From the NCBI RefSeq assembly GCF_015668515.1, contig NZ_JADPFO010000001.1, positions 1-64,000 on the forward strand: DNA of 64,000 nt, in the 5' to 3' direction. The notes under the pieces are model-generated. The model saw only the letters and a list, made by a program, of their open reading frames with translations. It was not told the DNA's origin and made no database searches. Both the position numbers and the translations under genes were made by a program. Positions within the stretch are counted from its first letter, which is position 1, and every line of letters starts with the position of its first letter. Shown here one piece after another: positions 1 through 64,000 of this stretch. The stretch comes from Paraclostridium tenue (GTDB taxonomy: Bacteria; Bacillota; Clostridia; Peptostreptococcales; Peptostreptococcaceae).

Positions 1-198
1 GTAGGACCAGTAGGGCCAGTAGGACCAGTAGGACCAGTAGGACCAGTAGGGCCAGTAGGACCAGTAGGACCAGTAGGACCAGTAGGGCCAGTAGGACCAG
101 TAGGGCCAGTAGGACCAGTAGGACCAGTAGGGCCAGTAGGGCCAGTAGGACCAGTAGGGCCAGTAGGACCAGTAGGGCCAGTAGGACCAGTAGGACCA
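1..198. repeat. 9-base tandem repeat coding Gly-Pro-Thr
   Basis: Perfect or near-perfect tandem copies of gtaggacca/gtagggcca (plus strand), varying only at one silent position (ggacca versus gggcca). Such arrays expand and contract by slippage, so the collagen stalk length probably differs between strains and could be misassembled. Confidence 0.95.
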
Positions 199-368
199 GC
201 AGGGCCTATGAAGCATATAGGGTCACAACATTTGCATGAATGATTGCAATTGCAATCCCATTCACAACAATCATTGTCTATATTCCAATTATCGCAATCA
301 CAGCTATGGTCGTGGCAACTTCTAGATCTGTGATTACTTGATTGTCTAGATAATTTATTTTTCTCCAT
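1..368 (-). CDS. BclA-like collagen-repeat exosporium glycoprotein, N-terminal part
   Basis: Reading leftwards from ATG at 368, the frame stays open to the window edge, so the gene is partial. The first ~58 residues are polar and rich in Cys, His and Asp ([25 protein letters not shown]). From about residue 61 the protein becomes an uninterrupted Gly-Pro-Thr triplet array, encoded by the 9-base repeat that fills positions 1-190. Collagen-like GPT arrays are typical of BclA spore-surface proteins in Bacillus and Clostridioides, where the Thr residues are O-glycosylated. The divergent glycosyltransferase operon supports the same role. The long Cys/His-rich N-terminus is unlike the short BclA anchoring sequence and could bind metal or form disulphides. 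The C-terminal domain is not visible. Confidence 0.85.
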
Positions 369-407
369 GTAATAAAATCCTCTCATAAATTAATATTTGG
401 TGCACTT

Positions 408-435
408 TATTATATGATTGCAAAACCCAAGATGT
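408..435 (-). promoter_or_regulatory. Sigma-K-like promoter of the collagen-like gene
   Basis: On the minus strand AC (435-434) is followed after 17 bases by CATATAATA (416-408), matching the sigma-K pattern AC-N16/17-CATANNNTA. It lies about 40 bases upstream of the start codon. Sigma-K drives late mother-cell genes, as expected for an exosporium protein. Confidence 0.6.
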
Positions 436-482
436 TACAAGGTTCTACTTGATTTAATCAAATGATTTTTATTAAATGAAGA

Positions 483-509
483 ACTTAAAATTATTTATAA
501 CATAGATTA
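483..509 (+). promoter_or_regulatory. Sigma-K-like promoter of the glycosyltransferase operon
   Basis: AC at 483-484, 16 bases, then CATAGATTA at 501-509, again fitting AC-N16/17-CATANNNTA. It lies 45 bases before the first glycosyltransferase start and is divergent from the sigma-K-like site at 408-435. Confidence 0.55.
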
Positions 510-553
510 AATAATAAGGAAATAAAACAATAGATTAATTTTGGGAGGCAAGG

Positions 554-2542
554 ATGAAGGTAAGTATAATAATACATGTATATAATGTAGAAAAGTATAT
601 AGATGAATGTATACTAAGTGCGATAAATCAAACATTAGATGACATAGAAATAATAGCTATAGATGATAAATCAACAGATTCAAGTTTAGATATATTAAAT
701 AAATATAAAGAAAAATATGACTTTGTAAAAGTAATACCAAATGAAAAAAATATGGGGATATCGGCTACTAGAAACATTGGAATACAAAGTGCTAAAGGAG
801 AGTATGTATACTTTTTAGATAGCAATGATTGTTTAGATAAAGATGCCATGGGAATTTGCTATAAAAAAGCGAAAGAATATGATTTAGATATAGTTAAATT
901 TGATACAAAATTATTTGAGGATAAGGGATGTAGGATAAATGATTTTAATGAAAGTTATAAAATTATAGAAGCTGAATGTATTAAAGGCGAAGATTTTTTA
1001 AAAAAATATTTTACAACAGGAGATTATAATAATCTTGATATATCGAATTTGTATAAAAGAGATTTCATAATTCAAAATAATCTTTTCTTATGTGAAGGAA
1101 TATTAGATGAAAATAAATTATGCTCTTTTCAATTATTTTTATTAGCTAATAGAGTTTTATATATACCTAAAAAGCTATGTTTCAAAAAAATTAGAGATGA
1201 TTATATACAGATATCGGATAATTGTAAAAAAAGATTAGAAGATACAGAAACTATATTAAGCGAAATGTACAGATTTTATATGAATAATAAAGATTTATTT
1301 AAATCAAATATATCCGATCATATAAAAAATTATATAAAATTTATATTTGATAAAACTATTATACTTTGTGAAAGAGGTAATTTAATAGATGATAGAAGTA
1401 GAATAATTGAAAAATTTAAAATAGATGATGAAATTTCATATGAAGAGCCTAATAATAAGAAAAACATATTATTTTTAATGTATTTTTTATACGATGGAGG
1501 GGCAGAAAAGGCTCTAATGTCAATATTGGATAATTTAGATTATTCAAAATATAACGTGGATCTAGTATTATTAGCGAAAGAAAAAGAGTATATATACAAC
1601 ATAAATGAAAATGTAAATGTAATTTATATTTATGATAGCCCAGATCAATTAGATCGAGATTATTTATCTGGGAATTTTAATTTAGAATTTAAAAAAGAAT
1701 ATGATGTAGAGATAAGTTTTTTAGGCATATTTACAACATGGGTAATTTGTAGATATGGAAATCCAAATGCAAAGAAAATAACTTGGCTTCATACTGATTT
1801 TTCTTTAACTGTAGGTGGAAATACAGTAGATTATGTAAAAGATATATATGGAAGGATGGATAAAATTATAAGCGTATCTGATGGTGTAAGTAAATCATTT
1901 ACAGATTTTGTAGGAGATAGTTTTAACTCAAAATTACAAAGAATATATGTTCCTACTGATATATATCAAATACGTAAATTATCATTAGAAGATATAGAAT
2001 ATAAAAAAAATAAATTTACTATAATGTCAATAGGAAGATTATCATCAGAAAAAGGATTTGATAGATTAATTAAAGTTCACAAAAGACTATTAGATGATGG
2101 AATAGATAATGAACTACTAATAATAGGTAGTGGAGCGGAGGAAGAAAATCTCAAAAGTTTAGTAAAGGAGTTAGAGTTAGAAAATAGCTGTAGACTAATT
2201 GAATATCAAAAAAATCCTTATCCATGGATAAAAATGTGTGATGTATTTGTATCGGCATCTTATACAGAAGCATTACCACTTGCAATTATAGAAGCTATGG
2301 TATTGGGAAAAGTGGTAGTTGCAACAGATACACATGGATCTAGAGCTTTATTTAAAGATAAATTAGGACTTATGGTTTCAAATAGTGAAGATGGCTTATA
2401 TTATGGGCTTAGACTTATGATACTAAATCAAGAAATAAGAGAATTATATACAAAAAATTTAAAGGAAGTAGAAAAATTTGATTTTGACAAGTTTATTGTT
2501 ATGCCTGAAATAGAAAAATTGCTTGACGAAATAAAAAACTAA
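554..2542 (+). CDS. Two-domain glycosyltransferase (GT2 + GT4)
   Basis: 662 residues. Residues 1-230 are a GT-A fold family 2 transferase (VSIII.VYNVEKYIDECI, IDDKSTDSS). Residues ~310-655 are a GT-B fold family 4 transferase (MSIGRLSSEKGFDRLI, then EALPLAIIEAM with the conserved paired Glu). It would move sugars from nucleotide donors onto a protein or glycan in the cytoplasm of the mother cell. The GT-A domain has two unusual changes against the paralog at 3878: IIIHVYN instead of IIIPVYN, and a metal-binding DxD-type site reading LDSNDCLD instead of LDIDDYLD. The GT-A half may therefore be weakened. GGGAGG sits 5 bases before the ATG. It is the first gene of the operon opposite the collagen-like gene; the acceptor is inferred from this context. 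Confidence 0.85.
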   Translation: MKVSIIIHVYNVEKYIDECILSAINQTLDDIEIIAIDDKSTDSSLDILNKYKEKYDFVKVIPNEKNMGISATRNIGIQSAKGEYVYFLDSNDCLDKDAMGICYKKAKEYDLDIVKFDTKLFEDKGCRINDFNESYKIIEAECIKGEDFLKKYFTTGDYNNLDISNLYKRDFIIQNNLFLCEGILDENKLCSFQLFLLANRVLYIPKKLCFKKIRDDYIQISDNCKKRLEDTETILSEMYRFYMNNKDLFKSNISDHIKNYIKFIFDKTIILCERGNLIDDRSRIIEKFKIDDEISYEEPNNKKNILFLMYFLYDGGAEKALMSILDNLDYSKYNVDLVLLAKEKEYIYNINENVNVIYIYDSPDQLDRDYLSGNFNLEFKKEYDVEISFLGIFTTWVICRYGNPNAKKITWLHTDFSLTVGGNTVDYVKDIYGRMDKIISVSDGVSKSFTDFVGDSFNSKLQRIYVPTDIYQIRKLSLEDIEYKKNKFTIMSIGRLSSEKGFDRLIKVHKRLLDDGIDNELLIIGSGAEEENLKSLVKELELENSCRLIEYQKNPYPWIKMCDVFVSASYTEALPLAIIEAMVLGKVVVATDTHGSRALFKDKLGLMVSNSEDGLYYGLRLMILNQEIRELYTKNLKEVEKFDFDKFIVMPEIEKLLDEIKN

Positions 2543-2621
2543 GCAGGTGCTTAAATTGTACATTAGATAAAAGTTATTTAAATTATAAATATCTAAAAAA
2601 CTGTATTAAAAAAATTTAAAG

Positions 2622-3815
2622 ATGATTATATTTATACTTTGTGAAAGAGGTAATCTAATGGATGATAAAAATAGAATGATTGAAAAATTTAAAGTAGATG
2701 ATGAAATTTCATATGAAGGGTCTAATAATAAAAAAAATATATTATTTTTGATGTATATGTTATACGGGGGAGGGGCAGAAAAGGCTTTAATGTCAATATT
2801 AGATAATCTAGATTATTCAAAATACAATGTAGATTTAGTGGTATTGGCAAAAGAAAATAGTTACTTATACAATATAAATGAAAAGGTAAATGTAGTATAT
2901 ATGTATGATACTTTAAGGGAAATGTATGAGGAATATGCAAACGGAAATTTCAATTTAGAATTAGGAGCGAAATATGATGTAGAAATAGGCTTTTTAGATT
3001 TATTTACAACATGGGCAATTTGTAGGTTTGGAAGTCCAACTGCAAAAAAAATAACTTGGCTTCATGGTGATTTTAAAGTAGTTGTAGGTGCAAATACAGT
3101 AGATTATGCAAGAGATATATATGGGAGAATGGATAAAATTATAAGTGTATCTGATGGTGTAAGTAAATCATTTATAGATTTTATAGGAGATGGATTGAAT
3201 TCAAAGCTGCAAAGAATTTATGTTCCTATTGATATATATCAAATACGCAAATTATCATTAGAAGATATAGAATATAAAAAAAGTAAGTTTACTATAATGT
3301 CAATAGGAAGATTATCATCAGAAAAAGGATTCGATAGATTAATTAAAGTTCATAAAAGACTGATAGATGAAGGAATAGACCATGAATTAATAATAATAGG
3401 TAGTGGAGCGGAAGAAGAAAATCTCAAAAATTTAATAAATAATCTAGGCCTAGAAAGTAGTTGTAAACTAATTGAATATCAAAAAAATCCTTATCCATGG
3501 ATAAAGATGTGTGATGTGTTTGTATCACCATCTTATCAAGAAGCATTGGGCATTGCAATTATAGAAGCTATGGTATTAGAAAAACCAGTAGTTGCAACAG
3601 ATAACCATGGACCTAGAAGTTTATTTAAAGATAAATTAGGGCTTATGGTTTCAAATAGCGAAGAGGGCTTATATTATGGGCTTAGACTTATGATATTAAA
3701 TCAAGAAATAAGAGAAATATATACAAGAAACTTAAAAAAAGTAGAACATTTTGACTTTGATAAGTCTATTGTTATGCCTGAAATAGAAAGGTTGCTTGAT
3801 GAAATAAAAATATGA
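2622..3815 (+). CDS. Family 4 glycosyltransferase, 5'-truncated paralog
   Basis: 397 residues, nearly identical to the C-terminal two thirds of its two neighbours, beginning in the linker (ILCERGNLMDDKNRMIEKF) and containing the whole GT-B domain (MSIGRLSSEKGFDRLI; EALGIAIIEAM). The GT2 domain is absent. No good ribosome site precedes ATG 2622; an internal ATG at 2658, behind AGAGG, is an alternative start. The simplest history is duplication of the two-domain gene followed by loss of the 5' part. It may still work as a stand-alone GT4 enzyme because the catalytic core is intact and the frame is open. Confidence 0.75.
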   Translation: MIIFILCERGNLMDDKNRMIEKFKVDDEISYEGSNNKKNILFLMYMLYGGGAEKALMSILDNLDYSKYNVDLVVLAKENSYLYNINEKVNVVYMYDTLREMYEEYANGNFNLELGAKYDVEIGFLDLFTTWAICRFGSPTAKKITWLHGDFKVVVGANTVDYARDIYGRMDKIISVSDGVSKSFIDFIGDGLNSKLQRIYVPIDIYQIRKLSLEDIEYKKSKFTIMSIGRLSSEKGFDRLIKVHKRLIDEGIDHELIIIGSGAEEENLKNLINNLGLESSCKLIEYQKNPYPWIKMCDVFVSPSYQEALGIAIIEAMVLEKPVVATDNHGPRSLFKDKLGLMVSNSEEGLYYGLRLMILNQEIREIYTRNLKKVEHFDFDKSIVMPEIERLLDEIKI

Positions 3816-3877
3816 TAGATATTATAATTTTAACGTACAAAAATTATTTAAATTATAGATAGTTTTAGGGGGTAATC

Positions 3878-5881
3878 ATGAAGGTAAGTATAATAATACC
3901 TGTATATAACGTAGAAAAGTATATAGATGAATGTATTTTAAGTGCGATAAATCAAACATTAGATGATATAGAAATAATAGTTATAGATGATAAATCAACA
4001 GATTCAAGTTTAGATATATTAAATAAATATAAAGAAAAATATGACTTTGTAAAAATAATATCAAATGAAAAAAATATAGGCATATCTGCTATTAGAAATA
4101 TTGGAATACAAAATGCTAAAGGAGAGTATATATACTTTTTAGATATCGATGATTATTTAGATGAAGATGCTATGAAAATTTGTTATGAAAAAGCTAAAGA
4201 ATATGATTTAGATATGGTCAAATTTGATACTAAAGTATCTGAGGAAAATGATTTTAATGAGAGCTGTAAAAATATAGAATCTGAATGTATTAAAGGTGAA
4301 GATTTTTTAAAAAAATATTTTACAACAGCAGACTATAATAATCTTGATATATCGAATTTGTATAAAAGAGATTTCATAATTCAAAATAATCTTTTCTTTT
4401 ATGAAGGAATATTAGATGAGAGTAAATTGTATTCTATTCAATCGTTTTTATTAGCTAAGAGGGTTTTATATATACCTAAAAAACTATGTTTAAGAAGAAT
4501 TAGAGATAATTATATAGTGGTATCGGATAACTGTAAAAAAAGATTAGAAGATACAGAATCTATACTAAGAGAAATGTGCAGATTTTATATAAATAATAAA
4601 GATTTGTTTAAATCAGATGTAGCAGATAATATAAAAAATCATATAAAATTTATGTTTAATAAAGCTATTATGCTTTGTGAAAGAGGCAATTTAATAGATG
4701 ATAAAAATAGGATAATTAAAAAATTTAAAATAGGTGATGAAATTATTTTAAAGGAACTAGAATTTGAAGAGAAAATTTCATATAAAGAATATAATAAGAA
4801 AAATATTTTATTTGTAATGTATCTTTTATCTGATGGAGGAGCAGAAAAGGCTTTAATGTCGATACTAGATAATCTAGATTATTCAAAATATAATGTAGAT
4901 TTAGTAGTCTTAGCAAAAGAAAAAAGTTACTTATATGATATAAATGAAAATGTGAATGTAGTGTATATGTATGATACTGTAGATGAAATGTATAAGGAAT
5001 ACTTAAGTGGAAATTTTAATTTAGAATTAGAAAAAAAATATGATGTAGAAATAGGTTTTTTAGGTATATTTACAACATGGGTAATTTGTAGATTTGGAAC
5101 TCCAAATGCAAAGAAAATAACTTGGCTTCATGGTGATTTTTCTTTGATGGTATGCGGAAATTCAAAAGATTATGTAACTGATATATATGGAAGAATGGAC
5201 AAAATTATAAGTGTATCTGATGGAGTAAGTAAATCATTTACAGATTTTGTAGGAAATGGTCTAAATTCAAAACTACAAAGAATATACGTTCCTAATGATG
5301 TATCTAAAATACGTGAATTATCGTTAGAATATATAAAATACAAAAAAAGTAAATTTACTATAATGTCTATAGGTAGATTGGGATCAGAAAAAGGATTTGA
5401 TAGATTAATTAAAGTTCATAAAAAACTAATAGATGAAAGAATAGACCATGAGTTAATAATACTAGGTAGTGGAGAAGAAGAAGAAAATTTAAGAAAACTA
5501 GTGAAAGATTTGAAGTTAGAAAGTAGCTGTAAATTAATTGAATATCAAAAAAATCCTTATCCATGGGTAAAAATGTGTGATGTGTTTGTATCACCGTCTT
5601 ATGCAGAAGCATTAGGCCTTGCAATCATAGAGGCTATGGTATTAGGAAAACCAGTAGTTGCAACAGATAATCATGGATCAAGGGCTTTATTTAAAGATAA
5701 ATTAGGTCTTATGGTTTCAAATAGTGAAGATGGATTATACTATGGACTTAGACTTATGATATTAAATAAAGATATAAGGGATTTATATATAAGAAATTTA
5801 AAGGAAGTAGAAAAATTTGATTTTGATAAGTCTATTGTTATGCCTGAAATAGAAAAATTATTTGATGGAGGCAAAGAATGA
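3878..5881 (+). CDS. Two-domain glycosyltransferase (GT2 + GT4), intact copy
   Basis: 667 residues with the same architecture as the gene at 554, but with consensus active-site motifs: IIIPVYNVEKYIDECI, VIDDKSTDSS and LDIDDYLDEDA in the GT-A half, and MSIGRLGSEKGFDRLI and EALGLAIIEAM in the GT-B half. Of the three paralogs it looks the most likely to keep both activities. GGGGG lies 7-8 bases upstream of the ATG. Its last four bases overlap the start of the next gene (ATGA), so the two are translationally coupled. Role inferred: building an oligosaccharide on the spore-surface protein encoded divergently. Confidence 0.87.
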   Translation: MKVSIIIPVYNVEKYIDECILSAINQTLDDIEIIVIDDKSTDSSLDILNKYKEKYDFVKIISNEKNIGISAIRNIGIQNAKGEYIYFLDIDDYLDEDAMKICYEKAKEYDLDMVKFDTKVSEENDFNESCKNIESECIKGEDFLKKYFTTADYNNLDISNLYKRDFIIQNNLFFYEGILDESKLYSIQSFLLAKRVLYIPKKLCLRRIRDNYIVVSDNCKKRLEDTESILREMCRFYINNKDLFKSDVADNIKNHIKFMFNKAIMLCERGNLIDDKNRIIKKFKIGDEIILKELEFEEKISYKEYNKKNILFVMYLLSDGGAEKALMSILDNLDYSKYNVDLVVLAKEKSYLYDINENVNVVYMYDTVDEMYKEYLSGNFNLELEKKYDVEIGFLGIFTTWVICRFGTPNAKKITWLHGDFSLMVCGNSKDYVTDIYGRMDKIISVSDGVSKSFTDFVGNGLNSKLQRIYVPNDVSKIRELSLEYIKYKKSKFTIMSIGRLGSEKGFDRLIKVHKKLIDERIDHELIILGSGEEEENLRKLVKDLKLESSCKLIEYQKNPYPWVKMCDVFVSPSYAEALGLAIIEAMVLGKPVVATDNHGSRALFKDKLGLMVSNSEDGLYYGLRLMILNKDIRDLYIRNLKEVEKFDFDKSIVMPEIEKLFDGGKE

Positions 5882-6942
5882 TTTCTATAAGTTTATGCAT
5901 GATATTAAAAAATGAAGAAGATGTTATAGGAAGATGTTTAGATTGTGTAAAAGACATAGTAGATGAAATTATAATAGTAGATACAGGCTCAACAGATAAA
6001 ACAAAAGAAATAGTTAAAAAATACACTGATAAAATCTATGATTTTAAATGGATAGATGATTTTGCTGCCGCTAGAAATTATTCTTTTAGTAAAGCTACAA
6101 AAGACTATATATTTTGGATAGATGCAGATGAGGTATTATTTAAAGAAGATCAAATCAAGTTATTAGATATAAAGAAAAATTTAACTTCTAATATAGACAC
6201 AGTTACAATGACAGACCACAGAGGATTAGATGAAAGTGGAGAACCATTGTTAAGATATAAAAGAAATAGATTAGTTAAAAGAAAAAATAATTTTAAATGG
6301 GTTGGATTTATACATGAATACTTAGGAGTTAGTGGGAATGTATATGAAAGTGAAGTAGCAATAACACATCAAAAACTACATGATGCAGGAGATAGGAATC
6401 TTAGAATTTATAGAAAAAAATTAGATGAAGGTCATAAATTATCAACAAGAGATATTTATTATTACGGAAAAGAGCTTTATTATAATAAGTTTTACGATGA
6501 TGCTATAAAAATTCTTACTGAATTTAGTAATATGGATGTGTGGGTAGAAGAAAAAATAGATGCTATGTGTAAGGTATCTGATTGTTATTTTTTTAAAGGT
6601 GATTACAAAAATGCTAGGGAAAGTATATATAAAACTTTTGAATATACATCTCCTAGAGCTGAAGCAGTGTATAGATTAGCAGATTGCTTTAAAGAGGAAG
6701 GTAGATATGAAGAAGCAATAAGTTGGTATGAAAGTATATTCAACTTGGAAATGCCAAAAAATTGTTATGGATTTATTTCTCCAGAATATTGGACTTGGAA
6801 ACCTCACCTTCAACTTACTGTTTGTTATTATACAATAAATAAAATAGAAAAAGCTATAAAACATCATAATGAGGCTTATAAGATTAACCCTAATAATGAG
6901 TATATAGCTCAAAATGAGCAGTTTTTTAACAATGAGCAATAA
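5878..6942 (+). CDS. GT2 glycosyltransferase with TPR-like C-terminus
   Basis: 354 residues. Residues 1-~200 are a SunS/TPR-type family 2 glycosyltransferase: SLCMILKNEEDVIGRCL, IVDTGSTDKT, FAAARNYSF, and the DxD motif in IFWIDADEVLF. The C-terminal third has helical tetratricopeptide-like units (YKNARESIYKTFEY, GRYEEAISWYESIF, IEKAIKHHNEAYKINPNNEY) that may hold the acceptor protein. Enzymes of this type glycosylate polypeptides directly; in Clostridioides difficile a family 2 transferase (SgtA) beside bclA3 plays this role. It overlaps the preceding gene by 4 bases and closes the operon before the hairpin at 7001-7030. Confidence 0.85.
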   Translation: MISISLCMILKNEEDVIGRCLDCVKDIVDEIIIVDTGSTDKTKEIVKKYTDKIYDFKWIDDFAAARNYSFSKATKDYIFWIDADEVLFKEDQIKLLDIKKNLTSNIDTVTMTDHRGLDESGEPLLRYKRNRLVKRKNNFKWVGFIHEYLGVSGNVYESEVAITHQKLHDAGDRNLRIYRKKLDEGHKLSTRDIYYYGKELYYNKFYDDAIKILTEFSNMDVWVEEKIDAMCKVSDCYFFKGDYKNARESIYKTFEYTSPRAEAVYRLADCFKEEGRYEEAISWYESIFNLEMPKNCYGFISPEYWTWKPHLQLTVCYYTINKIEKAIKHHNEAYKINPNNEYIAQNEQFFNNEQ

Positions 6943-7000
6943 ATTATAAAATTTACATTTATTTATATATATGAATCTTATTAAATAGTATTATTTTTTT

Positions 7001-7035
7001 TAGAGAGTTTATAAAAAAATAAACTCTCTAGATTA
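7001..7035 (+). terminator. Terminator after glycosyltransferase operon
   Basis: TAGAGAGTTTAT pairs perfectly with ATAAACTCTCTA across a short A-rich loop. A weak T-rich tail follows. Confidence 0.6.
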
Positions 7036-7150
7036 TTTTGTTGAAATTTGTTAGAATAATGGAGTATTAGTTAATTTTATAAATCTAAGAAAATTAGAGG
7101 AATATAAAGATATTTATAGAATTAATAAATATGTGATAAATTAAATATAT

Positions 7151-7316
7151 CTATTGTAGGTTTTTAGAAATAAGATTAAAAGGGAAAGAGGTTAAAATCC
7201 TCTGCAGTCCCCGCTACTGTGAAGCTGATGAAACTTTCAAATACCACTGTAATGTATATTATGGGAAGGGAAAGGAGTAAAATGAAGCCAAGCCAGGAGA
7301 CCTGCCTACAGTAATT
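7151..7316 (+). ncRNA. Cobalamin (B12) riboswitch
   Basis: It contains the hallmark B12-box and core elements: gaggttaaaatcctctgcagt, cccgctactgtgaagc, and gccaagccaggagacctgcct. A closing stem forms between TGTAGG near 7155 and CCTACA near 7305. It is followed by a terminator and then cbiMNQO. Binding of adenosylcobalamin should favour termination, so cobalt import is switched off when B12 is plentiful. Confidence 0.95.
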
Positions 7317-7404
7317 AAATTAGTTTCTTCGGGATGAAGGAAAATAATTAAAAAAGTAATATCTTGGTTTTTTATAGGCTTAGGTATTATTTAAGATGTT
7401 ATTT

Positions 7405-7435
7405 AAATCCTAATCCAAAAGTTAGGATTTTTTTT
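7405..7435 (+). terminator. Riboswitch-controlled terminator
   Basis: AAATCCTAA and TTAGGATTT form a 9-bp stem followed by a run of T, between the cobalamin aptamer and cbiM. This is the likely expression platform. Confidence 0.85.
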
Positions 7436-7526
7436 GTACCTGATAAACTTAAAAACTATATTTAAATTTATAAATTAATTTATCACAAAAATTTATATTA
7501 TTTATAATAAAAAGTGAGGTACTAAA

Positions 7527-8264
7527 ATGAATTATTTAACACTATCCGTAGTAGCCGGTGTTTTAATTGTACTGTTAAACCCGACTACATCAAGCGCTAT
7601 GCATATCATGGAAGGATTTTTACCAGTAAAATGGTCAATACTTTGGACCATAGTATTTATTCCATTTTTCGTATATGGATTAAAGGCAATTAATGAAATA
7701 GTTAAAAAAGATCCAAAGAAAAAGGTATTATTAGCATTAGCAGGAGCTTTTGTATTTGTATTATCAGCACTAAAAATACCATCATTAACAGGTAGTTGTT
7801 CACACCCTACTGGAGTAGGATTAGGAGCAATATTATTTGGGCCAGCTGTTATGGCTGTAATAGGGACAATAGCATTATTATTCCAAGCAATATTACTTGC
7901 ACATGGTGGACTTACTACATTAGGAGCTAATGCTTTTTCAATGGCAATAGTTGGACCTATAGTTTCATATTTAATATTTAAGTTTTGTAGAAAAAGAAAT
8001 TTAAGTATTGGTGTGAGTGTATTTTTAGCAGCGGCATTAGGCGATTTAGCTACATACACTGTTACAGCAATACAATTAGCACTAGCATTTCCTGATCCTG
8101 CAGGAGGAGTGATTGGATCTGCAGTTAAATTCTTAGGAGTATTTTTCACGACTCAAATACCTATAGCTATAGCAGAAGGATTATTAACTACTTTAGTATA
8201 TAATTTAATAACACAAAATAATGAAGAAGGAGTTGAAGATAATGAGTGCAAATTCGAAAACTAA
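7527..8264 (+). CDS. cbiM: Cobalt ECF transporter S component CbiM
   Basis: 245 residues. A hydrophobic N-terminal segment precedes [12 protein letters not shown]; in the CbiM family the processed protein begins with this Met-His (M25-H26 here), whose amino end and His bind Co2+. About six membrane helices follow ([37 protein letters not shown]). CbiM is the metal-binding membrane subunit of the energy-coupling-factor cobalt importer. It lies downstream of the B12 riboswitch, and its 3' end overlaps cbiN. Confidence 0.95.
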
Positions 8265-8535
8265 AACTAAAAACTTTATATTACTTGCTTTAACAATAAT
8301 ACTTATAATAACTCCTTTACTTTTAAATTCTAAAGCTGAGTATGGGGGAGCTGACGGAGAAGCAGAAAATTTAATTTCTGAAATAAACCCAGATTATAAA
8401 CCATGGTTTAGTAGCTTATACGAACCACCTAGTGGAGAAATAGAAAGTTTATTATTCTCTACACAAGCAGCAATAGGAGCTGGATTTATAGGATATTATT
8501 TAGGTTCTAGAAAAGGTAAAAAAGGTAAATGCTAG
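8242..8535 (+). CDS. cbiN: Cobalt transporter accessory protein CbiN
   Basis: About 97 residues with the CbiN layout: an N-terminal membrane helix ([17 protein letters not shown]), an extracytoplasmic loop with GGADGEAE and [22 protein letters not shown], a second helix ([13 protein letters not shown]) and a basic tail. CbiN interacts with CbiM to complete the cobalt pathway. The ATG at 8242 is preferred because GGAG lies 10-12 bases before it. It overlaps cbiM by 23 bases and cbiQ by 7. Confidence 0.93.
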
Positions 8536-9209
8536 AAATTGATAAATGTGCTTATAATAGCAATCTAACAAATGCTAATCCAATGATTAAAGTAGGTGTT
8601 ACTTTTATTTTTATGGCAATTTCTTTAATAACTAATAGTATTAGTCTACATTTATTAATAATGTTATTTATAAGCATGTTAATTGTGTTTTTAGCAAGAG
8701 TTGATATTAAATTGTATATAAAGTGCTTAAAGATACCTATATATTTTTTAATTATAGGAACTACACTTAATTTAGTTAATATATCTTTTGAAAATAAAGA
8801 TTTTTTATTTGATATAAAAATATTTAGTTTTTATATAGGTACGACTAAATTTGCAATTGAGAATTCTATACATATATTACTAAGAGCTATGAGCTCAGTT
8901 ATATCTATTTATTTTTTAATACTTACTACTCCATTTAATCAGTTAATAATTATATTTAAAAAATTGCATATTCCAGATACATTATTAGAACTTATGGTTT
9001 TAATGTATAGATTTATATTTATTTTCTTAGAAGAAGTAAAAAATATATATAAATCACAGCAATTAAAATTTGGGTATACAAATTTAAAAAACTCGTATAA
9101 TTCAACGGCACTACTTATAAAAGTCTTGTTTTTTAGAATGATGAAAAGATATGAGGAAATGAGTATAACTTTAGATATAAAGTTGTATGATGGGAAATTT
9201 CATATATAG
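8529..9209 (+). CDS. cbiQ: Cobalt ECF transporter T component CbiQ
   Basis: 226 residues, with five or so membrane helices and the cytoplasmic coupling region typical of EcfT/CbiQ (LLRAMSSVISIYFLILTTPF; LELMVLMYRFIFIFLEEV; a late helix with KSQQLKFGY). It joins the CbiM/N substrate unit to the CbiO ATPase. The ATG overlaps the end of cbiN, indicating coupled translation, and cbiO follows after 9 bases. Confidence 0.92.
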   Translation: MLEIDKCAYNSNLTNANPMIKVGVTFIFMAISLITNSISLHLLIMLFISMLIVFLARVDIKLYIKCLKIPIYFLIIGTTLNLVNISFENKDFLFDIKIFSFYIGTTKFAIENSIHILLRAMSSVISIYFLILTTPFNQLIIIFKKLHIPDTLLELMVLMYRFIFIFLEEVKNIYKSQQLKFGYTNLKNSYNSTALLIKVLFFRMMKRYEEMSITLDIKLYDGKFHI

Positions 9210-9218
9210 GAGAGAACT

Positions 9219-10043
9219 ATGTTTAAGGTAAGTAATTTAACATACAAGTACGATAAATCAAATAAGGCAATAGATAATATAAGTTTAGATTTCTCAAATG
9301 GAAATATGATTGGAATAATTGGAGCAAATGGTTCTGGAAAATCCACTTTATTTATGAATTTAGTAGGTATCTTAAAACCGTCTGATGGAAAGATATTTTA
9401 TAATAATAAAGAATTAAGTTATAAGAAAAAAGATTTATATAACTTAAGAAAAGAAGTAGGTATAGTATTTCAAGACCCAGATAAGCAAATATTTTATTCA
9501 AGAGTATATGACGATGTTGCTTTTTCTTTAAGAAACATTGGTTTGGATGAAAAAGAAGTAGATAAAAAAGTACATAGAGCATTAGAGCTTGTTAATGCCC
9601 TAGATTTAATAAATAAGCCAGTACATTTTTTAAGTTATGGTCAGAAAAAGAGAATAGCAATAGCATCTGTAATAGCTATGGAAAATAAAGTAGTTCTTTT
9701 AGATGAACCAACAGCAGGGCTTGATCCTGAAAGTACAAAGGCTATAGTAAAAATATTAAAAGATTTATGTGATAAAGGAATTAAAATAGCTATATCAAGT
9801 CATGATATGGATTTGATATATGAAATTTGTGATTACATATATGTGCTTAATAAAGGAAATGTAGTAATAGAAGGAGATTGTGAAACTGTATTTAAAGAAG
9901 ATAAAGCTATAGTAAATGCTGGATTAAATCTTCCTTGGCTTGTAAAAGTTCATAAGAATATGAATTTACCTTTATTTAAAAAAGAAGAAGAACTTTATAT
10001 CTACTTTAATAGTTTAAAAAATAATATTTCTTTAAATGATTAA
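9219..10043 (+). CDS. cbiO: Cobalt ECF transporter ATPase CbiO
   Basis: 274 residues. ABC ATPase with Walker A GANGSGKST, Q-loop VFQDPDKQIF (the DPDxQ form typical of ECF ATPases), signature LSYGQKKRIAIA, Walker B VVLLDEPTAGLDP and switch His in SSHDMD. It powers cobalt uptake with CbiMNQ. It ends the operon and is followed by a strong terminator. Confidence 0.95.
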   Translation: MFKVSNLTYKYDKSNKAIDNISLDFSNGNMIGIIGANGSGKSTLFMNLVGILKPSDGKIFYNNKELSYKKKDLYNLRKEVGIVFQDPDKQIFYSRVYDDVAFSLRNIGLDEKEVDKKVHRALELVNALDLINKPVHFLSYGQKKRIAIASVIAMENKVVLLDEPTAGLDPESTKAIVKILKDLCDKGIKIAISSHDMDLIYEICDYIYVLNKGNVVIEGDCETVFKEDKAIVNAGLNLPWLVKVHKNMNLPLFKKEEELYIYFNSLKNNISLND

Positions 10044-10054
10044 TATTTTGATTA

Positions 10055-10088
10055 AAAAATTCTTAGATTTATTCTAAGAATTTTTTTG
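10055..10088 (+). terminator. Terminator after cbiMNQO
   Basis: AAAATTCTTAGA pairs with TCTAAGAATTTT, followed by a T-run. Confidence 0.85.
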
Positions 10089-10256
10089 TTTTACACAAAA
10101 TAAATATATAGTATATACTAAATGGTGTTTTTTTATAAAAAATATGATTTTTTTTATAAAAATAGTTGCACAAAAAAGGAAAAAAGTATATAGTATAACA
10201 TATAAAGAATAAATTAAATAAATAATATATACTAAATAATGATGGAGGTAATGTTA

Positions 10257-10655
10257 ATGTGTACTTTAATAGCATATGGAAGTAATAATGGAATAACTAA
10301 AAATTTAGCAATGTCTTTATCAGAAAAATTAGATTTAGAGGTTGATGTTAGAAATACAAAATATAATTCATCTTTTTATTTAGATAAATATGACAATATT
10401 TTAATAGGTATAAACTTAGTTAATGGAGAAATATCTAATGAAATTAAAAAATTTATAGAAAATAATATAGAAGATTTTCAGTTTAAAAAATTAGGATTTT
10501 TCACTATAAATAAAGATGATAATCAAATAAATACTATAGATACAAGTTTACCTAAAGAGTTTAAAAATTTAATAGACTTTGAAGGTCATTTTAGTAAAGC
10601 TTATTTAGATGAGATAAATTCTTTTGTAGAAACATTAAATCAAAAATTAGCATAA
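10257..10655 (+). CDS. Flavodoxin-like protein
   Basis: About 132 residues. The N-terminus MCTLIAYGSNNGITKNLA resembles the phosphate-binding loop of flavodoxins (xYxSxxGxTxxxA), and YDNILIGINLVNGEISNEIKKFI fits the second strand and flavin loop. It is shorter and more divergent than classic flavodoxins, so cofactor binding is inferred. The ATG at 10257 is chosen because GGAGG at 10244-10248 lies 8 bases upstream; earlier in-frame ATGs overlap that site. It is monocistronic, between two terminators. Confidence 0.6.
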   Translation: MCTLIAYGSNNGITKNLAMSLSEKLDLEVDVRNTKYNSSFYLDKYDNILIGINLVNGEISNEIKKFIENNIEDFQFKKLGFFTINKDDNQINTIDTSLPKEFKNLIDFEGHFSKAYLDEINSFVETLNQKLA

Positions 10656-10710
10656 CTTGTATATATTAATAAATGCCTATAATGTCTTATATAAAAATAT
10701 ATATTCTAAT

Positions 10711-10744
10711 AAATCACTAGCCAAAATTTAGGCTAGTGATTTTT
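10711..10744 (+). terminator. Terminator after flavodoxin-like gene
   Basis: AAATCACTAGCC pairs perfectly with GGCTAGTGATTT, followed by a T-run. Confidence 0.85.
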
Positions 10745-10872
10745 AATTTTAAAAATGGGTATTATATAAGTAGTTAAATTGTAGATATAATACTTTCAAT
10801 ATATTATTATATAAATAGAGTAAAAATAAATTTTTAGTTAACACTAACGGGATACGCTAAGGAGATATAAAT

Positions 10873-11052
10873 ATGGGAAGATTATTAGAATTAAATATGG
10901 AATCAGATGCACTTGAACTTGCAAGAAATTTTTGTAGAGATAATGACCTTATGCTTTTAAGTAATAGTATAGAAGATGAAAGTTTACTTGTAATGGATAG
11001 AAATTGTGTTACAAAGAGAATATATATAAAAGATGGCGAGTGGTCATTATAA
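10873..11052 (+). CDS. Small hypothetical protein (59 aa)
   Basis: A 59-residue acidic ORF starting MGRLLELNMESDALELARNF, with AAGGAGAT placed 7-8 bases upstream of ATG and a strong terminator directly after the stop codon. This expression context argues that it is real. The length and pattern suggest a small alpha/beta cytoplasmic protein; I recognise no family. It is monocistronic. Confidence 0.65.
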   Translation: MGRLLELNMESDALELARNFCRDNDLMLLSNSIEDESLLVMDRNCVTKRIYIKDGEWSL

Positions 11053-11053
11053 T

Positions 11054-11089
11054 AAAAAAGCATGAGTAAAGTATAACTCATGCTTTTTT
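11054..11089 (+). terminator. Terminator after the 59-aa gene
   Basis: AAAAAAGCATGAGT / ACTCATGCTTTTTT is a perfect stem with flanking A and T runs, so it can also serve the convergent gene at 11124-11336. Confidence 0.85.
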
Positions 11090-11123
11090 ATTATAATTTT
11101 TTAATTTAATTTGTATATTTTAA

Positions 11124-11336
11124 TTATTCTGTGTCTTCTACGTATTCTAAAATATCACCTGGCTGACATTCTAAAATTTTACATAAACTATTTAACGTAG
11201 TAAATCTAACAGCTTTTGCTTTATTTTTCTTTAAAATTGAAAGATTGGCCATGGTAATTCCAAGTTTCTCAGAAAGCTCAGTTGAGCTCATCTTTCTCTT
11301 TGCCATCATTACATCTAGGTTAACTATAATAGCCAT
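11124..11336 (-). CDS. Small Cro/CI-type HTH regulator (YozG-like)
   Basis: About 70 residues, essentially a bare helix-turn-helix: AIIVNLDVMMAKRKMSSTEL, SEKLGITMANLSILKKNKAK and LNSLCKILECQPGDILEY, matching short YozG-like XRE repressors. ATG 11336 is selected because AAGGAGGT lies directly upstream. The usual partner of this family is a DUF2975 membrane protein, and that gene lies immediately upstream in the same operon. Likely role: DNA-binding autoregulator of the pair. Confidence 0.85.
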   Translation of the reverse strand: MAIIVNLDVMMAKRKMSSTELSEKLGITMANLSILKKNKAKAVRFTTLNSLCKILECQPGDILEYVEDTE

Positions 11337-11346
11337 ATTGACCTCC

Positions 11347-11835
11347 TTATATAGTCTTGTCATTTTCATCTTTTATTTCAATAGCCATAACGAACAATTT
11401 ACCTAATACTAAACTTAAAAAGCCTATTGCTAAGGATATAAATGAAACTACAACTGATGGAATGATAGTTAATGCATAAAGATATATTCCAAAGAAATAG
11501 TATAAACCTATTTGAACAATATTAAATATAAAAATTTCACTAAATGCACATATAGATATTGTTTTTAAGTATTTAGGTATATTTTTAGAAAATGGTTCTT
11601 TTTTGTCTATTAATTTGCAAAGTTTTTTTAAGTTAAATAGTGCTATAACATAAGGTATAGCGCATATGTATATGCCTATTGAGATAACCATAGGCATATT
11701 ACTTCCTACTATGCCTAAAGAACTTTTAAATATAGCAGTTAATCCTAATGGAATAAATAGCAGTACGATAAATGTTAATATTATACCAACTAAGACAATG
11801 CTATTTAAAATTTTTGAATTAAGAGATTTATTCAT
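11347..11835 (-). CDS. DUF2975 membrane protein
   Basis: 162 residues with four predicted membrane helices (VLVGIILTFIVLLFIPLGL; MVISIGIYICAIPYVIALF; IFIFNIVQIGLYYFFGIYLY; IIPSVVVSFISLAIGF). It is typical of DUF2975 proteins, which are nearly always co-transcribed with a YozG-like HTH protein, as here. CGGAGGTAG precedes the ATG. Function unknown; a membrane sensor or modulator of the paired regulator is the common guess. Confidence 0.8.
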   Translation of the reverse strand: MNKSLNSKILNSIVLVGIILTFIVLLFIPLGLTAIFKSSLGIVGSNMPMVISIGIYICAIPYVIALFNLKKLCKLIDKKEPFSKNIPKYLKTISICAFSEIFIFNIVQIGLYYFFGIYLYALTIIPSVVVSFISLAIGFLSLVLGKLFVMAIEIKDENDKTI

Positions 11836-12219
11836 GTATTACTACCTCCGTTTTTTATTTTACAATATTTTTTAATGTTGTACTATATGTAGCTAGAAAT
11901 TACTTTTATTTAAAAATTAAGTATTTAAATACTTGAAAATAAATAATTAAAAATTAGTTTTTAAATTTGATTTAATAATTTTTTATCATAGATATTATTA
12001 ACTTTTCATTTTTACTCCTTTCTAAGCATTATAATTTTAAAATTATCCTAAAAATCTCATTTGTCTATTCTAGAATACAATTTATGTTGTTAAAAGTCAA
12101 TAATTATTTATTGTTTTTCGATAAAAAATTATTGACTAACTTATTTACATATTGTATCTTAAGTAGGGGTTGATCGATTTTACCTAGGACAAAATAAGTA
12201 AATTCAAAAGGAGAAACAA
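11836..12219. other. Intergenic region with a 10-bp inverted repeat
   Basis: It separates divergent genes. GTCAATAATT at 12096-12105 and AATTATTGAC at 12127-12136 are exact inverted repeats, suitable as an operator or hairpin. The downstream TTGACT at 12131 could be a -35 for the thioredoxin operon. Nothing coding was seen. Confidence 0.45.
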
Positions 12220-12816
12220 ATGAAAAAATTAAAAAAAGTATTAATAATATTAGCGATAGTAGTTTTAGGATTAGTTGCAGTCATTCGCTTTTTTGGACCG
12301 AGTGATGTAGTTGTACTTACAGAAGAAGAAGAAAAACAACAACAACAAGAACAAATAAAGAAATTTCAAAATGTAAATATTAAAGGATTTAAAGCAAAGG
12401 ATTTAAATAACAAAGAAATCGATTCTGATATATTTAGTAAAAATAAATTAACTATGGTAAATATTTGGGCTACATGGTGTGGGCCATGTATAGATGAAAT
12501 GCCAGAAATTTCAAAGCTAAATAGAGATTTGCCAAAAGGTACTAGCATAATTTCAATTTGTATTGATGCAGGAGATGGCAAAGAGTATTTAGATATTGCA
12601 AAAGATGTAATGAAAAAATCAAATGCTAATTTTACAACATTAATTCCAGATGAGTTTTTAAAGAAAAATTTAACTGATGGTATACAAATTTTGCCTACAA
12701 CAATATTTGTAGATAGTGAAGGAAAAGTTGTGGGGACTCCTCACTTTGGAGGAAATACAGCTAATGATTATAGCAAATCTATTAATGATCGTTTGAAATT
12801 GATGGAGGAAAAATAA
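12220..12816 (+). CDS. Membrane-anchored TlpA/ResA-type thioredoxin
   Basis: 198 residues. One N-terminal membrane helix (VLIILAIVVLGLVAVIRFF) is followed by a Glu/Gln-rich linker (EEEEKQQQQEQ) and a thioredoxin domain with active site WATWCGPCIDEMPE (C87, C90) and the cis-Pro in ILPTTIFVD. It should reduce or oxidise thiols on the outer face of the membrane. It is translationally linked (TAATG) to the small CXXC protein and the polyferredoxin behind it, a micro-operon seen in other anaerobic Firmicutes. The electron source is probably that polyferredoxin, by inference. Confidence 0.88.
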   Translation: MKKLKKVLIILAIVVLGLVAVIRFFGPSDVVVLTEEEEKQQQQEQIKKFQNVNIKGFKAKDLNNKEIDSDIFSKNKLTMVNIWATWCGPCIDEMPEISKLNRDLPKGTSIISICIDAGDGKEYLDIAKDVMKKSNANFTTLIPDEFLKKNLTDGIQILPTTIFVDSEGKVVGTPHFGGNTANDYSKSINDRLKLMEEK

Positions 12817-12962
12817 TGATTAAAAATATAAATTATTGTAGTAAATATATTTTACTACTAATTTCAATCATTTTTATTTATATTGGTATATTAAGAAACG
12901 AACACCTTGTAGTTTTAAAAAAGGCTGTTAAAATTTGTCTTGAATGTATTGGAGTGGGATAA
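12816..12962 (+). CDS. CD1871A-family CXXC small membrane protein
   Basis: 48 residues: one membrane helix (YILLLISIIFIYIGILR) followed by VLKKAVKICLECIGVG, whose ICLECIG tail is the hallmark of the CD1871A-type CXXC proteins of clostridia. Start and stop both overlap the neighbours as TAATG (12814-12818 and 12960-12964), so the three genes are translationally coupled. The CXXC may relay electrons between the thioredoxin and the polyferredoxin; this role is inferred. Confidence 0.85.
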   Translation: MIKNINYCSKYILLLISIIFIYIGILRNEHLVVLKKAVKICLECIGVG

Positions 12963-13796
12963 TGAAAAGAAGTTATATTCAAATTGTGGCAACCGCACTT
13001 TCAAATGGGTATGTTGCTGGATTTTTCAAAGGAAAGATTTACACAGGAAAAACAAAGTATTTTTGCACACCAGGATTAAATTGCTATTCGTGCCCAGGGG
13101 CAGTAGGGTCTTGTCCAATAGGTTCTTTACAAGCAGTGTTAGGAGGAAGCAGTTTTAGTTTTTCTTATTATATAGTTGGCATAATGATACTATTTGGAGT
13201 AATTTTAGGTAGATTTATATGTGGATTTTTATGTCCTTTTGGATTTTTACAAGATTTAATTTATAAAATTAAGACTCCAAAGATAAAAGTTAAAAAAAGT
13301 ATTGATAAATCTTTAAGATATGTTAAATATATTGTACTTATTGTTCCTGTTGTGGTTTTTTTCTATATTTGTAACTAATGAATTTGGAACAGCACAACCA
13401 CATTTTTGTCAATGGATTTGTCCAGCTGGAACTTTAGAGGGTGGAATACCACTTTTAATAAAAAATGAAGGTTTGAGAAATATGGTAGGATTTTTGTTTA
13501 ACTGGAAGATGAGTTTACTTATATTAACTATAGTTTTTTCTATATTTATATATAGACCATTTTGTAAATATATTTGCCCATTAGGTGCTTTTTACTCACT
13601 TTTTAATAAGTTAAGTTTTTATAAAATCAACATTGATAGTATTAAGTGTGATGGATGTAAGGCTTGTGAAAGAGTTTGTAAAATGAATGTAGAGTTAACA
13701 AAAGATTGTAATTTGGGGGAATGTATTCGCTGTGGTGATTGCAAAAGGGTATGTTCTAAAGGCGCTATTTCATTGGGATTGAGTATGAAAAAATAA
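12962..13796 (+). pseudogene. NapH-like membrane polyferredoxin, frameshifted
   Basis: Two overlapping frames together encode one complete 4Fe-4S membrane protein. The first (12962-13378) carries CYSCPGAVGSCPIG and FICGFLCPFGF and ends just after VVFFYICN. The second continues with VTNEFGTAQPHFCQWICPAG, RPFCKYICPLGAF and two ferredoxin clusters (CDGCKACERVC, CIRCGDCKRVC). The frames meet in a run of seven T at 13356-13362; removing one T restores a single ORF through VVVFSIFVTN. This could be a real inactivating insertion, a sequencing error in a homopolymer, or slippage-corrected expression. The intact protein would pass electrons across the membrane to the thioredoxin encoded upstream. Confidence 0.8.
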
Positions 13797-14165
13797 TATA
13801 AGTATAAAGAGTTTATTTGATAGAAATAAGTAATTTCAATTAATACACTCTTTTAGACCAATTAGGAAACTGATCTTTAATTAAATTTTTTATTTAAGAA
13901 ATTAATATTATGAGGTCATTAATTAAGTTACATCACTTGTAATTTATAGAGTATTAATCTGAAAATGATATATAATGTTTTTAGTAAAAAAGTACCTAAC
14001 ATGAATTAGGTACTTTCTTTTTACATTTGTATATTATTCTTCTAATACTATTTTGAAATAAATAATACTCTTTTGATAGTTGTTCTATGGATACGTTTTC
14101 ATTAGCTTATTATAGCATGATATTTATTTTAATTGAAATAAACTATTTGCAAAGGAAAATTTAAG
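13797..14165. other. Intergenic, terminator only
   Basis: AT-rich stretch downstream of the polyferredoxin. Apart from the hairpin at 13988-14021 I see no coding or structured element. Confidence 0.5.
13988..14021 (+). terminator. Terminator of the thioredoxin operon
   Basis: AAAGTACCTAA / TTAGGTACTTT stem with a T-rich tail. It lies about 190 bases after the polyferredoxin stop. Confidence 0.75.
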
Positions 14166-14330
14166 CTAACCTATGTGTTTTTTAACTTTACATATACCAA
14201 ATTTTTGTAAAAGGTCATCCCATATATCCCCAAAGCTACAACCTATAATTAATTCAAATACTGTAATATATATAAAATAAATTGGAATTATAATTAGATA
14301 TTTTTTGAAGTTTTTATTAAGATTAATCAT
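14166..14330 (-). CDS. Small membrane protein (54 aa)
   Basis: 54 residues, beginning MINLNKNFKKYLIIIPIYF, with one long hydrophobic segment and a polar tail ending in KKHIG. GGTGGTGAT lies just before the ATG. The frame is too short to be convincing alone, but start signal, composition and isolation on its strand fit a real small gene. I recognise no family. Confidence 0.5.
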   Translation of the reverse strand: MINLNKNFKKYLIIIPIYFIYITVFELIIGCSFGDIWDDLLQKFGICKVKKHIG

Positions 14331-14566
14331 CTTATCACCACCAAACTATAGATTTAAATTATACAAATATTATACAACTTTTTTTATTAATTGAGGAGTT
14401 TTATAATAATTTGATGAAATTTAATTAGATATTTTATAAGGTACTTTTAGTAAAATATAGTTAATCAAATTTAAATATTTAATGATTATTTAAGATTAAG
14501 ATAAACTTAATTTAAGTTTTGGTGTTTAAGATAGACTTATAATTTTTTTATAAGGAGATAAATTGT

Positions 14567-15049
14567 ATGAATATTAAAATATATAAAAAAATATTTATTG
14601 TTTTAACTATATCATTAGGAATTATAGGGGTAGTAGGATGTGAATCATTAGATAATGTTAAAAGTCAAAATAAGATATATACAAATTCAGATATAAAAAA
14701 AGAGATTAAAACTTCTTTAGAAAATATTATGTCACAATCTTTTATTACTACAAAAGAGTTATTTAGTAATAAGGATTTAGATAAGAACGATTTATCATGT
14801 ATTAAAAATTTATCTGATAAAATTCAAAGTGACGAAAAACTATTTGATAAAATTTCAAATAATACAAATTCAAATGAAAGTAAAAATCTTGCAGAGAGTA
14901 TATGCAATTCATACAAAAAAATTAGGGATTCTATTAATGAATTTATAAAAGAGATTAAAGCCGATAAAGCAAAAGGGTATACAAAAGCTACTAATGATAT
15001 ATTAGTTGAAATTACAAAGTTATATAGCATATATAGTTCTATAAAGTAA
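14567..15049 (+). CDS. Putative lipoprotein, helical
   Basis: 160 residues with a signal peptide ending in lipobox GVVGC (Cys near residue 25), so it is probably lipid-anchored outside. The mature part is Lys/Asn/Ser-rich and predicted helical, with no domain I recognise. AAGGAGAT precedes ATG, and a strong terminator follows. Monocistronic. Confidence 0.7.
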   Translation: MNIKIYKKIFIVLTISLGIIGVVGCESLDNVKSQNKIYTNSDIKKEIKTSLENIMSQSFITTKELFSNKDLDKNDLSCIKNLSDKIQSDEKLFDKISNNTNSNESKNLAESICNSYKKIRDSINEFIKEIKADKAKGYTKATNDILVEITKLYSIYSSIK

Positions 15050-15080
15050 ATATATAAATAAAATAGTTATTTAAAATATA

Positions 15081-15117
15081 AAAAAGGTGTAGCCCAAAAT
15101 ACTTACTACACCTTTTA
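15081..15117 (+). terminator. Bidirectional terminator
   Basis: AAAAAGGTGTAG / CTACACCTTTT between convergent genes. Confidence 0.8.
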
Positions 15118-15129
15118 ATTTATTAATAA

Positions 15130-16185
15130 TTATAATATAACCACAGGTTTAATTAAATCTTTTGGTTTATCTTTCATTAACATTAAAGCATCTTCTATTT
15201 TATCAAATCCATAAAAACGATGAGTAATTAGTTTTGAAGTATCTAAACGATTTGTTTGTAAAAGTTTAGCTAATTTTTCCATACGAAGTCTTCCACCTGG
15301 CATTAATCCGCCTGAAATAGTTTTATGACCCATACCACATCCCCATTCAACACGTGGGATTTTAACATATTCCCCTGAACCAAGGTAATTTACATTTCCG
15401 ATTATTCCACCAGGTTTTACTATAGAAATAGCTTGAGCCATAGTATCTACATCACCACCGGCTACGATAACTTTATCAACACCTTTTCCATGAGTTTTTG
15501 ACATAATCTGTTCTACAATATCTCCTTCACGGTAATTTATAATATCTGTTGCACCATATTCTTTCGCAATTTCTATACAATTTGGACGAGAACCAACTGC
15601 ATATAAATCAGATGCTCCACGAAGTGCTGCTCCAGCAACAGCCATAAGACCAACAGGACCAATACCAATAACACATACACTATCACCAAATTGAACATCT
15701 GCTAATTCTACACCATGAAAACCTGTAGGAACCATGTCACTAAGCATAACTGCATCTGCTATATCTATTCCTTCTGGTAATACTGCTAAGTTTGCATCAG
15801 CCTCATTTACATGAAAATATTCCCCAAAAACTCCATCTTTGAAATTACTGAATTTCCAGCCAGCAAGCATGCCACCAGAATGCATTGAATATCCTGCTTG
15901 TGCTTCTAATGATCCCCAATCAGGTGTTATTGCAGGAACAATAACTTTATCGCCAACTTTTATATCTTTTACAAGTGAACCTATCTCTACTACCTCTCCG
16001 ACAGCTTCATGCCCAAGAATCATGTTATGACGTTCACCAATTGCACCTTCCCATACAGTGTGAATATCTGATGTACAAGGTGAAATAGCGAGAGGACGAA
16101 CAATAGCATCTAAAGGACCACATAGTGGTCTTTCTTTTTCAATCCAACCTGTTTTTCCTATACCAAGCATTGCAAAACCTTTCAT
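15130..16185 (-). CDS. adh: NADP-dependent secondary alcohol dehydrogenase
   Basis: 351 residues, the length of the Clostridium beijerinckii isopropanol dehydrogenase and very similar along it (MKGFAMLGIGKTGWIEKERP, SPCTSDIHTVWEGA, ILGHEAVGEVVEIG, MLAGWKFSNFKDGVFGEYFH). Catalytic zinc ligands C37, H59 and an Asp in the MLSDMVPTGFH segment are present. GIGPVGL is the nucleotide fold, and GSRPNC fits the NADP-preferring subgroup (Gly-Ser-Arg at the 2'-phosphate). It reduces acetone or other small ketones and aldehydes and oxidises secondary alcohols. ATG 16185 is preferred over an upstream in-frame start because AAGGGGGT lies 8 bases before it. Monocistronic. Confidence 0.93.
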   Translation of the reverse strand: MKGFAMLGIGKTGWIEKERPLCGPLDAIVRPLAISPCTSDIHTVWEGAIGERHNMILGHEAVGEVVEIGSLVKDIKVGDKVIVPAITPDWGSLEAQAGYSMHSGGMLAGWKFSNFKDGVFGEYFHVNEADANLAVLPEGIDIADAVMLSDMVPTGFHGVELADVQFGDSVCVIGIGPVGLMAVAGAALRGASDLYAVGSRPNCIEIAKEYGATDIINYREGDIVEQIMSKTHGKGVDKVIVAGGDVDTMAQAISIVKPGGIIGNVNYLGSGEYVKIPRVEWGCGMGHKTISGGLMPGGRLRMEKLAKLLQTNRLDTSKLITHRFYGFDKIEDALMLMKDKPKDLIKPVVIL

Positions 16186-16444
16186 TTTCAGTACCCCCTT
16201 AGACAATTATTTAACACTCTTATCTTAGATTGTAGCACACTTTACATGGAAATAAAGCTTTTTCATAAAAATATAAATCTTTTTTTGTAATAAGGACTAG
16301 AAATTGATAATCTAAGTGTGAATATATTATCAGATACAAACTGAATACTATAGTTTGATAAATATGGAGTAGCGTAGGCTTAATTATTGAATTTTTTAAT
16401 TGATAGAGTAGTGAACTATAAATTATTTTAAAAATAATATAATT

Positions 16445-16493
16445 AAAGCCAGACTATATTTTAATTTTAAATTTTAAAAATATAGTTTGGCTT
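16445..16493. terminator. Terminator between minus-strand genes
   Basis: AAGCCAGACTATATTTT pairs with AAAATATAGTTTGGCTT with one wobble. It would end the marR-MATE transcript. The rest of 16186-16514 holds only AT-rich sequence and the adh promoter region. Confidence 0.7.
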
Positions 16494-16514
16494 ATGATTT
16501 TCTATAATTTATAT

Positions 16515-17876
16515 TTAATTTTTTTCTGATGGTAATTTTTTATATGATCTAAACTCTATAACTAGCATTATAAATGCTATTACAATTGATGTTGCATCAG
16601 ATATAGATTGTGCATACCAAATTCCATTTAATTGCATAAATTTAGGTAAAATTAATATCATTGGTATTAAAACTAAAACTTGTCTTAATAAACTTAAAAA
16701 CATTGCTTGTTTTGCTTTTCCAATTGATTGTAGATAATTTGTACCTAAAACTATTATAGGTAATAAAGGTAGCATTAAGCAGTATTTTCTTAAACCATTA
16801 GATGTTACTGCTACTAATTTAGGATCACTATTAAACATGACAACGTAAAATTCTGGGTACATCCAGATAGATATAAATCCGAAAGTTAATAAAATTATTC
16901 CAAATATTAAAGATAAGGTAAAAGCCTTTTTAGATCTATCATATTGTTTTTTTCCGTAGTTAAAACCTATTATAGGTTGTGAACCTTGATTTATACCATA
17001 TAGAGGCATTAAGAATATCATAGCTATTGATGCTATAGTAGCCATAGCTCCAATACCTATATCTCCTCCATATACTTTTAAAGCATTATTACTTATAACT
17101 TGAACTAAACTTGCAGCTATTTGCATTGAAAATGGTGAAATACCAATTCCAAATATTGCTTTTATAATATCTTTATCTAATTTTAAATTTTCTTTTTTAA
17201 AAGTTAAATTAGATTTACCTTTTATATAATAGTTTAATCCTAATATAGCTGTTACAATTTGAGCTATTACAGTTGCTAATGCTGCTCCTTGTATTCCAAT
17301 TTTAAGTACAAAAATAAATATATAGTCAAGTACTATATTTACTATACAACCTATAACCATTATCATTGCAGAAAGTCTAGGATTTCCATCTCCTCTTATA
17401 GTTGCATTTAATGAAAATGCCATTATATTAAATACAGAACCTAGTAAGATTATATTACAAAATGATTTTGCATAATATAAAGACTGATCACTAGCACCAA
17501 ATGCTAAAAGGATTTTATTTGCAAATAATATACCAATTAAAGTTAAAATTAAACCTATAATTGCTGATAGTGTAATTGAGTTTGCTAAGATTTTATCTGC
17601 ATCATCCTTTTTTCCTTGACCTAATTTAATAGATATAACTGTTGTAGAGCCGATACCTATAAGCATACCAAAAGCTAATAAAATTGTCGTTATAGGCATG
17701 GTTACACCTACACCAGCTATTGCTAAAGGGCCAGCTCCTGGCATGTTTCCGATAAATATTCTATCAATTACATTGTATAAGGCATTTACTAGCATACTTA
17801 TAATTGCAGGGATAGAGTATTTTAAGAGTAGTTTACCAATTGGTTCACTACCTAATAAATTTTGTGTTTCATTCAT
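16515..17876 (-). CDS. MATE family multidrug efflux transporter
   Basis: 453 residues with twelve hydrophobic segments in two similar halves. It begins LGSEPIGKLLLKYSIPAIISMLVNALYNVIDRIFIGN, the classic MATE start, and has NATIRGDGNPRLS and GINQGSQPIIGFNYGKKQYDR in the expected places. It is an Na+ or H+ driven exporter of cationic drugs. It lies 25 bases downstream of a MarR-type repressor on the same strand, so the pair forms an inducible efflux operon controlled by the palindromes upstream of marR. Confidence 0.92.
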   Translation of the reverse strand: MNETQNLLGSEPIGKLLLKYSIPAIISMLVNALYNVIDRIFIGNMPGAGPLAIAGVGVTMPITTILLAFGMLIGIGSTTVISIKLGQGKKDDADKILANSITLSAIIGLILTLIGILFANKILLAFGASDQSLYYAKSFCNIILLGSVFNIMAFSLNATIRGDGNPRLSAMIMVIGCIVNIVLDYIFIFVLKIGIQGAALATVIAQIVTAILGLNYYIKGKSNLTFKKENLKLDKDIIKAIFGIGISPFSMQIAASLVQVISNNALKVYGGDIGIGAMATIASIAMIFLMPLYGINQGSQPIIGFNYGKKQYDRSKKAFTLSLIFGIILLTFGFISIWMYPEFYVVMFNSDPKLVAVTSNGLRKYCLMLPLLPIIVLGTNYLQSIGKAKQAMFLSLLRQVLVLIPMILILPKFMQLNGIWYAQSISDATSIVIAFIMLVIEFRSYKKLPSEKN

Positions 17877-17901
17877 AGTTAAACCTCCTGATGTCTTTAT
17901 G

Positions 17902-18348
17902 TTACTTTAAGTTTTTATAAGCCTCATCTGCATTTAAAGAAACTTGCTTTAATACTTTTAAGGCTATTTCTTTTTCATGTTCATCTAAGCCTTTTGTTAG
18001 TTTTTTTTCCCATTCACTTAATAGTGTATAGGCTTCTTTTTCTAACGATTTTGCTTTATCTGTTAAGAATAGATTATATAATCTTTTGTCAGATTCATCT
18101 TTTCTTTTTACTATATAGCCTAATTCTTCTAGTTTTTTTACACATCTTGTTACACCAGCTTTATCTAGACTTAATTCTTCTGATAAAAAGTCTTGTGTCT
18201 TTCCATCTTCTCTATATAAAACTACTAAACACAGTAATTGTGTATTGTTAATGCCGTATTTATTTGTTAGCCTGCTTATATAGATACTAGATCTTCTAGA
18301 TATCTTTGAGGTGAATTTTCCAATATGACCAGTGTTACTTTTAACCAT
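17902..18348 (-). CDS. MarR family transcriptional regulator
   Basis: 148 residues. Winged helix-turn-helix core with the MarR pattern: NTQLLCLVVLYREDGKTQDF, LSEELSLDKAGVTRCVKKLE, LGYIVKRKDESDKRLYNLFL (the DxRxxxxxLT-type wing). A dimerisation helix follows. It probably represses itself and the MATE gene until a toxic ligand binds. Candidate operators lie immediately upstream. Confidence 0.92.
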   Translation of the reverse strand: MVKSNTGHIGKFTSKISRRSSIYISRLTNKYGINNTQLLCLVVLYREDGKTQDFLSEELSLDKAGVTRCVKKLEELGYIVKRKDESDKRLYNLFLTDKAKSLEKEAYTLLSEWEKKLTKGLDEHEKEIALKVLKQVSLNADEAYKNLK

Positions 18349-18373
18349 AGATTACGCTCCTAATACATTTGAA

Positions 18374-18430
18374 ATAGTTGACTTATCAACTATATTAATA
18401 TATATATAATTAATTGATTTGTCAACTAAT
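18374..18430. promoter_or_regulatory. MarR-type operator palindromes
   Basis: ATAGTTGA-CTTA-TCAACTAT at 18374-18393 is a perfect 8-bp-arm palindrome. A related, looser site with TTGA...TCAA arms lies at 18414-18425. Both precede the marR start and suit a MarR dimer. Confidence 0.6.
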
Positions 18431-18675
18431 GTCGTTTTTACCCAATAATACTCGTAATAAAAGAATTAATCGAATAAATTTAGAATAAAATTTATTTGAT
18501 TAATTTTTTTATGATATATTTTTATAATTCCATATAAAGAATATGAGATACCTAGTAATTGGTGTAAATTTTAAATGTTATCTATATCTGCAGTATTTTT
18601 AATTAATGCAATATATAGTTAACATTTTGAAATGTATATCATACATTATGTAATATAAGGAGGTCATTGATATAT
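18394..18675. other. Intergenic between divergent regulators
   Basis: AT-rich. It carries the second palindrome noted above and the promoter region of the HTH gene at 18676. No other structure was recognised. Confidence 0.4.
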
Positions 18676-18870
18676 ATGAAAAATAAAAAAATGAAAATGG
18701 CTCGTATTGAGTGTGATATGAAACAAGTGGATTTAGCAAAAGCTGTAGGTGTGACAAGGCAAACTATTGGATTAATTGAATCAGGAGATTACAATCCTAC
18801 ACTTAATCTTTGTATAGCAATATGTAAAGTACTTGGAAAAACATTAAATGATTTATTTTGGGAGGAATAA
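18676..18870 (+). CDS. Short XRE-family HTH regulator
   Basis: About 64 residues, consisting only of a helix-turn-helix domain: MARIECDMKQVDLAKAVGVT, RQTIGLIESGDYNPTLNLCI, then CKVLGKTLNDLFWEE. This is a common clostridial repressor type. ATG 18676 is chosen; AAGGAGGT lies 11 bases before, and a TTG at 18667 is possible but sits too close. It is paired with the membrane protein directly behind it. Confidence 0.88.
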   Translation: MKNKKMKMARIECDMKQVDLAKAVGVTRQTIGLIESGDYNPTLNLCIAICKVLGKTLNDLFWEE

Positions 18871-18872
18871 AA

Positions 18873-19361
18873 ATGAAAAAAAAGAAAATTCAAGATGAAA
18901 GAGTTTTATCACAAAAAAGAAAAATTGGAAATGATGCATTTCAAATAATTTCTTTAGGCTTGTTTTTATCAGTTTTAGTTCAACAATATATTTTTGATGC
19001 ACCATTTTCACAATATGCAGTTGAGATGATTCTACTTATAACTGTTTCTTTGTATGTTATAGTACGTAATATAATGGTAGGAAATGATATTTTTAATTCT
19101 AATAAAGTAAATCAAAGGGTTGTTATTATAAATAGCATTATTTGCGGAATTATAATAACCATTGTAAATACTATTCTTAACTATATAAAATTTAGAGAAA
19201 TATTTACAACTGATATTGTTAATTCAGTAGTTGTTTCATTAGTCACTTTTGTATGTGCATCTGTTGTATCATTTGTAGTTCTTCAGATATTATATGTTAT
19301 AAATAAAAGAAAACAAATTCAAATTGAAATACAACTAGAAGATGACGATGAAAAAAATTAG
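18873..19361 (+). CDS. DUF6773-type membrane protein
   Basis: About 162 residues. A charged N-terminus (QDERVLSQKRKIGNDAFQI) is followed by four hydrophobic helices and an acidic tail (EIQLEDDDEKN). This architecture is common beside short XRE regulators, as here, and matches the DUF6773-like group. The ribosome site GGGAGG overlaps the upstream stop, so the two genes are coupled. Function unknown. Confidence 0.7.
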   Translation: MKKKKIQDERVLSQKRKIGNDAFQIISLGLFLSVLVQQYIFDAPFSQYAVEMILLITVSLYVIVRNIMVGNDIFNSNKVNQRVVIINSIICGIIITIVNTILNYIKFREIFTTDIVNSVVVSLVTFVCASVVSFVVLQILYVINKRKQIQIEIQLEDDDEKN

Positions 19362-19457
19362 TGTAATATAGAAAAGAAAATAAGCTTATACTTTTGTATA
19401 AGAGATTGGAAATAATTTTTATATATTGTTAATTAAGGAATATACAAGGGGGATGTT

Positions 19458-20024
19458 ATGAAACATAAAGGAACAAAAAGAATAGAAACTGAAAATTTAA
19501 TTTTGAGAAAGTTTGAATTATCAGATGCAAAGGCTATGTATGAAAATTGGGCGAGTGATTCTGAAGTTACAAAGTTTCTTACTTGGAAACCAATTGATAG
19601 CATTGAAGTTTCAAAGCATGTTATAAAAAGCTGGATAGATGAATATGAAAATGAAAATTTTTACCAATGGGCTATTACATTAAAATCATATGGAGATGAT
19701 CCTATTGGATGCATAAGTATTGTACGCCAAGATGAAGAAATAGGTATGGTTCAGGTTGGTTATTGTATAGGAAAGAAATGGTGGAATCAAGGAATTACTT
19801 CAGAAGCGCTAAAGGCATTAATTAAGTATTTTATAACTGAAGTTAAAGCAAATCGTATTGAAGCAAGACATGATCCTCTTAATTTAAACTCAGGGAAAGT
19901 AATGAAAAAATGTAAAATGAAATATGAAGGCACAATGAGAAAAGCAGATATAAATAATCAAGGAATTTGTGATTATTCTATGTACGCTTTACTTGCTGAA
20001 GATTATATTAGTGAAGACTTTTAA
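19458..20024 (+). CDS. GNAT acetyltransferase, RimJ/RimL type
   Basis: 188 residues. It begins GTKRIETENLILRKFELSDA, the usual start of this group, and has the acetyl-CoA loop near QVGYCIGKKWWNQGITSEAL and the C-terminal KVMKKCKMKYEGTMRKAD. It would acetylate an amino group of a protein N-terminus or a small molecule; the substrate cannot be told. GGGGG precedes the ATG. Confidence 0.85.
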   Translation: MKHKGTKRIETENLILRKFELSDAKAMYENWASDSEVTKFLTWKPIDSIEVSKHVIKSWIDEYENENFYQWAITLKSYGDDPIGCISIVRQDEEIGMVQVGYCIGKKWWNQGITSEALKALIKYFITEVKANRIEARHDPLNLNSGKVMKKCKMKYEGTMRKADINNQGICDYSMYALLAEDYISEDF

Positions 20025-20070
20025 TTTAATTATAATTGTATATTAAGAACTATAAAAAGGGGGAATTAGT

Positions 20071-20643
20071 ATGTATTTTAAAAAACTAATTGGAAATAAA
20101 ATTTATTTATCTCCGATTGATAAAAATGATTATCCAAAGTATACAAAGTGGATAAATGACATGGAAGTTAGTTTGGGGATGACTTTTGCAAACATGCTAA
20201 TTGATGAAGAATCTGAGAAAAATGCATTAGAGAGATTAGCAAAAGCACAATTTAATTTTGCTATAATACTTAAAGAAAATGATGTAGTTATTGGAAATGT
20301 AGGATTTCCAAAATTAGATTATATTAATCGTACTGGAGAAGTAGGAATATTTATAGGAGATAAAAATTATTGGGGAAATGGATATGGTAAGGAAGCATTA
20401 GAATTGTTATTAGATTTTGGTTTTAATTTACTAAATTTAAATAACATATATCTTAAAGTATATTCGTTTAATACACAAGCGATAAAATGTTATAAAAAAA
20501 TTGGATTTAAAGAAGCTGGAAAATTACGAGAAGCTAAAATTATTGGTGGTAATAAATATGATGAAATATATATGGATATATTAGCTAAAGAATTTAAATC
20601 TCCATATGTATTATCAATTTTAGAAAATAAAATTAACTCATAG
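20071..20643 (+). CDS. GNAT acetyltransferase
   Basis: 190 residues. It starts KLIGNKIYLSPIDKNDYPKY and contains VGIFIGDKNYWGNGYGKEAL (acetyl-CoA pyrophosphate loop) and KVYSFNTQAIKCYKKIGFKE, the hallmark of RimJ/RimL or spermidine-type GNATs. It lies 46 bases after another GNAT gene, and both may be on one transcript ending at the terminator at 20644. Substrate unknown. Confidence 0.85.
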   Translation: MYFKKLIGNKIYLSPIDKNDYPKYTKWINDMEVSLGMTFANMLIDEESEKNALERLAKAQFNFAIILKENDVVIGNVGFPKLDYINRTGEVGIFIGDKNYWGNGYGKEALELLLDFGFNLLNLNNIYLKVYSFNTQAIKCYKKIGFKEAGKLREAKIIGGNKYDEIYMDILAKEFKSPYVLSILENKINS

Positions 20644-20673
20644 AAAAAGGCACATTAATATTACTGTGCCTTT
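20644..20673 (+). terminator. Terminator after GNAT genes
   Basis: AAAGGCACA / TGTGCCTTT stem starting at the stop codon, with A and T runs on either side, so it can also end the convergent AraC gene. Confidence 0.8.
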
Positions 20674-20719
20674 AATTTATTTTAAAATAAAAATTTTATT
20701 TAAAAATAAATCTTATCTT

Positions 20720-21421
20720 TTATATAGCATGCCTGTATTCCTTAGGAGTCATACCATTATACTTTTTAAATATAGAAGAATAATAAGTATGATTATTATA
20801 ACCTACTGATAATGCAACATCTAAAATAGAATCATTATTTTCAAGTAAATATTCCTTACTTTTTTCAACCCTAATTCTATTTAAAAAATCAGAAAATGTA
20901 TAACCAGTTTCTTTTTTAAATACATGGCAAAAATAACTTTTATTCAAGTTTAGATACTCACAAACTGTATCTAATTTTATATCTGTATAATAGTTTCTAT
21001 GTATAAAGTCTATTGCATCTTTTATATATGTGCTAAATTTTGCTTTTTTAGAAAGCTTATCTTTTATCATATTCTCTAGCATTGAAGTTATATATTCTAC
21101 GCATGAGTGGGGTTTATATGGAATATCAAATTCTTTAAAATCATTTTCAGTTTTAAATGGACCTATTAAAAAATATCCATTTTTCTTAGGATTATTTAAT
21201 ATAGGCATTATTATAAAATGAATATTATTTATATACTTAAGGTTAATATTAGATATTAAATTTGGACTTATATCATTTAATACACCTAAGTTTTTACATA
21301 GTTTATAAAGATTATCAGAGTACCCCTTACTGTTTATTACTTTCAAATTGTTATCTAAAAGCTGTATAGGTATTTCTACACAAGCATAAAAATCACATAA
21401 TATATTTTCAAAACACTTCAT
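20720..21421 (-). CDS. AraC-family regulator, divergent from haem/nitrogenase-like cluster
   Basis: 233 residues. The C-terminal ~100 residues form the AraC/XylS double HTH (YTDIKLDTVCEYLNLNKSYF, CHVFKKETGYTFSDFLNRIR, ILDVALSVGYNNHTYYSSIF, KKYNGMTPKEYR). The N-terminal half is a divergent sensor-like domain (IQLLDNNLKVINSKGYSD; IMPILNNPKKNGYFLIGPF) that may bind a small ligand. It is transcribed away from the NifH-like gene across a 156-base gap holding a Fur box, so it is a candidate activator of that operon. Its ligand, possibly a tetrapyrrole, is inferred from context only. Confidence 0.85.
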   Translation of the reverse strand: MKCFENILCDFYACVEIPIQLLDNNLKVINSKGYSDNLYKLCKNLGVLNDISPNLISNINLKYINNIHFIIMPILNNPKKNGYFLIGPFKTENDFKEFDIPYKPHSCVEYITSMLENMIKDKLSKKAKFSTYIKDAIDFIHRNYYTDIKLDTVCEYLNLNKSYFCHVFKKETGYTFSDFLNRIRVEKSKEYLLENNDSILDVALSVGYNNHTYYSSIFKKYNGMTPKEYRHAI

Positions 21422-21514
21422 TAATCAATCTCCTTTTAATACGAATATATTTATAAAATTCAATAATATAGTTAAAGAAATAAATTTCAATAGATTATAA
21501 AATGTAATTGTAAA

Positions 21515-21529
21515 TGATAATTAATATCA
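21515..21529. promoter_or_regulatory. Fur box
   Basis: TGATAATTAATATCA matches the 7-1-7 Fur consensus TGATAATNATTATCA at 14 of 15 positions. It sits 49 bases upstream of the NifH-like gene and in the gap shared with araC. It predicts repression by Fur when iron is plentiful. Confidence 0.7.
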
Positions 21530-21577
21530 AATAAAATAAACATAATAATATTATGAAAGAAATTGAGGGGAAAGTCA

Positions 21578-22321
21578 ATGAGAAAAATAGCTATATACGG
21601 AAAAGGTGGTATAGGAAAATCAACTACTACATCAAATTTATCCGCAGCTTTATCGAATTTAGGATATAAGGTAATGCAAATAGGATGTGATCCTAAAGCA
21701 GATTCTACTAAAAACTTAATGAAAGGTGAATTTATACCTACAGTACTAGATGTAATGGATAAAAAAGGTGATGAAGTTAAGTTAGAAGATATAGTATTTG
21801 AAGGATATAATGGAGTGCTTTGTGTGGAGGCAGGAGGACCAACACCAGGAGTTGGGTGTGCAGGTAGAGGAATAATAGCAGCTTTTGAAAAGCTAGAAGA
21901 ATTAAATGCATTTGAAAATTATAAGCCAGACATAGTTATATATGATGTACTTGGAGATGTTGTATGTGGAGGATTTTCAATGCCAATAAGAAATGGATAT
22001 GCTAAAGAAGTATATATAGTAACATCTGGAGAAATGATGTCTATGTATGCAGCAAGCAACATTTCAACTGCTGTAAATCAATTTAAAAATAGAGGATATG
22101 CATCTTTAAAAGGTCTTATATTAAATGCTAAAAACGTTGAAAATGAAATAGATTTAGTTGAGAATTTAGCAAATGAAATAGATAGTGAAGTATTTCATTA
22201 TGTACCAAGAGAAAAAATGGTTCAAATATCAGAAAATGATGGAAAGACAGTTATAGAAAAAGATAAAAATTGCGAAATGGCAAATGTTTACTTAGAATTA
22301 GCTAAAAAGATAGTAGGTTAA
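21578..22321 (+). CDS. NifH-like ATP-dependent reductase
   Basis: 247 residues, shorter than true NifH. P-loop GKGGIGKST (residues 8-16), [11 protein letters not shown] switch region, and both Cys that hold the inter-subunit 4Fe-4S cluster: [12 protein letters not shown] (C94) and [15 protein letters not shown] (C130). It would hydrolyse ATP to drive electrons into the NifD/K-like partner encoded downstream. No nif assembly genes are present, so dinitrogen fixation is unlikely; it belongs with the nitrogenase-like reductases (as in chlorophyll, F430 and sulfur metabolism). ATG 21578 has GAGGGG 7 bases before it. First gene of a seven-gene operon behind a Fur box. Confidence 0.9.
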
Positions 22322-22377
22322 AAACAAATAAATAAAACAAATAAAATAAAACAAAGTAATTACGGAGGGGAAATATT

Positions 22378-23268
22378 ATGAAATTTAGAAAGTTAGCATC
22401 AGTTTTTATGGTATCAGCATTATTTTTAACAGGATGCCAAGCATCAAGTACAGGTCAAGATAAAGAAAGTAGTAAAGATAATAAAAAAGTTAGTGTTGTT
22501 TCGGCAACAGTATCAGCAACTCAAGTTTTAGATAAATTAGATGCAAATGTTTTAGGTGTTCCTACAACTAAAATGGATTTACCTGAAAAGCTTAAAGATT
22601 TGCCAAAGGTTGGGCAAGCAATGAGTCCAGATTTAGAAATAGTAGCATCATTAGAGCCAGATGTGTTCGTTATGGATAATATGTTTAAGGAAAAAGTTGA
22701 AGAAAGTATGAAAAAGTATGATTTAAATACGTTCTTCTTTGATACAAGTACATATACAAACTTTGTAAATAGTATAAAAAAATTAGGAGCTGAGATTAAT
22801 CAAACAGAAGAAGCTACAAAACTTGTAAATGAATTAAAAGAGGTAGAAAAAGAAGCAGTTAAAAATAAAAATGGAGAAGCTCCTACAGTAGCGATAATAT
22901 TTGGTGGAGGAGAAAACTTCATGTTAGCTACTGAAACATCTTACTTAGGGGATTTAGCTAAGACTGTTGGGGCTAAAAATATAACTAGTAATTTAGATAC
23001 AAATGTGAAATCTCCATATATACAATTTAGTTTAGAGCAAATATTAGAACAAAATCCTGATTACATATTAAGATTTGCACATGGAGAAATAGAGCAAACT
23101 AAGAAAGCTTTTGATACAGCTTTTGATAAAAATCCAGCATATAAAGAATTAGATGCTGTTAAAAACAACAAAGTAATAGATTTAGATCCAAGTATATTTA
23201 ATGTATCTGCTAACTTACAAGTTAAAGAAGCTATAAAAACTCTTGGAGAAACATTCTACGGTAAATAA
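22378..23268 (+). CDS. IsdE-like haem-binding lipoprotein of ABC importer
   Basis: 296 residues. A signal peptide with lipobox LTGC (C20) precedes a class III binding protein of the FecB/IsdE type. It resembles staphylococcal IsdE along its length (VLDKLDANVLGVPTT, LKDLPKVGQAMSPDLE, TSYLGDLAKTVGAKNI, PDYILRFAHGE). IsdE binds haem iron through a Met in GQxM and a His in LRxxHG; both are present here, as M82 in GQAMSP and H235 in LRFAHG. Haem is therefore the favoured ligand; a corrinoid or other metallo-tetrapyrrole remains possible. It lies on the outer membrane face and passes the ligand to the permease encoded next. Confidence 0.87.
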   Translation: MKFRKLASVFMVSALFLTGCQASSTGQDKESSKDNKKVSVVSATVSATQVLDKLDANVLGVPTTKMDLPEKLKDLPKVGQAMSPDLEIVASLEPDVFVMDNMFKEKVEESMKKYDLNTFFFDTSTYTNFVNSIKKLGAEINQTEEATKLVNELKEVEKEAVKNKNGEAPTVAIIFGGGENFMLATETSYLGDLAKTVGAKNITSNLDTNVKSPYIQFSLEQILEQNPDYILRFAHGEIEQTKKAFDTAFDKNPAYKELDAVKNNKVIDLDPSIFNVSANLQVKEAIKTLGETFYGK

Positions 23269-23270
23269 TT

Positions 23271-24254
23271 ATGAAACTTAATAAAAAGTATTTAACAATA
23301 GGAATATCATTAATATTGCTACTTATCCTTTTAGTTTTACTAACTACTGTTGGTAGTGTTAACTTAAGTTTTGGTGAGATTATTAGTGCACTTATTAATG
23401 ATGATAATAAAATGGTAACTACCATAGTTTATAAAATGAGATTACCAAGAAACATACTGGCTGTATTAGTTGGAGCTAATTTAGCTGTAAGTGGAGTTTT
23501 ACTTCAGTCAGTTATGAAAAATCCATTGGCAGACCCTGGGATAACTGGGGTTTCCACTGGAGCTAGTGTTGCAGCAATTATTATATTACTAGTTGCACCA
23601 CAATTTACAAACATATTGCCAATAGCAGCTTTCATAGGAGGAGCTATAGCTTGTATGTTGGTATTTTTAATGGCTTATAAAAATGGATTAAAACCAGGTA
23701 GGATAGTTTTAGCAGGGGTAGCTATAAACACTATATTAGGAGGGGTAATTTCATATTTATCAACTATGTATAGTGACAGAATCCAAAGTGCTATGCTTTG
23801 GTTAAATGGTAGTTTGGCTACTAAAACTTGGGCAGATGTTGAAATGTTATTTATATATTCAATAGTAGGACTTATAGTATCACTACTTCTTATAAGAAGT
23901 GCAAATGTATTACAACTAGGTGATGATGCAGCTACAAACCTAGGATTTAATGTTAACTTAACTAGATTATTAATATCGGTAGTTGCAGTATTTTTAGCAG
24001 CAACTTCAACAGCAGTAGTTGGAGTGATAAGCTTTGTAGGGCTTATAGTACCACACATATCAAGAATGATAATGGGAAGTGACCATAAATTTACTATACC
24101 TTTTAGTATTATTTTAGGAAGTATGGTGCTTTTAGTTGCAGATACTCTAGGAAGAACTATAGGAGGAGCAGTAGAAATACCAGTTGGTGTAATAATGTCT
24201 ATAGTTGGAGGACCATTCTTTTTATATTTATTAAGAAAGAGAGGTAACTTTTAA
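23271..24254 (+). CDS. FecCD-type permease of haem ABC importer
   Basis: 327 residues with about ten membrane helices and the FecCD signatures RLPRNILAVLVGANLAVSGV, QSVMKNPLADPGITGVSTGA, GDDAATNLGFNVNLTRLL and ISFVGLIVPHISRMIMGSDH. It forms the membrane channel for the lipoprotein encoded upstream. It begins 2 bases after that gene, and its stop codon overlaps the ATPase start (TAATG). Confidence 0.93.
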   Translation: MKLNKKYLTIGISLILLLILLVLLTTVGSVNLSFGEIISALINDDNKMVTTIVYKMRLPRNILAVLVGANLAVSGVLLQSVMKNPLADPGITGVSTGASVAAIIILLVAPQFTNILPIAAFIGGAIACMLVFLMAYKNGLKPGRIVLAGVAINTILGGVISYLSTMYSDRIQSAMLWLNGSLATKTWADVEMLFIYSIVGLIVSLLLIRSANVLQLGDDAATNLGFNVNLTRLLISVVAVFLAATSTAVVGVISFVGLIVPHISRMIMGSDHKFTIPFSIILGSMVLLVADTLGRTIGGAVEIPVGVIMSIVGGPFFLYLLRKRGNF

Positions 24255-25039
24255 TGATTAGCTGTGAAAATTTAAAAGTTGGATATGAAGAAAGAGTAAT
24301 AATTGATAACTTAAGTTTAAGCATTAAAAAAGGTGAAGTAGTGTCTATAATAGGACCTAATGGATGTGGAAAATCTACACTACTTAAAAGTTTATCTAGG
24401 ATGATAAAACCAATAAGTGGTGATATATATATACAAAATGAAAATATAAAAAGTTTAAAAAGTAAAACTATATCTCAGAAGGTGTGTTTATTATCTCAGC
24501 ATAATGATGCACCTGGAGATTTAACTGTTGAAGAATTAGTTTACTTTGGAAGAATACCTCATAAAAAATGGTATGAAAGTAAAAGTAAATCAGATGAAGA
24601 ATTAGTTAATTGGGCAATAGAAAATACAGGATTAACAAGATATAAAAACACTCCTATAAGTTCATTATCAGGAGGAGAAAGACAAAGGGCATATATTGCT
24701 CAAGCTCTTTGCCAAAAACCAGATGTTCTTTTATTAGATGAGCCAACTACTTATTTGGATATATCTTATCAATTAGAACTTATGGAATTAGTAAGAGAAA
24801 TAAATGAAAAGCTTAATATAACAATAGTTATGGTGCTTCATGAACTAAACCAAGCAAGCAAGTATAGTGATAGGCTAGTTATTATGAAAAGTGGGGAGAT
24901 TGTTTCTGATGGGTGCCCAAAAGAGATAATAAATAAAGAAACTATTAAAAAGGTATATAACATAGATTGTGATATAGATAATGATCCAATTTCTAATAAG
25001 CCAAGAATACATCCTATTCAAACAATAAAAATAGCTTAG
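24254..25039 (+). CDS. ATPase of haem/siderophore-type ABC importer
   Basis: 261 residues. Walker A GPNGCGKST, signature LSGGERQRAYIAQAL, Walker B VLLLDEPTTYLDI, and switch His in LHELNQASKYSD, all typical of FecE/FhuC-type ATPases. It powers uptake through the permease encoded just upstream and overlaps it by one base. The transporter genes sit inside the nitrogenase-like operon rather than beside it, which links import to the reductase. Confidence 0.94.
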   Translation: MISCENLKVGYEERVIIDNLSLSIKKGEVVSIIGPNGCGKSTLLKSLSRMIKPISGDIYIQNENIKSLKSKTISQKVCLLSQHNDAPGDLTVEELVYFGRIPHKKWYESKSKSDEELVNWAIENTGLTRYKNTPISSLSGGERQRAYIAQALCQKPDVLLLDEPTTYLDISYQLELMELVREINEKLNITIVMVLHELNQASKYSDRLVIMKSGEIVSDGCPKEIINKETIKKVYNIDCDIDNDPISNKPRIHPIQTIKIA

Positions 25040-25053
25040 GGAAAGGAATAAAT

Positions 25054-26343
25054 ATGTATAGTTTAGACGTTTTAAATAAATTAGATGAAATAAATGATGA
25101 TAAAGATATAAAATCTTTATCACATGCAATATTTCCAGGGACACACTGTCCATTATTTGGGGTAGCGCTTACAGCAAGTTATATAAAAAATATGCCATTA
25201 GTAGTTGTTGGAACTAGCGAATGCACATATTATACTAAAAACTTTGCATATCATAGGCAAAAGGGGAATGATAGTGTATATTCAATAGCACTTAAAGAAA
25301 AAGATGTAGTGTTTGGAGCTCAAAAAAAAGTTGAAAAAGCTATAAAACAAATTATAGAAATAGAAAATCCAGATGCGATAATGATAGTTACAACTTGTGT
25401 TCCAGAACTTATAGGAGAAGATTATTCATCAATTGAATACAGCTTAAGTGAAGAAGTTGATATACCAATATTTGTAGTAAATACAGAGCATTTTAAATGT
25501 AATTCTCATATACCAGGAATGACTAGAGCTTTAAAATCTTTAGGTAGTGCTATGAGTAAATCAGAAACTCAAGAAGGTGTAAATATATTAGGTCATAGAC
25601 AAGCAGAAGTTGAAAAAACTGAACTTGTAAAAATACTTAAAGATAACAACATAAAAATAAATACTGTTATACCATCTAAGTGTGATATAGAAGATATTAA
25701 AAATGCTTCAAGTGCAAAGTTAAATATAGTAACTGATATGATAGCACTAGATTTAGCTGAGTATATGAAAAAGAAGTTTGATATAGATTATATATACTTT
25801 GATAAGCACATGAACAAAGAAATAATATTTAAAAACTATGAAAAATTAGGTGAAATATTAGATATAAATTTAAATGAAAAATTAAATGAAGAAAGAAAAA
25901 TGTATGATGAACTTTTCTTAAGTTTAAGTGAAATTTTAAAAGATAAAAAATTAATATATGGAAATACTCCAATGATGTCTTTTGAAACAGTGGACTTTTT
26001 AAGTGATTTAGGAGCAATTCCTTTATTTGTTCAAGTTAGAGAATTATATGAACAAGATAAAGTCTTTAAAGAAAACTTAATTAAAAAAGGATACAATCCA
26101 TATATAAGTAGAATAGCAAATATTGCTCCACTTAGACATTTATATGACACTATAGGAGCTGATTTATATATAGGTCATGAAAATCCTATGTTACTTAAAG
26201 AAAAAGGTCTTATGCAAATAACTCTTGATTCACATGCACAAAAAATTGGATATGAGTTACCAATAGGTATGATGAAAGATTTAATAAAATTATTTGAAAT
26301 GAAAAACAACAATAGGGGAGGGATGATGCATGCAAGCGTATAA
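25054..26343 (+). CDS. NifD-like catalytic subunit of nitrogenase-like reductase
   Basis: 429 residues, similar to NifD/NifE/BchN-type subunits. All three Cys that bind the P-cluster-type iron-sulfur centre are kept: FPGTHCPLFG (C32), VVGTSECTYY (C57, 25 residues on as in NifD) and VTTCVPELIGEDY (C115). VVFGAQKKVEKAI fits the conserved region after the second Cys. It is shorter than NifD and no cofactor-assembly genes accompany it, so a FeMo-type cofactor is not expected; the substrate pocket may take a tetrapyrrole, as in dark-operative reductases. The gene overlaps the NifK-like gene by 14 bases. Confidence 0.87.
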   Translation: MYSLDVLNKLDEINDDKDIKSLSHAIFPGTHCPLFGVALTASYIKNMPLVVVGTSECTYYTKNFAYHRQKGNDSVYSIALKEKDVVFGAQKKVEKAIKQIIEIENPDAIMIVTTCVPELIGEDYSSIEYSLSEEVDIPIFVVNTEHFKCNSHIPGMTRALKSLGSAMSKSETQEGVNILGHRQAEVEKTELVKILKDNNIKINTVIPSKCDIEDIKNASSAKLNIVTDMIALDLAEYMKKKFDIDYIYFDKHMNKEIIFKNYEKLGEILDINLNEKLNEERKMYDELFLSLSEILKDKKLIYGNTPMMSFETVDFLSDLGAIPLFVQVRELYEQDKVFKENLIKKGYNPYISRIANIAPLRHLYDTIGADLYIGHENPMLLKEKGLMQITLDSHAQKIGYELPIGMMKDLIKLFEMKNNNRGGMMHASV

Positions 26344-27541
26344 GTATTTCCCAGTGGCAAATGATAGAATGGGGATAATTTGGACATTATCTTCTGTAAA
26401 AGATGCTTGCGTTATAGAGTTTGGACCAGCAGGAACAACTCACTATGCAGTAGAAGGTATAGGAAGTTTAAATGGTGAAGATGAAGCAAAAATATATTCT
26501 ACTCATATGGACCAAAGTGATGTTACTTTTGGAAAATATGAAAGACTTGAAAAAGCAATAGTAGAAATTGATGAAAATATTTCACCTAAATACATATTTG
26601 TTATGGCATCATCAATATCATCAATTATTGGAGCTGATATAATAAGTGTATGTGAAACTTTGAAAAATTCAACAAATGCAAAGTTAATACCAATAACTAC
26701 AGGTGGATTAAAAGATGATTACAATGTAGGGGTAGAGTATGCATTAGAGATGTTAGTTAGTGAAATTGTAAAGGAAAATTCTAAGGATATAAATAAATAT
26801 AATATATTAGGATCTAATATTGATAAGTATAATTATTTATCTGATACAAAAGAGATAGAAAGAATTATGAAAGGTTTATTTGATAAAGAATTAAATACAA
26901 CTTTTACAGCTAATACAAGTATAGAAGAAATTGAAAATGCATCAAAAGCATCATTAAATATAGTAATTAGAAAAGAAGCTTTAAAAGCTGCTGAGTATAT
27001 GAAAGAAAAGTATAACATTCCTTATGTTTATAAGAATATATATGGATTAAAAAATACTATTAAATTTATAGAAGCTGTTAAACAAATGGATGGATATGAA
27101 TTAAATGAAGAAAAGTACAATGAAGAAATAAATTTTGTTAAGAAAAATATGTTTGGAATAAAAAGAAAGTTTTATTTCTATGAAGAAACTAAAGACTGTG
27201 CTGTGTTTGGTGATTATGACACAGTTATAGGAATTAGTGATATGTTAAGTGAATTAGGATTTAATATTGATAGAAAAGAAATCCTTTATAAAACTAATTG
27301 TGAAGATGAAGAAATTTTAATAAGTACTTCAGAGTTAGAGAGAATGAAGTATTTAAAAGATAAAGAATTATTAATGCTTTTAGGTGATGGACCTAGTATA
27401 GATATGAATCATAATTCAAAGTTAGATTTACAAGTTAGTAATCCGAATTTAGAGAAGATAAATATATATCCATATACTCCTTTTGTTGGCTTTAGAGGAT
27501 GTTTATATATTATGGAAAAGATTTTAAATATAAAAGCTTAG
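26330..27541 (+). CDS. NifK-like subunit lacking canonical cluster cysteines
   Basis: 403 residues, the beta-type partner of the protein at 25054 (IEFGPAGTTHYAVEGIG, DVTFGKYERLEKAI, MASSISSIIGADI, TPFVGFRGCLYIMEKIL). By eye, the three NifK Cys positions are replaced: N11 for the first, T36 in GPAGT for the second, and Ile in ASSISSIIGAD for the third. A separate C27 lies in DACVIEF. The inter-subunit cluster would then be held asymmetrically, with three Cys from the D-like protein, comparable to BchNB where BchB supplies an Asp. GGGAGG precedes the ATG inside the upstream gene. Confidence 0.85.
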   Translation: MQAYKYFPVANDRMGIIWTLSSVKDACVIEFGPAGTTHYAVEGIGSLNGEDEAKIYSTHMDQSDVTFGKYERLEKAIVEIDENISPKYIFVMASSISSIIGADIISVCETLKNSTNAKLIPITTGGLKDDYNVGVEYALEMLVSEIVKENSKDINKYNILGSNIDKYNYLSDTKEIERIMKGLFDKELNTTFTANTSIEEIENASKASLNIVIRKEALKAAEYMKEKYNIPYVYKNIYGLKNTIKFIEAVKQMDGYELNEEKYNEEINFVKKNMFGIKRKFYFYEETKDCAVFGDYDTVIGISDMLSELGFNIDRKEILYKTNCEDEEILISTSELERMKYLKDKELLMLLGDGPSIDMNHNSKLDLQVSNPNLEKINIYPYTPFVGFRGCLYIMEKILNIKA

Positions 27542-27551
27542 GAGAGATAAT

Positions 27552-28013
27552 ATGCAAAAGTTATTAAATACACAAAAGAGTTTAATGATAAGTTCATTAA
27601 GTAAAGATAATCAACCAGAAATAAGTTATGCTCCTTTTGTAATGAAGGATAAAGAAATATATATTTATATAAGTAAAGCAGCAAATCATTATTACAATTT
27701 AATTGATAATAAGAATTGTTCAGTTATGGCTATAGAAGATGAAAGTGCATGTAAAACTATATTTGCAAGACAAAGAGTAAGTTTTAATTGTGAAGCAAGT
27801 ATTTTAAAGGAAGATGTTGAAAGTATTTTTGAAGAGTTCGAAAACGTTCACGGATCTTCGATGATGATGGTTTTAAAGAATTTAGATTTTGATGTTTTTA
27901 AGTTAGATATAAAAAGAGGAAGACTTGTTAAAGGTTTTGGGCAAGCTTTTGATATTTTAGTTAATGATGGTGAATTTGAGCTAAACCAAGTTATGGGAAT
28001 GGGTCATAAGTAG
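27552..28013 (+). CDS. HugZ/HutZ-like split-barrel haem-utilisation protein
   Basis: 153 residues of the pyridoxamine-phosphate-oxidase-like split barrel. It matches the haem-utilisation HugZ/HutZ branch: SLSKDNQPEISYAPFV, IYIYISKAANHYYNL, FARQRVSFNCEAS and RGRLVKGFGQAFDI. The protein ends VMGMGHK; HugZ-type proteins use a C-terminal His to bind haem. HutZ and HugZ cleave haem with oxygen; in an anaerobe this copy may instead bind, store or hand over haem or its reduced product. It closes the operon 10 bases after the NifK-like gene, giving the cluster a second haem-linked protein. Confidence 0.85.
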   Translation: MQKLLNTQKSLMISSLSKDNQPEISYAPFVMKDKEIYIYISKAANHYYNLIDNKNCSVMAIEDESACKTIFARQRVSFNCEASILKEDVESIFEEFENVHGSSMMMVLKNLDFDVFKLDIKRGRLVKGFGQAFDILVNDGEFELNQVMGMGHK

Positions 28014-28024
28014 GGCTTTGGGTA

Positions 28025-28112
28025 GTAGTATGATTACAGCACCTTCCTTCACTATAAAGCCTGATAGGGCATAGGCTTTAACGTTTCGTCAGGTTGCTAT
28101 AATCATACTTAC
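28025..28112 (-). repeat. Conserved hairpin element, copy 1
   Basis: An outer inverted repeat (28025-28043 with 28092-28112) encloses a conserved core: TTCCTTCACT, then a stem AAAGCCT/AGGCTTT, then AACGTTTCGTCA. The same core recurs at 58355-58430 with different but paired outer arms. In the minus-strand RNA the single outer mismatch becomes a G-U pair, hinting that this strand is the folded one. Function unknown. Confidence 0.75.
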
Positions 28113-28136
28113 AACTCCTTCGCCAGTTGGAATAAA

Positions 28137-28170
28137 AAAAGAGGATATCGCGAAATACGATATCCTCTTT
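28137..28170. terminator. Terminator after haem/nitrogenase-like operon
   Basis: AAAGAGGATATCG / CGATATCCTCTTT perfect stem with A-run before and T-rich tail after; usable from both sides. Confidence 0.85.
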
Positions 28171-28199
28171 ATAATTAATAATGATTTTTTTAGAAAAAT

Positions 28200-29150
28200 T
28201 TAATTATATTCATTTAAAAAATCTATAAATAGTTTCTTCATGTCTTCAAGATTTTCACTATCTGTATTTATGATATGACCTGTTTTACCATAAGTTAAAT
28301 TGTACTCTTGTTTATAATAATCTTGAATATCCCAACCTATATCTTTTGCATCTTTAGTTTTTGTAGTTATAAGGTCATGAACAGTTTTTATGTTTTTGCT
28401 ATCACTTAGATAAATGTTATTTATTTTTTCATCTTTATTAAATACTACAGTAATAGATTCATAGTCATTAACTTTTATTTCAAATGTAGCTCTATCTTTA
28501 TCGTATGGATTTTCTAATTTCTTAAAATCTGGATTAAATTCAACTAGATCATTAATTGTAAAGTTATCTTTAGATTCAATTGCTTTAAGTAAATTTAGAT
28601 AAATTTTATATGCATTACCATTAGATTGGTCTAATTTAAGTATTTTAGAGATTTTATCTAAATCGTTAATATATTCAGTAGCAATTTCTAATGAAACAGC
28701 TTTTTTATTAGAGGAAATATTTAAGTTAGATAATGTAATTGAGTTTATACTAGGATTTTTAATATTAATTTTGTATTCAATATTTTGAGCATAATAAGAT
28801 TTTTGTTTATTTAGTTTATTATAATAAACTTTTATTTGTTCATTATTTTTTTCATATATATCAACCATATTATTAAAGTCTAATTCTTCAGTTTTTACTA
28901 ATGATAAATCTTTAATTTTACTTCTTAGTTTTTCTATAGATATATTTTTATCCATAAATTCAATTAAATCGAAAAAAGTATTTTGAAATTCACTTAATTT
29001 ATAATTATTTAAAGATATACTTTCAGTTGTAAGTGCATAGGATGTAGCATTTGGATATATAAAAGGGGATAATGCTCCAATTGTTAATACACCTATAGTT
29101 GTACATATTAATTTTTTATAAGTAGTTTTTTTTATAAGTTTTAAATTCAT
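28200..29150 (-). CDS. Secreted hypothetical protein
   Basis: About 316 residues with a signal peptide (ICTTIGVLTIGALSPFI; a cleavage site plausible near TSYALT). The mature part is rich in Lys, Asn, Asp and Ile. It shows two halves with beta/alpha patterns such as NKKAVSLEIATEYINDLDKI and RATFEIKVNDYESITVVFNK. No known domain is recognised. ATG 29150 is chosen over 29165 because GGAGG falls 8 bases before it, inside the longer frame. Monocistronic; convergent with the haem operon. Confidence 0.7.
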   Translation of the reverse strand: MNLKLIKKTTYKKLICTTIGVLTIGALSPFIYPNATSYALTTESISLNNYKLSEFQNTFFDLIEFMDKNISIEKLRSKIKDLSLVKTEELDFNNMVDIYEKNNEQIKVYYNKLNKQKSYYAQNIEYKINIKNPSINSITLSNLNISSNKKAVSLEIATEYINDLDKISKILKLDQSNGNAYKIYLNLLKAIESKDNFTINDLVEFNPDFKKLENPYDKDRATFEIKVNDYESITVVFNKDEKINNIYLSDSKNIKTVHDLITTKTKDAKDIGWDIQDYYKQEYNLTYGKTGHIINTDSENLEDMKKLFIDFLNEYN

Positions 29151-29489
29151 TAATTTAGCCTCCATATATTTTAAATTTTAACTCTGGGATGCTTTTTGAT
29201 ATGTTATAAAGCTTATTTAAAAAGATTCATTTATTGGTTGTTTGTATATTTCTTCATATTAACTTTAAAACCTTTAATTATGAATAATTTAATTGAAATT
29301 TATTTTTTAATATATTTATAAAACTTAACTTTAATTAACTATTTTCGACATATTTTTTTATAAAAATTTAATATTAATATGATATTTTTAAAGAATATAT
29401 ACTTTAATGTACTGTTTTAACTAGATTTAATTTTTTGCATATTTATGAGATAATATAAAAATAGAAATAATAATTTTGGAGATGATAAT
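29151..29489. other. Intergenic, divergent promoters
   Basis: Very AT-rich gap between divergent genes. It must hold both promoters, but no operator, hairpin or small gene stands out. Confidence 0.4.
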
Positions 29490-30227
29490 ATGAATTCTAA
29501 AATAGAAAAACTAGTTAAACTAATTGATGAAAGTAACAATATTGTTTTCTTCGGAGGAGCAGGAACTTCTACAGAATCAGGTATTCCAGACTTTAGAAGT
29601 TCTAATGGATTATTTAATGAAAAACTAAATAAAAGATTTACACCTGAGCAATTAGTTTCTCATTCTTTTTATGTGATGCACCCTGAGGAATTCTTTAGTT
29701 TTTATAAAGAAAAGCTTATATACAAAGATGCAAAACCTAACAATGCACACATAGCACTTGCAGAGCTTGAAAAAAGAGGAAAATTAAAAGCTACAATTAC
29801 TCAAAACATAGATGGACTTCATCAAATGGCAGGAAGTAAAAATGTTTTTGAATTACATGGATCTGTTCATAGAAATTACTGTGAAAATTGTGGGAAATTT
29901 TATGACTTAGACGGTATGCTTAATTTAGAGGGAACTATACCTCATTGTGAAGAATGTGGTTCTATTGTAAAACCAGATGTAGTTTTATACGAAGAAGCTT
30001 TAGATGATGAGGTTATTAAGAATGCTGTATCGGCTATAAGTAGTGCTGATTTATTGATAATTGGTGGGACTTCATTAGTTGTTTATCCTGCTGCTGGATT
30101 TATTAATTACTTCAAAGGTAAAAATATTGTTGTAATAAATAGAGATGATATAAATATTAATAAAAATAATACTTTAGTAATAAATGAATCAATAGGTGAA
30201 GTACTTAAGGAAGCTATCTTAGACTAA
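29490..30227 (+). CDS. cobB: Sir2-family NAD-dependent protein deacylase
   Basis: 245 residues. NAD motif FFGGAGTSTESGIPDFRS, catalytic TQNIDGLHQ and H123 in ELHGSVH, and a zinc ribbon with two Cys pairs (C131/C134 and C153/C156). It removes acetyl or other acyl groups from lysines using NAD, linking protein acylation to redox state. Length and motifs are complete. GGAG precedes ATG; monocistronic, with a hairpin terminator shared with the convergent gene. Confidence 0.95.
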   Translation: MNSKIEKLVKLIDESNNIVFFGGAGTSTESGIPDFRSSNGLFNEKLNKRFTPEQLVSHSFYVMHPEEFFSFYKEKLIYKDAKPNNAHIALAELEKRGKLKATITQNIDGLHQMAGSKNVFELHGSVHRNYCENCGKFYDLDGMLNLEGTIPHCEECGSIVKPDVVLYEEALDDEVIKNAVSAISSADLLIIGGTSLVVYPAAGFINYFKGKNIVVINRDDININKNNTLVINESIGEVLKEAILD

Positions 30228-30266
30228 ATTATTTTAAATAGTGTTAAATTTATACACTATTAAACT

Positions 30267-30304
30267 AATAAAAAGATGACTAATTTAGCCATCTTTTTAT
30301 TAGT
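30267..30304. terminator. Bidirectional terminator
   Basis: TAATAAAAAGATG / CATCTTTTTATTA stem between convergent genes. Confidence 0.8.
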
Positions 30305-30352
30305 TTAATATTTAATACTTTCTCTTTAGCAAATCTAAATTCTTTGACTTTT

Positions 30353-31654
30353 TCACATACTTTTCATAGATTCTATTTTTGGAATTTCAATAGATAGCTG
30401 TAAAACAACTATATTAAATATCACCCATAGTGTTGCAAATAAATAACCAGCTATTACACCACTTGGATTTTGGATGTTTAAAGAAATATCAAATATTCCC
30501 ATAGCTAAACAAATTAATATAGAAATAAATACAGATATATTTTTAATAATTAATCTTTTGTTGTATTTAATTATAAAGTATAATATTGTTCCAACTAATG
30601 TTGATATAAAAAAAATATCTTCACTAGGGAAACTATACTTAATAAACTCACGGATTGTAACGTGTAAATTATTAAATTCAAAAGTTTTATTTATTAACTC
30701 TATTATAACTGTGCCACCTAATACAGTTATAAGCACAAAACCCATGTTTTTATACTTATTTTCTCTCTTAAATAATATCCAAGCTATTAAAACTACTATT
30801 GTAAAAATACCTATGTATATAAAAGAAATAAATCTAAATATATCTATATTTTTAATTATTTCCTTTGAAAAAATAGCTTTAATAATTATTTTTGTAACTT
30901 TATCAAATAAACCTAGTTTATGGTTCATAAAATTGTTTATTAGTTCAAATCCTTTTACAAGAAGGTATGTATATCCAATGGCTAAAAGAATTAATATCAA
31001 TTTTAATTTACCAAGAGAATTATAAAGTATGAAAATACTACTTATTTTCTTATAGATAAATTCACTTATATTTATATTGTATTTTTTATATAAATATATA
31101 ATAGTAACTATAATCCCTATAATGATTACTCCTAAAACTAGATATTTTGATGCGTATGTATGAAGCAACTTATAGTTATGACCCAAAGCTTTACCTAGAG
31201 ATATAAATGTAAAAGTCCAAATTAAAGCTCCTAAATATGCATGTAATGCAAATTTTTTATATTTTAAGTTTGTTATTCCAGATACATAACCTGTAATGTG
31301 TCTAAGACCAGGTATGAAAAAAGCAATTATTAATAATTTATTGCCATACTTATCAAACCAAGTAGTTGCTTTTTTAATATGTTTTGAGTGTATATGAACG
31401 TATTTTCCATATTTAGTTACAATCTCTATATCTAAAAACTTTCCTATTAAATATGAAGTAGTAATCCCACATATTGTTCCAACACTTGCAAATAATATGC
31501 TTGTTAGATAGTTTAATTTTCCTTGAAAAGCTAAAAACCCACAGTAACTCATTAGTAATTCTCCTGGCAGAGGAAGTGCCATCAATTCTAAGTATAATGC
31601 TATAAAAATAATAATATATCCATAATCATTTAATAGTTGTGTTAAGCTATGCAT
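30353..31654 (-). CDS. DedA-family protein fused to a PAP2-like domain
   Basis: 433 residues, about ten membrane helices. Residues 1-~200 are a DedA/VTT domain, a flippase-type family for lipid carriers, with LMALPLPGELLMSYCGFLA and the conserved FIPGLRHITGYVSG. The second half looks like a PAP2 phosphatase fold: RE...FPSEDIFFIST corresponds to the PSGH block and NPSGVIAGYLFATLW to the SRxxxxxHxxxD block. Key residues differ: the PSGH His is replaced by Glu-Asp, and the last block has Asn and Gly where His and Asp are expected. The phosphatase half is therefore probably inactive or altered. DedA-PAP2 fusions are known; the degenerate active site is the oddity. Confidence 0.8.
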   Translation of the reverse strand: MHSLTQLLNDYGYIIIFIALYLELMALPLPGELLMSYCGFLAFQGKLNYLTSILFASVGTICGITTSYLIGKFLDIEIVTKYGKYVHIHSKHIKKATTWFDKYGNKLLIIAFFIPGLRHITGYVSGITNLKYKKFALHAYLGALIWTFTFISLGKALGHNYKLLHTYASKYLVLGVIIIGIIVTIIYLYKKYNINISEFIYKKISSIFILYNSLGKLKLILILLAIGYTYLLVKGFELINNFMNHKLGLFDKVTKIIIKAIFSKEIIKNIDIFRFISFIYIGIFTIVVLIAWILFKRENKYKNMGFVLITVLGGTVIIELINKTFEFNNLHVTIREFIKYSFPSEDIFFISTLVGTILYFIIKYNKRLIIKNISVFISILICLAMGIFDISLNIQNPSGVIAGYLFATLWVIFNIVVLQLSIEIPKIESMKSM

Positions 31655-31726
31655 GTTTATTACTCCTTAATATAAATCTTTAGTTATTTGTCGTATATAT
31701 TAGCTTATACCCTTATATGGAAGTAT

Positions 31727-31764
31727 AAAAGAGGGCATAGTGAAATACTATACCCTCTTTTTTT
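31727..31764 (-). terminator. Terminator
   Basis: AAAGAGGG.ATAGT / ACTAT.CCCTCTTT stem with loop GAAAT. A nearly identical stem-loop is at 42883-42908. Confidence 0.75.
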
Positions 31765-31785
31765 AAAAAATAATTAGTTTATAGA

Positions 31786-32091
31786 TTATACTAGTGTAAA
31801 ATACAATCTTGGAATGAAGTCAAATATTATTATGGAAGTTAACATAAACATACAACCTTTTATTCTATATGTATTAAAAATTACATCCTCATTATTATTT
31901 TTGCTTTTTATTCCTCCATATATATTTAATATATTTACTAGAATAAGTCCTAAAGTATTAAACCAATTTCCGTTATTTAAATTTTCTTTAATATTTCCAT
32001 TCTTTGTGCAGAAATATATAATAAGCAATGATATTAGTATTGAAAAGTAAAAAAGAAATTTTCCTAATTTATCATTACTTTTATTATTCAT
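31786..32091 (-). CDS. Small membrane protein (101 aa)
   Basis: 101 residues with three hydrophobic helices (FLFYFSILISLLIIYFC; NTLGLILVNILNIYGGI; GCMFMLTSIIIFDFIPRLY). ATG 32091 is chosen because AAGGGGGA lies 7 bases before it; a longer in-frame start lacks a ribosome site. No family recognised. Monocistronic. Confidence 0.6.
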   Translation of the reverse strand: MNNKSNDKLGKFLFYFSILISLLIIYFCTKNGNIKENLNNGNWFNTLGLILVNILNIYGGIKSKNNNEDVIFNTYRIKGCMFMLTSIIIFDFIPRLYFTLV

Positions 32092-32287
32092 TGTTATCCC
32101 CCTTAAATTTATCATAAATACTATTTCTATCTTTTTGGACAAAAATTGTTTTTTTCATAATCCAACTCCCTTTTGAAATAATCAATATGTAAATATATTA
32201 TCATATTAAATAAACTTAAAAATATAAATTATTTTGTATTTTTAAAATTAAATATAATTAACACTGAATATGTTTTTTTATATAATT

Positions 32288-32324
32288 TAAGGGCAATTAG
32301 ATTAAAAAAATCCAATTGCCCTTA
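32288..32324. terminator. Hairpin terminator
   Basis: TAAGGGCAATT / AATTGCCCTTA stem with a central A-run, between the GNAT gene promoter side and the small membrane protein. The rest of 32092-32453 holds nothing recognisable. Confidence 0.6.
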
Positions 32325-32453
32325 ATAATAATAGCAAATAAATTAATTAATGAGTGTGTTATTGTGATTTACTTGCCATATAGACATATTATAACATAAA
32401 TTAAAGAAAGTGTTATGTATGTAAAAAATATGATAAATATTTATTTTATGATG

Positions 32454-32975
32454 TTAGCACAAAGTAATATAGTATCTTTGCGTTATTCTATCTTCTTTGG
32501 CAATTTCATTTTCCAGTTTACCACCATTATTTATTATAGTTTTTGCTGAGGCAATATTGTTTTTGTCGCAGGTAATTAAAACTTTTTTAATTCCTAAATT
32601 TACACATTCTTTTAAGGCTAAATTTAGCATTTCGGTTGCGTAGCCTTTTTGTCTTTCAGATTTCCTAACACTATATCCTATATGACCACCAAAATTTAAT
32701 AAATAATCATTTAATCTATGTCTAATATCAATCATGCCAACTAATTTATTTTCATTGTTAAAAGCAAGGTATGTAGTTGGTGGAACAAATCCATCTCCTA
32801 CAGTTTCTTCTTTTAAATTATCTTGAACTGATTTATACCAATTTTCAAAAGTTTTGGCAGTGCTTAATCCAGCTGAACCATCCATACTATCTTTGTTTTC
32901 AAGAAACTCTTTTTTATAATCTAGAATAATTTTTTTGTGTTCTTTTTTGGGTAAAATTAATTTTAATCTACTCAT
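32454..32975 (-). CDS. GNAT acetyltransferase
   Basis: 173 residues. It starts SRLKLILPKKEHKKIILDYK and contains GMIDIRHRLNDYLLNFGGHI, YSVRKSERQKGYATEMLNLA (acetyl-CoA loop RQKGYA) and CDKNNIASAKTIINNGG, a common clostridial GNAT arrangement. The substrate is not predictable. GGGAGGTGG precedes the ATG; monocistronic. Confidence 0.85.
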   Translation of the reverse strand: MSRLKLILPKKEHKKIILDYKKEFLENKDSMDGSAGLSTAKTFENWYKSVQDNLKEETVGDGFVPPTTYLAFNNENKLVGMIDIRHRLNDYLLNFGGHIGYSVRKSERQKGYATEMLNLALKECVNLGIKKVLITCDKNNIASAKTIINNGGKLENEIAKEDRITQRYYITLC

Positions 32976-33207
32976 TTACCACCTCCCAATATTTAAATAA
33001 AGGTTTTAATTTAAGTATAGACTTGGAAATAATTGTAGTAAATAAAATAATGTGTTTAAAGTAATTTATATTTAAAATAAATTAACTATATGTAAAAATG
33101 TGTTTTTGGGGATTAGACTTTAGTTTAGGATGAAAAATTCTAAACATTCAACTACAATTTAAAGAAAGTATATGTTTGATAGTATAAATAATTATCAGGG
33201 GGGGAGT

Positions 33208-33453
33208 ATGAAGAGTTTAGAGGAAAAAATTAAAAATTATTATGAAGGTTATGATGAGGATAGTAGGTTAATTATTGAAAAGATGATGGATGAAAATGAA
33301 ATTAAAAAAATTATACATATAGGAACTGATGGTATAGAAGATATGCTTAGAGCGAGTGTAAATGAATTTACAGATGAAGAATTTAATTTATGGATTAAAT
33401 TTCATTTAGATACTTGTGAAAATCCTAATTTAATAGGATATAGTAAGCACTGA
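33208..33453 (+). pseudogene. Internally deleted SAM methyltransferase remnant
   Basis: 81 residues. The first part (KSLEEKIKNYYEGYDEDSRL) is the typical N-terminus of a ~250-residue clostridial class I methyltransferase. From about residue 35 (IHIGTDGIEDMLRASVNEF, then DEEFNLWIKFHLDTCENPNL and IGYSKH) it matches the C-terminal end of the same family. The Rossmann core with the SAM-binding GxGxG motif is missing, so the protein cannot methylate. The frame is intact and preceded by GGGGGGGAG, so it may still be made. ATG 33208 is preferred over an upstream ATG at 33172. Confidence 0.65.
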
Positions 33454-33558
33454 TTATATATTGGGAGAAAAAATAATTAAATTATAAATAGGTATCAATT
33501 ATGAATTAATTTGTGTATTTAATATATAAATAGAAATTTGAAGGGTAGAGGATTTTAA

Positions 33559-33639
33559 ATGAATATTGCTATTTGGATTGCTATAGGAGCTGCTATTTTA
33601 TGCAGTATAGTTGCTATCAATAAAAAAGATAAGAAATAA
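33559..33639 (+). CDS. Tiny membrane peptide (26 aa)
   Basis: 26 residues: MNIAIWIAIGAAILCSIVAI followed by a basic tail with NKKDKK. It is one membrane helix with a charged C-terminus, like many small regulatory or toxin-like membrane peptides. AGAGG lies 8 bases before the ATG, and a terminator follows directly. No complementary antisense RNA gene was recognised, so a toxin role is unproven. Confidence 0.5.
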   Translation: MNIAIWIAIGAAILCSIVAINKKDKK

Positions 33640-33654
33640 ATTTTAAATAAACAT

Positions 33655-33697
33655 AAAGCTCTTAAAACTTAAAAAATAGATTTTAAGGGCTATTTTT
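33655..33697 (+). terminator. Terminator after tiny membrane peptide
   Basis: AAAGCTCTTAAAA / TTTTAAGGGCT stem (one wobble, one mismatch) followed by T6. Confidence 0.7.
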
Positions 33698-33790
33698 TAT
33701 AATTGATTAATGTAACTAAATAAGTCTTTCAAGGTTATAATTTAAATAAATTGATAAACTATAGGAATAAAAAATATCGGAGGGGGATAA

Positions 33791-34408
33791 ATGAAATATA
33801 TTGACGATATTACTAAATTTATATTTATAAGTGATGAACTAAAAAAATCAGATATTATTTTTATTCCAGGTGGGTCATATGCAGAAATTGCAGAAACAGC
33901 AGCTATGCTTTGGAATGATGGATATGCATCATTTATACTACCATCAGGGAAGTTTGGTGTTAATAGAGGATATTTTCCAGGGCCTCGTTCAAAGTCTAAT
34001 GTATATAATAAAATTTATGATACAGAGTGGGAATTTTTAAATGATGTGTTGATTAAAAATGGAGTAAAACAACAATATATATTAAGAGAAGATAAAGCTA
34101 CATATACTTTTGAAAATGCTATTTTTTCAAAAAAAATTACTGATGAGTTAGATATTGATGTAAATACAGCAATAATATGTTGTAAGGCTTTTCATGCAAG
34201 AAGATGTCTCATGTGTTATGAAAGTGTTTATCCAAATACAAAATTTATAGTATATCCCACAGAAACTCAAGGCATAAATAAACATAATTGGTTTAATACA
34301 AAAGAAGGAATTGATAAAGTAATGGGAGAGGTTGAAAGGTGTGGTAGTCAATTTAAAGATGTAATTAAAGAGTATTATCTAACACAAAAAGAGAGCAATA
34401 ACTTTTAA
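33791..34408 (+). CDS. YdcF/DUF218-family protein
   Basis: 205 residues. DUF218 signature: SDIIFIPGGSYAEIAETAAM, FILPSGKFGVNRG, REDKATYTFENAIFSKKI and CCKAFHARRCLMCYE. This family includes SanA/YdcF/ElyC-type proteins, some linked to envelope precursor metabolism. The version here lacks a membrane anchor, so it is cytoplasmic. GGAGGGGG precedes the ATG. The terminator hairpin begins inside the last codons. Confidence 0.85.
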   Translation: MKYIDDITKFIFISDELKKSDIIFIPGGSYAEIAETAAMLWNDGYASFILPSGKFGVNRGYFPGPRSKSNVYNKIYDTEWEFLNDVLIKNGVKQQYILREDKATYTFENAIFSKKITDELDIDVNTAIICCKAFHARRCLMCYESVYPNTKFIVYPTETQGINKHNWFNTKEGIDKVMGEVERCGSQFKDVIKEYYLTQKESNNF

Positions 34409-34423
34409 TGTTATTGCTCTCTT
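34387..34423. terminator. Terminator overlapping the DUF218 3' end
   Basis: AAGAGAGCAATAA / TTATTGCTCTCTT perfect 13-bp stem; its left arm is within the coding sequence. Confidence 0.85.
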
Positions 34424-34466
34424 AGTTTGCAATTTAATTACATTTAAAGTATGTACTATAACTTTT

Positions 34467-34877
34467 TTAACATATTTTAAAAGAACCTATTACTGTTGTT
34501 CCATCTTTTTCATAAACAGGAATAGATTTATAATAGCCATGTTTTTTTACTTTTTTTTCTACCATTTTAGTATAAGCTACTGCTTCTTCTGGATTTTTAG
34601 GTTGATTGGCTGTGTCGTAAAAATCATCTTTATAGACATATCCACTTTTACCATTATCTGCTTCAACTAATATTAAGTCTGGTTCATTACCGTACTCTGT
34701 ATTAGCTAAATTACTGCCATAAGTTTGACCTTTTTCATTAATTTTTATTTCAAATTTATTTTCATTAATATCTAGGTTAGTAAGTTTATTTTGAGAATTA
34801 TCGAAGGTATCTAAACTCGTAAATATTAACCCACCTACAATTATTAATCCCAATATATGCACTTTTTTTAATTTCAT
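34467..34877 (-). CDS. Small secreted protein with BlaR1-tail-like motif
   Basis: 136 residues with an N-terminal helix (VHILGLIIVGGLIFTSL) acting as signal or anchor. The mature part contains KINEKGQTYGSNLANTEYG, PDLILVEADNGKSGYVYKDD and a C-terminal VIGSFKI. The set TYGS...PDLI...GKSGYV is the motif found at the C-terminal end of many M56/BlaR1-like sensor peptidases, here as a free-standing secreted module. Function unknown. Confidence 0.65.
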   Translation of the reverse strand: MKLKKVHILGLIIVGGLIFTSLDTFDNSQNKLTNLDINENKFEIKINEKGQTYGSNLANTEYGNEPDLILVEADNGKSGYVYKDDFYDTANQPKNPEEAVAYTKMVEKKVKKHGYYKSIPVYEKDGTTVIGSFKIC

Positions 34878-35116
34878 TTTAAATCTCCTTTTTAACTTAG
34901 AAAATTATAATCTTATCATTAATTTAAGTAAAATCAGTATTACTATTAAAAATCTGATGATTAAAATCAAAAAACAATAATTTATAATATATTCTACATA
35001 ATAGAAATATTTCCTTTTGGATATATCAGAAGAAGAGCTTAGAACAAATTTGATTTTTTATAAAAAATTTAGTATAATTAATTTAATAATAAATTAAATA
35101 ACAAGCTAGGAATAAC
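34878..35116. other. Intergenic with promoter for structured leader
   Basis: AT-rich. A TAGTATAAT near 35071 is a plausible -10 for the leader at 35117. Nothing coding seen. Confidence 0.4.
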
Positions 35117-35180
35117 GACACATGTGGTGCTTTGCACGTAAATCTGATTACGGTACAAAAGCGCATATGTGTCTTTTTTT
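35117..35180 (+). promoter_or_regulatory. Branched structured leader ending in a terminator
   Basis: A long closing stem (GACACATGTG with CGCATATGTGTC) encloses two small hairpins, GTGC-TTT-GCAC and GTAA-ATCTGA-TTAC, plus a linker GGTACAAAAGC. Seven T follow at once. It lies between a promoter-like TATAAT and the DUF2798 gene, so it looks like a riboswitch or attenuator. It does not match any riboswitch class I know. Confidence 0.55.
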
Positions 35181-35233
35181 GTTGTTTAAAAAATTAAAAT
35201 AATTATTTTATTAGAAAGAAAGGAAGATGTTTT

Positions 35234-35734
35234 ATGCCAACAACAAAATTTCAACAATGTTTTTTTGCTGTTTTAACCGTAGCAATAACGGTACCTTTAT
35301 TTGTATTTTACAATATTGCAATTGAAATGGGAGGAATGTCTAATCAAGTATTTATAGCTTCTGTAAAAGTGATTCCAATTGAATTTGTATTTGCAATTTT
35401 ACTTGAAATGTTTATAGCTGGTCCACTTTCACAAAAGATAGCTTTTAGTATTGTAAATCCAAGAGAAGATAAGCCATATATAATAACTACAGCAATGATA
35501 TGTTCAACGGTGGTTTTAATGTGCCCAATGATGTCACTTGTTGCAGCTTTTCTTTTTAATGGTATGACTACAGAAATTATTACGCAGTGGATGCAAAATA
35601 TAGTGATTAATTTCCCATTTGCATTTTTTACACAGTTATTTTTCATACAACCACTTGTAAGATTTATTTTTAGAAATATTTTTAAAAGTCAGCTTAATAA
35701 GGAAAATCAGTGTGTAGGAAATGAAGTTATGTAA
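35234..35734 (+). CDS. DUF2798 membrane protein
   Basis: 166 residues with four membrane helices and the DUF2798 pattern (FAVLTVAITVPLFVFYNIAI; PIEFVFAILLEMFIAGPLSQ; MVLMCPMMSLVAAFLF-like; FPFAFFTQLFFIQPLVRFIF). Function unknown; such genes often lie near MarR-type regulators or drug-response elements. It follows the branched leader at 35117 with no other promoter visible, so its expression probably depends on read-through of that structure. A paralog-like gene is at 63280-63768. Confidence 0.8.
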   Translation: MPTTKFQQCFFAVLTVAITVPLFVFYNIAIEMGGMSNQVFIASVKVIPIEFVFAILLEMFIAGPLSQKIAFSIVNPREDKPYIITTAMICSTVVLMCPMMSLVAAFLFNGMTTEIITQWMQNIVINFPFAFFTQLFFIQPLVRFIFRNIFKSQLNKENQCVGNEVM

Positions 35735-35805
35735 TTATATATAATTTTATATAATAAGGTATAGGTTTATATTAAGAACATAAATTAAAAAAATATAATG
35801 ATTAT

Positions 35806-35857
35806 AAAAAGAGTGTATCTAATAAAACTAAGTAATTTAAATAGATATACTCTTTTA
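35806..35857 (+). terminator. Terminator after DUF2798 gene
   Basis: AAAAGAGTGTATCT / AGATATACTCTTTT stem with a long loop. Confidence 0.75.
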
Positions 35858-36018
35858 TTTTTAACTATATCATGAATCTAAATTTTAGAGAGTGTTATAT
35901 TTCAGTGCCAAATTTATAGATTTCAGTCCATTTTAAAATTAAAAGTTACAATTTATGATATTCTATAAGTAAATTAATTTACCAAGATTTTAAAGGTTAA
36001 ACTTAGGAGGATTTGTAT

Positions 36019-36207
36019 ATGTCAAATTTTTTAAAAACACATATTAGTACAAACAAATATATATGGAAACTTTTAAAAGTTTTTAATTCTTCTGATAATC
36101 CAAAGTTTATATTGAGACTAGCAAATATCTCTAAATTTTTTAGGATTATCATTTTAGGGTTGTTAGGGTTAGTAGAAGTTCCTGTTCTTTATAAAAATTA
36201 CAGATAA
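36019..36207 (+). CDS. Small hypothetical protein (62 aa)
   Basis: 62 residues. A basic, amphipathic first half (NFLKTHISTNKYIWKLLKVF) is followed by a hydrophobic segment (FFRIIILGLLGLVEVPVLYK). GGAGG lies 8 bases before ATG 36019, and a terminator follows. It may be a peripheral membrane peptide; I recognise no family. Confidence 0.6.
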   Translation: MSNFLKTHISTNKYIWKLLKVFNSSDNPKFILRLANISKFFRIIILGLLGLVEVPVLYKNYR

Positions 36208-36256
36208 AAAATATAAAATACTATTCTCAAAAAACATATTTAAAGATATCTAGTAA

Positions 36257-36298
36257 AAAAGCCATTATAATTCAAATAAATGAATTCTAATGGCTTTA
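36257..36298. terminator. Bidirectional terminator
   Basis: AAAGCCAT...AATTCA / TGAATT...ATGGCTTT stem between convergent genes. Confidence 0.75.
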
Positions 36299-36313
36299 AA
36301 TTTTACGGGTAGT

Positions 36314-37549
36314 TTACATATTTACATTAGTCTTCTTGTATAAAACTGGTATTGCCGCTACTATAAGTATCATACCCATAAAAGCGGGTGCGGCATGGCC
36401 AAGTGATACATAGATTTGACCTCCAATGATAGGACCAATCATTCTTGCTAAGGCCTGAATAGATTGGCTACCTCCTTGAATCCTTCCTTGTTCACTAGAA
36501 TCAACAGACTTAGATAGCATACCATTAAATGAAGGCCCAAAGATTGAATCACCAAAACCAAATATAAACATTCCAGCGATAAAAATAGGGTAGAATGAAA
36601 ATAAAGACGATGCTGCAATAAGACTGTAGCCTATAATCTCCGAAACCATTCCAAGAATTGCTATCTGTTTATCACTAAGTATTTTCAAAAGCTTTGGCAT
36701 TATGAAACCTTGTGAAATGATATCTTGAAAGCCCATAATTGAAAACATAAGTCCGATTATTGCAGGCTTCCAATTGAAAGTATCCATTGTAAATTGTGAA
36801 AAAACTGCCTGTAAAGATCCGTTGGGTATCCAAAGTAAGAATGCTGAAATAAGTAGCATTTTTAAGTTTTTCATAGAAAGTATATTTGCAAGTTGTGTAA
36901 ATGGATTCATTCTTACAAAGGTAATCTCTTTAAGTCTATTATTAATATCAAGACTTTCAGGCATACAAAATGCTCCATAAACAACATTTAGTAAAGTTAT
37001 TATTGCTCCAAAATACATAGGTACAGAATAACCAAACTTGGCAAGAAATCCCCCTAGAGTTGGTCCAATAACCGTTCCTAGACCTACAACTGCACTGACC
37101 CATCCAAAGTATTTGGTTCTTTGTTTTGGAGGAATGATGTCTGCAAAATATGCAAAGATAGTGCTTATGCTACCTCCTGTTATACCTTCTATTATGCGCC
37201 CAGCAAATAGTACCCATAGTGCTCCTCCTATACCAAAAACTAAGTACCCAATTGCAGACCCTAAAAGGCATACTAAGAGCAATGGACGACGACCATACTT
37301 GTCACTTAAAGCTCCAAGTACGGGAGCTGCAAAAAATACGCAGACCGCATAAACAGAGGTAAGAAGAGTAACAAATATAGCTTGTTGTCCAGGAGTACTT
37401 GTATAAGGCTGAACTAAAAATGGAACGACAGGCATTATGATACTAAAGCCTATTCCGCAAAGAAACACAGAGATAAGACCAAATATTAAAGCGTGTTTAT
37501 CTATAGTTTGTTCTATATTTTGTTTATCCTTTGATTTAAATTTAAACAT
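36314..37549 (-). CDS. MFS drug efflux transporter (TetA-like)
   Basis: 411 residues, twelve membrane helices. MFS motif A GALSDKYGRRPLLL follows helix 2, and GFSIIMPVVPFLVQPY in helix 1 and AVVGLGTVIGPTLGGFLA in helix 5 (antiporter motif C, GxxxGPxxGG) mark the 12-helix drug/H+ antiporter group, close to tetracycline-type pumps. The substrate is uncertain. A consensus promoter overlaps operator-like repeats upstream, and a MarR gene lies just beyond, so it is likely derepressed by a drug. Confidence 0.88.
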   Translation of the reverse strand: MFKFKSKDKQNIEQTIDKHALIFGLISVFLCGIGFSIIMPVVPFLVQPYTSTPGQQAIFVTLLTSVYAVCVFFAAPVLGALSDKYGRRPLLLVCLLGSAIGYLVFGIGGALWVLFAGRIIEGITGGSISTIFAYFADIIPPKQRTKYFGWVSAVVGLGTVIGPTLGGFLAKFGYSVPMYFGAIITLLNVVYGAFCMPESLDINNRLKEITFVRMNPFTQLANILSMKNLKMLLISAFLLWIPNGSLQAVFSQFTMDTFNWKPAIIGLMFSIMGFQDIISQGFIMPKLLKILSDKQIAILGMVSEIIGYSLIAASSLFSFYPIFIAGMFIFGFGDSIFGPSFNGMLSKSVDSSEQGRIQGGSQSIQALARMIGPIIGGQIYVSLGHAAPAFMGMILIVAAIPVLYKKTNVNM

Positions 37550-37574
37550 TTAAATACTCCTTTCAAAAGTTATT

Positions 37575-37640
37575 ATTTTGGTTCCTTGGAAACAAATTTA
37601 TCGTATCATCATTTTGTTTCCTTGTCAACAAAATGGTGAT
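37575..37640 (-). promoter_or_regulatory. MFS gene promoter with MarR operator repeats
   Basis: On the minus strand TTGACA (37628-37623) is 17 bases from TACGAT (37605-37600). Two related sites, TTTGTTTCC-xx-GGxAACxAAA like, one covering the -35 and one just after the -10, fit binding of a MarR dimer that blocks RNA polymerase. Confidence 0.65.
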
Positions 37641-37648
37641 AAAAAAAT

Positions 37649-37678
37649 ACAGCCCGTTCTCAATAGAGTTGGGCTGTT
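37649..37678 (-). terminator. Terminator of marR transcript
   Basis: ACAGCCC / GGGCTGT stem with seven T on the minus strand, so marR and the MFS gene are mainly separate transcripts. Confidence 0.75.
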
Positions 37679-37703
37679 TGTATTTTATTTTCATTATTTA
37701 AAT

Positions 37704-38177
37704 TTATTTTGACTTAATATCTATACCAGCTTTCTTTATTTCTGAATCCAAATGCTTACTATACTTTTCTATGAAACTAAGCATACTGTCAAATTGTTCC
37801 TCAGTTATTTGTTCAAATACGACTTTATCACGCTCTTGAAACTCTTTGTGCAGTTTTTCATGGATTTTATAAACTTCTTTACCTTGCTCAGTAAGTCTAA
37901 AATAGATTTCTTTTTTGTTATCTGGTTTTTGGTAGCTTTCGATAATGCCTTTTTTTAGGAGCTTCTTAGTTATTTTACTCATGGCACCCCTAGTCATATA
38001 AAAGGACTCTGCAAGTTTTGTTACGTTGGAATCCACATTTCTTCCAATGTATTCGATGCAATGTACTTCAGAAGACTTATAACTTTTAAGACTATCTTCC
38101 ATCTTAAACTTATTAAGCCAAACCATCTTGTTAAATAAGTCCCTAAAACCCATTATGACCTGTTCTTCTTTGTTCAT
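37704..38177 (-). CDS. MarR family regulator of the MFS pump
   Basis: 157 residues. Winged-helix features: LKSYKSSEVHCIEYIGRNVD, NVTKLAESFYMTRGAMSKITKKLLKKGIIE and KPDNKKEIYFRLTEQGKEVY. A coiled dimerisation helix follows. ATG 38177 is chosen, with GGGAGGAC just before it. Its own promoter is good (TTGAAA, 17 bases, TATAAT on the minus strand), and AGAAACAAAA in that spacer resembles the operator half-sites before the MFS gene, suggesting autoregulation. Confidence 0.9.
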   Translation of the reverse strand: MNKEEQVIMGFRDLFNKMVWLNKFKMEDSLKSYKSSEVHCIEYIGRNVDSNVTKLAESFYMTRGAMSKITKKLLKKGIIESYQKPDNKKEIYFRLTEQGKEVYKIHEKLHKEFQERDKVVFEQITEEQFDSMLSFIEKYSKHLDSEIKKAGIDIKSK

Positions 38178-38584
38178 GACTTGTCCTCCCAGCCGTTGGC
38201 GTATTAACAATATTATATTAAAGTTTTGTTTCTATTTCAACGATATTAGAATATAAAGGTATATAGCTATTCTCATATTTGAGAGTAGCTTTTTTAATTT
38301 TAAGATAAGATTTAATTAGGATTTAAAGTAAAATATAAGGGTTTAAATAAAAAAATATTTATGTGTAACTAATGTTACGGAAATTTAATGGTAGAAATTG
38401 TATTCTATGTATACCACGTAAATATCATCAAATTGGAGGTAGATACTATGAAACATATAAATATATAGTAAACTACCTCCCAAAAATCTTAGTATATAAA
38501 TATTTATAATATAACAAATACTTTCTTAAAATAAATTATTGTAAATAAAATATATAAAAAATTAAAAAAAGGAGACAAAATAAA
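38178..38584. other. Intergenic with two hairpins
   Basis: It contains a terminator-like stem at 38264-38296 (AGCTATTCTCA / TGAGAGTAGCT then T6) and the SD-containing hairpin described separately. Otherwise AT-rich. Confidence 0.5.
38433..38482 (+). promoter_or_regulatory. Hairpin enclosing an SD and a 6-codon ORF
   Basis: TTGGAGGTAG (38433-38442) pairs with CTACCTCC(C)AA (38473-38483 region). The left arm is a strong Shine-Dalgarno for ATG 38448, which opens MKHINI and stops at TAG 38466-38468. Loop and ORF therefore coincide, and translation would melt the stem. It lies about 100 bases upstream of the ferredoxin gene. Confidence 0.5.
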
Positions 38585-38773
38585 ATGAAAGCTTTTGTAG
38601 ATAGAGACACTTGTATAGGATGTGGAGCATGTGAAATGACTTGCCCAGAAGTATTTAGTATGGATGATGAAGGTAAATCTGTTCCTGTAAAAGAAGATAT
38701 ATCTGAAAATTTATTAGAATCAGCTCAAGATGCTAAAGATGATTGTCCTGTTTCGGCTATAACTATAAATTAA
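38585..38773 (+). CDS. 4Fe-4S ferredoxin
   Basis: 62 residues. CIGCGACEMTC near residues 11-21 and a later Cys in DDCPVSAI form a single-cluster ferredoxin of the Thermotoga/clostridial monocluster type (KAFVDRDTCIGCGA start, acidic middle, CPVSAI end). It is a soluble electron carrier. AAAGGAGA precedes ATG. The hemerythrin-like gene follows after 25 bases, so the two may be co-transcribed. Confidence 0.93.
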   Translation: MKAFVDRDTCIGCGACEMTCPEVFSMDDEGKSVPVKEDISENLLESAQDAKDDCPVSAITIN

Positions 38774-38798
38774 TTACAAAAAATAAAGGGAGAAATAA

Positions 38799-39197
38799 AT
38801 GATTAATCCAAATTTAGCAAGACAACATAATGAACTTTATAAATTATTAGCTGAAATGAAATCTTTAGGATATAATATAGAATCTAATGCTGATAAAATT
38901 GCATTAAATATAAATTTATTAGCTGGAAAGATTAACATTCACTTGCAATCAGAAGATAAATATTTATACTCATTACTTTTAAACTCTCAACATACAGAGG
39001 TTAGAAAAATTGCAAAAGATTTTATTGCAGAGATGGGTCATATAGCCAAGACATTTAATGAGTTTAAAATTAAATTTAATACTAAAAATAAAATTTTAAA
39101 TAATATAAATGAATTTAAGTTAGAATATCCAAAGATAATGAATGCTATTTCTAATAGACTTAATAAAGAAGATAAAAAATTATATGTACTATTATAA
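38799..39197 (+). CDS. Hemerythrin-like protein
   Basis: 132 residues, all-helical. Potential di-iron ligands fall at expected spacings: H11 with N/E (ARQHNELYKLL), H53 and E57 (INIHLQSEDKYLYSLL), and H near GHIAKTFNEF. This is the pattern of bacterial hemerythrin/HHE proteins, which bind oxygen or nitric oxide. Placement behind a ferredoxin suggests a protective or oxygen-sensing role in an anaerobe. The ligand set is less regular than in true hemerythrins, so metal binding is inferred. Confidence 0.72.
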   Translation: MINPNLARQHNELYKLLAEMKSLGYNIESNADKIALNINLLAGKINIHLQSEDKYLYSLLLNSQHTEVRKIAKDFIAEMGHIAKTFNEFKIKFNTKNKILNNINEFKLEYPKIMNAISNRLNKEDKKLYVLL

Positions 39198-39213
39198 ATA
39201 TAATTAAATACAT

Positions 39214-39269
39214 AATAAAAAAGAGAGGATAGTTAGTATAATAGGACTAATTATCCTCTCTTTTTTATT
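39214..39269 (+). terminator. Terminator after hemerythrin-like gene
   Basis: AATAAAAAAGAGAGGATA / TATCCTCTCTTTTTTATT stem. Confidence 0.85.
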
Positions 39270-39448
39270 ATGAGATGAAGTTTTGAAGAGACACAATTTT
39301 TACTAAACAGTTTCATTAAGATATTAATGCAGCTGTTTAAATTATTCAATAAGGTTTATACTATAAGAAAGTTTACAGTTGTTATACATAGTAAAATAAA
39401 CTATAAGTAATTAAATTATGAACTAGAAAATATAAGGAGATTCAAAAG

Positions 39449-40075
39449 ATGATAAATAATGATACCAACAAATCTTGGGCTATTAGAACATCTACAGACG
39501 AATTACTAAATTTTATTATATTTACAGGATGTATGTATAACTTAATTGATGACAAATATTTCAATGAATCAAATAGACCTTGGCCTACTAGTATATTAAA
39601 TTCAGATTGTAAAAATTTGAATAATGATAAATTAAAATCACAATGGAAACTATGGTTTAATAGTGTAATAGATAAAAAAAGTAATAATATCAACCCAAAT
39701 AAAATGTGTACACTTATTACTCAAATATATGATGTAAATGATTTTTTAGAACTTGAATATATAGAACTTAGAGAATGTTGTAAAAAATCATATCCATTTT
39801 TCATTGAGTGGTGGAATATGCAAGCTGGAGGCAACGCAGCTATTTCTTTCTATGAAATTATAGGGGGTGATAAATTTTGTAATTATATTGAAGAATTAGA
39901 ATGTAAATTGAATAAAAAAGCTAAGATATTTAATCTTTATATAGATATAGTATATACAGGAGTACCTGATGTATTAGATGTAAATGATGAATATATAATA
40001 GTAACTCCTAATGGATATATAAGTTTAGATAAAAAGTGGTGGATAGATAAATTAATTAAGCTAAATGTATTTTAA
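39449..40075 (+). CDS. Hypothetical cytoplasmic protein (208 aa)
   Basis: 208 residues with no signal peptide or membrane helix. It is rich in Trp and Asn (WPTSILNSDCKNLNN; KSQWKLWFNSVIDKKSNN; FFIEWWNMQAGGNAAISFYE). AAGGAGAT lies well placed before the ATG. No family is recognised; the aromatic, acidic composition resembles immunity-type proteins, but no toxin gene is adjacent. Monocistronic; its stop codon abuts the PadR operator repeat. Confidence 0.65.
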   Translation: MINNDTNKSWAIRTSTDELLNFIIFTGCMYNLIDDKYFNESNRPWPTSILNSDCKNLNNDKLKSQWKLWFNSVIDKKSNNINPNKMCTLITQIYDVNDFLELEYIELRECCKKSYPFFIEWWNMQAGGNAAISFYEIIGGDKFCNYIEELECKLNKKAKIFNLYIDIVYTGVPDVLDVNDEYIIVTPNGYISLDKKWWIDKLIKLNVF

Positions 40076-40139
40076 CTATATTGCTTTACAATATAGTAAC
40101 TTAAATGATAATATATAGCTATATTGTAAAGCAATATAG
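40076..40139. promoter_or_regulatory. PadR-type operators: two inverted 21-bp copies
   Basis: CTATATTGCTTTACAATATA(G) at 40076-40096 and its exact reverse complement at 40119-40139. Each copy is itself nearly palindromic around ATATTG...CAATAT. They flank the likely promoter of the padR gene, as expected for autorepression. Confidence 0.7.
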
Positions 40140-40164
40140 CTATACAAGAAGGGGAGTGATTATT

Positions 40165-40494
40165 TTGAAAAATACAATTTCTTCTCAAATGTTAAAAGGT
40201 ATACTCGAAGGATGTATCTTAAAAATTATAGGTCAAAAAGAAGTCTATGGATATGAAATGAATTTGAAATTAAAAGAATATGGGATTTCAACAGTATCAG
40301 ATGGAACCATATATCCCTTATTATTGAAACTTCAAAAGCAAGGATTAATAGTAGGTGAGATGAGAAGTTCAGATGAAGGTCCTATGAGAAAGTACTATAG
40401 CCTTACTGATAAAGGTAAATTACAACTAGAAATATTTGAGAAAGAATGGGAAGTATTATCAAATAGCGTTAACAATATTTTAAGCATTAAATAA
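40165..40494 (+). CDS. PadR family transcriptional regulator
   Basis: 109-110 residues starting at TTG 40165; GGGGAG lies 8 bases before it, whereas an upstream ATG at 40105 would place the operator repeat inside the coding sequence. Winged helix of the short PadR type: SSQMLKGILEGCILKIIGQK, EVYGYEMNLKLKEYGI, SDGTIYPLLLKLQKQGLIVG and MRKYYSLTDKGK. It probably represses itself and the membrane gene behind it until an inducer binds. Confidence 0.92.
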   Translation: MKNTISSQMLKGILEGCILKIIGQKEVYGYEMNLKLKEYGISTVSDGTIYPLLLKLQKQGLIVGEMRSSDEGPMRKYYSLTDKGKLQLEIFEKEWEVLSNSVNNILSIK

Positions 40495-40508
40495 ATGGGG
40501 AGGATAAT

Positions 40509-41336
40509 ATGGGAAACGCAAAAGAACTTATAGAACTTAATAATACATACAGAGAACAATTAAATGAAGAAAATAAAGAATTTTATGATGACATATTAGT
40601 TTATATTAGAGCAAAAAGTTTTTTTAAAGATGAAAGACAGGTGGAAGAATCTTTACTTGAAATTTTAACAGATATTATAGAAGCTCAAAATCAAGAAGTT
40701 AAAGCTAGTGATTATTTTGGAAAAAATCCAAAGGAAATTAGTGATGAAATATTAAAAAATACAAATAAGATGTCTTTTAAAGATATGATTAAATTAATTT
40801 TGAGTACTATGGGATTATATACTTTAGTTACAGTATTACCAAAACTAATAAATCCTAGTGAAGGTTTAGATTTAGGTAAATTTTTTATAGGGTTAGTGAT
40901 TACATTTTTATTTGTAGAATTTATCATAAATTTTGTTGGTAATACAGTTTACTCAAATAAGTCAAAAAAATTTACATTTACTATAGTTGCTTTGTTTTGT
41001 ATATATATATGTTTAATTATATCAATGAAACAATTTTTACCTACTATGCTTGAAATTAAATTAACAGGAGTTGTTGGTATTACCATAATTTCAATATTGG
41101 GAGTTGTGGGAATAATATATGGTTTAAAAGAAAAGTTATTTTATTCATTTTTACCTATTATTTTAGTAGCTTGTACTTTAGGTATATTAAATAGATTAGA
41201 GTTTACCAAGTTTTTAATAAATGAAGAACCTGGAAAGACTATATCTATATTAGCTATGGTAATAGCATTTGTATTAATGTATTTAATAACGTATTTACAA
41301 ACTAGAGATAAAAAAAATAAAGAATCACAAAAGTAA
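40509..41336 (+). CDS. DUF1129-type membrane protein, PadR partner
   Basis: 275 residues. The N-terminal ~90 residues are a helical cytoplasmic domain (KELIELNNTYREQLNEENKE, VEESLLEILTDIIEAQNQ) resembling DUF1129 proteins. Five to six membrane helices follow (MGLYTLVTVLPKL, FFIGLVITFLFVEFII, FTIVALFCIYICLII, GVVGITIISILGVVGI, ILAMVIAFVLMYLITY). PadR-coupled DUF1129 or DUF1700 membrane proteins respond to envelope stress in Firmicutes. Function unknown; it starts 15 bases after padR with GGGGAGGA before ATG. Confidence 0.75.
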   Translation: MGNAKELIELNNTYREQLNEENKEFYDDILVYIRAKSFFKDERQVEESLLEILTDIIEAQNQEVKASDYFGKNPKEISDEILKNTNKMSFKDMIKLILSTMGLYTLVTVLPKLINPSEGLDLGKFFIGLVITFLFVEFIINFVGNTVYSNKSKKFTFTIVALFCIYICLIISMKQFLPTMLEIKLTGVVGITIISILGVVGIIYGLKEKLFYSFLPIILVACTLGILNRLEFTKFLINEEPGKTISILAMVIAFVLMYLITYLQTRDKKNKESQK

Positions 41337-41353
41337 ATATTTTTAAAATAGCT

Positions 41354-41388
41354 AAAAAAGTGATAAGTTAAAACTTATCACTTTTTTT
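41354..41388. terminator. Bidirectional terminator
   Basis: AAAAAAGTGATAAGT / ACTTATCACTTTTTT near-perfect stem between convergent genes. Confidence 0.88.
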
Positions 41389-41389
41389 A

Positions 41390-42697
41390 TTACTTATGAT
41401 ATTTAAAGTTTATAGCTTTAAACTTAATAAATTCCTTATATAAAAATAGGCTTAAAATTGTATAACAAATCATATTCCCTAAATATATACTATTAAGTTT
41501 TAAATTAGTTAATTTTACTAATAAATATATTAATACCATGCTTAAAATTGATATGACAGATGAATATACAAATACTAATTTTTCTTTATTAAGTGCTTGA
41601 AGGCTATAAGTTAAAATTGTCTTTAGGATATTCATAAAATTAGCAACTACTAAAATAAACATATATTTTGAAGACATTGATATAACTTCATAATCATTGG
41701 TTAAAATTTTAGGGATAGAATTTTTAAAAATTATTATGATTGAGCAAAAAATTATATAAATATATATAGGTCTTTTAATACAAGAGTTAATAATAGTTTG
41801 TATTTTACTTATATTATTAGCACCAAATTCTTCGCTTACCAAAGTTAATGATACTTGCCCATAAGCATACATAGGCATTAAGGCTATATTTATAATATTA
41901 AAAAGTAAGTTATAAACAGCTACTTCTAGTAAACCTATTTGAGCTAAAATATAGGTCATTACAAATACTAATAGTGCTGATTCTATAAATTCTTGTAACA
42001 TTATAGGAATAGATATTGAAAATATTTCTTTGGTATTTTTAAATAATTTTATTTTAGTTTTTTTAATTAATTTGAATTTTTTAATTACTATTAAGTAATA
42101 TAATACACATAAAATTAGTGATAGAACTGATCCTATAGCATTGCCTTTTATACCTAATGCTGGAAATCCTAATTTTCCAAATATAAGTATATAATCAAGT
42201 AAAACATTTGAAGTACAAGAAATTATGCCTCCATAAAGTATAAATTTTGTTTCTCCTATTATTTTAAAATAAGATGATAAGTTAAATATAATCAAATTTA
42301 TTCCTAAGGATAAACTAAAAATATTTAAATATTTTACAGAGTCTATTAATGTATTGTCTTTTAAATTAAATATATTTTGTAATACAGATTTACCAAATAT
42401 TAATGATAAAGTCGTAAAAATAACTCCAATTATTAAGCTATTTAATAAATTAGAGCATAAGCTATTGTTTAAATTTTCAATATCATTTTTACCTTTTGCC
42501 CTAGAACCTACTATATTTAAGCCTATGGAAATAGCTCCTAGTACTCCTGTTATTTCATATATATTGTTACCTATTATACCGACAGATGCAAAACCTTCCA
42601 TATAAGTTCTCCCAATCATAGCTTGGTCGCATAATGTAATAACCATAGAAGTAATATTGTTTAACATTAATGGAATTGCTAATTTATTTATTTTCAT
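41390..42697 (-). CDS. MATE family transporter behind a translational attenuator
   Basis: 435 residues, twelve hydrophobic segments. It starts INKLAIPLMLNNITSMVITL with CDQAMIGRTYMEGFASVGII, and the second half begins FSISIPIMLQEFIESALLVF, as in MATE exporters. It is a divergent member; the substrate is probably a toxic or antibiotic compound. The start codon ATG 42697 follows AGAAGGGTGG, which is the distal arm of a 15-bp hairpin (42708-42738). A short leader ORF with a strong ribosome site precedes that hairpin, so translation is probably induced by ribosome stalling. Monocistronic. Confidence 0.87.
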   Translation of the reverse strand: MKINKLAIPLMLNNITSMVITLCDQAMIGRTYMEGFASVGIIGNNIYEITGVLGAISIGLNIVGSRAKGKNDIENLNNSLCSNLLNSLIIGVIFTTLSLIFGKSVLQNIFNLKDNTLIDSVKYLNIFSLSLGINLIIFNLSSYFKIIGETKFILYGGIISCTSNVLLDYILIFGKLGFPALGIKGNAIGSVLSLILCVLYYLIVIKKFKLIKKTKIKLFKNTKEIFSISIPIMLQEFIESALLVFVMTYILAQIGLLEVAVYNLLFNIINIALMPMYAYGQVSLTLVSEEFGANNISKIQTIINSCIKRPIYIYIIFCSIIIIFKNSIPKILTNDYEVISMSSKYMFILVVANFMNILKTILTYSLQALNKEKLVFVYSSVISILSMVLIYLLVKLTNLKLNSIYLGNMICYTILSLFLYKEFIKFKAINFKYHK

Positions 42698-42707
42698 ATT
42701 TTGACCA

Positions 42708-42738
42708 CCCTTCTTTTTTAAAATTTAAAAAAGAAGGG
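42708..42738 (-). promoter_or_regulatory. SD-sequestering hairpin of the MATE gene
   Basis: On the minus strand CCCTTCTTTTTTAAA pairs perfectly with TTTAAAAAAGAAGGG across one base. The distal arm holds the MATE ribosome site. No T-run follows, so it is not a terminator. Confidence 0.7.
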
Positions 42739-42757
42739 ATTTAAAAAGCAGATACAA
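42725..42757 (-). CDS. Leader peptide MYLLFKSLLF (10 aa)
   Basis: TTG start at 42757, seven bases after the strong ribosome site AAGGTGGTGATC (42772-42761), and TAA at 42727-42725. Codons 7-11 form the proximal arm of the hairpin at 42708-42738. This is the arrangement of cat- and erm-type translational attenuators, where a drug-stalled ribosome on the leader opens the stem. No expression data are available; the TTG start lowers certainty. Confidence 0.5.
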   Translation of the reverse strand: MYLLFKSLLF

Positions 42758-42882
42758 AAGATCACCACCTTTTTATTTATATTAATAATATATTGCTAAG
42801 GATTTTAAAGTATAAATAGACTTATTTGAATTTTAATAGATATGGTTAAAATTAAAAAAGTATTTAATGTTAAGGGAAAAGG

Positions 42883-42908
42883 GGGTATAGTGAAATGCTA
42901 TACCCTCT
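42883..42908. terminator. Hairpin, terminator-like
   Basis: GGGTATAG-TGAAATG-CTATACCC. The loop and one arm match the terminator at 31727-31764. The remaining sequence to 43107 is AT-rich with a promoter for the gene at 43108. Confidence 0.6.
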
Positions 42909-43107
42909 TAAAGTAATGATATAATATTTTTTTGATGGTAAAATTGGTGAAGATATTACTTTTTTTACAAATTCGCACAAGTCATATCCACCCACAACTA
43001 AAAAATTGAATGTGAATTTAAAATATAGATTGTTGTATATCTTAAAACATATACTTAAATTAATTAAACTCAGTTATAATGAATATTAGAAAGGAGGTTA
43101 AATTGAT

Positions 43108-43362
43108 ATGAAAGAAAGGATAGGTATTATTAAAATACTATTTATGTTTTTGATTTTAACAACATGTATAATAAAGAATTTCGATTTAACTAAAACACAA
43201 AACCTTGAAGATACTAAAACAAAGACAACTCAGAACAATACACAAAATCAGTCACAAAGCCATCAGTTTAATATGCTTCTACCAAACATATTTGAAAATC
43301 CTAAAATAGATACACCATTACCTAATGCACTTAGCGAAATACAAATTGAAAATTTAAGTTAA
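43108..43362 (+). CDS. Small secreted or membrane-anchored protein (84 aa)
   Basis: 84 residues. An N-terminal hydrophobic helix (GIIKILFMFLILTTCII) is followed by a low-complexity Thr/Gln/Asn segment (TKTKTTQNNTQNQSQSHQF) and a short tail. AAGGAGGT precedes ATG, so it is probably expressed. No family recognised; it resembles a small surface-exposed linker protein. Confidence 0.6.
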   Translation: MKERIGIIKILFMFLILTTCIIKNFDLTKTQNLEDTKTKTTQNNTQNQSQSHQFNMLLPNIFENPKIDTPLPNALSEIQIENLS

Positions 43363-43378
43363 ATCCCTTTTTAAGTTT

Positions 43379-43515
43379 AGGCTATGTTAGCTAACTTTGT
43401 GATAATTGATTCATAAATAGCAACTGTCTCATATATTAAGGTGGGTTCTCAATATTGATGTATTGAAATTACTAAATTTTAAGATTTATTATCACATAAT
43501 TATTTAACATAGCCT
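43379..43515. mobile_element. Candidate miniature inverted-repeat element (137 bp)
   Basis: The left end AGGCTATGTTA-GCTAAC-TTTGTGATAAT and the reverse complement of the right end AGGCTATGTTA-AATAAT-TATGTGATAAT agree at most positions over about 28 bases. No ORF lies between. Terminal GGCTATGTTA occurs at the ends of several transposon families. No clear target-site duplication was seen. Confidence 0.5.
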
Positions 43516-43553
43516 TATTTTAAAATTAATTTCATGGTTTTAACTTTATATTA

Positions 43554-43934
43554 TTAACATTTGGCTTTGAATATCAAAAAACATTTAGCTACTAGATATC
43601 CTATAATTGCTAATCCAATTCCAGATACACTTAAACTTGGTTCTATATCTTCAAATAAAAATCCTGCCACTAAACCAATTCCACCAAATATACATGCGAC
43701 TTGCCAACAGAAACTGTCTTCAGTTGTTTCAATTTCTTCTTCATCATAAATCAATGAATCTGTGGTTACATCAAATATTGTAGCAATTGATTTTAAGTTT
43801 TCAATATCAGGCATACTATTTTGAGATTCCCATTTAGTAATAGCTTGCCTTGATACATTAAGTTTTTCTGCTAAATTTTCTTGTGAAAGTTCATGCTTTA
43901 TTCTTAATGATTTTAATTTTTCTCCAAAATTCAT
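43554..43934 (-). CDS. XRE regulator with membrane tail
   Basis: 126 residues. N-terminal Cro/CI HTH (MNFGEKLKSLRIKHELSQEN, LAEKLNVSRQAITKWESQNS, MPDIENLKSIATIFDVTTDS) followed by an acidic linker and two hydrophobic helices (FCWQVACIFGGIGLVAGFLF; GIGLAIIGYLVAKCFLIF). It is a membrane-tethered one-component regulator. GGAGGGATGC precedes ATG. A 27-residue peptide gene lies just upstream on the same strand and may be functionally linked. Confidence 0.85.
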   Translation of the reverse strand: MNFGEKLKSLRIKHELSQENLAEKLNVSRQAITKWESQNSMPDIENLKSIATIFDVTTDSLIYDEEEIETTEDSFCWQVACIFGGIGLVAGFLFEDIEPSLSVSGIGLAIIGYLVAKCFLIFKAKC

Positions 43935-43985
43935 TGCATCCCTCCTAGAACATAATCAATATTTTAAACTTCCTATACATGCTTT

Positions 43986-44069
43986 TTATAGCAATTGAAG
44001 TATTGCATCAATAAAATCTTTAATAATTTGCTTTACATTTCTTTCTGGAAATAAGCCTGTTTTTTTCAT
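43986..44069 (-). CDS. 27-aa peptide upstream of XRE gene
   Basis: 27 residues: MKKTGLFPERNVKQ followed by a hydrophobic-amphipathic end (IIKDFIDAILQLL). AGGAGG lies 7 bases before the ATG. The C-terminal half would form an amphipathic helix, as in some signalling or membrane-active peptides. It is 51 bases upstream of a membrane-tethered XRE regulator on the same strand. No Cys or typical autoinducer motif is present; function unknown. Confidence 0.5.
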   Translation of the reverse strand: MKKTGLFPERNVKQIIKDFIDAILQLL

Positions 44070-44252
44070 ATACTTTCCTCCTTTTATGTCTTTTATATTA
44101 TAACAAATGTATAAATTTACCTTTTAAATTTGGAGTAAAGCATGTAATTTACGCACTAAAATATAACTAATTATTAAAATTTACTTTATAGCATAGTTAA
44201 AATTAATATATAATTACATAAAAGTAATTAAATTTTAAAGGGGGATTTGGAT

Positions 44253-44714
44253 ATGGAGGATTGGCGAAAAAATAGAATTGAATCAGCGAAAAATGGTACT
44301 AATCCAATGTTAATGATTGAAACAAATGGGGGATATGCAGTTTTTGGAGATACACAATTTTTACCTGGATATTGCGTTTTATTACCTAAAAAGAATGTAT
44401 TTTCTTTAAATGATTTAACTTTAGAAGAAAGAGAAGCTTTTTTACTTGATATGAGTATTTTAGGTGATGCAATTATTAAAGTTTGTAATCCAATTAGAGT
44501 TAATTATGACATTTTAGGGAATACAGATAAATTTTTACATGGTCATGTTTTTCCTCGTTATGAGTGGGAAAGTGAAGAGCGAAAGAAAAAGCCAGTATGG
44601 TTATATGATGAGTCTAATTGGTTTGACTGTGAAAAACTTTATGATGAAAATAAGCATAAAGAAATAAGAGAAAATATAACTCAATATTTAAAAGATTATT
44701 ATAGCAAAGTTTAA
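44253..44714 (+). CDS. HIT-family hydrolase
   Basis: 153 residues. KFLHGHVFPRYEWES carries the His-x-His part of the HIT motif (GHVFPR in place of the usual HxHxH), and QFLPGYCVLLPKKNVFSLND is the usual first half of HIT proteins such as diadenosine polyphosphate hydrolases. The final His of the triad is not obvious, so activity may be changed. ATG 44253 is chosen: GGGGG lies 8 bases before it. The lipoprotein gene follows 21 bases later. Confidence 0.78.
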   Translation: MEDWRKNRIESAKNGTNPMLMIETNGGYAVFGDTQFLPGYCVLLPKKNVFSLNDLTLEEREAFLLDMSILGDAIIKVCNPIRVNYDILGNTDKFLHGHVFPRYEWESEERKKKPVWLYDESNWFDCEKLYDENKHKEIRENITQYLKDYYSKV

Positions 44715-44735
44715 TAAAAGTGAAGGAATATTAAT

Positions 44736-45194
44736 ATGAAAATTAAATTAATTATGTGTTTTTTTATTGTAATGGTTTTTGCATGTGGTTGTTCTAAAGA
44801 AAAAAATGCATTAAATAATAATGAAATAAATAAAACTGAAATTGAAAAAACTCAAAACATATCTAAATTTCCAGAAGAAATAGTATTAGTTGATGAGGAT
44901 AATTTACAAATAAATGCAATTAGTAAAGACTTTGTAAATAATAAAGGTCAGATTTTATTAAAGATAATTAACAAGTCAGATGAAAAATTTACTATTTCTT
45001 TAGATAAGTTATATTTTAGTGAAATTGAGAAAAAAGCAAATCTTTCATGTGAAATAGATTCTAATTCTACTATTAATGAATATATAAAGATTGAAGATAT
45101 ACATAGTTTAGAGGATTTAAATGATAAAATAGAAGGAGCTTTTATTTTAAATGGTAATGAAAATAATCAATATAAATTTTTATTCAAAACTTAA
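44736..45194 (+). CDS. Putative lipoprotein
   Basis: 152 residues with a signal peptide ending in lipobox FACGC (Cys near 18-20). The mature protein reads as a beta-rich domain (DNLQINAISKDFVNNKGQIL; KIINKSDEKFTISLDKLYFS) of the FxLyD/immunoglobulin-like type seen in small Gram-positive lipoproteins; the fold is inferred. Its last ~25 codons and terminator are duplicated at 46578-46720. Confidence 0.7.
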   Translation: MKIKLIMCFFIVMVFACGCSKEKNALNNNEINKTEIEKTQNISKFPEEIVLVDEDNLQINAISKDFVNNKGQILLKIINKSDEKFTISLDKLYFSEIEKKANLSCEIDSNSTINEYIKIEDIHSLEDLNDKIEGAFILNGNENNQYKFLFKT

Positions 45195-45227
45195 ACACAT
45201 AAGGATTATGTGTTTGTAATAAAGTTT

Positions 45228-45272
45228 ATGCCCTTAAAATCTATTTAAATAGATTCTAAGGGCATTTTTATT
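45228..45272 (+). terminator. Terminator after lipoprotein gene
   Basis: ATGCCCTTA.AATCTA / TAGATT.TAAGGGCAT stem followed by T5. Confidence 0.85.
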
Positions 45273-45414
45273 AGATATATTTAAATAAGTTTTTAGGACA
45301 TAGTATTTTCAAAAGTACCCATGAAAATATCTATTTTAGTGGACATATTGTTAAGCTCTAAATTCTGTTATAATTAAATTAACAATTATTGTATATTTAA
45401 CGGAGGGGGATAAC

Positions 45415-45444
45415 ATGAGAAAGTGTTTAAGATGTGATGAATAA
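45415..45444 (+). CDS. Nine-codon ORF MRKCLRCDE overlapping next gene
   Basis: CGGAGGGGG lies 7-8 bases before ATG 45415, a stronger start than that of the lipoprotein gene, which begins at 45437 inside this ORF. The sequence looks like the first CxxC of a clostridial zinc-ribbon protein cut short. It may be a remnant whose ribosome site now feeds the lipoprotein gene by translational coupling. Confidence 0.4.
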   Translation: MRKCLRCDE

Positions 45445-45859
45445 AAGTAAAATTTTTAGCATTTTAATTGCGATTTTTTTATTAAGTTTAGGTTTTGTTG
45501 GTTGTGACAAAATGCAAATTACTTTGCCAAGTGAAGCTGATTTAGAAAGCATAATTTTATCGGAATCTACAGAAGGAAATAATGTACAAATTACAATTAC
45601 TGGTAATGAGGAAATTAAAAGTATTATTGATAACATTAAATTGAATTCTAAAAAAATAAATACTGAATCTGTTAATGACACACCAACAAATGTAGACTAT
45701 TATATAAAATTAGAGTTTTACCATTCTACAGATGGAAGTAGTGTAGCTTATGTGTATAAAACAAAAGACGGATATTATATTGAACAGCCTTATATCGGCA
45801 TTTGGGAGATAACACAAAAATCATATGACAATACAGATAAATTACTCAATGCTAAATAG
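45437..45859 (+). CDS. DUF5301-like lipoprotein
   Basis: 140 residues with signal peptide and lipobox GFVGC. The mature part contains PSEADLESIILSESTEGNNV, ITGNEEIKSIIDNI and the YYIKLEFYHSTDGSSVAYVY region of DUF5301-type proteins, which often accompany other small secreted proteins in clostridia. Function unknown. Its own ribosome site is weak; coupling to the preceding 9-codon ORF is likely. Confidence 0.7.
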   Translation: MNKSKIFSILIAIFLLSLGFVGCDKMQITLPSEADLESIILSESTEGNNVQITITGNEEIKSIIDNIKLNSKKINTESVNDTPTNVDYYIKLEFYHSTDGSSVAYVYKTKDGYYIEQPYIGIWEITQKSYDNTDKLLNAK

Positions 45860-45959
45860 TATAAATTCCAATTTATCAAGTAGATTTAATAGACAATATT
45901 ATAATAACGAGTTTAATTTATAAATAGTACAAGTAATAAGTAAAAGGAGAATTTATTAT

Positions 45960-46487
45960 ATGAACGGAAAAATAATACTAAATTTAGCAATAAGTTTAGA
46001 TGGATATATAGCAGATGAAAATGGAGGATTTGATTGGATAGTTGGAGATGGAAATAATACATTAAATACAAAAAATAAATGGGACTATTCAGAATTTTTA
46101 GGTGATATTGATATTGTAGTTATGGGGAAAAATTGCTATGACCAAGGTTTTCATAACGATTATAAAGACAAAGAAGTATATATAGCAACTTCTAAAAAAA
46201 TAGATAATTACGAAAACTACCATTTTATAAGTGGTAACATAGTAGAGATTATAAATAATTTAAAAAATCAAGGTAAAAATATATTCTTATTCGGTGGAGG
46301 TAGATTAGTTGACAACTTTGTTAAAGCTAATATTATAGATGAGTATATTATAGGAATAATACCTACTATTTTAGGTAAAGGAAGAAAGTTATTCTTAGAA
46401 AATAATCCTAAGATAGATTTATCTCTTCAGTATTATTCTGTTGAAGATGGTATTATAGTGATGAAATATTCAAAAAGAAATAAATAA
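45960..46487 (+). CDS. Dihydrofolate-reductase-like (RibD C-terminal) protein
   Basis: 175 residues. MNGKIILNLAISLDGYIADE, VVMGKNCYDQG, KNIFLFGGGRLVDNFV and IIPTILGKGRKLFLEN are hallmarks of the RibD_C/dihydrofolate reductase superfamily (YyaP/YwjB-type proteins). It probably reduces a pterin- or nucleobase-like substrate with NADPH; the exact substrate is unknown. AAAAGGAGA precedes ATG; monocistronic. Confidence 0.85.
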   Translation: MNGKIILNLAISLDGYIADENGGFDWIVGDGNNTLNTKNKWDYSEFLGDIDIVVMGKNCYDQGFHNDYKDKEVYIATSKKIDNYENYHFISGNIVEIINNLKNQGKNIFLFGGGRLVDNFVKANIIDEYIIGIIPTILGKGRKLFLENNPKIDLSLQYYSVEDGIIVMKYSKRNK

Positions 46488-46577
46488 ACTTAATATTTTA
46501 GTTTATAATATTAATATATTTTCAATGTTTCTAGCCTTTTTCACTTATTATTTATAACGAAATTGTCTAACAGAGCC

Positions 46578-46720
46578 AAATGATAAAATAGAAGGAGCTT
46601 TTATTTTAAATGGTAATGAAAATAATCAATATAAATTTCTATTAAAAACTTAAACACTCATGTATTTGTAATAAAGTTAATGCCCTTAAAATCCAAATAA
46701 ATGGATTCTAAGGGCATTTT
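46578..46720 (+). pseudogene. Duplicated 3' end and terminator of the lipoprotein gene
   Basis: From 46578 the sequence repeats 45119-45272 nearly exactly: the codons for NDKIEGAFILNGNENNQYKF, the stop, then the GGGCAT terminator. The start and signal peptide are absent. A small deletion between stop and terminator separates the copies. This is debris from a partial duplication. Confidence 0.75.
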
Positions 46721-46724
46721 TATT
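46680..46724 (+). terminator. Terminator, duplicated copy
   Basis: ATGCCCTTAAAATCCA / TGGATTCTAAGGGCAT with a T-run; the copy of the terminator at 45228. Confidence 0.8.
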
Positions 46725-46755
46725 ATTAATAGCTAAATAAGTTTTTAGGGAGTAT

Positions 46756-47184
46756 TTATAATCTCTTATCTAATATTCTAAATACTACAATTCCACATAT
46801 ATATATAAATGCCCATATAATACTTAATGTAATTATTACAATTTTATTTACATTCATAATAGTAAATATCGGAATTAAAATTGCTAATAAAAAAAATAAT
46901 ATTATATATGTTATTCTAGCAGATTTTTCTCTTAACATTATTTTTCTTTCATCTTTCAAATTTATTTGTTCTTTTTTTAGTTTTTCCTCATATTTTGGTT
47001 TGTTTTCTGGTTTACTCCAATAGAAATACTTATAAATCATAAAAAGTCCTGGAACTATACCTCCTCCTGCTATTGCTCCAATAATTTCATCATTTTCTAT
47101 ACTTGGTCCGAATAATCCAAATAATATAGCACATATCCCTACAGCTAAATAGCATAGTCCTATATACAGAGTACTTTTTTTCAT
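46756..47184 (-). CDS. Membrane protein partner of XRE regulator
   Basis: About 142 residues. Two N-terminal helices (LYIGLCYLAVGICAILFGLF; IAGGGIVPGLFMIYKYFYW), a charged stretch (KYEEKLKKEQINLKDERKIM), and two C-terminal helices. This pattern of a four-helix protein with a central KDERK-type segment is typical of small membrane proteins paired with short HTH regulators. ATG 47184 is chosen because GAGGAGGA, inside the end of the upstream gene, lies 7 bases before it. Function unknown. Confidence 0.75.
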   Translation of the reverse strand: MKKSTLYIGLCYLAVGICAILFGLFGPSIENDEIIGAIAGGGIVPGLFMIYKYFYWSKPENKPKYEEKLKKEQINLKDERKIMLREKSARITYIILFFLLAILIPIFTIMNVNKIVIITLSIIWAFIYICGIVVFRILDKRL

Positions 47185-47185
47185 A

Positions 47186-47383
47186 TTAATCCTCCTCATA
47201 AATAAATATTTCTTCAATTGACATATTAAAGTAGCGTGCAATTTTAAAAGCTAAAATAATAGATGGATTATATCTTCCATTCTCTAATGAACCTATTGTT
47301 TGTCTAGTTACCTCTAAAGCGTTTGCCAATTCTTCTTGAGTTACTTTTTTTTGCTTTCTAATTTCCTCAAGTCTATTTTTCAT
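47186..47383 (-). CDS. Short XRE-family HTH regulator
   Basis: 65 residues. MKNRLEEIRKQKKVTQEELA, NALEVTRQTIGSLENGRYNP and KIARYFNMSIEEIFIYEED: a bare HTH of the same type as the gene at 18676. It is translationally coupled to the membrane gene that follows by one base. Palindromic sites in its promoter region suggest autoregulation. Confidence 0.9.
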   Translation of the reverse strand: MKNRLEEIRKQKKVTQEELANALEVTRQTIGSLENGRYNPSIILAFKIARYFNMSIEEIFIYEED

Positions 47384-47414
47384 TCACTAACAAATCCTTT
47401 CTATTTAAAAATGG

Positions 47415-47469
47415 AAAGTTAACTTTACATAAATTGTAATATTTTTCCTAAGTTACGTCAAGTTAACTT
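47415..47469. promoter_or_regulatory. Paired palindromic operators
   Basis: AAAGTTAACTTT at 47415-47426 and AAGTTAACTT at 47460-47469 (both within GGAAAGTTAACTT or its complement) lie upstream of the XRE gene, about 45 bases apart centre to centre, suited to two dimers of that regulator. Confidence 0.6.
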
Positions 47470-47561
47470 TCCCTTTGGATTGGATATGTACCAATACCTA
47501 AAATTTTTAATTGATAGACTAGATTAAATAAAGATAATGCTTTTAAATAAGTTTTTTAAGA

Positions 47562-47690
47562 GTATATGCAAAAACAGGTATAAATACATATTATGGTCCT
47601 GCGTTTGTATTATTATTTGTAGAATTAGATTCTTTTGAATGGATTAAATGGGAAAGTAAATCTAGAGAAAAAGGAAAAAAGAGAGCATAA
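47562..47690 (+). pseudogene. Gene remnant without start codon
   Basis: An open frame of 42 codons ending TAA 47688-47690 has no ATG/GTG/TTG start with a ribosome site. It reads as a hydrophobic stretch (TYYGPAFVLLFVELDSFEWI) and a basic tail (KWESKSREKGKKRA), followed by a terminator. It looks like the C-terminus of a small membrane protein whose 5' part has been lost. Family not recognised. Confidence 0.35.
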
Positions 47691-47717
47691 ATGTATTATT
47701 TGATGAGTATTTAAACT

Positions 47718-47750
47718 AAAAAAGACAGGTTCCGATGCCTGCCTTTTTTA
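47718..47750. terminator. Terminator
   Basis: AAAAAAG.CAGG / CCTG.CTTTTTT stem after the gene remnant. Confidence 0.7.
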
Positions 47751-47921
47751 ATATATAAGTAATATTTTAGTAGAAGTATAATAGAAAAATTAAGTAGAAA
47801 AATATGAAAAAGTAATTGGATTTACATATGATATTATATACAGATTTTATTATTTAATACCTATAAATTAAAATTTTTTTGAAATTATAATTAATACTAT
47901 AATTTTTAAAAATAAATTTAT

Positions 47922-49370
47922 TTACATACTCAAACTTGAACTACTATTACTTAATAAATTACTCAATCCATCAAAATTATTTCCTGCTATAACTAATGTA
48001 TCTTGAGGCAGGATACTAGTCGATCCATTTGGAATTAGTACTTCTCCTTTTCGTTTTATCATTACAATAAGAATATCCTCAGGTATATTAGAATCCATTA
48101 TAGCTTTGTTTGCAATAGCACTACTATGATCAATAGTTATTTCCATTAATTTTGTACCTATTTCTTCTCTATAATCATTAAATGTTTTTAATACTGGAGA
48201 TTCATCATCAATTAAATCAAGTTTCTTGGCGACAAAAGGTAAAAGTGTACCTTGTAATGCAACAGAAAAAAGTGCAACAAAGAATACTACATGGAAAATA
48301 TCACTTTCTATTACAACTCCATAAGTTACTGCATAGATTGCAAAAACTATTGAAGCAGCTCCCCTAAGTCCTACCCAAGATACAAATATTTGTTGTTTTA
48401 AAGGAATTTTAAACCAACTTAATATACTAAAAGTTGCAATTGGTCTTGCTACAAATATCATAAACACAGATATAGAAACACCTTTTATAATAACTGAAGG
48501 CAATTTAGATGGGAATGCTAACAATCCTAGTATGAAAAATAGCATTATTTGCATAATCCATGATATTCCATCAAAGAATTGAAATATACTTTTTTTATGT
48601 GGTATTTTGCTATTACCTACCATAAGACCACTAATATATACAGCTAAATATCCATTTCCCCCAACATGTTCACTTAAAGCATAAGATAAAACTGCAATTC
48701 CCATAATAAATATTGGGTAAAATCCATCTATTTCAAAATGGATATGTCTTAATAAATAAATTGTAAGTTTAGATAATAAAACTGCTACTATAACTGCTAC
48801 TATAACTTGATTTAATAACATAGGTATTATAGTTCCATATCCTTTATTTCCAATTAGCCCTAGTATGATTACAGTTAGCATATATGCTAAAGGGTCATTA
48901 CTTCCACTTTCAACTTCTAATATTGAAGCAATGGATCCTTTTAAATTTAGCTTTTGAGAACGTAATATTGCAAATACTGATGCAGCATCTGTAGATGCAA
49001 CTATTGATCCTATCAGTAACCCCTCTAATAAAGAGGTATCAAATACTTTAAAGCAAAATATACCTGTTAAACCAGCAGTTATAACAACTCCAAGAGTTGA
49101 TAAAAGTATAGAAGGTATGGCAACTGGTTTTGCCATTTCCCAGCTAGTACCAAATCCTCCATAAAACATTATAAATACTAATCCAATGGAGCATAATTGT
49201 CTTGTTAATTCGTAGTTGTCAAAATATATTCCAACAATACCGTCAGAGCCAAATAGCATTCCTAAGATTATAAAAATCAAAAGAATAGGAACCCCAAATT
49301 TATATAAAATTTTGCTTGAAGTTATGCATATTAGTAAAACTAACGCACACATTATCATTAAACTTATCAA
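47922..49370 (-). CDS. CPA1 cation/proton antiporter with TrkA-C domain (NhaP2/CvrA-like)
   Basis: 482 residues. About twelve membrane helices with family features FGVPILLIFIILGMLFGSDG, IVASTDAASVFAILRSQKLN and LEVESGSNDPLAYMLTV (the ESGSNDP motif of K+/H+ antiporters). A C-terminal RCK/TrkA-C domain follows (IAIDH-like: MEITIDHSSAIANKAIMDSN; GSTSILPQDTLVIAGNNFDG), which usually binds a nucleotide regulator such as c-di-AMP. It exports K+ or Na+. It probably starts at TTG 49370, with GGGGG 7 bases before it; the next in-frame ATG (49358) is too far from that site. Confidence 0.9.
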   Translation of the reverse strand: MISLMIMCALVLLICITSSKILYKFGVPILLIFIILGMLFGSDGIVGIYFDNYELTRQLCSIGLVFIMFYGGFGTSWEMAKPVAIPSILLSTLGVVITAGLTGIFCFKVFDTSLLEGLLIGSIVASTDAASVFAILRSQKLNLKGSIASILEVESGSNDPLAYMLTVIILGLIGNKGYGTIIPMLLNQVIVAVIVAVLLSKLTIYLLRHIHFEIDGFYPIFIMGIAVLSYALSEHVGGNGYLAVYISGLMVGNSKIPHKKSIFQFFDGISWIMQIMLFFILGLLAFPSKLPSVIIKGVSISVFMIFVARPIATFSILSWFKIPLKQQIFVSWVGLRGAASIVFAIYAVTYGVVIESDIFHVVFFVALFSVALQGTLLPFVAKKLDLIDDESPVLKTFNDYREEIGTKLMEITIDHSSAIANKAIMDSNIPEDILIVMIKRKGEVLIPNGSTSILPQDTLVIAGNNFDGLSNLLSNSSSSLSM

Positions 49371-49795
49371 ACATTTACCCCCTTTTTAATTTTAGTTTGT
49401 TAAATTTTTAATTTTAATTTGAATTTTTAGAATCATTACAGGCAGGATTTTAGAATAATTCACATATTAAAAATTACAGCAGTATTTATATATTATTATG
49501 CTTAAACTTAAATTTTTGTCCTTTAATTTAAGATTAATATAAAATTAATAATAATTCTATAATATATATTTTTTTATTTGTAAAATCTATGTTAAGTAAA
49601 TTAATAACCTTAAAAAATTTTAAATTTAATTAAAACTATCAACAATTTTCTACAAAAAACGAATATAATAGTAAAAGGATTTGGATTATAATGTCAAACT
49701 AAGGGAATATATTATTAAAGAAAGTGTATTTTTAGTGCTTAAATATTTTAGATAAATAATAAATAAATTTTTAGAAAGAGGAGGTGAGTTGTAAA
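49371..49795. other. Intergenic, divergent promoters
   Basis: 425 AT-rich bases between divergent genes. No hairpin, riboswitch or small gene could be supported. Confidence 0.4.
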
Positions 49796-51961
49796 ATGAG
49801 AAAGATTCAAAAAAATATAATTTTAAATAGATTAAAAGGCATAGTTTATATATCTTTGATAAGTATTTTTTTCATTCAATTAATAGAATCAAATCTTTCA
49901 AAAGAACTAAAGGATACTACAATTGAAGTAAATACTCAAATTTCAAAAAAAATATCACTAGATATAAATAATAATATGGATAAGTTATGTTACATAGATA
50001 GATATATAAAAAATGAAATTTATGAACATAAAGCCAAATATGATGAAAATGAATTATTAAGAAAGATAAATTTTATAAGTGATGGTAAGTTATTTAAATA
50101 CATAGGTATAGTAAACAAAAATGGATATATTGATTTTGGTACTGATCAAAAAGTATATGTAGGAGATAGAAAATACTTTAAGGATGCTCTTTTAGGAAAA
50201 AGTACAGTAAGTGATTTAGTAGAAGATAGGTTTAACAATGAACCATCTATAGTATATTCAAAACCAATAATAATAAATAATGAAGTTAAAGGTGTTATAG
50301 TTGGAGTTCAAAGTGAAGAAATTTTACAAAAAAGTTTAGTTGAAAATGTCTTTCCAGATAATATAACTGTAGATATAGTCAGTAAAAATGGTAGACTTTT
50401 AATAACTTCAAAAGGAGAAGAAACACTTTATGCAAGTTATATAAAAAAGGGCATATCTAAATATAATGAACAAAACTTTCAAGTATTTAAAAAAGGAAAT
50501 GTAAAATATGTAATATCATTTAATAAAATAAAAGAAAGTGATTGGTATGTTGTTACAGTAGCATCTGTAAAACAAGCATTTAAAGGTGCATATAATACAA
50601 TTAGTTTAGCTAGAATATCTATTGTAGTAATACTAATTTCATATATAATTTCATCAACATTAAGAGATTTTAAAAAAGCCAGACAGTTAAAAGAACTGAA
50701 AGGCAAAGATGGATTAACAAATCTTAGAAATTTAGAAAATTTTAAAACAGACTGTTGTAAAATTTTAAAAAATAGTAAAAGTGAAGATAAGTATGTGAAT
50801 ATAGTTTTTGATATAAAAAATTTCAAAAGTATAAATGAACTATTTGACTATAAAATAGGAGATAAAATTTTAGTAGGAATTGCTGAAAATATAAGAACTA
50901 TAGAATTTGAAAATATTAGTGGAAGAATAGGTGAAGATATATTTTCAATATTATTTAAAGTAAAAGATGTAAATGATTTAGATAGTAAAATAAAGTATTT
51001 GAAAGATAAGATTTCACTTTATTTTGATAAGAAAAATAAAATAGATTTAGAACTAAATGTTGGAGTATTTAAAATAATAGACAAAGAAATGGAAATAGGT
51101 AAAATTATAGATAATTCAAATGCTGCAAGAATGGAAGCCAAAAAACATAGAGAATGTCTATATTATGTATATAATGATGAATTAGAATTAAAAATCCATC
51201 AAGAACTAATTGTAAAAAAAGATTTAAAAAATGCATTTAAAAATAAAGAAATAGAAATTTTATATCAACCTAAGGTTAATATTCATACAGAAGAAATAGA
51301 AGCTGTGGAAGCTTTAATAAGATGGAATCATAATACTTTAGGATATATTTCACCAGAAATATTTATACCTATAGCAGAGGAAAATGGAGACATCAATTTA
51401 ATAGGAAGATGGGTTATAAAAGAAGTTTGCAAAGAGTTAAGACAATGCAAGGACAATAATGAAAAAATTGTGCCAGTTGCTATAAATCTTTCAAGAAGAG
51501 AATTATATCAAGTAAATTTAATTAAATATATATCAAATATGATTGAAAAATACGATATTGAACCTGAACTTTTAGAATTTGAAATTACAGAAACTGCAGA
51601 TGTTAATGATTCTAAAATGATAAATAAACAAGTTGAAGATATAAGAAAATTAGGTATGAAAATAGCAATTGATGATTTTGGTAAAGGTCATTCAACTTTA
51701 GAAAATTTAAAAAATCTAGAAGTAGATACGGTAAAAATTGATAGATATTTATCACTAGATATAGAAACAAGTGAAAAATCTAGAAAACTTTTAGAGTTAA
51801 TAATTAATCTTGCAAAAGAATATAACTTTGAAGTTGTATGTGAAGGAATTGAAAATATGAACCAAATTAATATTTTAAAAAATCTAAAATGTAATATTGT
51901 TCAAGGCTATGTGTATTATAAACCACTTCGTATAGATAAGTTAAAAGAAATACTTAATTAA
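49796..51961 (+). CDS. dCACHE-GGDEF-EAL protein, probable c-di-GMP phosphodiesterase
   Basis: 721 residues. A membrane helix, an extracellular dCACHE-type sensor (~40-270: YIGIVNKNGYIDFGTDQKVY, GDRKYFKDALLGKSTVSDLV), a second helix, a GGDEF domain with a broken signature (SGRIGEDIF near residues 375-383 in place of RxGGDEF), and a C-terminal EAL domain. The EAL motifs are complete: EALIRWNH, FEITETAD, IDDFGKGHSTL, VKIDR and CEGIEN. It therefore should degrade c-di-GMP in response to an outside ligand, with the GGDEF domain regulatory only. ATG 49796 is chosen, with AGGAGGTGA 9 bases upstream. Confidence 0.88.
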   Translation: MRKIQKNIILNRLKGIVYISLISIFFIQLIESNLSKELKDTTIEVNTQISKKISLDINNNMDKLCYIDRYIKNEIYEHKAKYDENELLRKINFISDGKLFKYIGIVNKNGYIDFGTDQKVYVGDRKYFKDALLGKSTVSDLVEDRFNNEPSIVYSKPIIINNEVKGVIVGVQSEEILQKSLVENVFPDNITVDIVSKNGRLLITSKGEETLYASYIKKGISKYNEQNFQVFKKGNVKYVISFNKIKESDWYVVTVASVKQAFKGAYNTISLARISIVVILISYIISSTLRDFKKARQLKELKGKDGLTNLRNLENFKTDCCKILKNSKSEDKYVNIVFDIKNFKSINELFDYKIGDKILVGIAENIRTIEFENISGRIGEDIFSILFKVKDVNDLDSKIKYLKDKISLYFDKKNKIDLELNVGVFKIIDKEMEIGKIIDNSNAARMEAKKHRECLYYVYNDELELKIHQELIVKKDLKNAFKNKEIEILYQPKVNIHTEEIEAVEALIRWNHNTLGYISPEIFIPIAEENGDINLIGRWVIKEVCKELRQCKDNNEKIVPVAINLSRRELYQVNLIKYISNMIEKYDIEPELLEFEITETADVNDSKMINKQVEDIRKLGMKIAIDDFGKGHSTLENLKNLEVDTVKIDRYLSLDIETSEKSRKLLELIINLAKEYNFEVVCEGIENMNQINILKNLKCNIVQGYVYYKPLRIDKLKEILN

Positions 51962-51964
51962 TAT

Positions 51965-52019
51965 AAAAAAATCCTATATATAAACATAATTTTTCATGTT
52001 TAATATATAGGATTTTTTT
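51965..52019. terminator. Bidirectional terminator
   Basis: AAAAAAATCCTATATAT.AACAT / ATGTT.ATATATAGGATTTTTTT between convergent genes. Confidence 0.88.
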
Positions 52020-52048
52020 ATTATATTTATATATAATATTTATTAATT

Positions 52049-53509
52049 TTAAATACTTTCACCAGGAAATTCATCAATTTCACTTTCAGGTATTTCACTA
52101 GAAAAATCCTCGACTTCATTTTCAGATGTTTCACTAGGAAAATCTTTAATCTTACTTACAGGCATTTCTTTATCAAAATCCCAAGGATCTCTTACGATTA
52201 ATTTGTTTGCAAATGGTATGAATGTTGAAAGTAGTGTTGAAATTAATAGTAACTGACAGAACCAAACTAAAGGCATAACTTGCATAGGAGATACTTTTCC
52301 ATTTGTGAAACTAGTTAAAATTAACATTTGAGCACCATAAGGTAAAAATCCTTGTAAAATAGAAGAAACAGTACTTAAAATAGCAGCGCTTCGTCTAGGG
52401 TCAACTTTGTATCTATAACAAAGTTTTTTAGCAACAGGACCATTTATTATAATGGCAACTGTATTATTTGCAACAGCTATGTCTGTTAAGGCAACTAAAA
52501 CACCTATACCGATTTCTGCTGATTTTTTATCTTTAATAAACTTTTGAACAGCTACAAGAAGTGCCTCTATACCACCAGCATGAGTTACCATTTCGGCAAG
52601 ACCACCTGTTAAAAGAGATAATAAGAAGATATCTGTCATATTTGTAAAACCTGTATAAATACTTTTTACAAAAGTTAATATTGTTAAATCTCCATAATAC
52701 ATTCCTATTGCTCCAGCTAAAAATATTCCCCCAGTTAAAACTAAAAATACATTCATTCCAGCAACTGCTAATACCAATACAAATAAATAAGGTAAAACTT
52801 TAACTAAGTTAAAATCATAAGCTTGCATTGTAGCAGGAACTTCTGGTTTACCAAATACAAATAGTAAAACAATTGTAATAATGGCTGGAACCAAACTTAA
52901 ATAAAAGTTTATTCTAAACTTATCTTTCATATCACAACCTTGTGTTCTTGTAGAAGCTATTGTAGTATCTGAAATTATAGAAAGGTTATCTCCAAGCATT
53001 GCTCCACCTAAAACACAAGCCATTACAAGAGGAAGAGAAGCACCAGTTTTTTCAGCTACTGCAACTGCAATTGGACCAATTGCTGCAATACATCCTACTG
53101 AAGTACCTGTAGCAGTAGATATGAAACTAGAAATTAAAAATATACCAATTACGATAAATTGTGAAGGTATGTATGTTAAACCTAAGTTTACTGTTGAATC
53201 AACACCACCCATTTGTTGGCAAACACTGGCAAAGGCACCAGCTAATAAATATATTACACACATTATTATAATGTTTGAGTTACCACAACCTTTAACAAAA
53301 ATATCAAATTTTTCATCAATAGAACCTTTAATTAAGAAAAAAGCGGCTAGAACACCACAACTGACAGCTACGGGAGCTGGGAATTGATAAAAGGCCATTT
53401 CTACGCCTTGAGCTTGAAGAATTATACCACTTCCTAAATAAACTGCTATAAAAATTAAAAATGGAATTAAAGCTTTAAAACTCGGTTTGACTTTTTCTTC
53501 TTTTCTCAT
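52049..53509 (-). CDS. nhaC: NhaC-family Na+/H+ antiporter
   Basis: 486 residues, eleven or twelve membrane helices. Family motifs include SFISTATGTSVGCIAAIGPI, GAMLGDNLSIISDTTIASTRTQGCDMKD and AVANNTVAIIINGPVAKKLC. It follows mgl on the same strand, with a hairpin between, and homologs near methionine or amino-acid genes may instead transport amino acids, so the substrate is open. The last ~38 residues form three acidic repeats (SKIKDFPSE, NEVEDFSSE, SEIDEFPGE), an unusual C-terminal extension. Confidence 0.9.
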   Translation of the reverse strand: MRKEEKVKPSFKALIPFLIFIAVYLGSGIILQAQGVEMAFYQFPAPVAVSCGVLAAFFLIKGSIDEKFDIFVKGCGNSNIIIMCVIYLLAGAFASVCQQMGGVDSTVNLGLTYIPSQFIVIGIFLISSFISTATGTSVGCIAAIGPIAVAVAEKTGASLPLVMACVLGGAMLGDNLSIISDTTIASTRTQGCDMKDKFRINFYLSLVPAIITIVLLFVFGKPEVPATMQAYDFNLVKVLPYLFVLVLAVAGMNVFLVLTGGIFLAGAIGMYYGDLTILTFVKSIYTGFTNMTDIFLLSLLTGGLAEMVTHAGGIEALLVAVQKFIKDKKSAEIGIGVLVALTDIAVANNTVAIIINGPVAKKLCYRYKVDPRRSAAILSTVSSILQGFLPYGAQMLILTSFTNGKVSPMQVMPLVWFCQLLLISTLLSTFIPFANKLIVRDPWDFDKEMPVSKIKDFPSETSENEVEDFSSEIPESEIDEFPGESI

Positions 53510-53555
53510 AAGAATTCTCCTTTGTATTAAAATTGTGACAATTAAGACTTTAAAA

Positions 53556-53593
53556 AAATTGAACCTAGCTTAATTAAACTAGGTTCAATTTTA
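53556..53593 (-). terminator. Terminator between mgl and nhaC
   Basis: AAATTGAACCTAG / CTAGGTTCAATTT stem with a T-run on the minus strand; it separates or attenuates nhaC from mgl. Confidence 0.8.
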
Positions 53594-53597
53594 AAGC

Positions 53598-54791
53598 CTA
53601 AAGTAAATCTAAGGCTTGTTTTAAATCATCTATTATATCTTCAGGGTCTTCAAGACCTACAGAAATTCTTATTAATCCATCTGAAATTCCAGCTTCAGCT
53701 CTTTCTTCTGCTGTATAAGGAGAGTGAGTCATTGAAGCAGGGTGTTGTATTAATGTCTCGCAATCACCTAAGCTAACTGCAAGAGCACATAATTCTAAAG
53801 AGTTAAGTAATTTTTTACCTGCCTCTAAGCCACCTTTAACTTCAAATGCTATCATACCACCTGGTAAATCCATTTGTTTTTTAGCTAATTCACGTTGAGG
53901 GAAGCTTTCAAGTCCAGGATAATTAACTTTTACTACATTTTTATGTCCTTCTAGGAACTTAGCAACTTCTAGTGCATTTTTACTATGTCTATCCATTCTA
54001 ATTTGTAAAGTTTTCATACCTCTTAATATTAAGTAAGCATCAAATGGGCTAAGTACAGCACCTGTCATATCTTTAACACCAAATAATCTTACTTGGTTTA
54101 TAAAGTCTTGTTTACCAACAACAAAACCTGCTATAACGTCTCCATGTCCGTTTAAGTACTTAGTTGCTGAGTGAAGTACAACATCAGCTCCCCATTCTAG
54201 AGGTCTTTGTATGTAAGGTGTACAGAAAGTATTATCTACCATAACTATACAATCTTTCTTTTCATGAGCTATTTTAGCAACAGCTTCTATATCTATTAAT
54301 TTTAAGTCTGGATTTGCTGGAGTTTCTAAATAAACAACTCTAGTGTTTTCTTTCATAGCAGCTTTAACTTCTTCTAAATTAGAAGCATCTACAAAAGTTA
54401 CTTCAACTCCATATCTTGTTAATCCATGATTTAATAATGCAAATGTGCATCCATATAAAGTTTTAGACGCAACTACATGGTCTCCAGCTTTTAAGGCTGT
54501 CCATAATGCTGAAGATATAGCTCCTATTCCTGATGCAGTAGACATACAAGCCTCTGCGCCTTCTAGTAAAGCTACTTTTTCTTCTAATTGAGTATTAGTT
54601 GGATTTCCTAATCTTGAATATATGTACCCACCTTCTTGAAGTGCAAATCTTCTTCCACCTTGTTCCGCACTATCAAATACGAATGTTGATGTTTGGCATA
54701 TTGGTGTAGTTAATGCTCCAGATACAGGGTCTTTATGATGTCCTCCATGTATCGCTCTTGTAGCAAATTTTTTGTTTTTTAAGTTTTCCAT
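53598..54791 (-). CDS. mgl: Methionine gamma-lyase
   Basis: 397 residues of the Cys/Met-metabolism PLP family. The PLP lysine lies in [13 protein letters not shown], with the usual YSRLGNPTN and [22 protein letters not shown] carries the Cys (Cys116 in Pseudomonas enzyme numbering) that distinguishes methionine gamma-lyase from cystathionine lyases. It splits methionine into methanethiol, ammonia and 2-oxobutyrate, supplying energy and sulfur compounds. AGGAGGAGAA precedes ATG. Downstream nhaC suggests linked transport. Confidence 0.92.
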
Positions 54792-55109
54792 AGTAATTCT
54801 CCTCCTAGATTTGATTAAATAGTAGTGTCTTACTTTGTGAAAACGATTACTTGCGTCTTCTCCTTTAATATAGCACTATTGGAATTTATATACAAATTCA
54901 AAAATTTTCAATAAACTTAACATAATAAAAAAATTTCAGATTAAAAATAGGAAAACGTATATAATGAATTATTCTTACTTAAAAAATTTTTTATATATAT
55001 AAATTTTACTTTATTTATTTCAAAGTTTATACAAAATTAAAAAAATGTTAAAAGTTTCACTACTATAGCTTAAGTTACTGTAATTTCAAGGGATATGAGG
55101 AGAGTATAA
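54792..55109. other. Intergenic upstream of mgl
   Basis: About 318 AT-rich bases before the next terminator. No S-box, T-box or other leader was recognised. Confidence 0.4.
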
Positions 55110-55157
55110 AAAAACCTATATAGAAACACATCTTTTTCGTGTTTACTATATAGGGTT
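55110..55157. terminator. Terminator at the border of the phage-like module
   Basis: AACCTATATAG.AAACAC / GTGTTT.CTATATAGGGTT stem. Confidence 0.75.
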
Positions 55158-55190
55158 AATATTAATCTTATTTTAAGGTGAAATTAAAAT

Positions 55191-55691
55191 TTATATTAAA
55201 GATTCATGATATAAAAGATTATCATTACTATATAAATACAAAATTTTATCTGAAAATTTTATATAACCCTTATCTTTTTTTATAAAATTAAGCTTAGACA
55301 TAAGCATAGGATAAGGAACTTCAAGACTATCTGCTAAATCATAAAGATTTGTTTCATATTTTAATTTTTCAACAAGCTCACTATCAGGAATTAAAAAATT
55401 ACAAGCCCATTTAAGAGCCTTTAATTCCATAGTATCAAGATTAACTCTATCTGTATAATGAGTAAGAACTCCAACAAAATTTCCATCAGTAGTAAAATGA
55501 TGACCAAGTTCTTCTGATAAAACTTCTAGAGTTTTCTTTTTATCACCTAAAATTATTTTATTTAAAGTTATAATAGGTGGGTAGCCTTCCATTTTTGTAT
55601 AAAGACCTAACAAAGAAGGCATTAAAGTTGCAGTTTCAAGAACTATCCCATTTTCCTCACATAATTCATATAACTTGTCTAATTTATCCAT
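55191..55691 (-). CDS. ImmA/IrrE-type metallopeptidase
   Basis: 166 residues. The zinc site reads VLSEELGHHFTTDGN, the phage-type variant (EELGHH) of HExxH, followed by VNLDTMELKALKWACNFLIP in which the third-ligand Glu region and the ARxxA-like helix are recognisable. ImmA-type peptidases cleave a CI-like repressor to derepress a mobile element. The repressor gene lies directly upstream on the same strand. ATG 55691 is chosen; GGGGG lies before it. Confidence 0.88.
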   Translation of the reverse strand: MDKLDKLYELCEENGIVLETATLMPSLLGLYTKMEGYPPIITLNKIILGDKKKTLEVLSEELGHHFTTDGNFVGVLTHYTDRVNLDTMELKALKWACNFLIPDSELVEKLKYETNLYDLADSLEVPYPMLMSKLNFIKKDKGYIKFSDKILYLYSNDNLLYHESLI

Positions 55692-55721
55692 AAACAATTA
55701 TCCCCCTAAACATATAAAAAA

Positions 55722-56123
55722 CTAATCTTTCTTTGGATATTTAAACATAAGATAGTTAAGATAACTTTCTAACTGTTCTCTAGCTTCATCTGATAAATCC
55801 TCACATAAATTAACCTTTTGACCGTCACTAGTTGTAAAGTATTCTTGTTTATCAAAATCTTTTTCATAAGAATTACTTCTATGAGTTGCAATAGTCATAT
55901 CCTTATTATCTAGCGTTTTAACTGAATTAGGAACACCTATTAAATAATCTGTTGTAACATTAAAAAACTGTGCTAATAAATTTAGCTTATCAAAATCTGG
56001 GTGTTTATCCTTAGTTTCATATCCTGCAATAGTTGCTCTTCCAACACCTAAAAAATCTCCAACTTGTTGCTGAGTAACATTTTTTTCTATTCTTAAATCT
56101 TTTAATCTTTGACCAAACGACAT
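55722..56123 (-). CDS. CI-like phage repressor
   Basis: 133 residues. N-terminal HTH (MSFGQRLKDLRIEKNVTQQQ, VGDFLGVGRATIAGYETKDK, FDKLNLLAQFFNVTTDYLIG) followed by a tail with QLESYLNYLMFKYPKKD. It is likely to hold the divergent early genes off and be inactivated by the adjacent ImmA-type peptidase. GGAGGTGA lies directly before the ATG. The 275-base gap to the plus-strand Cro-like gene holds the lytic-switch promoters. Confidence 0.9.
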   Translation of the reverse strand: MSFGQRLKDLRIEKNVTQQQVGDFLGVGRATIAGYETKDKHPDFDKLNLLAQFFNVTTDYLIGVPNSVKTLDNKDMTIATHRSNSYEKDFDKQEYFTTSDGQKVNLCEDLSDEAREQLESYLNYLMFKYPKKD

Positions 56124-56398
56124 GAAAATTCACCTCCAATTACTTTTATATAAAAAATATAAAAATTTATATTATTAATTAAGAATTTATTCAAAATTTT
56201 ATTGAATATATGTAACGGATTATATACTTATATTTTATATAAAATGTGTCTTAGTGTAAACAAAAATGTGACTCTTATATAAATTTTATAGACAAGGTAA
56301 CAAAACGTAACTATAATCATAAATATAAAGTCGTGGCTAAAAGACACGATAAATACTTTGGTAACATAAAGACACTTAAAATAAAAGGGGGGAGAAAA

Positions 56399-56590
56399 AT
56401 GAGAATAAATTTAAAAGAAGCTAGAAAAAGCAAAAACCTAACTCAACTTCAAGTTGCAAACAAGCTAAACATAGACAGGTCATATTACACAAAAATAGAA
56501 AGAGGACAAAGAACACCATCATTAGATATTGCTTTAAAAATTAAAGAAGTTCTAAATTATGAAAGTGATGATATTTTTAAAAACAATTAG
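56399..56590 (+). CDS. Cro-like HTH protein
   Basis: 63 residues. MRINLKEARKSKNLTQLQVA, NKLNIDRSYYTKIERGQRTP and LDIALKIKEVLNYESDDIF make up a single XRE domain. AAGGGGGGAG lies 5-7 bases before ATG 56399; a longer in-frame extension lacks a ribosome site. As the first rightward gene opposite the CI-like repressor, it should act as Cro and set the early genes on. Confidence 0.88.
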   Translation: MRINLKEARKSKNLTQLQVANKLNIDRSYYTKIERGQRTPSLDIALKIKEVLNYESDDIFKNN

Positions 56591-56601
56591 GAGGTATTTA
56601 T

Positions 56602-57381
56602 ATGGAGATTTTTAAAAATAAGGATTTTGGGGAAATCATGGTGCTAAATACAAACAACAAAGAGTACTTTGATGCAGTAGAATGTTGTAGGATTTTAGGT
56701 TATTTAAATCCTCATGATGCGATAAATAGACATTGTAAAAAGAAGGGAATAACTTTTTACGAGATAGGCATAGTTTCTGGCAAAAAAAGAAATGGAGAAG
56801 ACATTATCCAATATGTTAATAGAAAGTTTATAGATGAATCAAATTTATATAGATTAATTATAAAGTCAAAGCTTGAAACTGCTAACAGATTTGAAAGTTG
56901 GATATTTGAAGAGGTACTTCCAACCATTAGAAAGCAGGGGGCATATTTAGATAACAAAATTATAAACAATATAATAAATAACCCAGATTTTTTAGAAAAC
57001 CTAATTGATAGTTTAATAAATAAAAATAATTCTTATAAAGAATTTATAAAAGTCATAGAAGAAACAAAAGAAGTTATAAGCATAGGAACTTTTGCTAAAG
57101 TTTTAAGCAACAACAATATACATATTGGAAGAAATAGACTTTTCTTTTGGTTTAGAGAAAATGGATATTTGATTAAAAATGGAATAGATAAAAATCTTCC
57201 AAAACAGAAATACATAGACAGAGGATATTTTAAGGTTATAGAAAAAATAATCAAAACTGAAAATGGAGAAAAGTTACAAGCAACAACTAGGATAACTGGG
57301 AAAGGACAGACTTACTTTATAAATAAAATAAAAACAGATTATATGAGTGTTTTAAATAAGGAAATTGATAATTGTAATTAA
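56602..57381 (+). CDS. Phage antirepressor with Bro-N domain
   Basis: 259 residues. The N-terminal Bro-N domain (LNTNNKEYFDAVECCRILGY, NPHDAINRHCKKKGI, FESWIFEEVLPTIRKQGAYL) is followed by an ANT/KilAC-type C-terminus (VISIGTFAKVLSNNNIHIGR, NRLFFWFRENGYLI). Such proteins neutralise phage repressors. GGAGG precedes ATG, 11 bases after the Cro-like gene. Confidence 0.9.
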   Translation: MEIFKNKDFGEIMVLNTNNKEYFDAVECCRILGYLNPHDAINRHCKKKGITFYEIGIVSGKKRNGEDIIQYVNRKFIDESNLYRLIIKSKLETANRFESWIFEEVLPTIRKQGAYLDNKIINNIINNPDFLENLIDSLINKNNSYKEFIKVIEETKEVISIGTFAKVLSNNNIHIGRNRLFFWFRENGYLIKNGIDKNLPKQKYIDRGYFKVIEKIIKTENGEKLQATTRITGKGQTYFINKIKTDYMSVLNKEIDNCN

Positions 57382-57393
57382 AAGGGGGGTATT

Positions 57394-58329
57394 ATGAAAA
57401 AATTTTTAGATGCAAAGATTATATACAATACTAAAAACATGAGTAAAGCTGAGTGGCTAGAAAAAAGAAGATGTGGAATAGGTGGTTCTGATGCTTCAAG
57501 CATTGTTAATATGAGTCCTTTTAAAAGTAGGGCTAGTGTTTATATAGATAAATTACATAGTAATAATTATGAAGAATGTGAAAGTTTTAGAATGGAGTTG
57601 GGAAATAAGTTAGAAGATTTTGTGGCTCGTGAGTTTATGATAAGAACTGGTAAAAAGGTAAGAAATGTAAATGGAATTTTAAGAAATGATAAATATCCAT
57701 TTGCTATTGCAAACATTGATAGATATGTATTTGGAGAAAAAGCAATATTAGAGTGTAAGGTTACTAATTCTTTTCAAAAGAAAGAATGGGAAAAACAAGT
57801 TCCTATTCATTATCAAATACAATGCCTTCATTATATGGCAGTTACAGGAGCTAGTTGTTGTTACGTTGCAGCACTTATTGGAAATGAGGATTTTGTTATT
57901 CATAAATTAGAAAGAGATGAAGAACTTATAAATTACTTAATGGAAGAAGAAGAAAAGTTTTGGAAGGAATATATTTTAGGAGATAAAGTTCCAATTCCTG
58001 ATGGTAGTGAAGATTATTCTAGGTTTTTAAAAAATAAATATAAAAATCCAAAAAATGAAAGTATTATTCTTTTTATGAAAGAAGAAAAAATCAATAGATA
58101 TGATGAAGTTTTAAAGCTTATTAAGGAACTTGATTTGGAGAAAAAGTATATTGAACAAGTTATTCAAAATGAGATGGGAGATTATGAAGTAGCTTTTGTT
58201 GGAGATAGAAAGATTACTTGGAAAAATCAAAGTAGGTCTAGTTTTGACACTAGAAAATTTAAAGCTGATTTTCCTGAAATTGCTAGTGATTATGTAAAGA
58301 CTACTACTTCTAGGGTGTTTAGGATGTAG
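57394..58329 (+). CDS. YqaJ-family phage recombination nuclease
   Basis: 311 residues. Typical YqaJ/lambda-exonuclease start WLEKRRCGIGGSDASSIV, the RMELGNKLEDFVAREF helix, and the catalytic block NIDRYVFGEKAILECKV...HYQIQCLHYMAVTG (Asp, Glu-x-Lys and Gln). It digests one strand of DNA ends for single-strand annealing with the RecT protein encoded downstream. The hairpin element and a minus-strand ORF separate the two genes. Confidence 0.92.
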   Translation: MKKFLDAKIIYNTKNMSKAEWLEKRRCGIGGSDASSIVNMSPFKSRASVYIDKLHSNNYEECESFRMELGNKLEDFVAREFMIRTGKKVRNVNGILRNDKYPFAIANIDRYVFGEKAILECKVTNSFQKKEWEKQVPIHYQIQCLHYMAVTGASCCYVAALIGNEDFVIHKLERDEELINYLMEEEEKFWKEYILGDKVPIPDGSEDYSRFLKNKYKNPKNESIILFMKEEKINRYDEVLKLIKELDLEKKYIEQVIQNEMGDYEVAFVGDRKITWKNQSRSSFDTRKFKADFPEIASDYVKTTTSRVFRM

Positions 58330-58354
58330 ATATTTAGCTTGTTTCGTGGTGGGG

Positions 58355-58430
58355 GGTGTTATATAGTATTTTCCTTCACTGTAAAGCCTAAAACATGGCT
58401 TTAACGTTTCGTCAAATACTATATAACACC
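58355..58430 (-). repeat. Conserved hairpin element, copy 2
   Basis: GGTGTTATATAGTATTT (58355-58371) and AAATACTATATAACACC (58414-58430) are perfect 17-bp arms. They enclose the core TTCCTTCACTGTAAAGCCT...GGCTTTAACGTTTCGTCA shared with copy 1 at 28025-28112. The outer arms of the two copies differ in sequence, but both pair. Confidence 0.75.
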
Positions 58431-58450
58431 TTACCTAGAATTGTAAGGCT

Positions 58451-58720
58451 TTAGATTAAAATAAATTTATTTATAAATAAAGTTAGAAAAATTACTATAA
58501 TTAGTCTTATTATACTTTGATAGTCTAGTTTTCCTGTTTTTTTGTAGTCAATGTAATAATCTAAAGCTGTATATATTAAGAGTAGTATTAAAGTTATGAC
58601 TCCTAGCAACTTATTACCGTAATCTAAAAACATTAAAAAAACTACAAAGGTCATAAAAATAAGACAATATTGCAAAATTTTTAGTTTAGATATATTTTGT
58701 GGTTTTAATATAAAAATCAC
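58451..58720 (-). CDS. Small membrane protein inside phage-like module
   Basis: Up to 89 residues with three hydrophobic helices (YCLIFMTFVVFLMFLDYG; LLGVITLILLLIYTALDYY; IIRLIIVIFLTLFINKFIL). It lies opposite to the surrounding early genes. The start is uncertain: GTG 58720 is the first option, and AAGG lies very close to it. Possibly a lysogenic-conversion or host-derived gene; unknown. Confidence 0.45.
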   Translation of the reverse strand: MIFILKPQNISKLKILQYCLIFMTFVVFLMFLDYGNKLLGVITLILLLIYTALDYYIDYKKTGKLDYQSIIRLIIVIFLTLFINKFILI

Positions 58721-58790
58721 ATCCTTAAATTGTATGTTAAGTAAATTATAGTTACATATTTTTTAATTTTCAATAAAGGGGGAATTTTTT

Positions 58791-59531
58791 ATGAATAATT
58801 TAAAAAAGGAAATAAAAAAGAAGGAAGAAAAGCTTGAAAATTTGGAGATAAAGCCTGTTTATGCTATGAAGCAAATTATGATAAAGATGAAAAATGATAT
58901 AGAAAGTAGGCTTTTAAGTAATATTGATTTTGATAAGTTTTTAAATAAAGCTATTAATGTTTTTAATTCCAATGAAAATTTTAAGTCTTGTGAGATTATG
59001 ACTTTTATTAATGCTATGGTTAAGTGTGCTAGTTTAAATCTTGAGCCTAATAGTGTTTTAGGACAGGCTTATCTTGTACCAGTAAAGTTTGGTGATGATT
59101 GTAAGGTTGAGTTTCAAATAGGTTATAAAGGAATGATAGAGCTTGCTTATAGAAGTGGAAAGGTTAAAAGTTTGTATGCTAATGAGGTTAAGGCTAATGA
59201 TGAGTTTTATATTGATTATGGATTAGAGCAAAAGTTAGTACATAGACCATGCCTAATTGGTGATAGGGGAGAGGTTATAGGCTATTATGCTGTTTATCAT
59301 TTAGACTCAATGGGATCTAGTTTTGTGTTTATGACTCGTGATGAAATTTTAAGTCACTCTAAGAAGTATAGTAAAATCTTTGGGATTGATTTGTGGGAAA
59401 GTGAATTTGATGCTATGGCAAAGAAAACTGTTATAAAGAAGTTACTTAAATATGCTCCTTTAAGTATAGATTTGCAAAAGTCAGTTTTATTAGATGAAAG
59501 TATAAAGACTAATTTACAAGGGGGAATATAG
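58791..59531 (+). CDS. recT: RecT-family single-strand annealing protein
   Basis: 246 residues. NSNENFKSCEIMTFINAMVK, CASLNLEPNSVLGQAYLVPV, EFQIGYKGMIELAYRSGKVK and KKYSKIFG...WESEFDAMAKKTVIKKLLK are the standard RecT core. It anneals single-stranded DNA made by the YqaJ nuclease during phage recombination. AAGGGGGAA precedes ATG. Confidence 0.94.
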   Translation: MNNLKKEIKKKEEKLENLEIKPVYAMKQIMIKMKNDIESRLLSNIDFDKFLNKAINVFNSNENFKSCEIMTFINAMVKCASLNLEPNSVLGQAYLVPVKFGDDCKVEFQIGYKGMIELAYRSGKVKSLYANEVKANDEFYIDYGLEQKLVHRPCLIGDRGEVIGYYAVYHLDSMGSSFVFMTRDEILSHSKKYSKIFGIDLWESEFDAMAKKTVIKKLLKYAPLSIDLQKSVLLDESIKTNLQGGI

Positions 59532-60500
59532 ATGGCTGTTTATAGGCATATTCATATAGATTTTTGGCAAGATGGTTTTATTTTAGATTTAACTCCTGAG
59601 GAGAAGTATTTTTATATGTATCTTATGACTAATAGTAAGACAAGCCAATGTGGAATTTATGAGCTTCCAAAGAGAATTATAGAAACGGAAACTGGATATA
59701 ACAGAGAAACTGTAGAGAAGCTACTTTCTAGATTTGAGGATTATGGGAAAGTTGTTTATAGTGAGGAAACTAAGGAAGTGTTTTTAAAAAATTGGATTAA
59801 GCATAACAAAGTAGTTAGCCCTAAGGTTAGAAAGTGTATAGAAAAAGAGCTTAAAAATATTAAAAGCGATTATCTTGTAGATTTATTTTTAAAAGAGTGT
59901 GATAGGTATGGATACAGTATAGATACAGTTAATTTAAAATCTAATAAGGCTATGGATAGTGTATGTATACCCATAGTTGAAGTTGATTTAAGTTTAAGTA
60001 ACCACTATGGGGAAAAAGAAAAAGAAAAAGAAAAAGAAAAACAAAAACAAAAAGAAAAAGAAAAACAAAAACAAAAAATAGAAAGTGAAAAAGAAAGTAT
60101 AGGTATGTATATAAAAAATAATATAGATGAGTATGCAAAGCTTTATGAAGAAAATATAGGACTTATAAATGGAATAGTTGGAGAGTGGTTAATTGAGTTA
60201 AGTGAAGATGTAGATATTAAACTTTTTAAAAGAGCTATAGAAATAGCTACAGATAATAAAAGGTGTAATAAGGGGTATGTTAATGGAATTATTAGACAGT
60301 GGAGAGAAAATAATATAAAAACTTTTGATAATTTAAAAGAGTATGAAGCTAGAAAGCAAAACAAAGGGGGAAGTGAAGGTGGAAAGTATGAACAGTCTAA
60401 GTATCAAAGAGAGCTTAAAAAAGAGGACTCAAACCTTTATAGAAAGCCAACAGAAGAAGAAATCAGGGAACTTAGAGCATTTATTGAAGAAGAAATATAA
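59532..60500 (+). CDS. DnaD-like replication protein
   Basis: 322 residues. The N-terminal winged-helix region (FWQDGFILDLTPEEKYFYMY, GIYELPKRIIETETGYNRET) and C-terminal DnaD domain (YAKLYEENIGLINGIVGEWL, KRAIEIATDNKRCNKGYVNG, IIRQWRENNIKT with the YxxxIxxxW-like motif) are joined by a low-complexity Lys-Glu/Lys-Gln linker (about residues 161-183). It recruits the host helicase to the element's replication origin together with the DnaC-like protein. It starts directly after recT. Confidence 0.9.
   Translation: MAVYRHIHIDFWQDGFILDLTPEEKYFYMYLMTNSKTSQCGIYELPKRIIETETGYNRETVEKLLSRFEDYGKVVYSEETKEVFLKNWIKHNKVVSPKVRKCIEKELKNIKSDYLVDLFLKECDRYGYSIDTVNLKSNKAMDSVCIPIVEVDLSLSNHYGEKEKEKEKEKQKQKEKEKQKQKIESEKESIGMYIKNNIDEYAKLYEENIGLINGIVGEWLIELSEDVDIKLFKRAIEIATDNKRCNKGYVNGIIRQWRENNIKTFDNLKEYEARKQNKGGSEGGKYEQSKYQRELKKEDSNLYRKPTEEEIRELRAFIEEEI
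60012..60077 (+). repeat. Hexanucleotide repeat in dnaD-like gene
   Basis: Tandem GAAAAA/CAAAAA units code for alternating Lys-Glu and Lys-Gln. Slippage changes linker length by two residues without breaking the frame. Confidence 0.85.
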
Positions 60501-61164
60501 ATGTGAAAAATGTAGGGATTTAACTTTTATACTAGATGGGGATAATGCAACTTATTGTGAGTGTAGAGCTTTAAGAGAAGCTAAAGATATTTTAAAATCA
60601 AGTGGAATAAGTGATGAATTTAGGAAAAAGACTTTTGATAGTTTTAACTATACTTATGATATTCAAGTTATAGATGCTTATAGAAAAGCTAGGGAATATG
60701 TAAAAAAATTTGATGAGATAAAAAACAGTAGGAGAAATTCTATAATGTTTTTAGGGCAAGTGGGTTCGGGGAAAACTCATTTGTCCCTTGCTATTGCCAA
60801 TAGTCTTATGAATGATTGTGTGGGAGTTTTGTATATGCCTTATAGGGATGTTATAACTTATATTAAGCAAAATATTATGGATAAAGAAGTTTATGAAAGT
60901 ATTGTTAGCAGGTATAAAAATGCAAAGGTGCTTTTGATAGATGATTTGTTTAAGGGGAGTATTAGTAAAAGTGATGTAAATATTATGTTTGAGATAGTGA
61001 ATTTTAGATATTTTAATAATTTGCCTATGATTGTAAGTTGTGAGATGGGAATTGATGAGATTTTAGATGTTGATGAAGCTGTGGGGAGTAGGCTTTATGA
61101 GATGAGTAGGGGTTATTTGGTGGAGTTTAAGGGGAAGAAGCTTAATTATAGGATGTATAGATAA
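60388..61164 (+). CDS. DnaC-like helicase loader ATPase
   Basis: About 258 residues. An N-terminal zinc-finger-like region (KYKCEKCRDLTF, ATYCECRAL), then an AAA+ core with Walker A FLGQVGSGKTHLS, Walker B VLLIDDLFKG and sensor residues near MIVSCEMGID. It loads the replicative helicase at the element's origin. It overlaps the dnaD-like gene by about 110 bases in another frame; the start at 60388 is a best guess. Confidence 0.85.
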   Translation: MNSLSIKESLKKRTQTFIESQQKKKSGNLEHLLKKKYKCEKCRDLTFILDGDNATYCECRALREAKDILKSSGISDEFRKKTFDSFNYTYDIQVIDAYRKAREYVKKFDEIKNSRRNSIMFLGQVGSGKTHLSLAIANSLMNDCVGVLYMPYRDVITYIKQNIMDKEVYESIVSRYKNAKVLLIDDLFKGSISKSDVNIMFEIVNFRYFNNLPMIVSCEMGIDEILDVDEAVGSRLYEMSRGYLVEFKGKKLNYRMYR

Positions 61165-61187
61165 AAATAAAAGAAACAAAAAAATAA

Positions 61188-61215
61188 GGAGTGAAGATAA
61201 GTATATCTTTACTCC
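61188..61215 (+). terminator. Terminator after DnaC-like gene
   Basis: GGAGTGAAGATA / TATCTTTACTCC with a T-run. A copy lies at 62219-62248. Confidence 0.75.
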
Positions 61216-61222
61216 CAATTTT

Positions 61223-61867
61223 TTATTTATTTAAAAGTTCTTTCTTTTTCATTTCAAATTCTTCTTTAGTTATTGCATCTATATCTAATAACTCTTTATA
61301 TTCTTTGATTTGCGCAGGAATAGACTTTTCACTAACATTTATGCTAGTTGTTTTATCTAAGTCATCTGCATCAGAATTATCTCCAAGAATTACTCTAAGT
61401 CGCTTTAACCCCTTTAAAATTTCCATATAGTTTTCTTGAGCTTCTTCGAGTTCATATGATGAATATCTAAAAGTTAAATCTTCTGTAGAGTTTGTTGTAT
61501 GAATATATACAATTATTGACTCAATGATTTCTTTAACTTTATTATTAGAACTTTCATATGCACTTCCTATAGTTGCATTGTTAACACAAATTTCTAGTTT
61601 AAGTATAGAGTTAAAATCTATAATTTTTTTTGTTTCATAATTATTATGCCCTATACAAATTGTTTTATTTTTAAGCACAATTAATTGGCTTTCTTCGCTA
61701 TATTTGCTTAAGTTAATATCTATATTATCATTTCCACCAATTTCATCAAGAATATTTTTACTTCTGTCAATACTTGATTCTTCCTTAACAGATTTTCTAT
61801 CTGTTTCTTTCCAAAACCATAAAAACATGAGAAGTAATACAAATCCTATAATTTCTTTTAATGTCAA
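61223..61867 (-). CDS. SHOCT-domain protein, copy A
   Basis: 214 residues. One N-terminal membrane helix (IIGFVLLLMFLWFW), a middle beta-rich domain (DNIDINLSKYSEESQLIVLK, IGHNNYETKKIIDFNSILKL) and a C-terminal SHOCT motif (IKEYKELLDIDAITKEEFEM, KKKELLNK). SHOCT proteins are common next to phage genes. It starts at TTG 61867 with AAGGAGGA 7 bases before. Paralog of the gene at 62249; it has lost that paralog's second helix. Role unknown; lysogenic conversion is possible. Confidence 0.8.
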   Translation of the reverse strand: MTLKEIIGFVLLLMFLWFWKETDRKSVKEESSIDRSKNILDEIGGNDNIDINLSKYSEESQLIVLKNKTICIGHNNYETKKIIDFNSILKLEICVNNATIGSAYESSNNKVKEIIESIIVYIHTTNSTEDLTFRYSSYELEEAQENYMEILKGLKRLRVILGDNSDADDLDKTTSINVSEKSIPAQIKEYKELLDIDAITKEEFEMKKKELLNK

Positions 61868-62218
61868 CTAAGTTCCTCCTTGTATAAATGTAATTTATCT
61901 ATATAATATCAATATTAGATATAAAAATCTAGATTCAAATTCCATTTAATGGAAAATAATACTTTTAATAAATGTTTCAAATATAGTAGAAGATACCATC
62001 AAATATTTGTTGAAGTTACACTATTAAATAAAAAGATAAATCTCTTTGAAGTGTTCTTAATTTTTATTTTAATATATATTAAGTATCTGGAATTCAATCA
62101 AAAGATGAAACTGAATAGATGCATATGTTTCCTATTCTAATGATTATATAAATCATCTAGTGAGGAAGTAATCTAATTGACTAAGATAAATAAGTTAAGA
62201 TAATTATAAGCATAAAAT
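61868..62218. other. Intergenic between SHOCT paralogs
   Basis: AT-rich. A short plus-strand frame at 61949-62140 has no ribosome site and is not counted as a gene. Confidence 0.4.
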
Positions 62219-62248
62219 AAGGAGTAAAGATAAGTATATCTTTACTCC
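62219..62248. terminator. Terminator, copy of 61188-61215
   Basis: GGAGTAAAGATA / TATCTTTACTCC; both copies adjoin the 3' end of a SHOCT gene, so they were duplicated together. Confidence 0.7.
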
Positions 62249-62953
62249 TTATTTATTTAAAAGTTCTTTCTTTTTCATTTCAAATTCTTCTTTAGTTATT
62301 GCATCTATATCTAATAATTCTTTATATTCTTTGATTTGCGCAGGAATAGACTTTTCATTAAAATTTATGCTGGTTGTTTTATCTAAGTCATCCATACCAT
62401 AAGTATCTCCAAGAAGTACTTTAAGTCGTTTTAAACCTTTTAGTATTTCGTTATAGTTTACTTGAGCTTCTTCAAGCTCACATGATGAATATCTAAAAAC
62501 TAGTTCTTCCGTATATTCAGCTGTATGGATATATACAAATATTGATTCAATAATTTCTCTAACCGTATTTTCAGAGTATTGATGAGCAGTTCCTACGTTT
62601 GCATTATTTATTCTAATTTCTAGTTTAATAACAGAATCGAAATCTATAAATTTTTCAGTTTCATAATTATTATGTCCTATATGAATAGTTTTATTTTTAA
62701 GAACAATTAATTGACTTTCATCCCCATATTTACTTAAGTTGACATCTATATTATCAACACCACCAATTTTATCAAGAATATCTTGACTTCTGTCTGTACT
62801 GGCTTCCTCTAGTTTTAATTTTTCTTGTGTATCTGAAGTTTTTACTAACCAAATACCAAAAATCCCAAATAGAATAACTGCACATCCAAGTATCTTAGAA
62901 TAAGCAACAAAAAATATTATCCCAAAAAATATTATTAGTATACCTGTAGACAA
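62249..62953 (-). CDS. SHOCT-domain protein, copy B
   Basis: About 234 residues. Two N-terminal helices (LSTGILIIFFGIIFFVAYS; ILGCAVILFGIFGIWLV), then the same domain as copy A (DNIDVNLSKYGDESQLIVLK) and the identical SHOCT end. TTG 62953 is favoured because GGGAGG lies 9 bases before it; TTG 62977 is possible. The 3' halves of copies A and B are very similar, showing a recent tandem duplication. Confidence 0.78.
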   Translation of the reverse strand: MSTGILIIFFGIIFFVAYSKILGCAVILFGIFGIWLVKTSDTQEKLKLEEASTDRSQDILDKIGGVDNIDVNLSKYGDESQLIVLKNKTIHIGHNNYETEKFIDFDSVIKLEIRINNANVGTAHQYSENTVREIIESIFVYIHTAEYTEELVFRYSSCELEEAQVNYNEILKGLKRLKVLLGDTYGMDDLDKTTSINFNEKSIPAQIKEYKELLDIDAITKEEFEMKKKELLNK

Positions 62954-63238
62954 TATAAAAAACCTCCCATTTTGCAATTAAATAAACTTTTCTATATTAT
63001 ACCAATATTAAATATTTAATACTATATTAAAATTTACAGAAAATGCGAAAAGTTTATTTTCAAGAATGACAGTTCATCATCAACAGAAAAAAATGAACAA
63101 ACAATTATGAGATAGCATTGAGAACTTGAAGTTAAATATTAGCAATCTAAGCATATGTTTTGAGGATGGATTAATAAATTTAAATATATAATATTTTTTA
63201 TACAGAGGTATTTTCTTTTTTTAAATGTAAAAAACTTA

Positions 63239-63270
63239 AAAAGGACTATGAATTTTAATTCACAGTCCTT
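63239..63270 (-). terminator. Terminator of DUF2798 gene
   Basis: AAGGACT.TGAAT / ATTCA.AGTCCTT stem with T-run on the minus strand. Confidence 0.8.
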
Positions 63271-63279
63271 CAAATACAT

Positions 63280-63768
63280 CTAAATTTTTAAACTAGTTGA
63301 TTTTGTGTTTAAACTTTCTGGTGGGAATAACTTAAAAAATATTGTTCTCGCAGATGGCGAAACAATCAATAAATTCAATGGTATTGCAAATACAAAATTT
63401 TTAACTATATTACTACCATAAGCTGAAAGTAAGTGTTCATTAAACCCTACATTTACAACAGCTCCATAAAATGACATCCATAATACCATACCACACCCCA
63501 TAAAAAAGGTCATACAAATAGCTTTCTTTTTAATAGAATCATTAGGTTTAATTATTTTAGGCATTATTTTGCTTACAATTTTCCCAACTATAAAAACATC
63601 TCCTACTAGTGCAAATAAAAAGGCAGGAATAAATCCTAATACAGCATGCTTAAGCACATTAAAAGATAAACCTTCCATTAAAGCAATGTTATAACAGCTC
63701 ATTATAAATACCATTGATGTACATATCATTAAAATAAATATAAAATGTTCTACTTTATTTTTTCCCAA
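63280..63768 (-). CDS. DUF2798-like membrane protein
   Basis: About 162 residues, four helices (VEHFIFILMICTSMVFIMSC; AVLGFIPAFLFALVGDVFIV; FFMGCGMVLWMSFYGAVVNV; NFVFAIPLNLLIVSPSARTI), similar in layout to the protein at 35234. TTG 63768 is preferred (AAGGAG 9 bases before it) over a TTG at 63810 that would overlap promoter repeats. It is divergent from a MarR gene, its likely regulator. Function unknown. Confidence 0.75.
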   Translation of the reverse strand: MGKNKVEHFIFILMICTSMVFIMSCYNIALMEGLSFNVLKHAVLGFIPAFLFALVGDVFIVGKIVSKIMPKIIKPNDSIKKKAICMTFFMGCGMVLWMSFYGAVVNVGFNEHLLSAYGSNIVKNFVFAIPLNLLIVSPSARTIFFKLFPPESLNTKSTSLKI

Positions 63769-63803
63769 ATCATTCATCTCCTTATAATAGTTTGTAAACT
63801 TAG

Positions 63804-63866
63804 TTGACAAAAACTATTATAAATTCTTTGATTAAATATGTCAATTAGGTTGACAAAAATAATGAT
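63804..63866. promoter_or_regulatory. Divergent promoter region with GTTGACAAAAA repeats
   Basis: TAGTTGACAAAAA and AGGTTGACAAAAA occur as direct repeats about 50 bases apart, with a related TGTCAA between. They lie between the DUF2798 and MarR genes and could be both -35 elements and regulator sites. Confidence 0.45.
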
Positions 63867-63933
63867 AATATTAAATTTATAATGTATAATATTCTTAATT
63901 GAATATAATATATTTTTAATATAGGAGAAAAAG

Positions 63934-64000
63934 ATGAATTCATATTTAGATAATTTAAATTTAATAGATTTATTAAGTGAAAAACATGCTCAACTTCGTA
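63934..64000 (+). CDS. MarR-family regulator, 5' end only
   Basis: ATG 63934 follows ATAGGAGAA. The frame reads MNSYLDNLNLIDLLSEKHAQ and continues past the window edge. The N-terminal pattern (DLLSEKHAQLR) fits the start of MarR-type regulators that sit beside DUF2798 genes; too little is present to be sure. Confidence 0.5.
   Translation, partial: MNSYLDNLNLIDLLSEKHAQLR

What the first reader, a model, noticed from the sequence alone, without database searches (positions are those of the whole stretch)
25054..27541. Asymmetric iron-sulfur cluster ligands in the NifD/K-like pair
The D-like subunit keeps all three P-cluster Cys (C32, C57, C115, with NifD-like spacing). The K-like subunit has N11, T36 (GPAGT) and Ile at the matching places, plus a displaced C27. 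Known relatives use three Cys plus one Asp (BchNB). A three-Cys plus Thr, water or C27 arrangement would be a new variant and could tune the redox potential.
Basis: partly seen in the sequence, partly recalled or inferred. Interest (0 to 1): 0.72.

Follow-up and report, generated by a model that had tools for sequence, protein, structure and literature searches.

The report
Nitrogenase-like enzyme in heme-iron uptake operon
An oxygen-hating gut-type bacterium carries a cousin of nitrogenase inside a gene set for importing heme, which suggests that the enzyme takes iron out of heme by chemically reducing its ring; no enzyme of this kind is known to do that, and its iron-sulfur cluster site has a threonine where relatives use cysteine or aspartate.

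Summary
The ligand asymmetry is real. The D-like subunit keeps Cys32, Cys57 and Cys115. The K-like subunit has no Cys at any of the three matching positions: Asn11 (usually Ser), Thr36 and Ser95 (not Ile). Thr36 lies exactly where BchB has Asp36 and NifK and BchZ have Cys. It is invariant in 32 of 32 relatives (GPxGTTH motif). Cys27 is not conserved, so it is a poor ligand candidate.

The larger result is the setting. The pair lies in a seven-gene operon: NifH-like protein, IsdE-type heme-binding lipoprotein, FecCD permease, ATPase, D, K, HugZ-like protein. This operon recurs across Clostridia. All 28 scanned substrate-binding proteins match IsdE, and most keep its heme-ligating Met and His. 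Some loci add NEAT heme-binding proteins with sortase. Others add a flavodoxin related to heme-bound FldH (8G64), with its heme-ligating His invariant. A Fur-like site precedes nflH. The genome lacks NifB and ferrochelatase, and D lacks FeMo-cofactor ligands. Most likely NflHDK is an ATP-dependent, DPOR-like reductase acting on imported heme to free iron anaerobically (inferred). I found no such enzyme described. A sister clade has His at position 36 and siderophore-type transporters. Whether Thr36 binds the cluster directly is untested.

The parts
20720..21421 (-). divergent AraC-family regulator
   Evidence: PF12833 E 5e-21; an AraC-tagged gene is divergent or nearby in 19 of 32 T-clade loci
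21510..21528 (+). Fur-box-like site GTAAATGATAATTAATATC upstream of nflH
   Evidence: 15/19 match to the Fur consensus, 3% of shuffles as good; similar site upstream in 17 of 29 T-clade loci against 2 of 17 H-clade loci, at a 14/19 and p<=0.05 cut-off
21578..22321 (+). nflH: NifH-like reductase (247 aa from the ATG; an in-frame TTG lies at 21563)
   Evidence: PF00142 E 1.6e-99; below every curated NCBIfam cut-off, best CfbC 355.9/402 and NifH 355.1/394; cluster Cys99 and Cys135 invariant in 47 relatives
22378..23268 (+). IsdE-type heme-binding lipoprotein; heme ligands Met82 and His235 retained
   Evidence: TIGR03659 267.7 bits, cut-off 298.65; PDB best hits Lmo2184 3e-53 and IsdE 4e-44; Met/His conservation
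23271..24254 (+). FecCD-family permease
   Evidence: PF01032 E 6e-94
24254..25039 (+). ABC transporter ATPase
   Evidence: PF00005 E 8e-36; always present in T-clade loci
25054..26343 (+). nflD: NifD-like subunit with three cluster Cys
   Evidence: PF00148 E 1.3e-59; AlphaFold2 pLDDT 82; PDB matches are nitrogenase-family chains only
25147..25149 (+). D Cys32 codon (TGT), first cluster ligand
   Evidence: conserved
25222..25224 (+). D Cys57 codon (TGC), second cluster ligand
   Evidence: conserved
25396..25398 (+). D Cys115 codon (TGT), third cluster ligand
   Evidence: conserved
26330..27541 (+). nflK: NifK-like subunit lacking all cluster Cys
   Evidence: PF00148 E 2.8e-66; AlphaFold2 pLDDT 81; DPOR B chains TM about 0.77
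26360..26362 (+). K Asn11 codon (AAT), at the first Cys position
   Evidence: Ser in most relatives
26408..26410 (+). K Cys27 codon (TGC), displaced Cys
   Evidence: not conserved: C/Y/A/F
26435..26437 (+). K Thr36 codon (ACA), fourth-ligand position
   Evidence: invariant 32/32; aligned with BchB Asp36 and NifK/BchZ Cys
26612..26614 (+). K Ser95 codon (TCA), at the third Cys position
   Evidence: Ser/Thr 32/32
27552..28013 (+). HugZ/HutZ-like split-barrel protein with a conserved C-terminal His
   Evidence: TIGR04109 E 4e-39, below cut-off; PDB HugZ, HutZ; His conserved in all 12 rows, some of them duplicates
28138..28170 (-). intrinsic-terminator-like hairpin at the operon end
   Evidence: 14-bp stem plus T run on the minus strand

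Best explanation
The operon is an iron-regulated, anaerobic heme-iron acquisition system. An IsdE-type ABC transporter imports heme. NflH, an ATP-driven NifH-like reductase, feeds low-potential electrons one at a time to an NflDK heterotetramer. Each D-K interface holds one [4Fe-4S] cluster bound by three D cysteines, with the fourth iron facing Thr36 of K and bound by Thr-O, by water, or left open. No FeMo-type cofactor is present; imported heme (or a heme-derived porphyrin) sits in that cavity, as protochlorophyllide does in DPOR, and its macrocycle is reduced. Loss of aromaticity or ring opening then frees Fe(II). The HugZ-like protein here, or an FldH/HmuF-type heme flavodoxin in other lineages, delivers heme or handles the product. 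Shown by sequence: operon, family assignments, heme-type receptor, ligand positions, absence of NifB. Inferred: substrate, chemistry, cluster type, and the identity of the fourth ligand.
For: Conserved H-E-P-A-D-K operon in Paraclostridium, Clostridioides, Terrisporobacter, Clostridium, Tissierella and other Clostridia. All 28 scanned T-clade receptors match IsdE, and their profile hits Lmo2184 and IsdE at about 1e-79 to 1e-77, next 1e-30. IsdE's heme ligands are kept (Met 25/28, His 26/28), against 0/13 for Met and 0/13 for His in the other clades. NEAT plus sortase in four loci. Flavodoxins in nine T-clade loci are related to heme-bound FldH 8G64 (E 6e-28), and its heme-ligating His134 matches an invariant His in all ten aligned. 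The Fusobacterium heme operon pairs HugZ and HmuF with the radical-SAM degrader HmuW; no gene resembling this genome's best HutW-like protein was found in the collected loci. The genome lacks NifB and ferrochelatase. D has Asp228 in place of the FeMo-co Cys, and K has no matching ligand. NFLs with only [Fe4S4] clusters and tetrapyrrole sites (DPOR, CfbCD) are the stated precedent (PMC12552129). Fur-like site.
Against: No biochemistry. BchB's proton donor Asp274 is not kept (Lys/Arg in most K), so the chemistry would differ from DPOR. The window's own operon lacks the flavodoxin and NEAT genes, and no NEAT match was found in the genome, although that search rang in no control genome. The IsdE and HugZ scores lie below NCBI equivalog cut-offs. 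A ferric-heme reductase or a heme-modifying enzyme would look the same. Structure models are monomers from shallow alignments.
Confidence: 0.7

Rival explanations
1. NflHDK does not attack the ring; it is an ATP-driven reductase of the central metal (Fe(III) to Fe(II) heme) or of a toxic heme-derived product, and iron removal is done by another protein such as the HugZ-like one.
For: A sister clade (Cys33 and His36 in K) sits with siderophore- or citrate-type receptors and two FecCD permeases, once beside a PF00756 esterase. This would fit a general reductive iron-release role for both clades.
Against: Ferric heme is reduced by ordinary flavin or ferredoxin donors without ATP; superfamily members without an M-cluster are known for tetrapyrrole ring reduction. 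HugZ-type degradation, as known for the family, needs O2.
Confidence: 0.15
2. The substrate is another tetrapyrrole (cobalamin or another corrinoid, siroheme, coproheme) and the transporter imports that.
For: FecCD transporters also carry B12; 5 of 28 receptors match BtuF weakly.
Against: All receptors match IsdE far better, keep its Met/His pair, and occur with NEAT proteins and heme-type flavodoxins.
Confidence: 0.08
3. The fourth cluster ligand is Cys27 or another K cysteine.
For: C27 lies nine residues upstream, at a predicted strand start, and is Cys in 24/32.
Against: Tyr, Ala or Phe in the other 8 relatives with the same operon. The only Cys conserved in 32/32 (C108) lies in a predicted helix (H104-111) and falls on no P-cluster Cys position.
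Confidence: 0.04
4. The fourth ligand is His38 of the GTTH motif rather than Thr36.
For: H38 is invariant in 32/32 T-clade K; the sister clade has His at position 36.
Against: H38 aligns with the His of NifD GCGHY, which is not a cluster ligand (established knowledge; alignment); the R-clade has Arg there with Thr kept.
Confidence: 0.15

Closest known systems
DPOR (BchL-BchNB, dark-operative protochlorophyllide oxidoreductase)
   Same: NifH-like ATP-dependent reductase plus two-gene catalytic component; three cluster Cys from the D/N side, none from K at the fourth position; no M-cluster; tetrapyrrole cavity. K matches TIGR01278 in 15/15 aligned relatives.
   Different: Thr instead of Asp36; proton donor Asp274 absent; K about 400 aa against about 515 aa in BchB; far below curated cut-offs; heme-uptake instead of chlorophyll operon.
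[quoted passage not shown]
   Same: Group IV NFL acting on a metallated tetrapyrrole; NflH scores best with CfbC (355.9 bits).
   Different: Cfb lacks a K subunit (PMC11423573); here D and K differ; below cut-offs.
MarHDK / IsrHDK / NifDK (cofactor-bearing NFLs and nitrogenase)
   Same: Same fold and operon layout H-D-K.
   Different: They use NifB-type maturases and P-/M-type clusters; here no NifB in the genome, cofactor Cys replaced by Asp228, all K P-cluster Cys lost.
HmuW/ChuW/HutW anaerobic heme degraders with HmuF/FldH and HugZ
   Same: Same kind of operon partners (heme transporter, heme flavodoxin, HugZ) and presumably same purpose, anaerobic iron release (PMC10404700, PMC12670364).
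   Different: Those are radical-SAM methyltransferases; here a nitrogenase-like complex stands in their place.
Isd heme-uptake system
   Same: IsdE-type receptor, FecCD permease; in some loci NEAT surface proteins and sortase.
   Different: No IsdG/IsdI oxygenase seen; the presumed degrader is NflHDK.

Membership tests
Nitrogenase superfamily (PF00148 / PF00142) | Both catalytic subunits and the reductase match the family profiles and fold | tested here: met
   E 1e-59, 3e-66 and 2e-99; Foldseek top hits all nitrogenase-family chains
Nitrogenase (NifDK) | Six P-cluster Cys, FeMo-co Cys/His ligands, NifB in genome | tested here: not met
   K lacks all three Cys; D has Asp228 at the cofactor Cys and no His; no NifB
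DPOR (BchNB) | Three Cys in N plus Asp36 in B | tested here: not met
   Three Cys met, Asp replaced by Thr
DPOR (BchNB) | Curated BchN/BchB cut-off and catalytic Asp274 | tested here: not met
   98.3 bits against 490.35; Lys/Arg at 274
COR (BchYZ) | Cys in Z at the fourth position; curated cut-off | tested here: not met
   Thr instead; 46.1 bits against 529
CfbCD | Single D-type subunit, curated cut-offs | tested here: not met
   Two subunits; 44.1 bits against 268.4 for CfbD, 355.9 against 402 for CfbC
IsdE heme receptor | TIGR03659 and Met/His heme ligands | tested here: inconclusive
   Best family, but 267.7 against cut-off 298.65; Met82 and His235 present
HugZ/HutZ | Heme-binding split barrel with C-terminal His ligand | tested here: inconclusive
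   E 4e-39, below cut-off; conserved C-terminal His
FldH/HmuF heme flavodoxin (relatives' operons) | Flavodoxin fold with His134 heme ligand | tested here: met
   8G64 E 6e-28; His invariant in 10/10
This clade as tetrapyrrole reductase | ATP-dependent reduction of heme | not testable with these tools
   needs purified protein

The most novel reading that the evidence does not exclude
A new functional branch of the nitrogenase superfamily is dedicated to iron acquisition. One arm (Thr36) reductively degrades heme anaerobically, replacing radical-SAM degraders in many Clostridia. A sister arm (His36 plus Cys33) works with siderophore-type importers. The fourth cluster ligand (Thr, His, Asp or Cys) tracks the substrate class.
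Probability: 0.5. Interest if true: 0.9.

Novelty: new variant of a known kind. Interest (0 to 1): 0.78.

Why it matters
Known anaerobic heme degraders are radical-SAM enzymes, with ChuS-type proteins proposed (PMC12670364). Here a nitrogenase-like machine sits in heme-uptake operons of gut-associated Clostridia, including strains labelled Clostridioides difficile, which suggests an unrecognised route from host heme to iron without oxygen. It would widen the superfamily from making tetrapyrroles to breaking them down. The natural series Asp, Cys, Thr, His at one cluster-ligand position gives a direct test of how that ligand sets redox potential and chemistry.

Tried and rejected
Viral contigs: no relatives. 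Plasmids: only NifE/NifK-level hits plus a Sporomusa H-clade operon. HutW-type radical SAM as the heme degrader in this genome: best hit 215.8 bits against cut-off 400; I take it for HemW, not tested further. NEAT in the window genome: none found, but no control genome rang either, so not proof of absence. Rfam in 19.9-30.5 kb: none. FeMo-cofactor hypothesis rejected. C27 ligand rejected by conservation. Superfamily placement by tree: D and K clades well separated, but joins to Bch and Nif rest on long branches and are unsafe. No complex modelling was possible, so ligand geometry is unmeasured. Ten literature searches found no report of a heme-linked nitrogenase-like enzyme; the library holds open-licence papers only and no preprints.

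Full report
1. The observation. The window encodes two adjacent nitrogenase-component-1 proteins, D (25054-26343, 429 aa) and K (26330-27541, 403 aa), both strong PF00148 matches. D carries Cys32, Cys57 and Cys115. K carries Asn11, Cys27 and Thr36 as reported. I aligned 52 K and 49 D relatives with real BchN, BchB, BchY, BchZ, NifD, NifK, NifE and NifN sequences taken from annotated plasmids. K-Thr36 falls in the column that holds Asp in BchB (PQGDTYA, position 36), Cys in BchZ, NifK, NifD and NifE, and Cys57 of D. Profile alignments against solved structures give the same register (GPaGT against HGPIGC). Two corrections follow: the third Cys position is Ser95, not Ile, and Asn11 is usually Ser. 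Among 32 K relatives of the same clade (non-redundant at locus level only), Thr36, Thr37 and His38 are each invariant, Ser95 is Ser or Thr, and Cys27 is Cys in 24, Tyr in 5, Ala in 2 and Phe in 1. The three D cysteines are invariant, with one incomplete N-terminus. The asymmetry is therefore a family trait, and Cys27 is a poor ligand candidate.

2. The setting. The pair is part of a compact operon, 21578-28013: NifH-like reductase, IsdE-like lipoprotein, FecCD permease, ABC ATPase, D, K, HugZ/HutZ-like protein, with a divergent AraC-family regulator. The order H-E-P-A-D-K is kept in Terrisporobacter, strains labelled Clostridioides difficile (CD160, 173070, HC132), Paraclostridium, Clostridium gallinarum, Tissierella and an Oscillospiraceae MAG, and in many further genomes of the family, order and phylum.

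3. Two clades, two kinds of transporter. K relatives with EFGPxGTTH (T-clade, 32 loci) always sit with a FecCD permease and an ATPase. All 28 receptors scanned match the heme receptor family IsdE. Their profile hits Listeria Lmo2184 (1.8e-79) and S. aureus IsdE (5e-77), with the next structure at 1.6e-30. The residues aligned with IsdE's heme ligands (Met and His; the ligand identity is from general knowledge, the alignment is) are Met in 25/28 and His in 26/28; in 13 receptors of other clades each is 0/13. Four T-clade loci add NEAT-domain proteins and a sortase. Nine carry a HugZ-like protein and nine a Flavodoxin_3 protein. The flavodoxin's best solved relative is 8G64, the heme-bound FldH of Fusobacterium nucleatum (E 6e-28). 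FldH binds heme iron through His134 (PMC10404700), and the matching His is invariant in all ten flavodoxins aligned, one of which comes from an incomplete locus not counted among the 32. In F. nucleatum the heme operon pairs HugZ and HmuF with the radical-SAM degrader HmuW. A phmmer search with this genome's best HutW-like protein found no such gene in the collected loci. K relatives with EFGCMGH (H-clade, 17 loci) have His at position 36 and Cys at 33. Ten of them have a siderophore- or citrate-type receptor and ten have two FecCD permeases. The Sporomusa termitida plasmid copy adds a PF00756 esterase next door and a TonB receptor further along.

4. Cofactors. The genome has no NifB and only these PF00148 genes plus one K paralogue. 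D has Asp228 where NifD has the FeMo-cofactor Cys (Asp in 30/30 T-clade), and the cofactor His is not matched in D or K. NflH keeps the cluster cysteines Cys99 and Cys135 in 47/47. The expected cofactor content is therefore one [4Fe-4S] in the NflH dimer and one per DK half, as in DPOR, where BchNB uses three Cys plus beta-D36 (PMC12518044). NFLs with only [Fe4S4] clusters, DPOR and CfbCD, have tetrapyrrole binding sites (PMC12552129). BchB's proton donor Asp274 is Lys or Arg in most K, so the reaction is not simply that of DPOR. The genome also has no ferrochelatase, so imported heme is more likely an iron source than a recycled product of its own synthesis (inference).

5. Regulation. A 15/19 Fur-like site lies at 21510-21528 ahead of nflH. 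Comparable sites occur ahead of the operon in 17 of 29 T-clade loci against 2 of 17 H-clade loci, using a 14/19 and p<=0.05 cut-off. These are consensus matches only, and in this AT-rich window the site does not reach the 16/19 threshold of the generic scan.

6. Mechanism. Most likely NflHDK is an ATP-dependent heme reductase or degrader that frees iron without oxygen. Shown: operon content, conservation, receptor type, ligand positions, cofactor absences. Inferred: heme as the substrate of NflDK rather than only of the transporter; ring reduction or opening as the reaction; Fe(II) release. For the fourth iron, my estimates are Thr36 as direct ligand about one third, water or an open (substrate-accessible) site about 40 percent, His38 about 15 percent. 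Nothing here measures them.

7. Membership. It belongs to the nitrogenase superfamily but fails tested defining features of nitrogenase, DPOR, COR and CfbCD. It works most like DPOR (anatomy) and stands where HmuW/ChuW stands (context). Structure models of D and K (pLDDT 82 and 81) match only nitrogenase-family chains, with DPOR B chains at TM 0.75-0.78 to K. The tree separates the D and K clades clearly, but its deeper joins rest on long branches.

8. Novelty. Ten full-text searches found no heme- or siderophore-linked nitrogenase-like enzyme. A 2025 review of bacterial heme lists radical-SAM enzymes, and possibly ChuS-type proteins, as anaerobic degraders. The library lacks preprints and most subscription papers, so prior description elsewhere cannot be excluded.

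Noticed in passing
L097, L109, L112, L119-L122, L052, L083 (other genomes): Sister clade of NflHDK with K motif GCMGH (His at the fourth-ligand position, Cys33 nearby) in operons with siderophore- or citrate-type receptors and two FecCD permeases; one copy on a Sporomusa termitida plasmid next to a PF00756 esterase.
   Followed up: partly
G000:C10:1270030-1271220 (L123), also L124-L126: A solitary K paralogue without D, conserved in the window's genus (65% identical here). Its cluster motifs are mostly degraded (FEPVKNTN) but intact in one species (GTIGTTH); decay or a new role is open.
   Followed up: partly
L013 / L127 (Paraclostridium benzoelyticum JC272): The nflK gene is interrupted into two open pieces in this assembly. 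The contig matches one of the window-genus genomes by length and gene content, which places the window in Paraclostridium.
   Followed up: partly
window 28016-28134: Strongly folding intergenic element just after the operon (z -6.2 on the minus strand), no Rfam match, with about ten partial copies dispersed in the genome: a palindromic repeat family.
   Followed up: partly
L048, L115: A third small clade with K motif GPEGTTR (Thr kept, Arg instead of His38), with a different receptor downstream.
   Followed up: no
L011, L014, L107: Fragmentary or divergent relatives; in L107 the order is D-K-H with K motif not matching any of the three clades.
   Followed up: no
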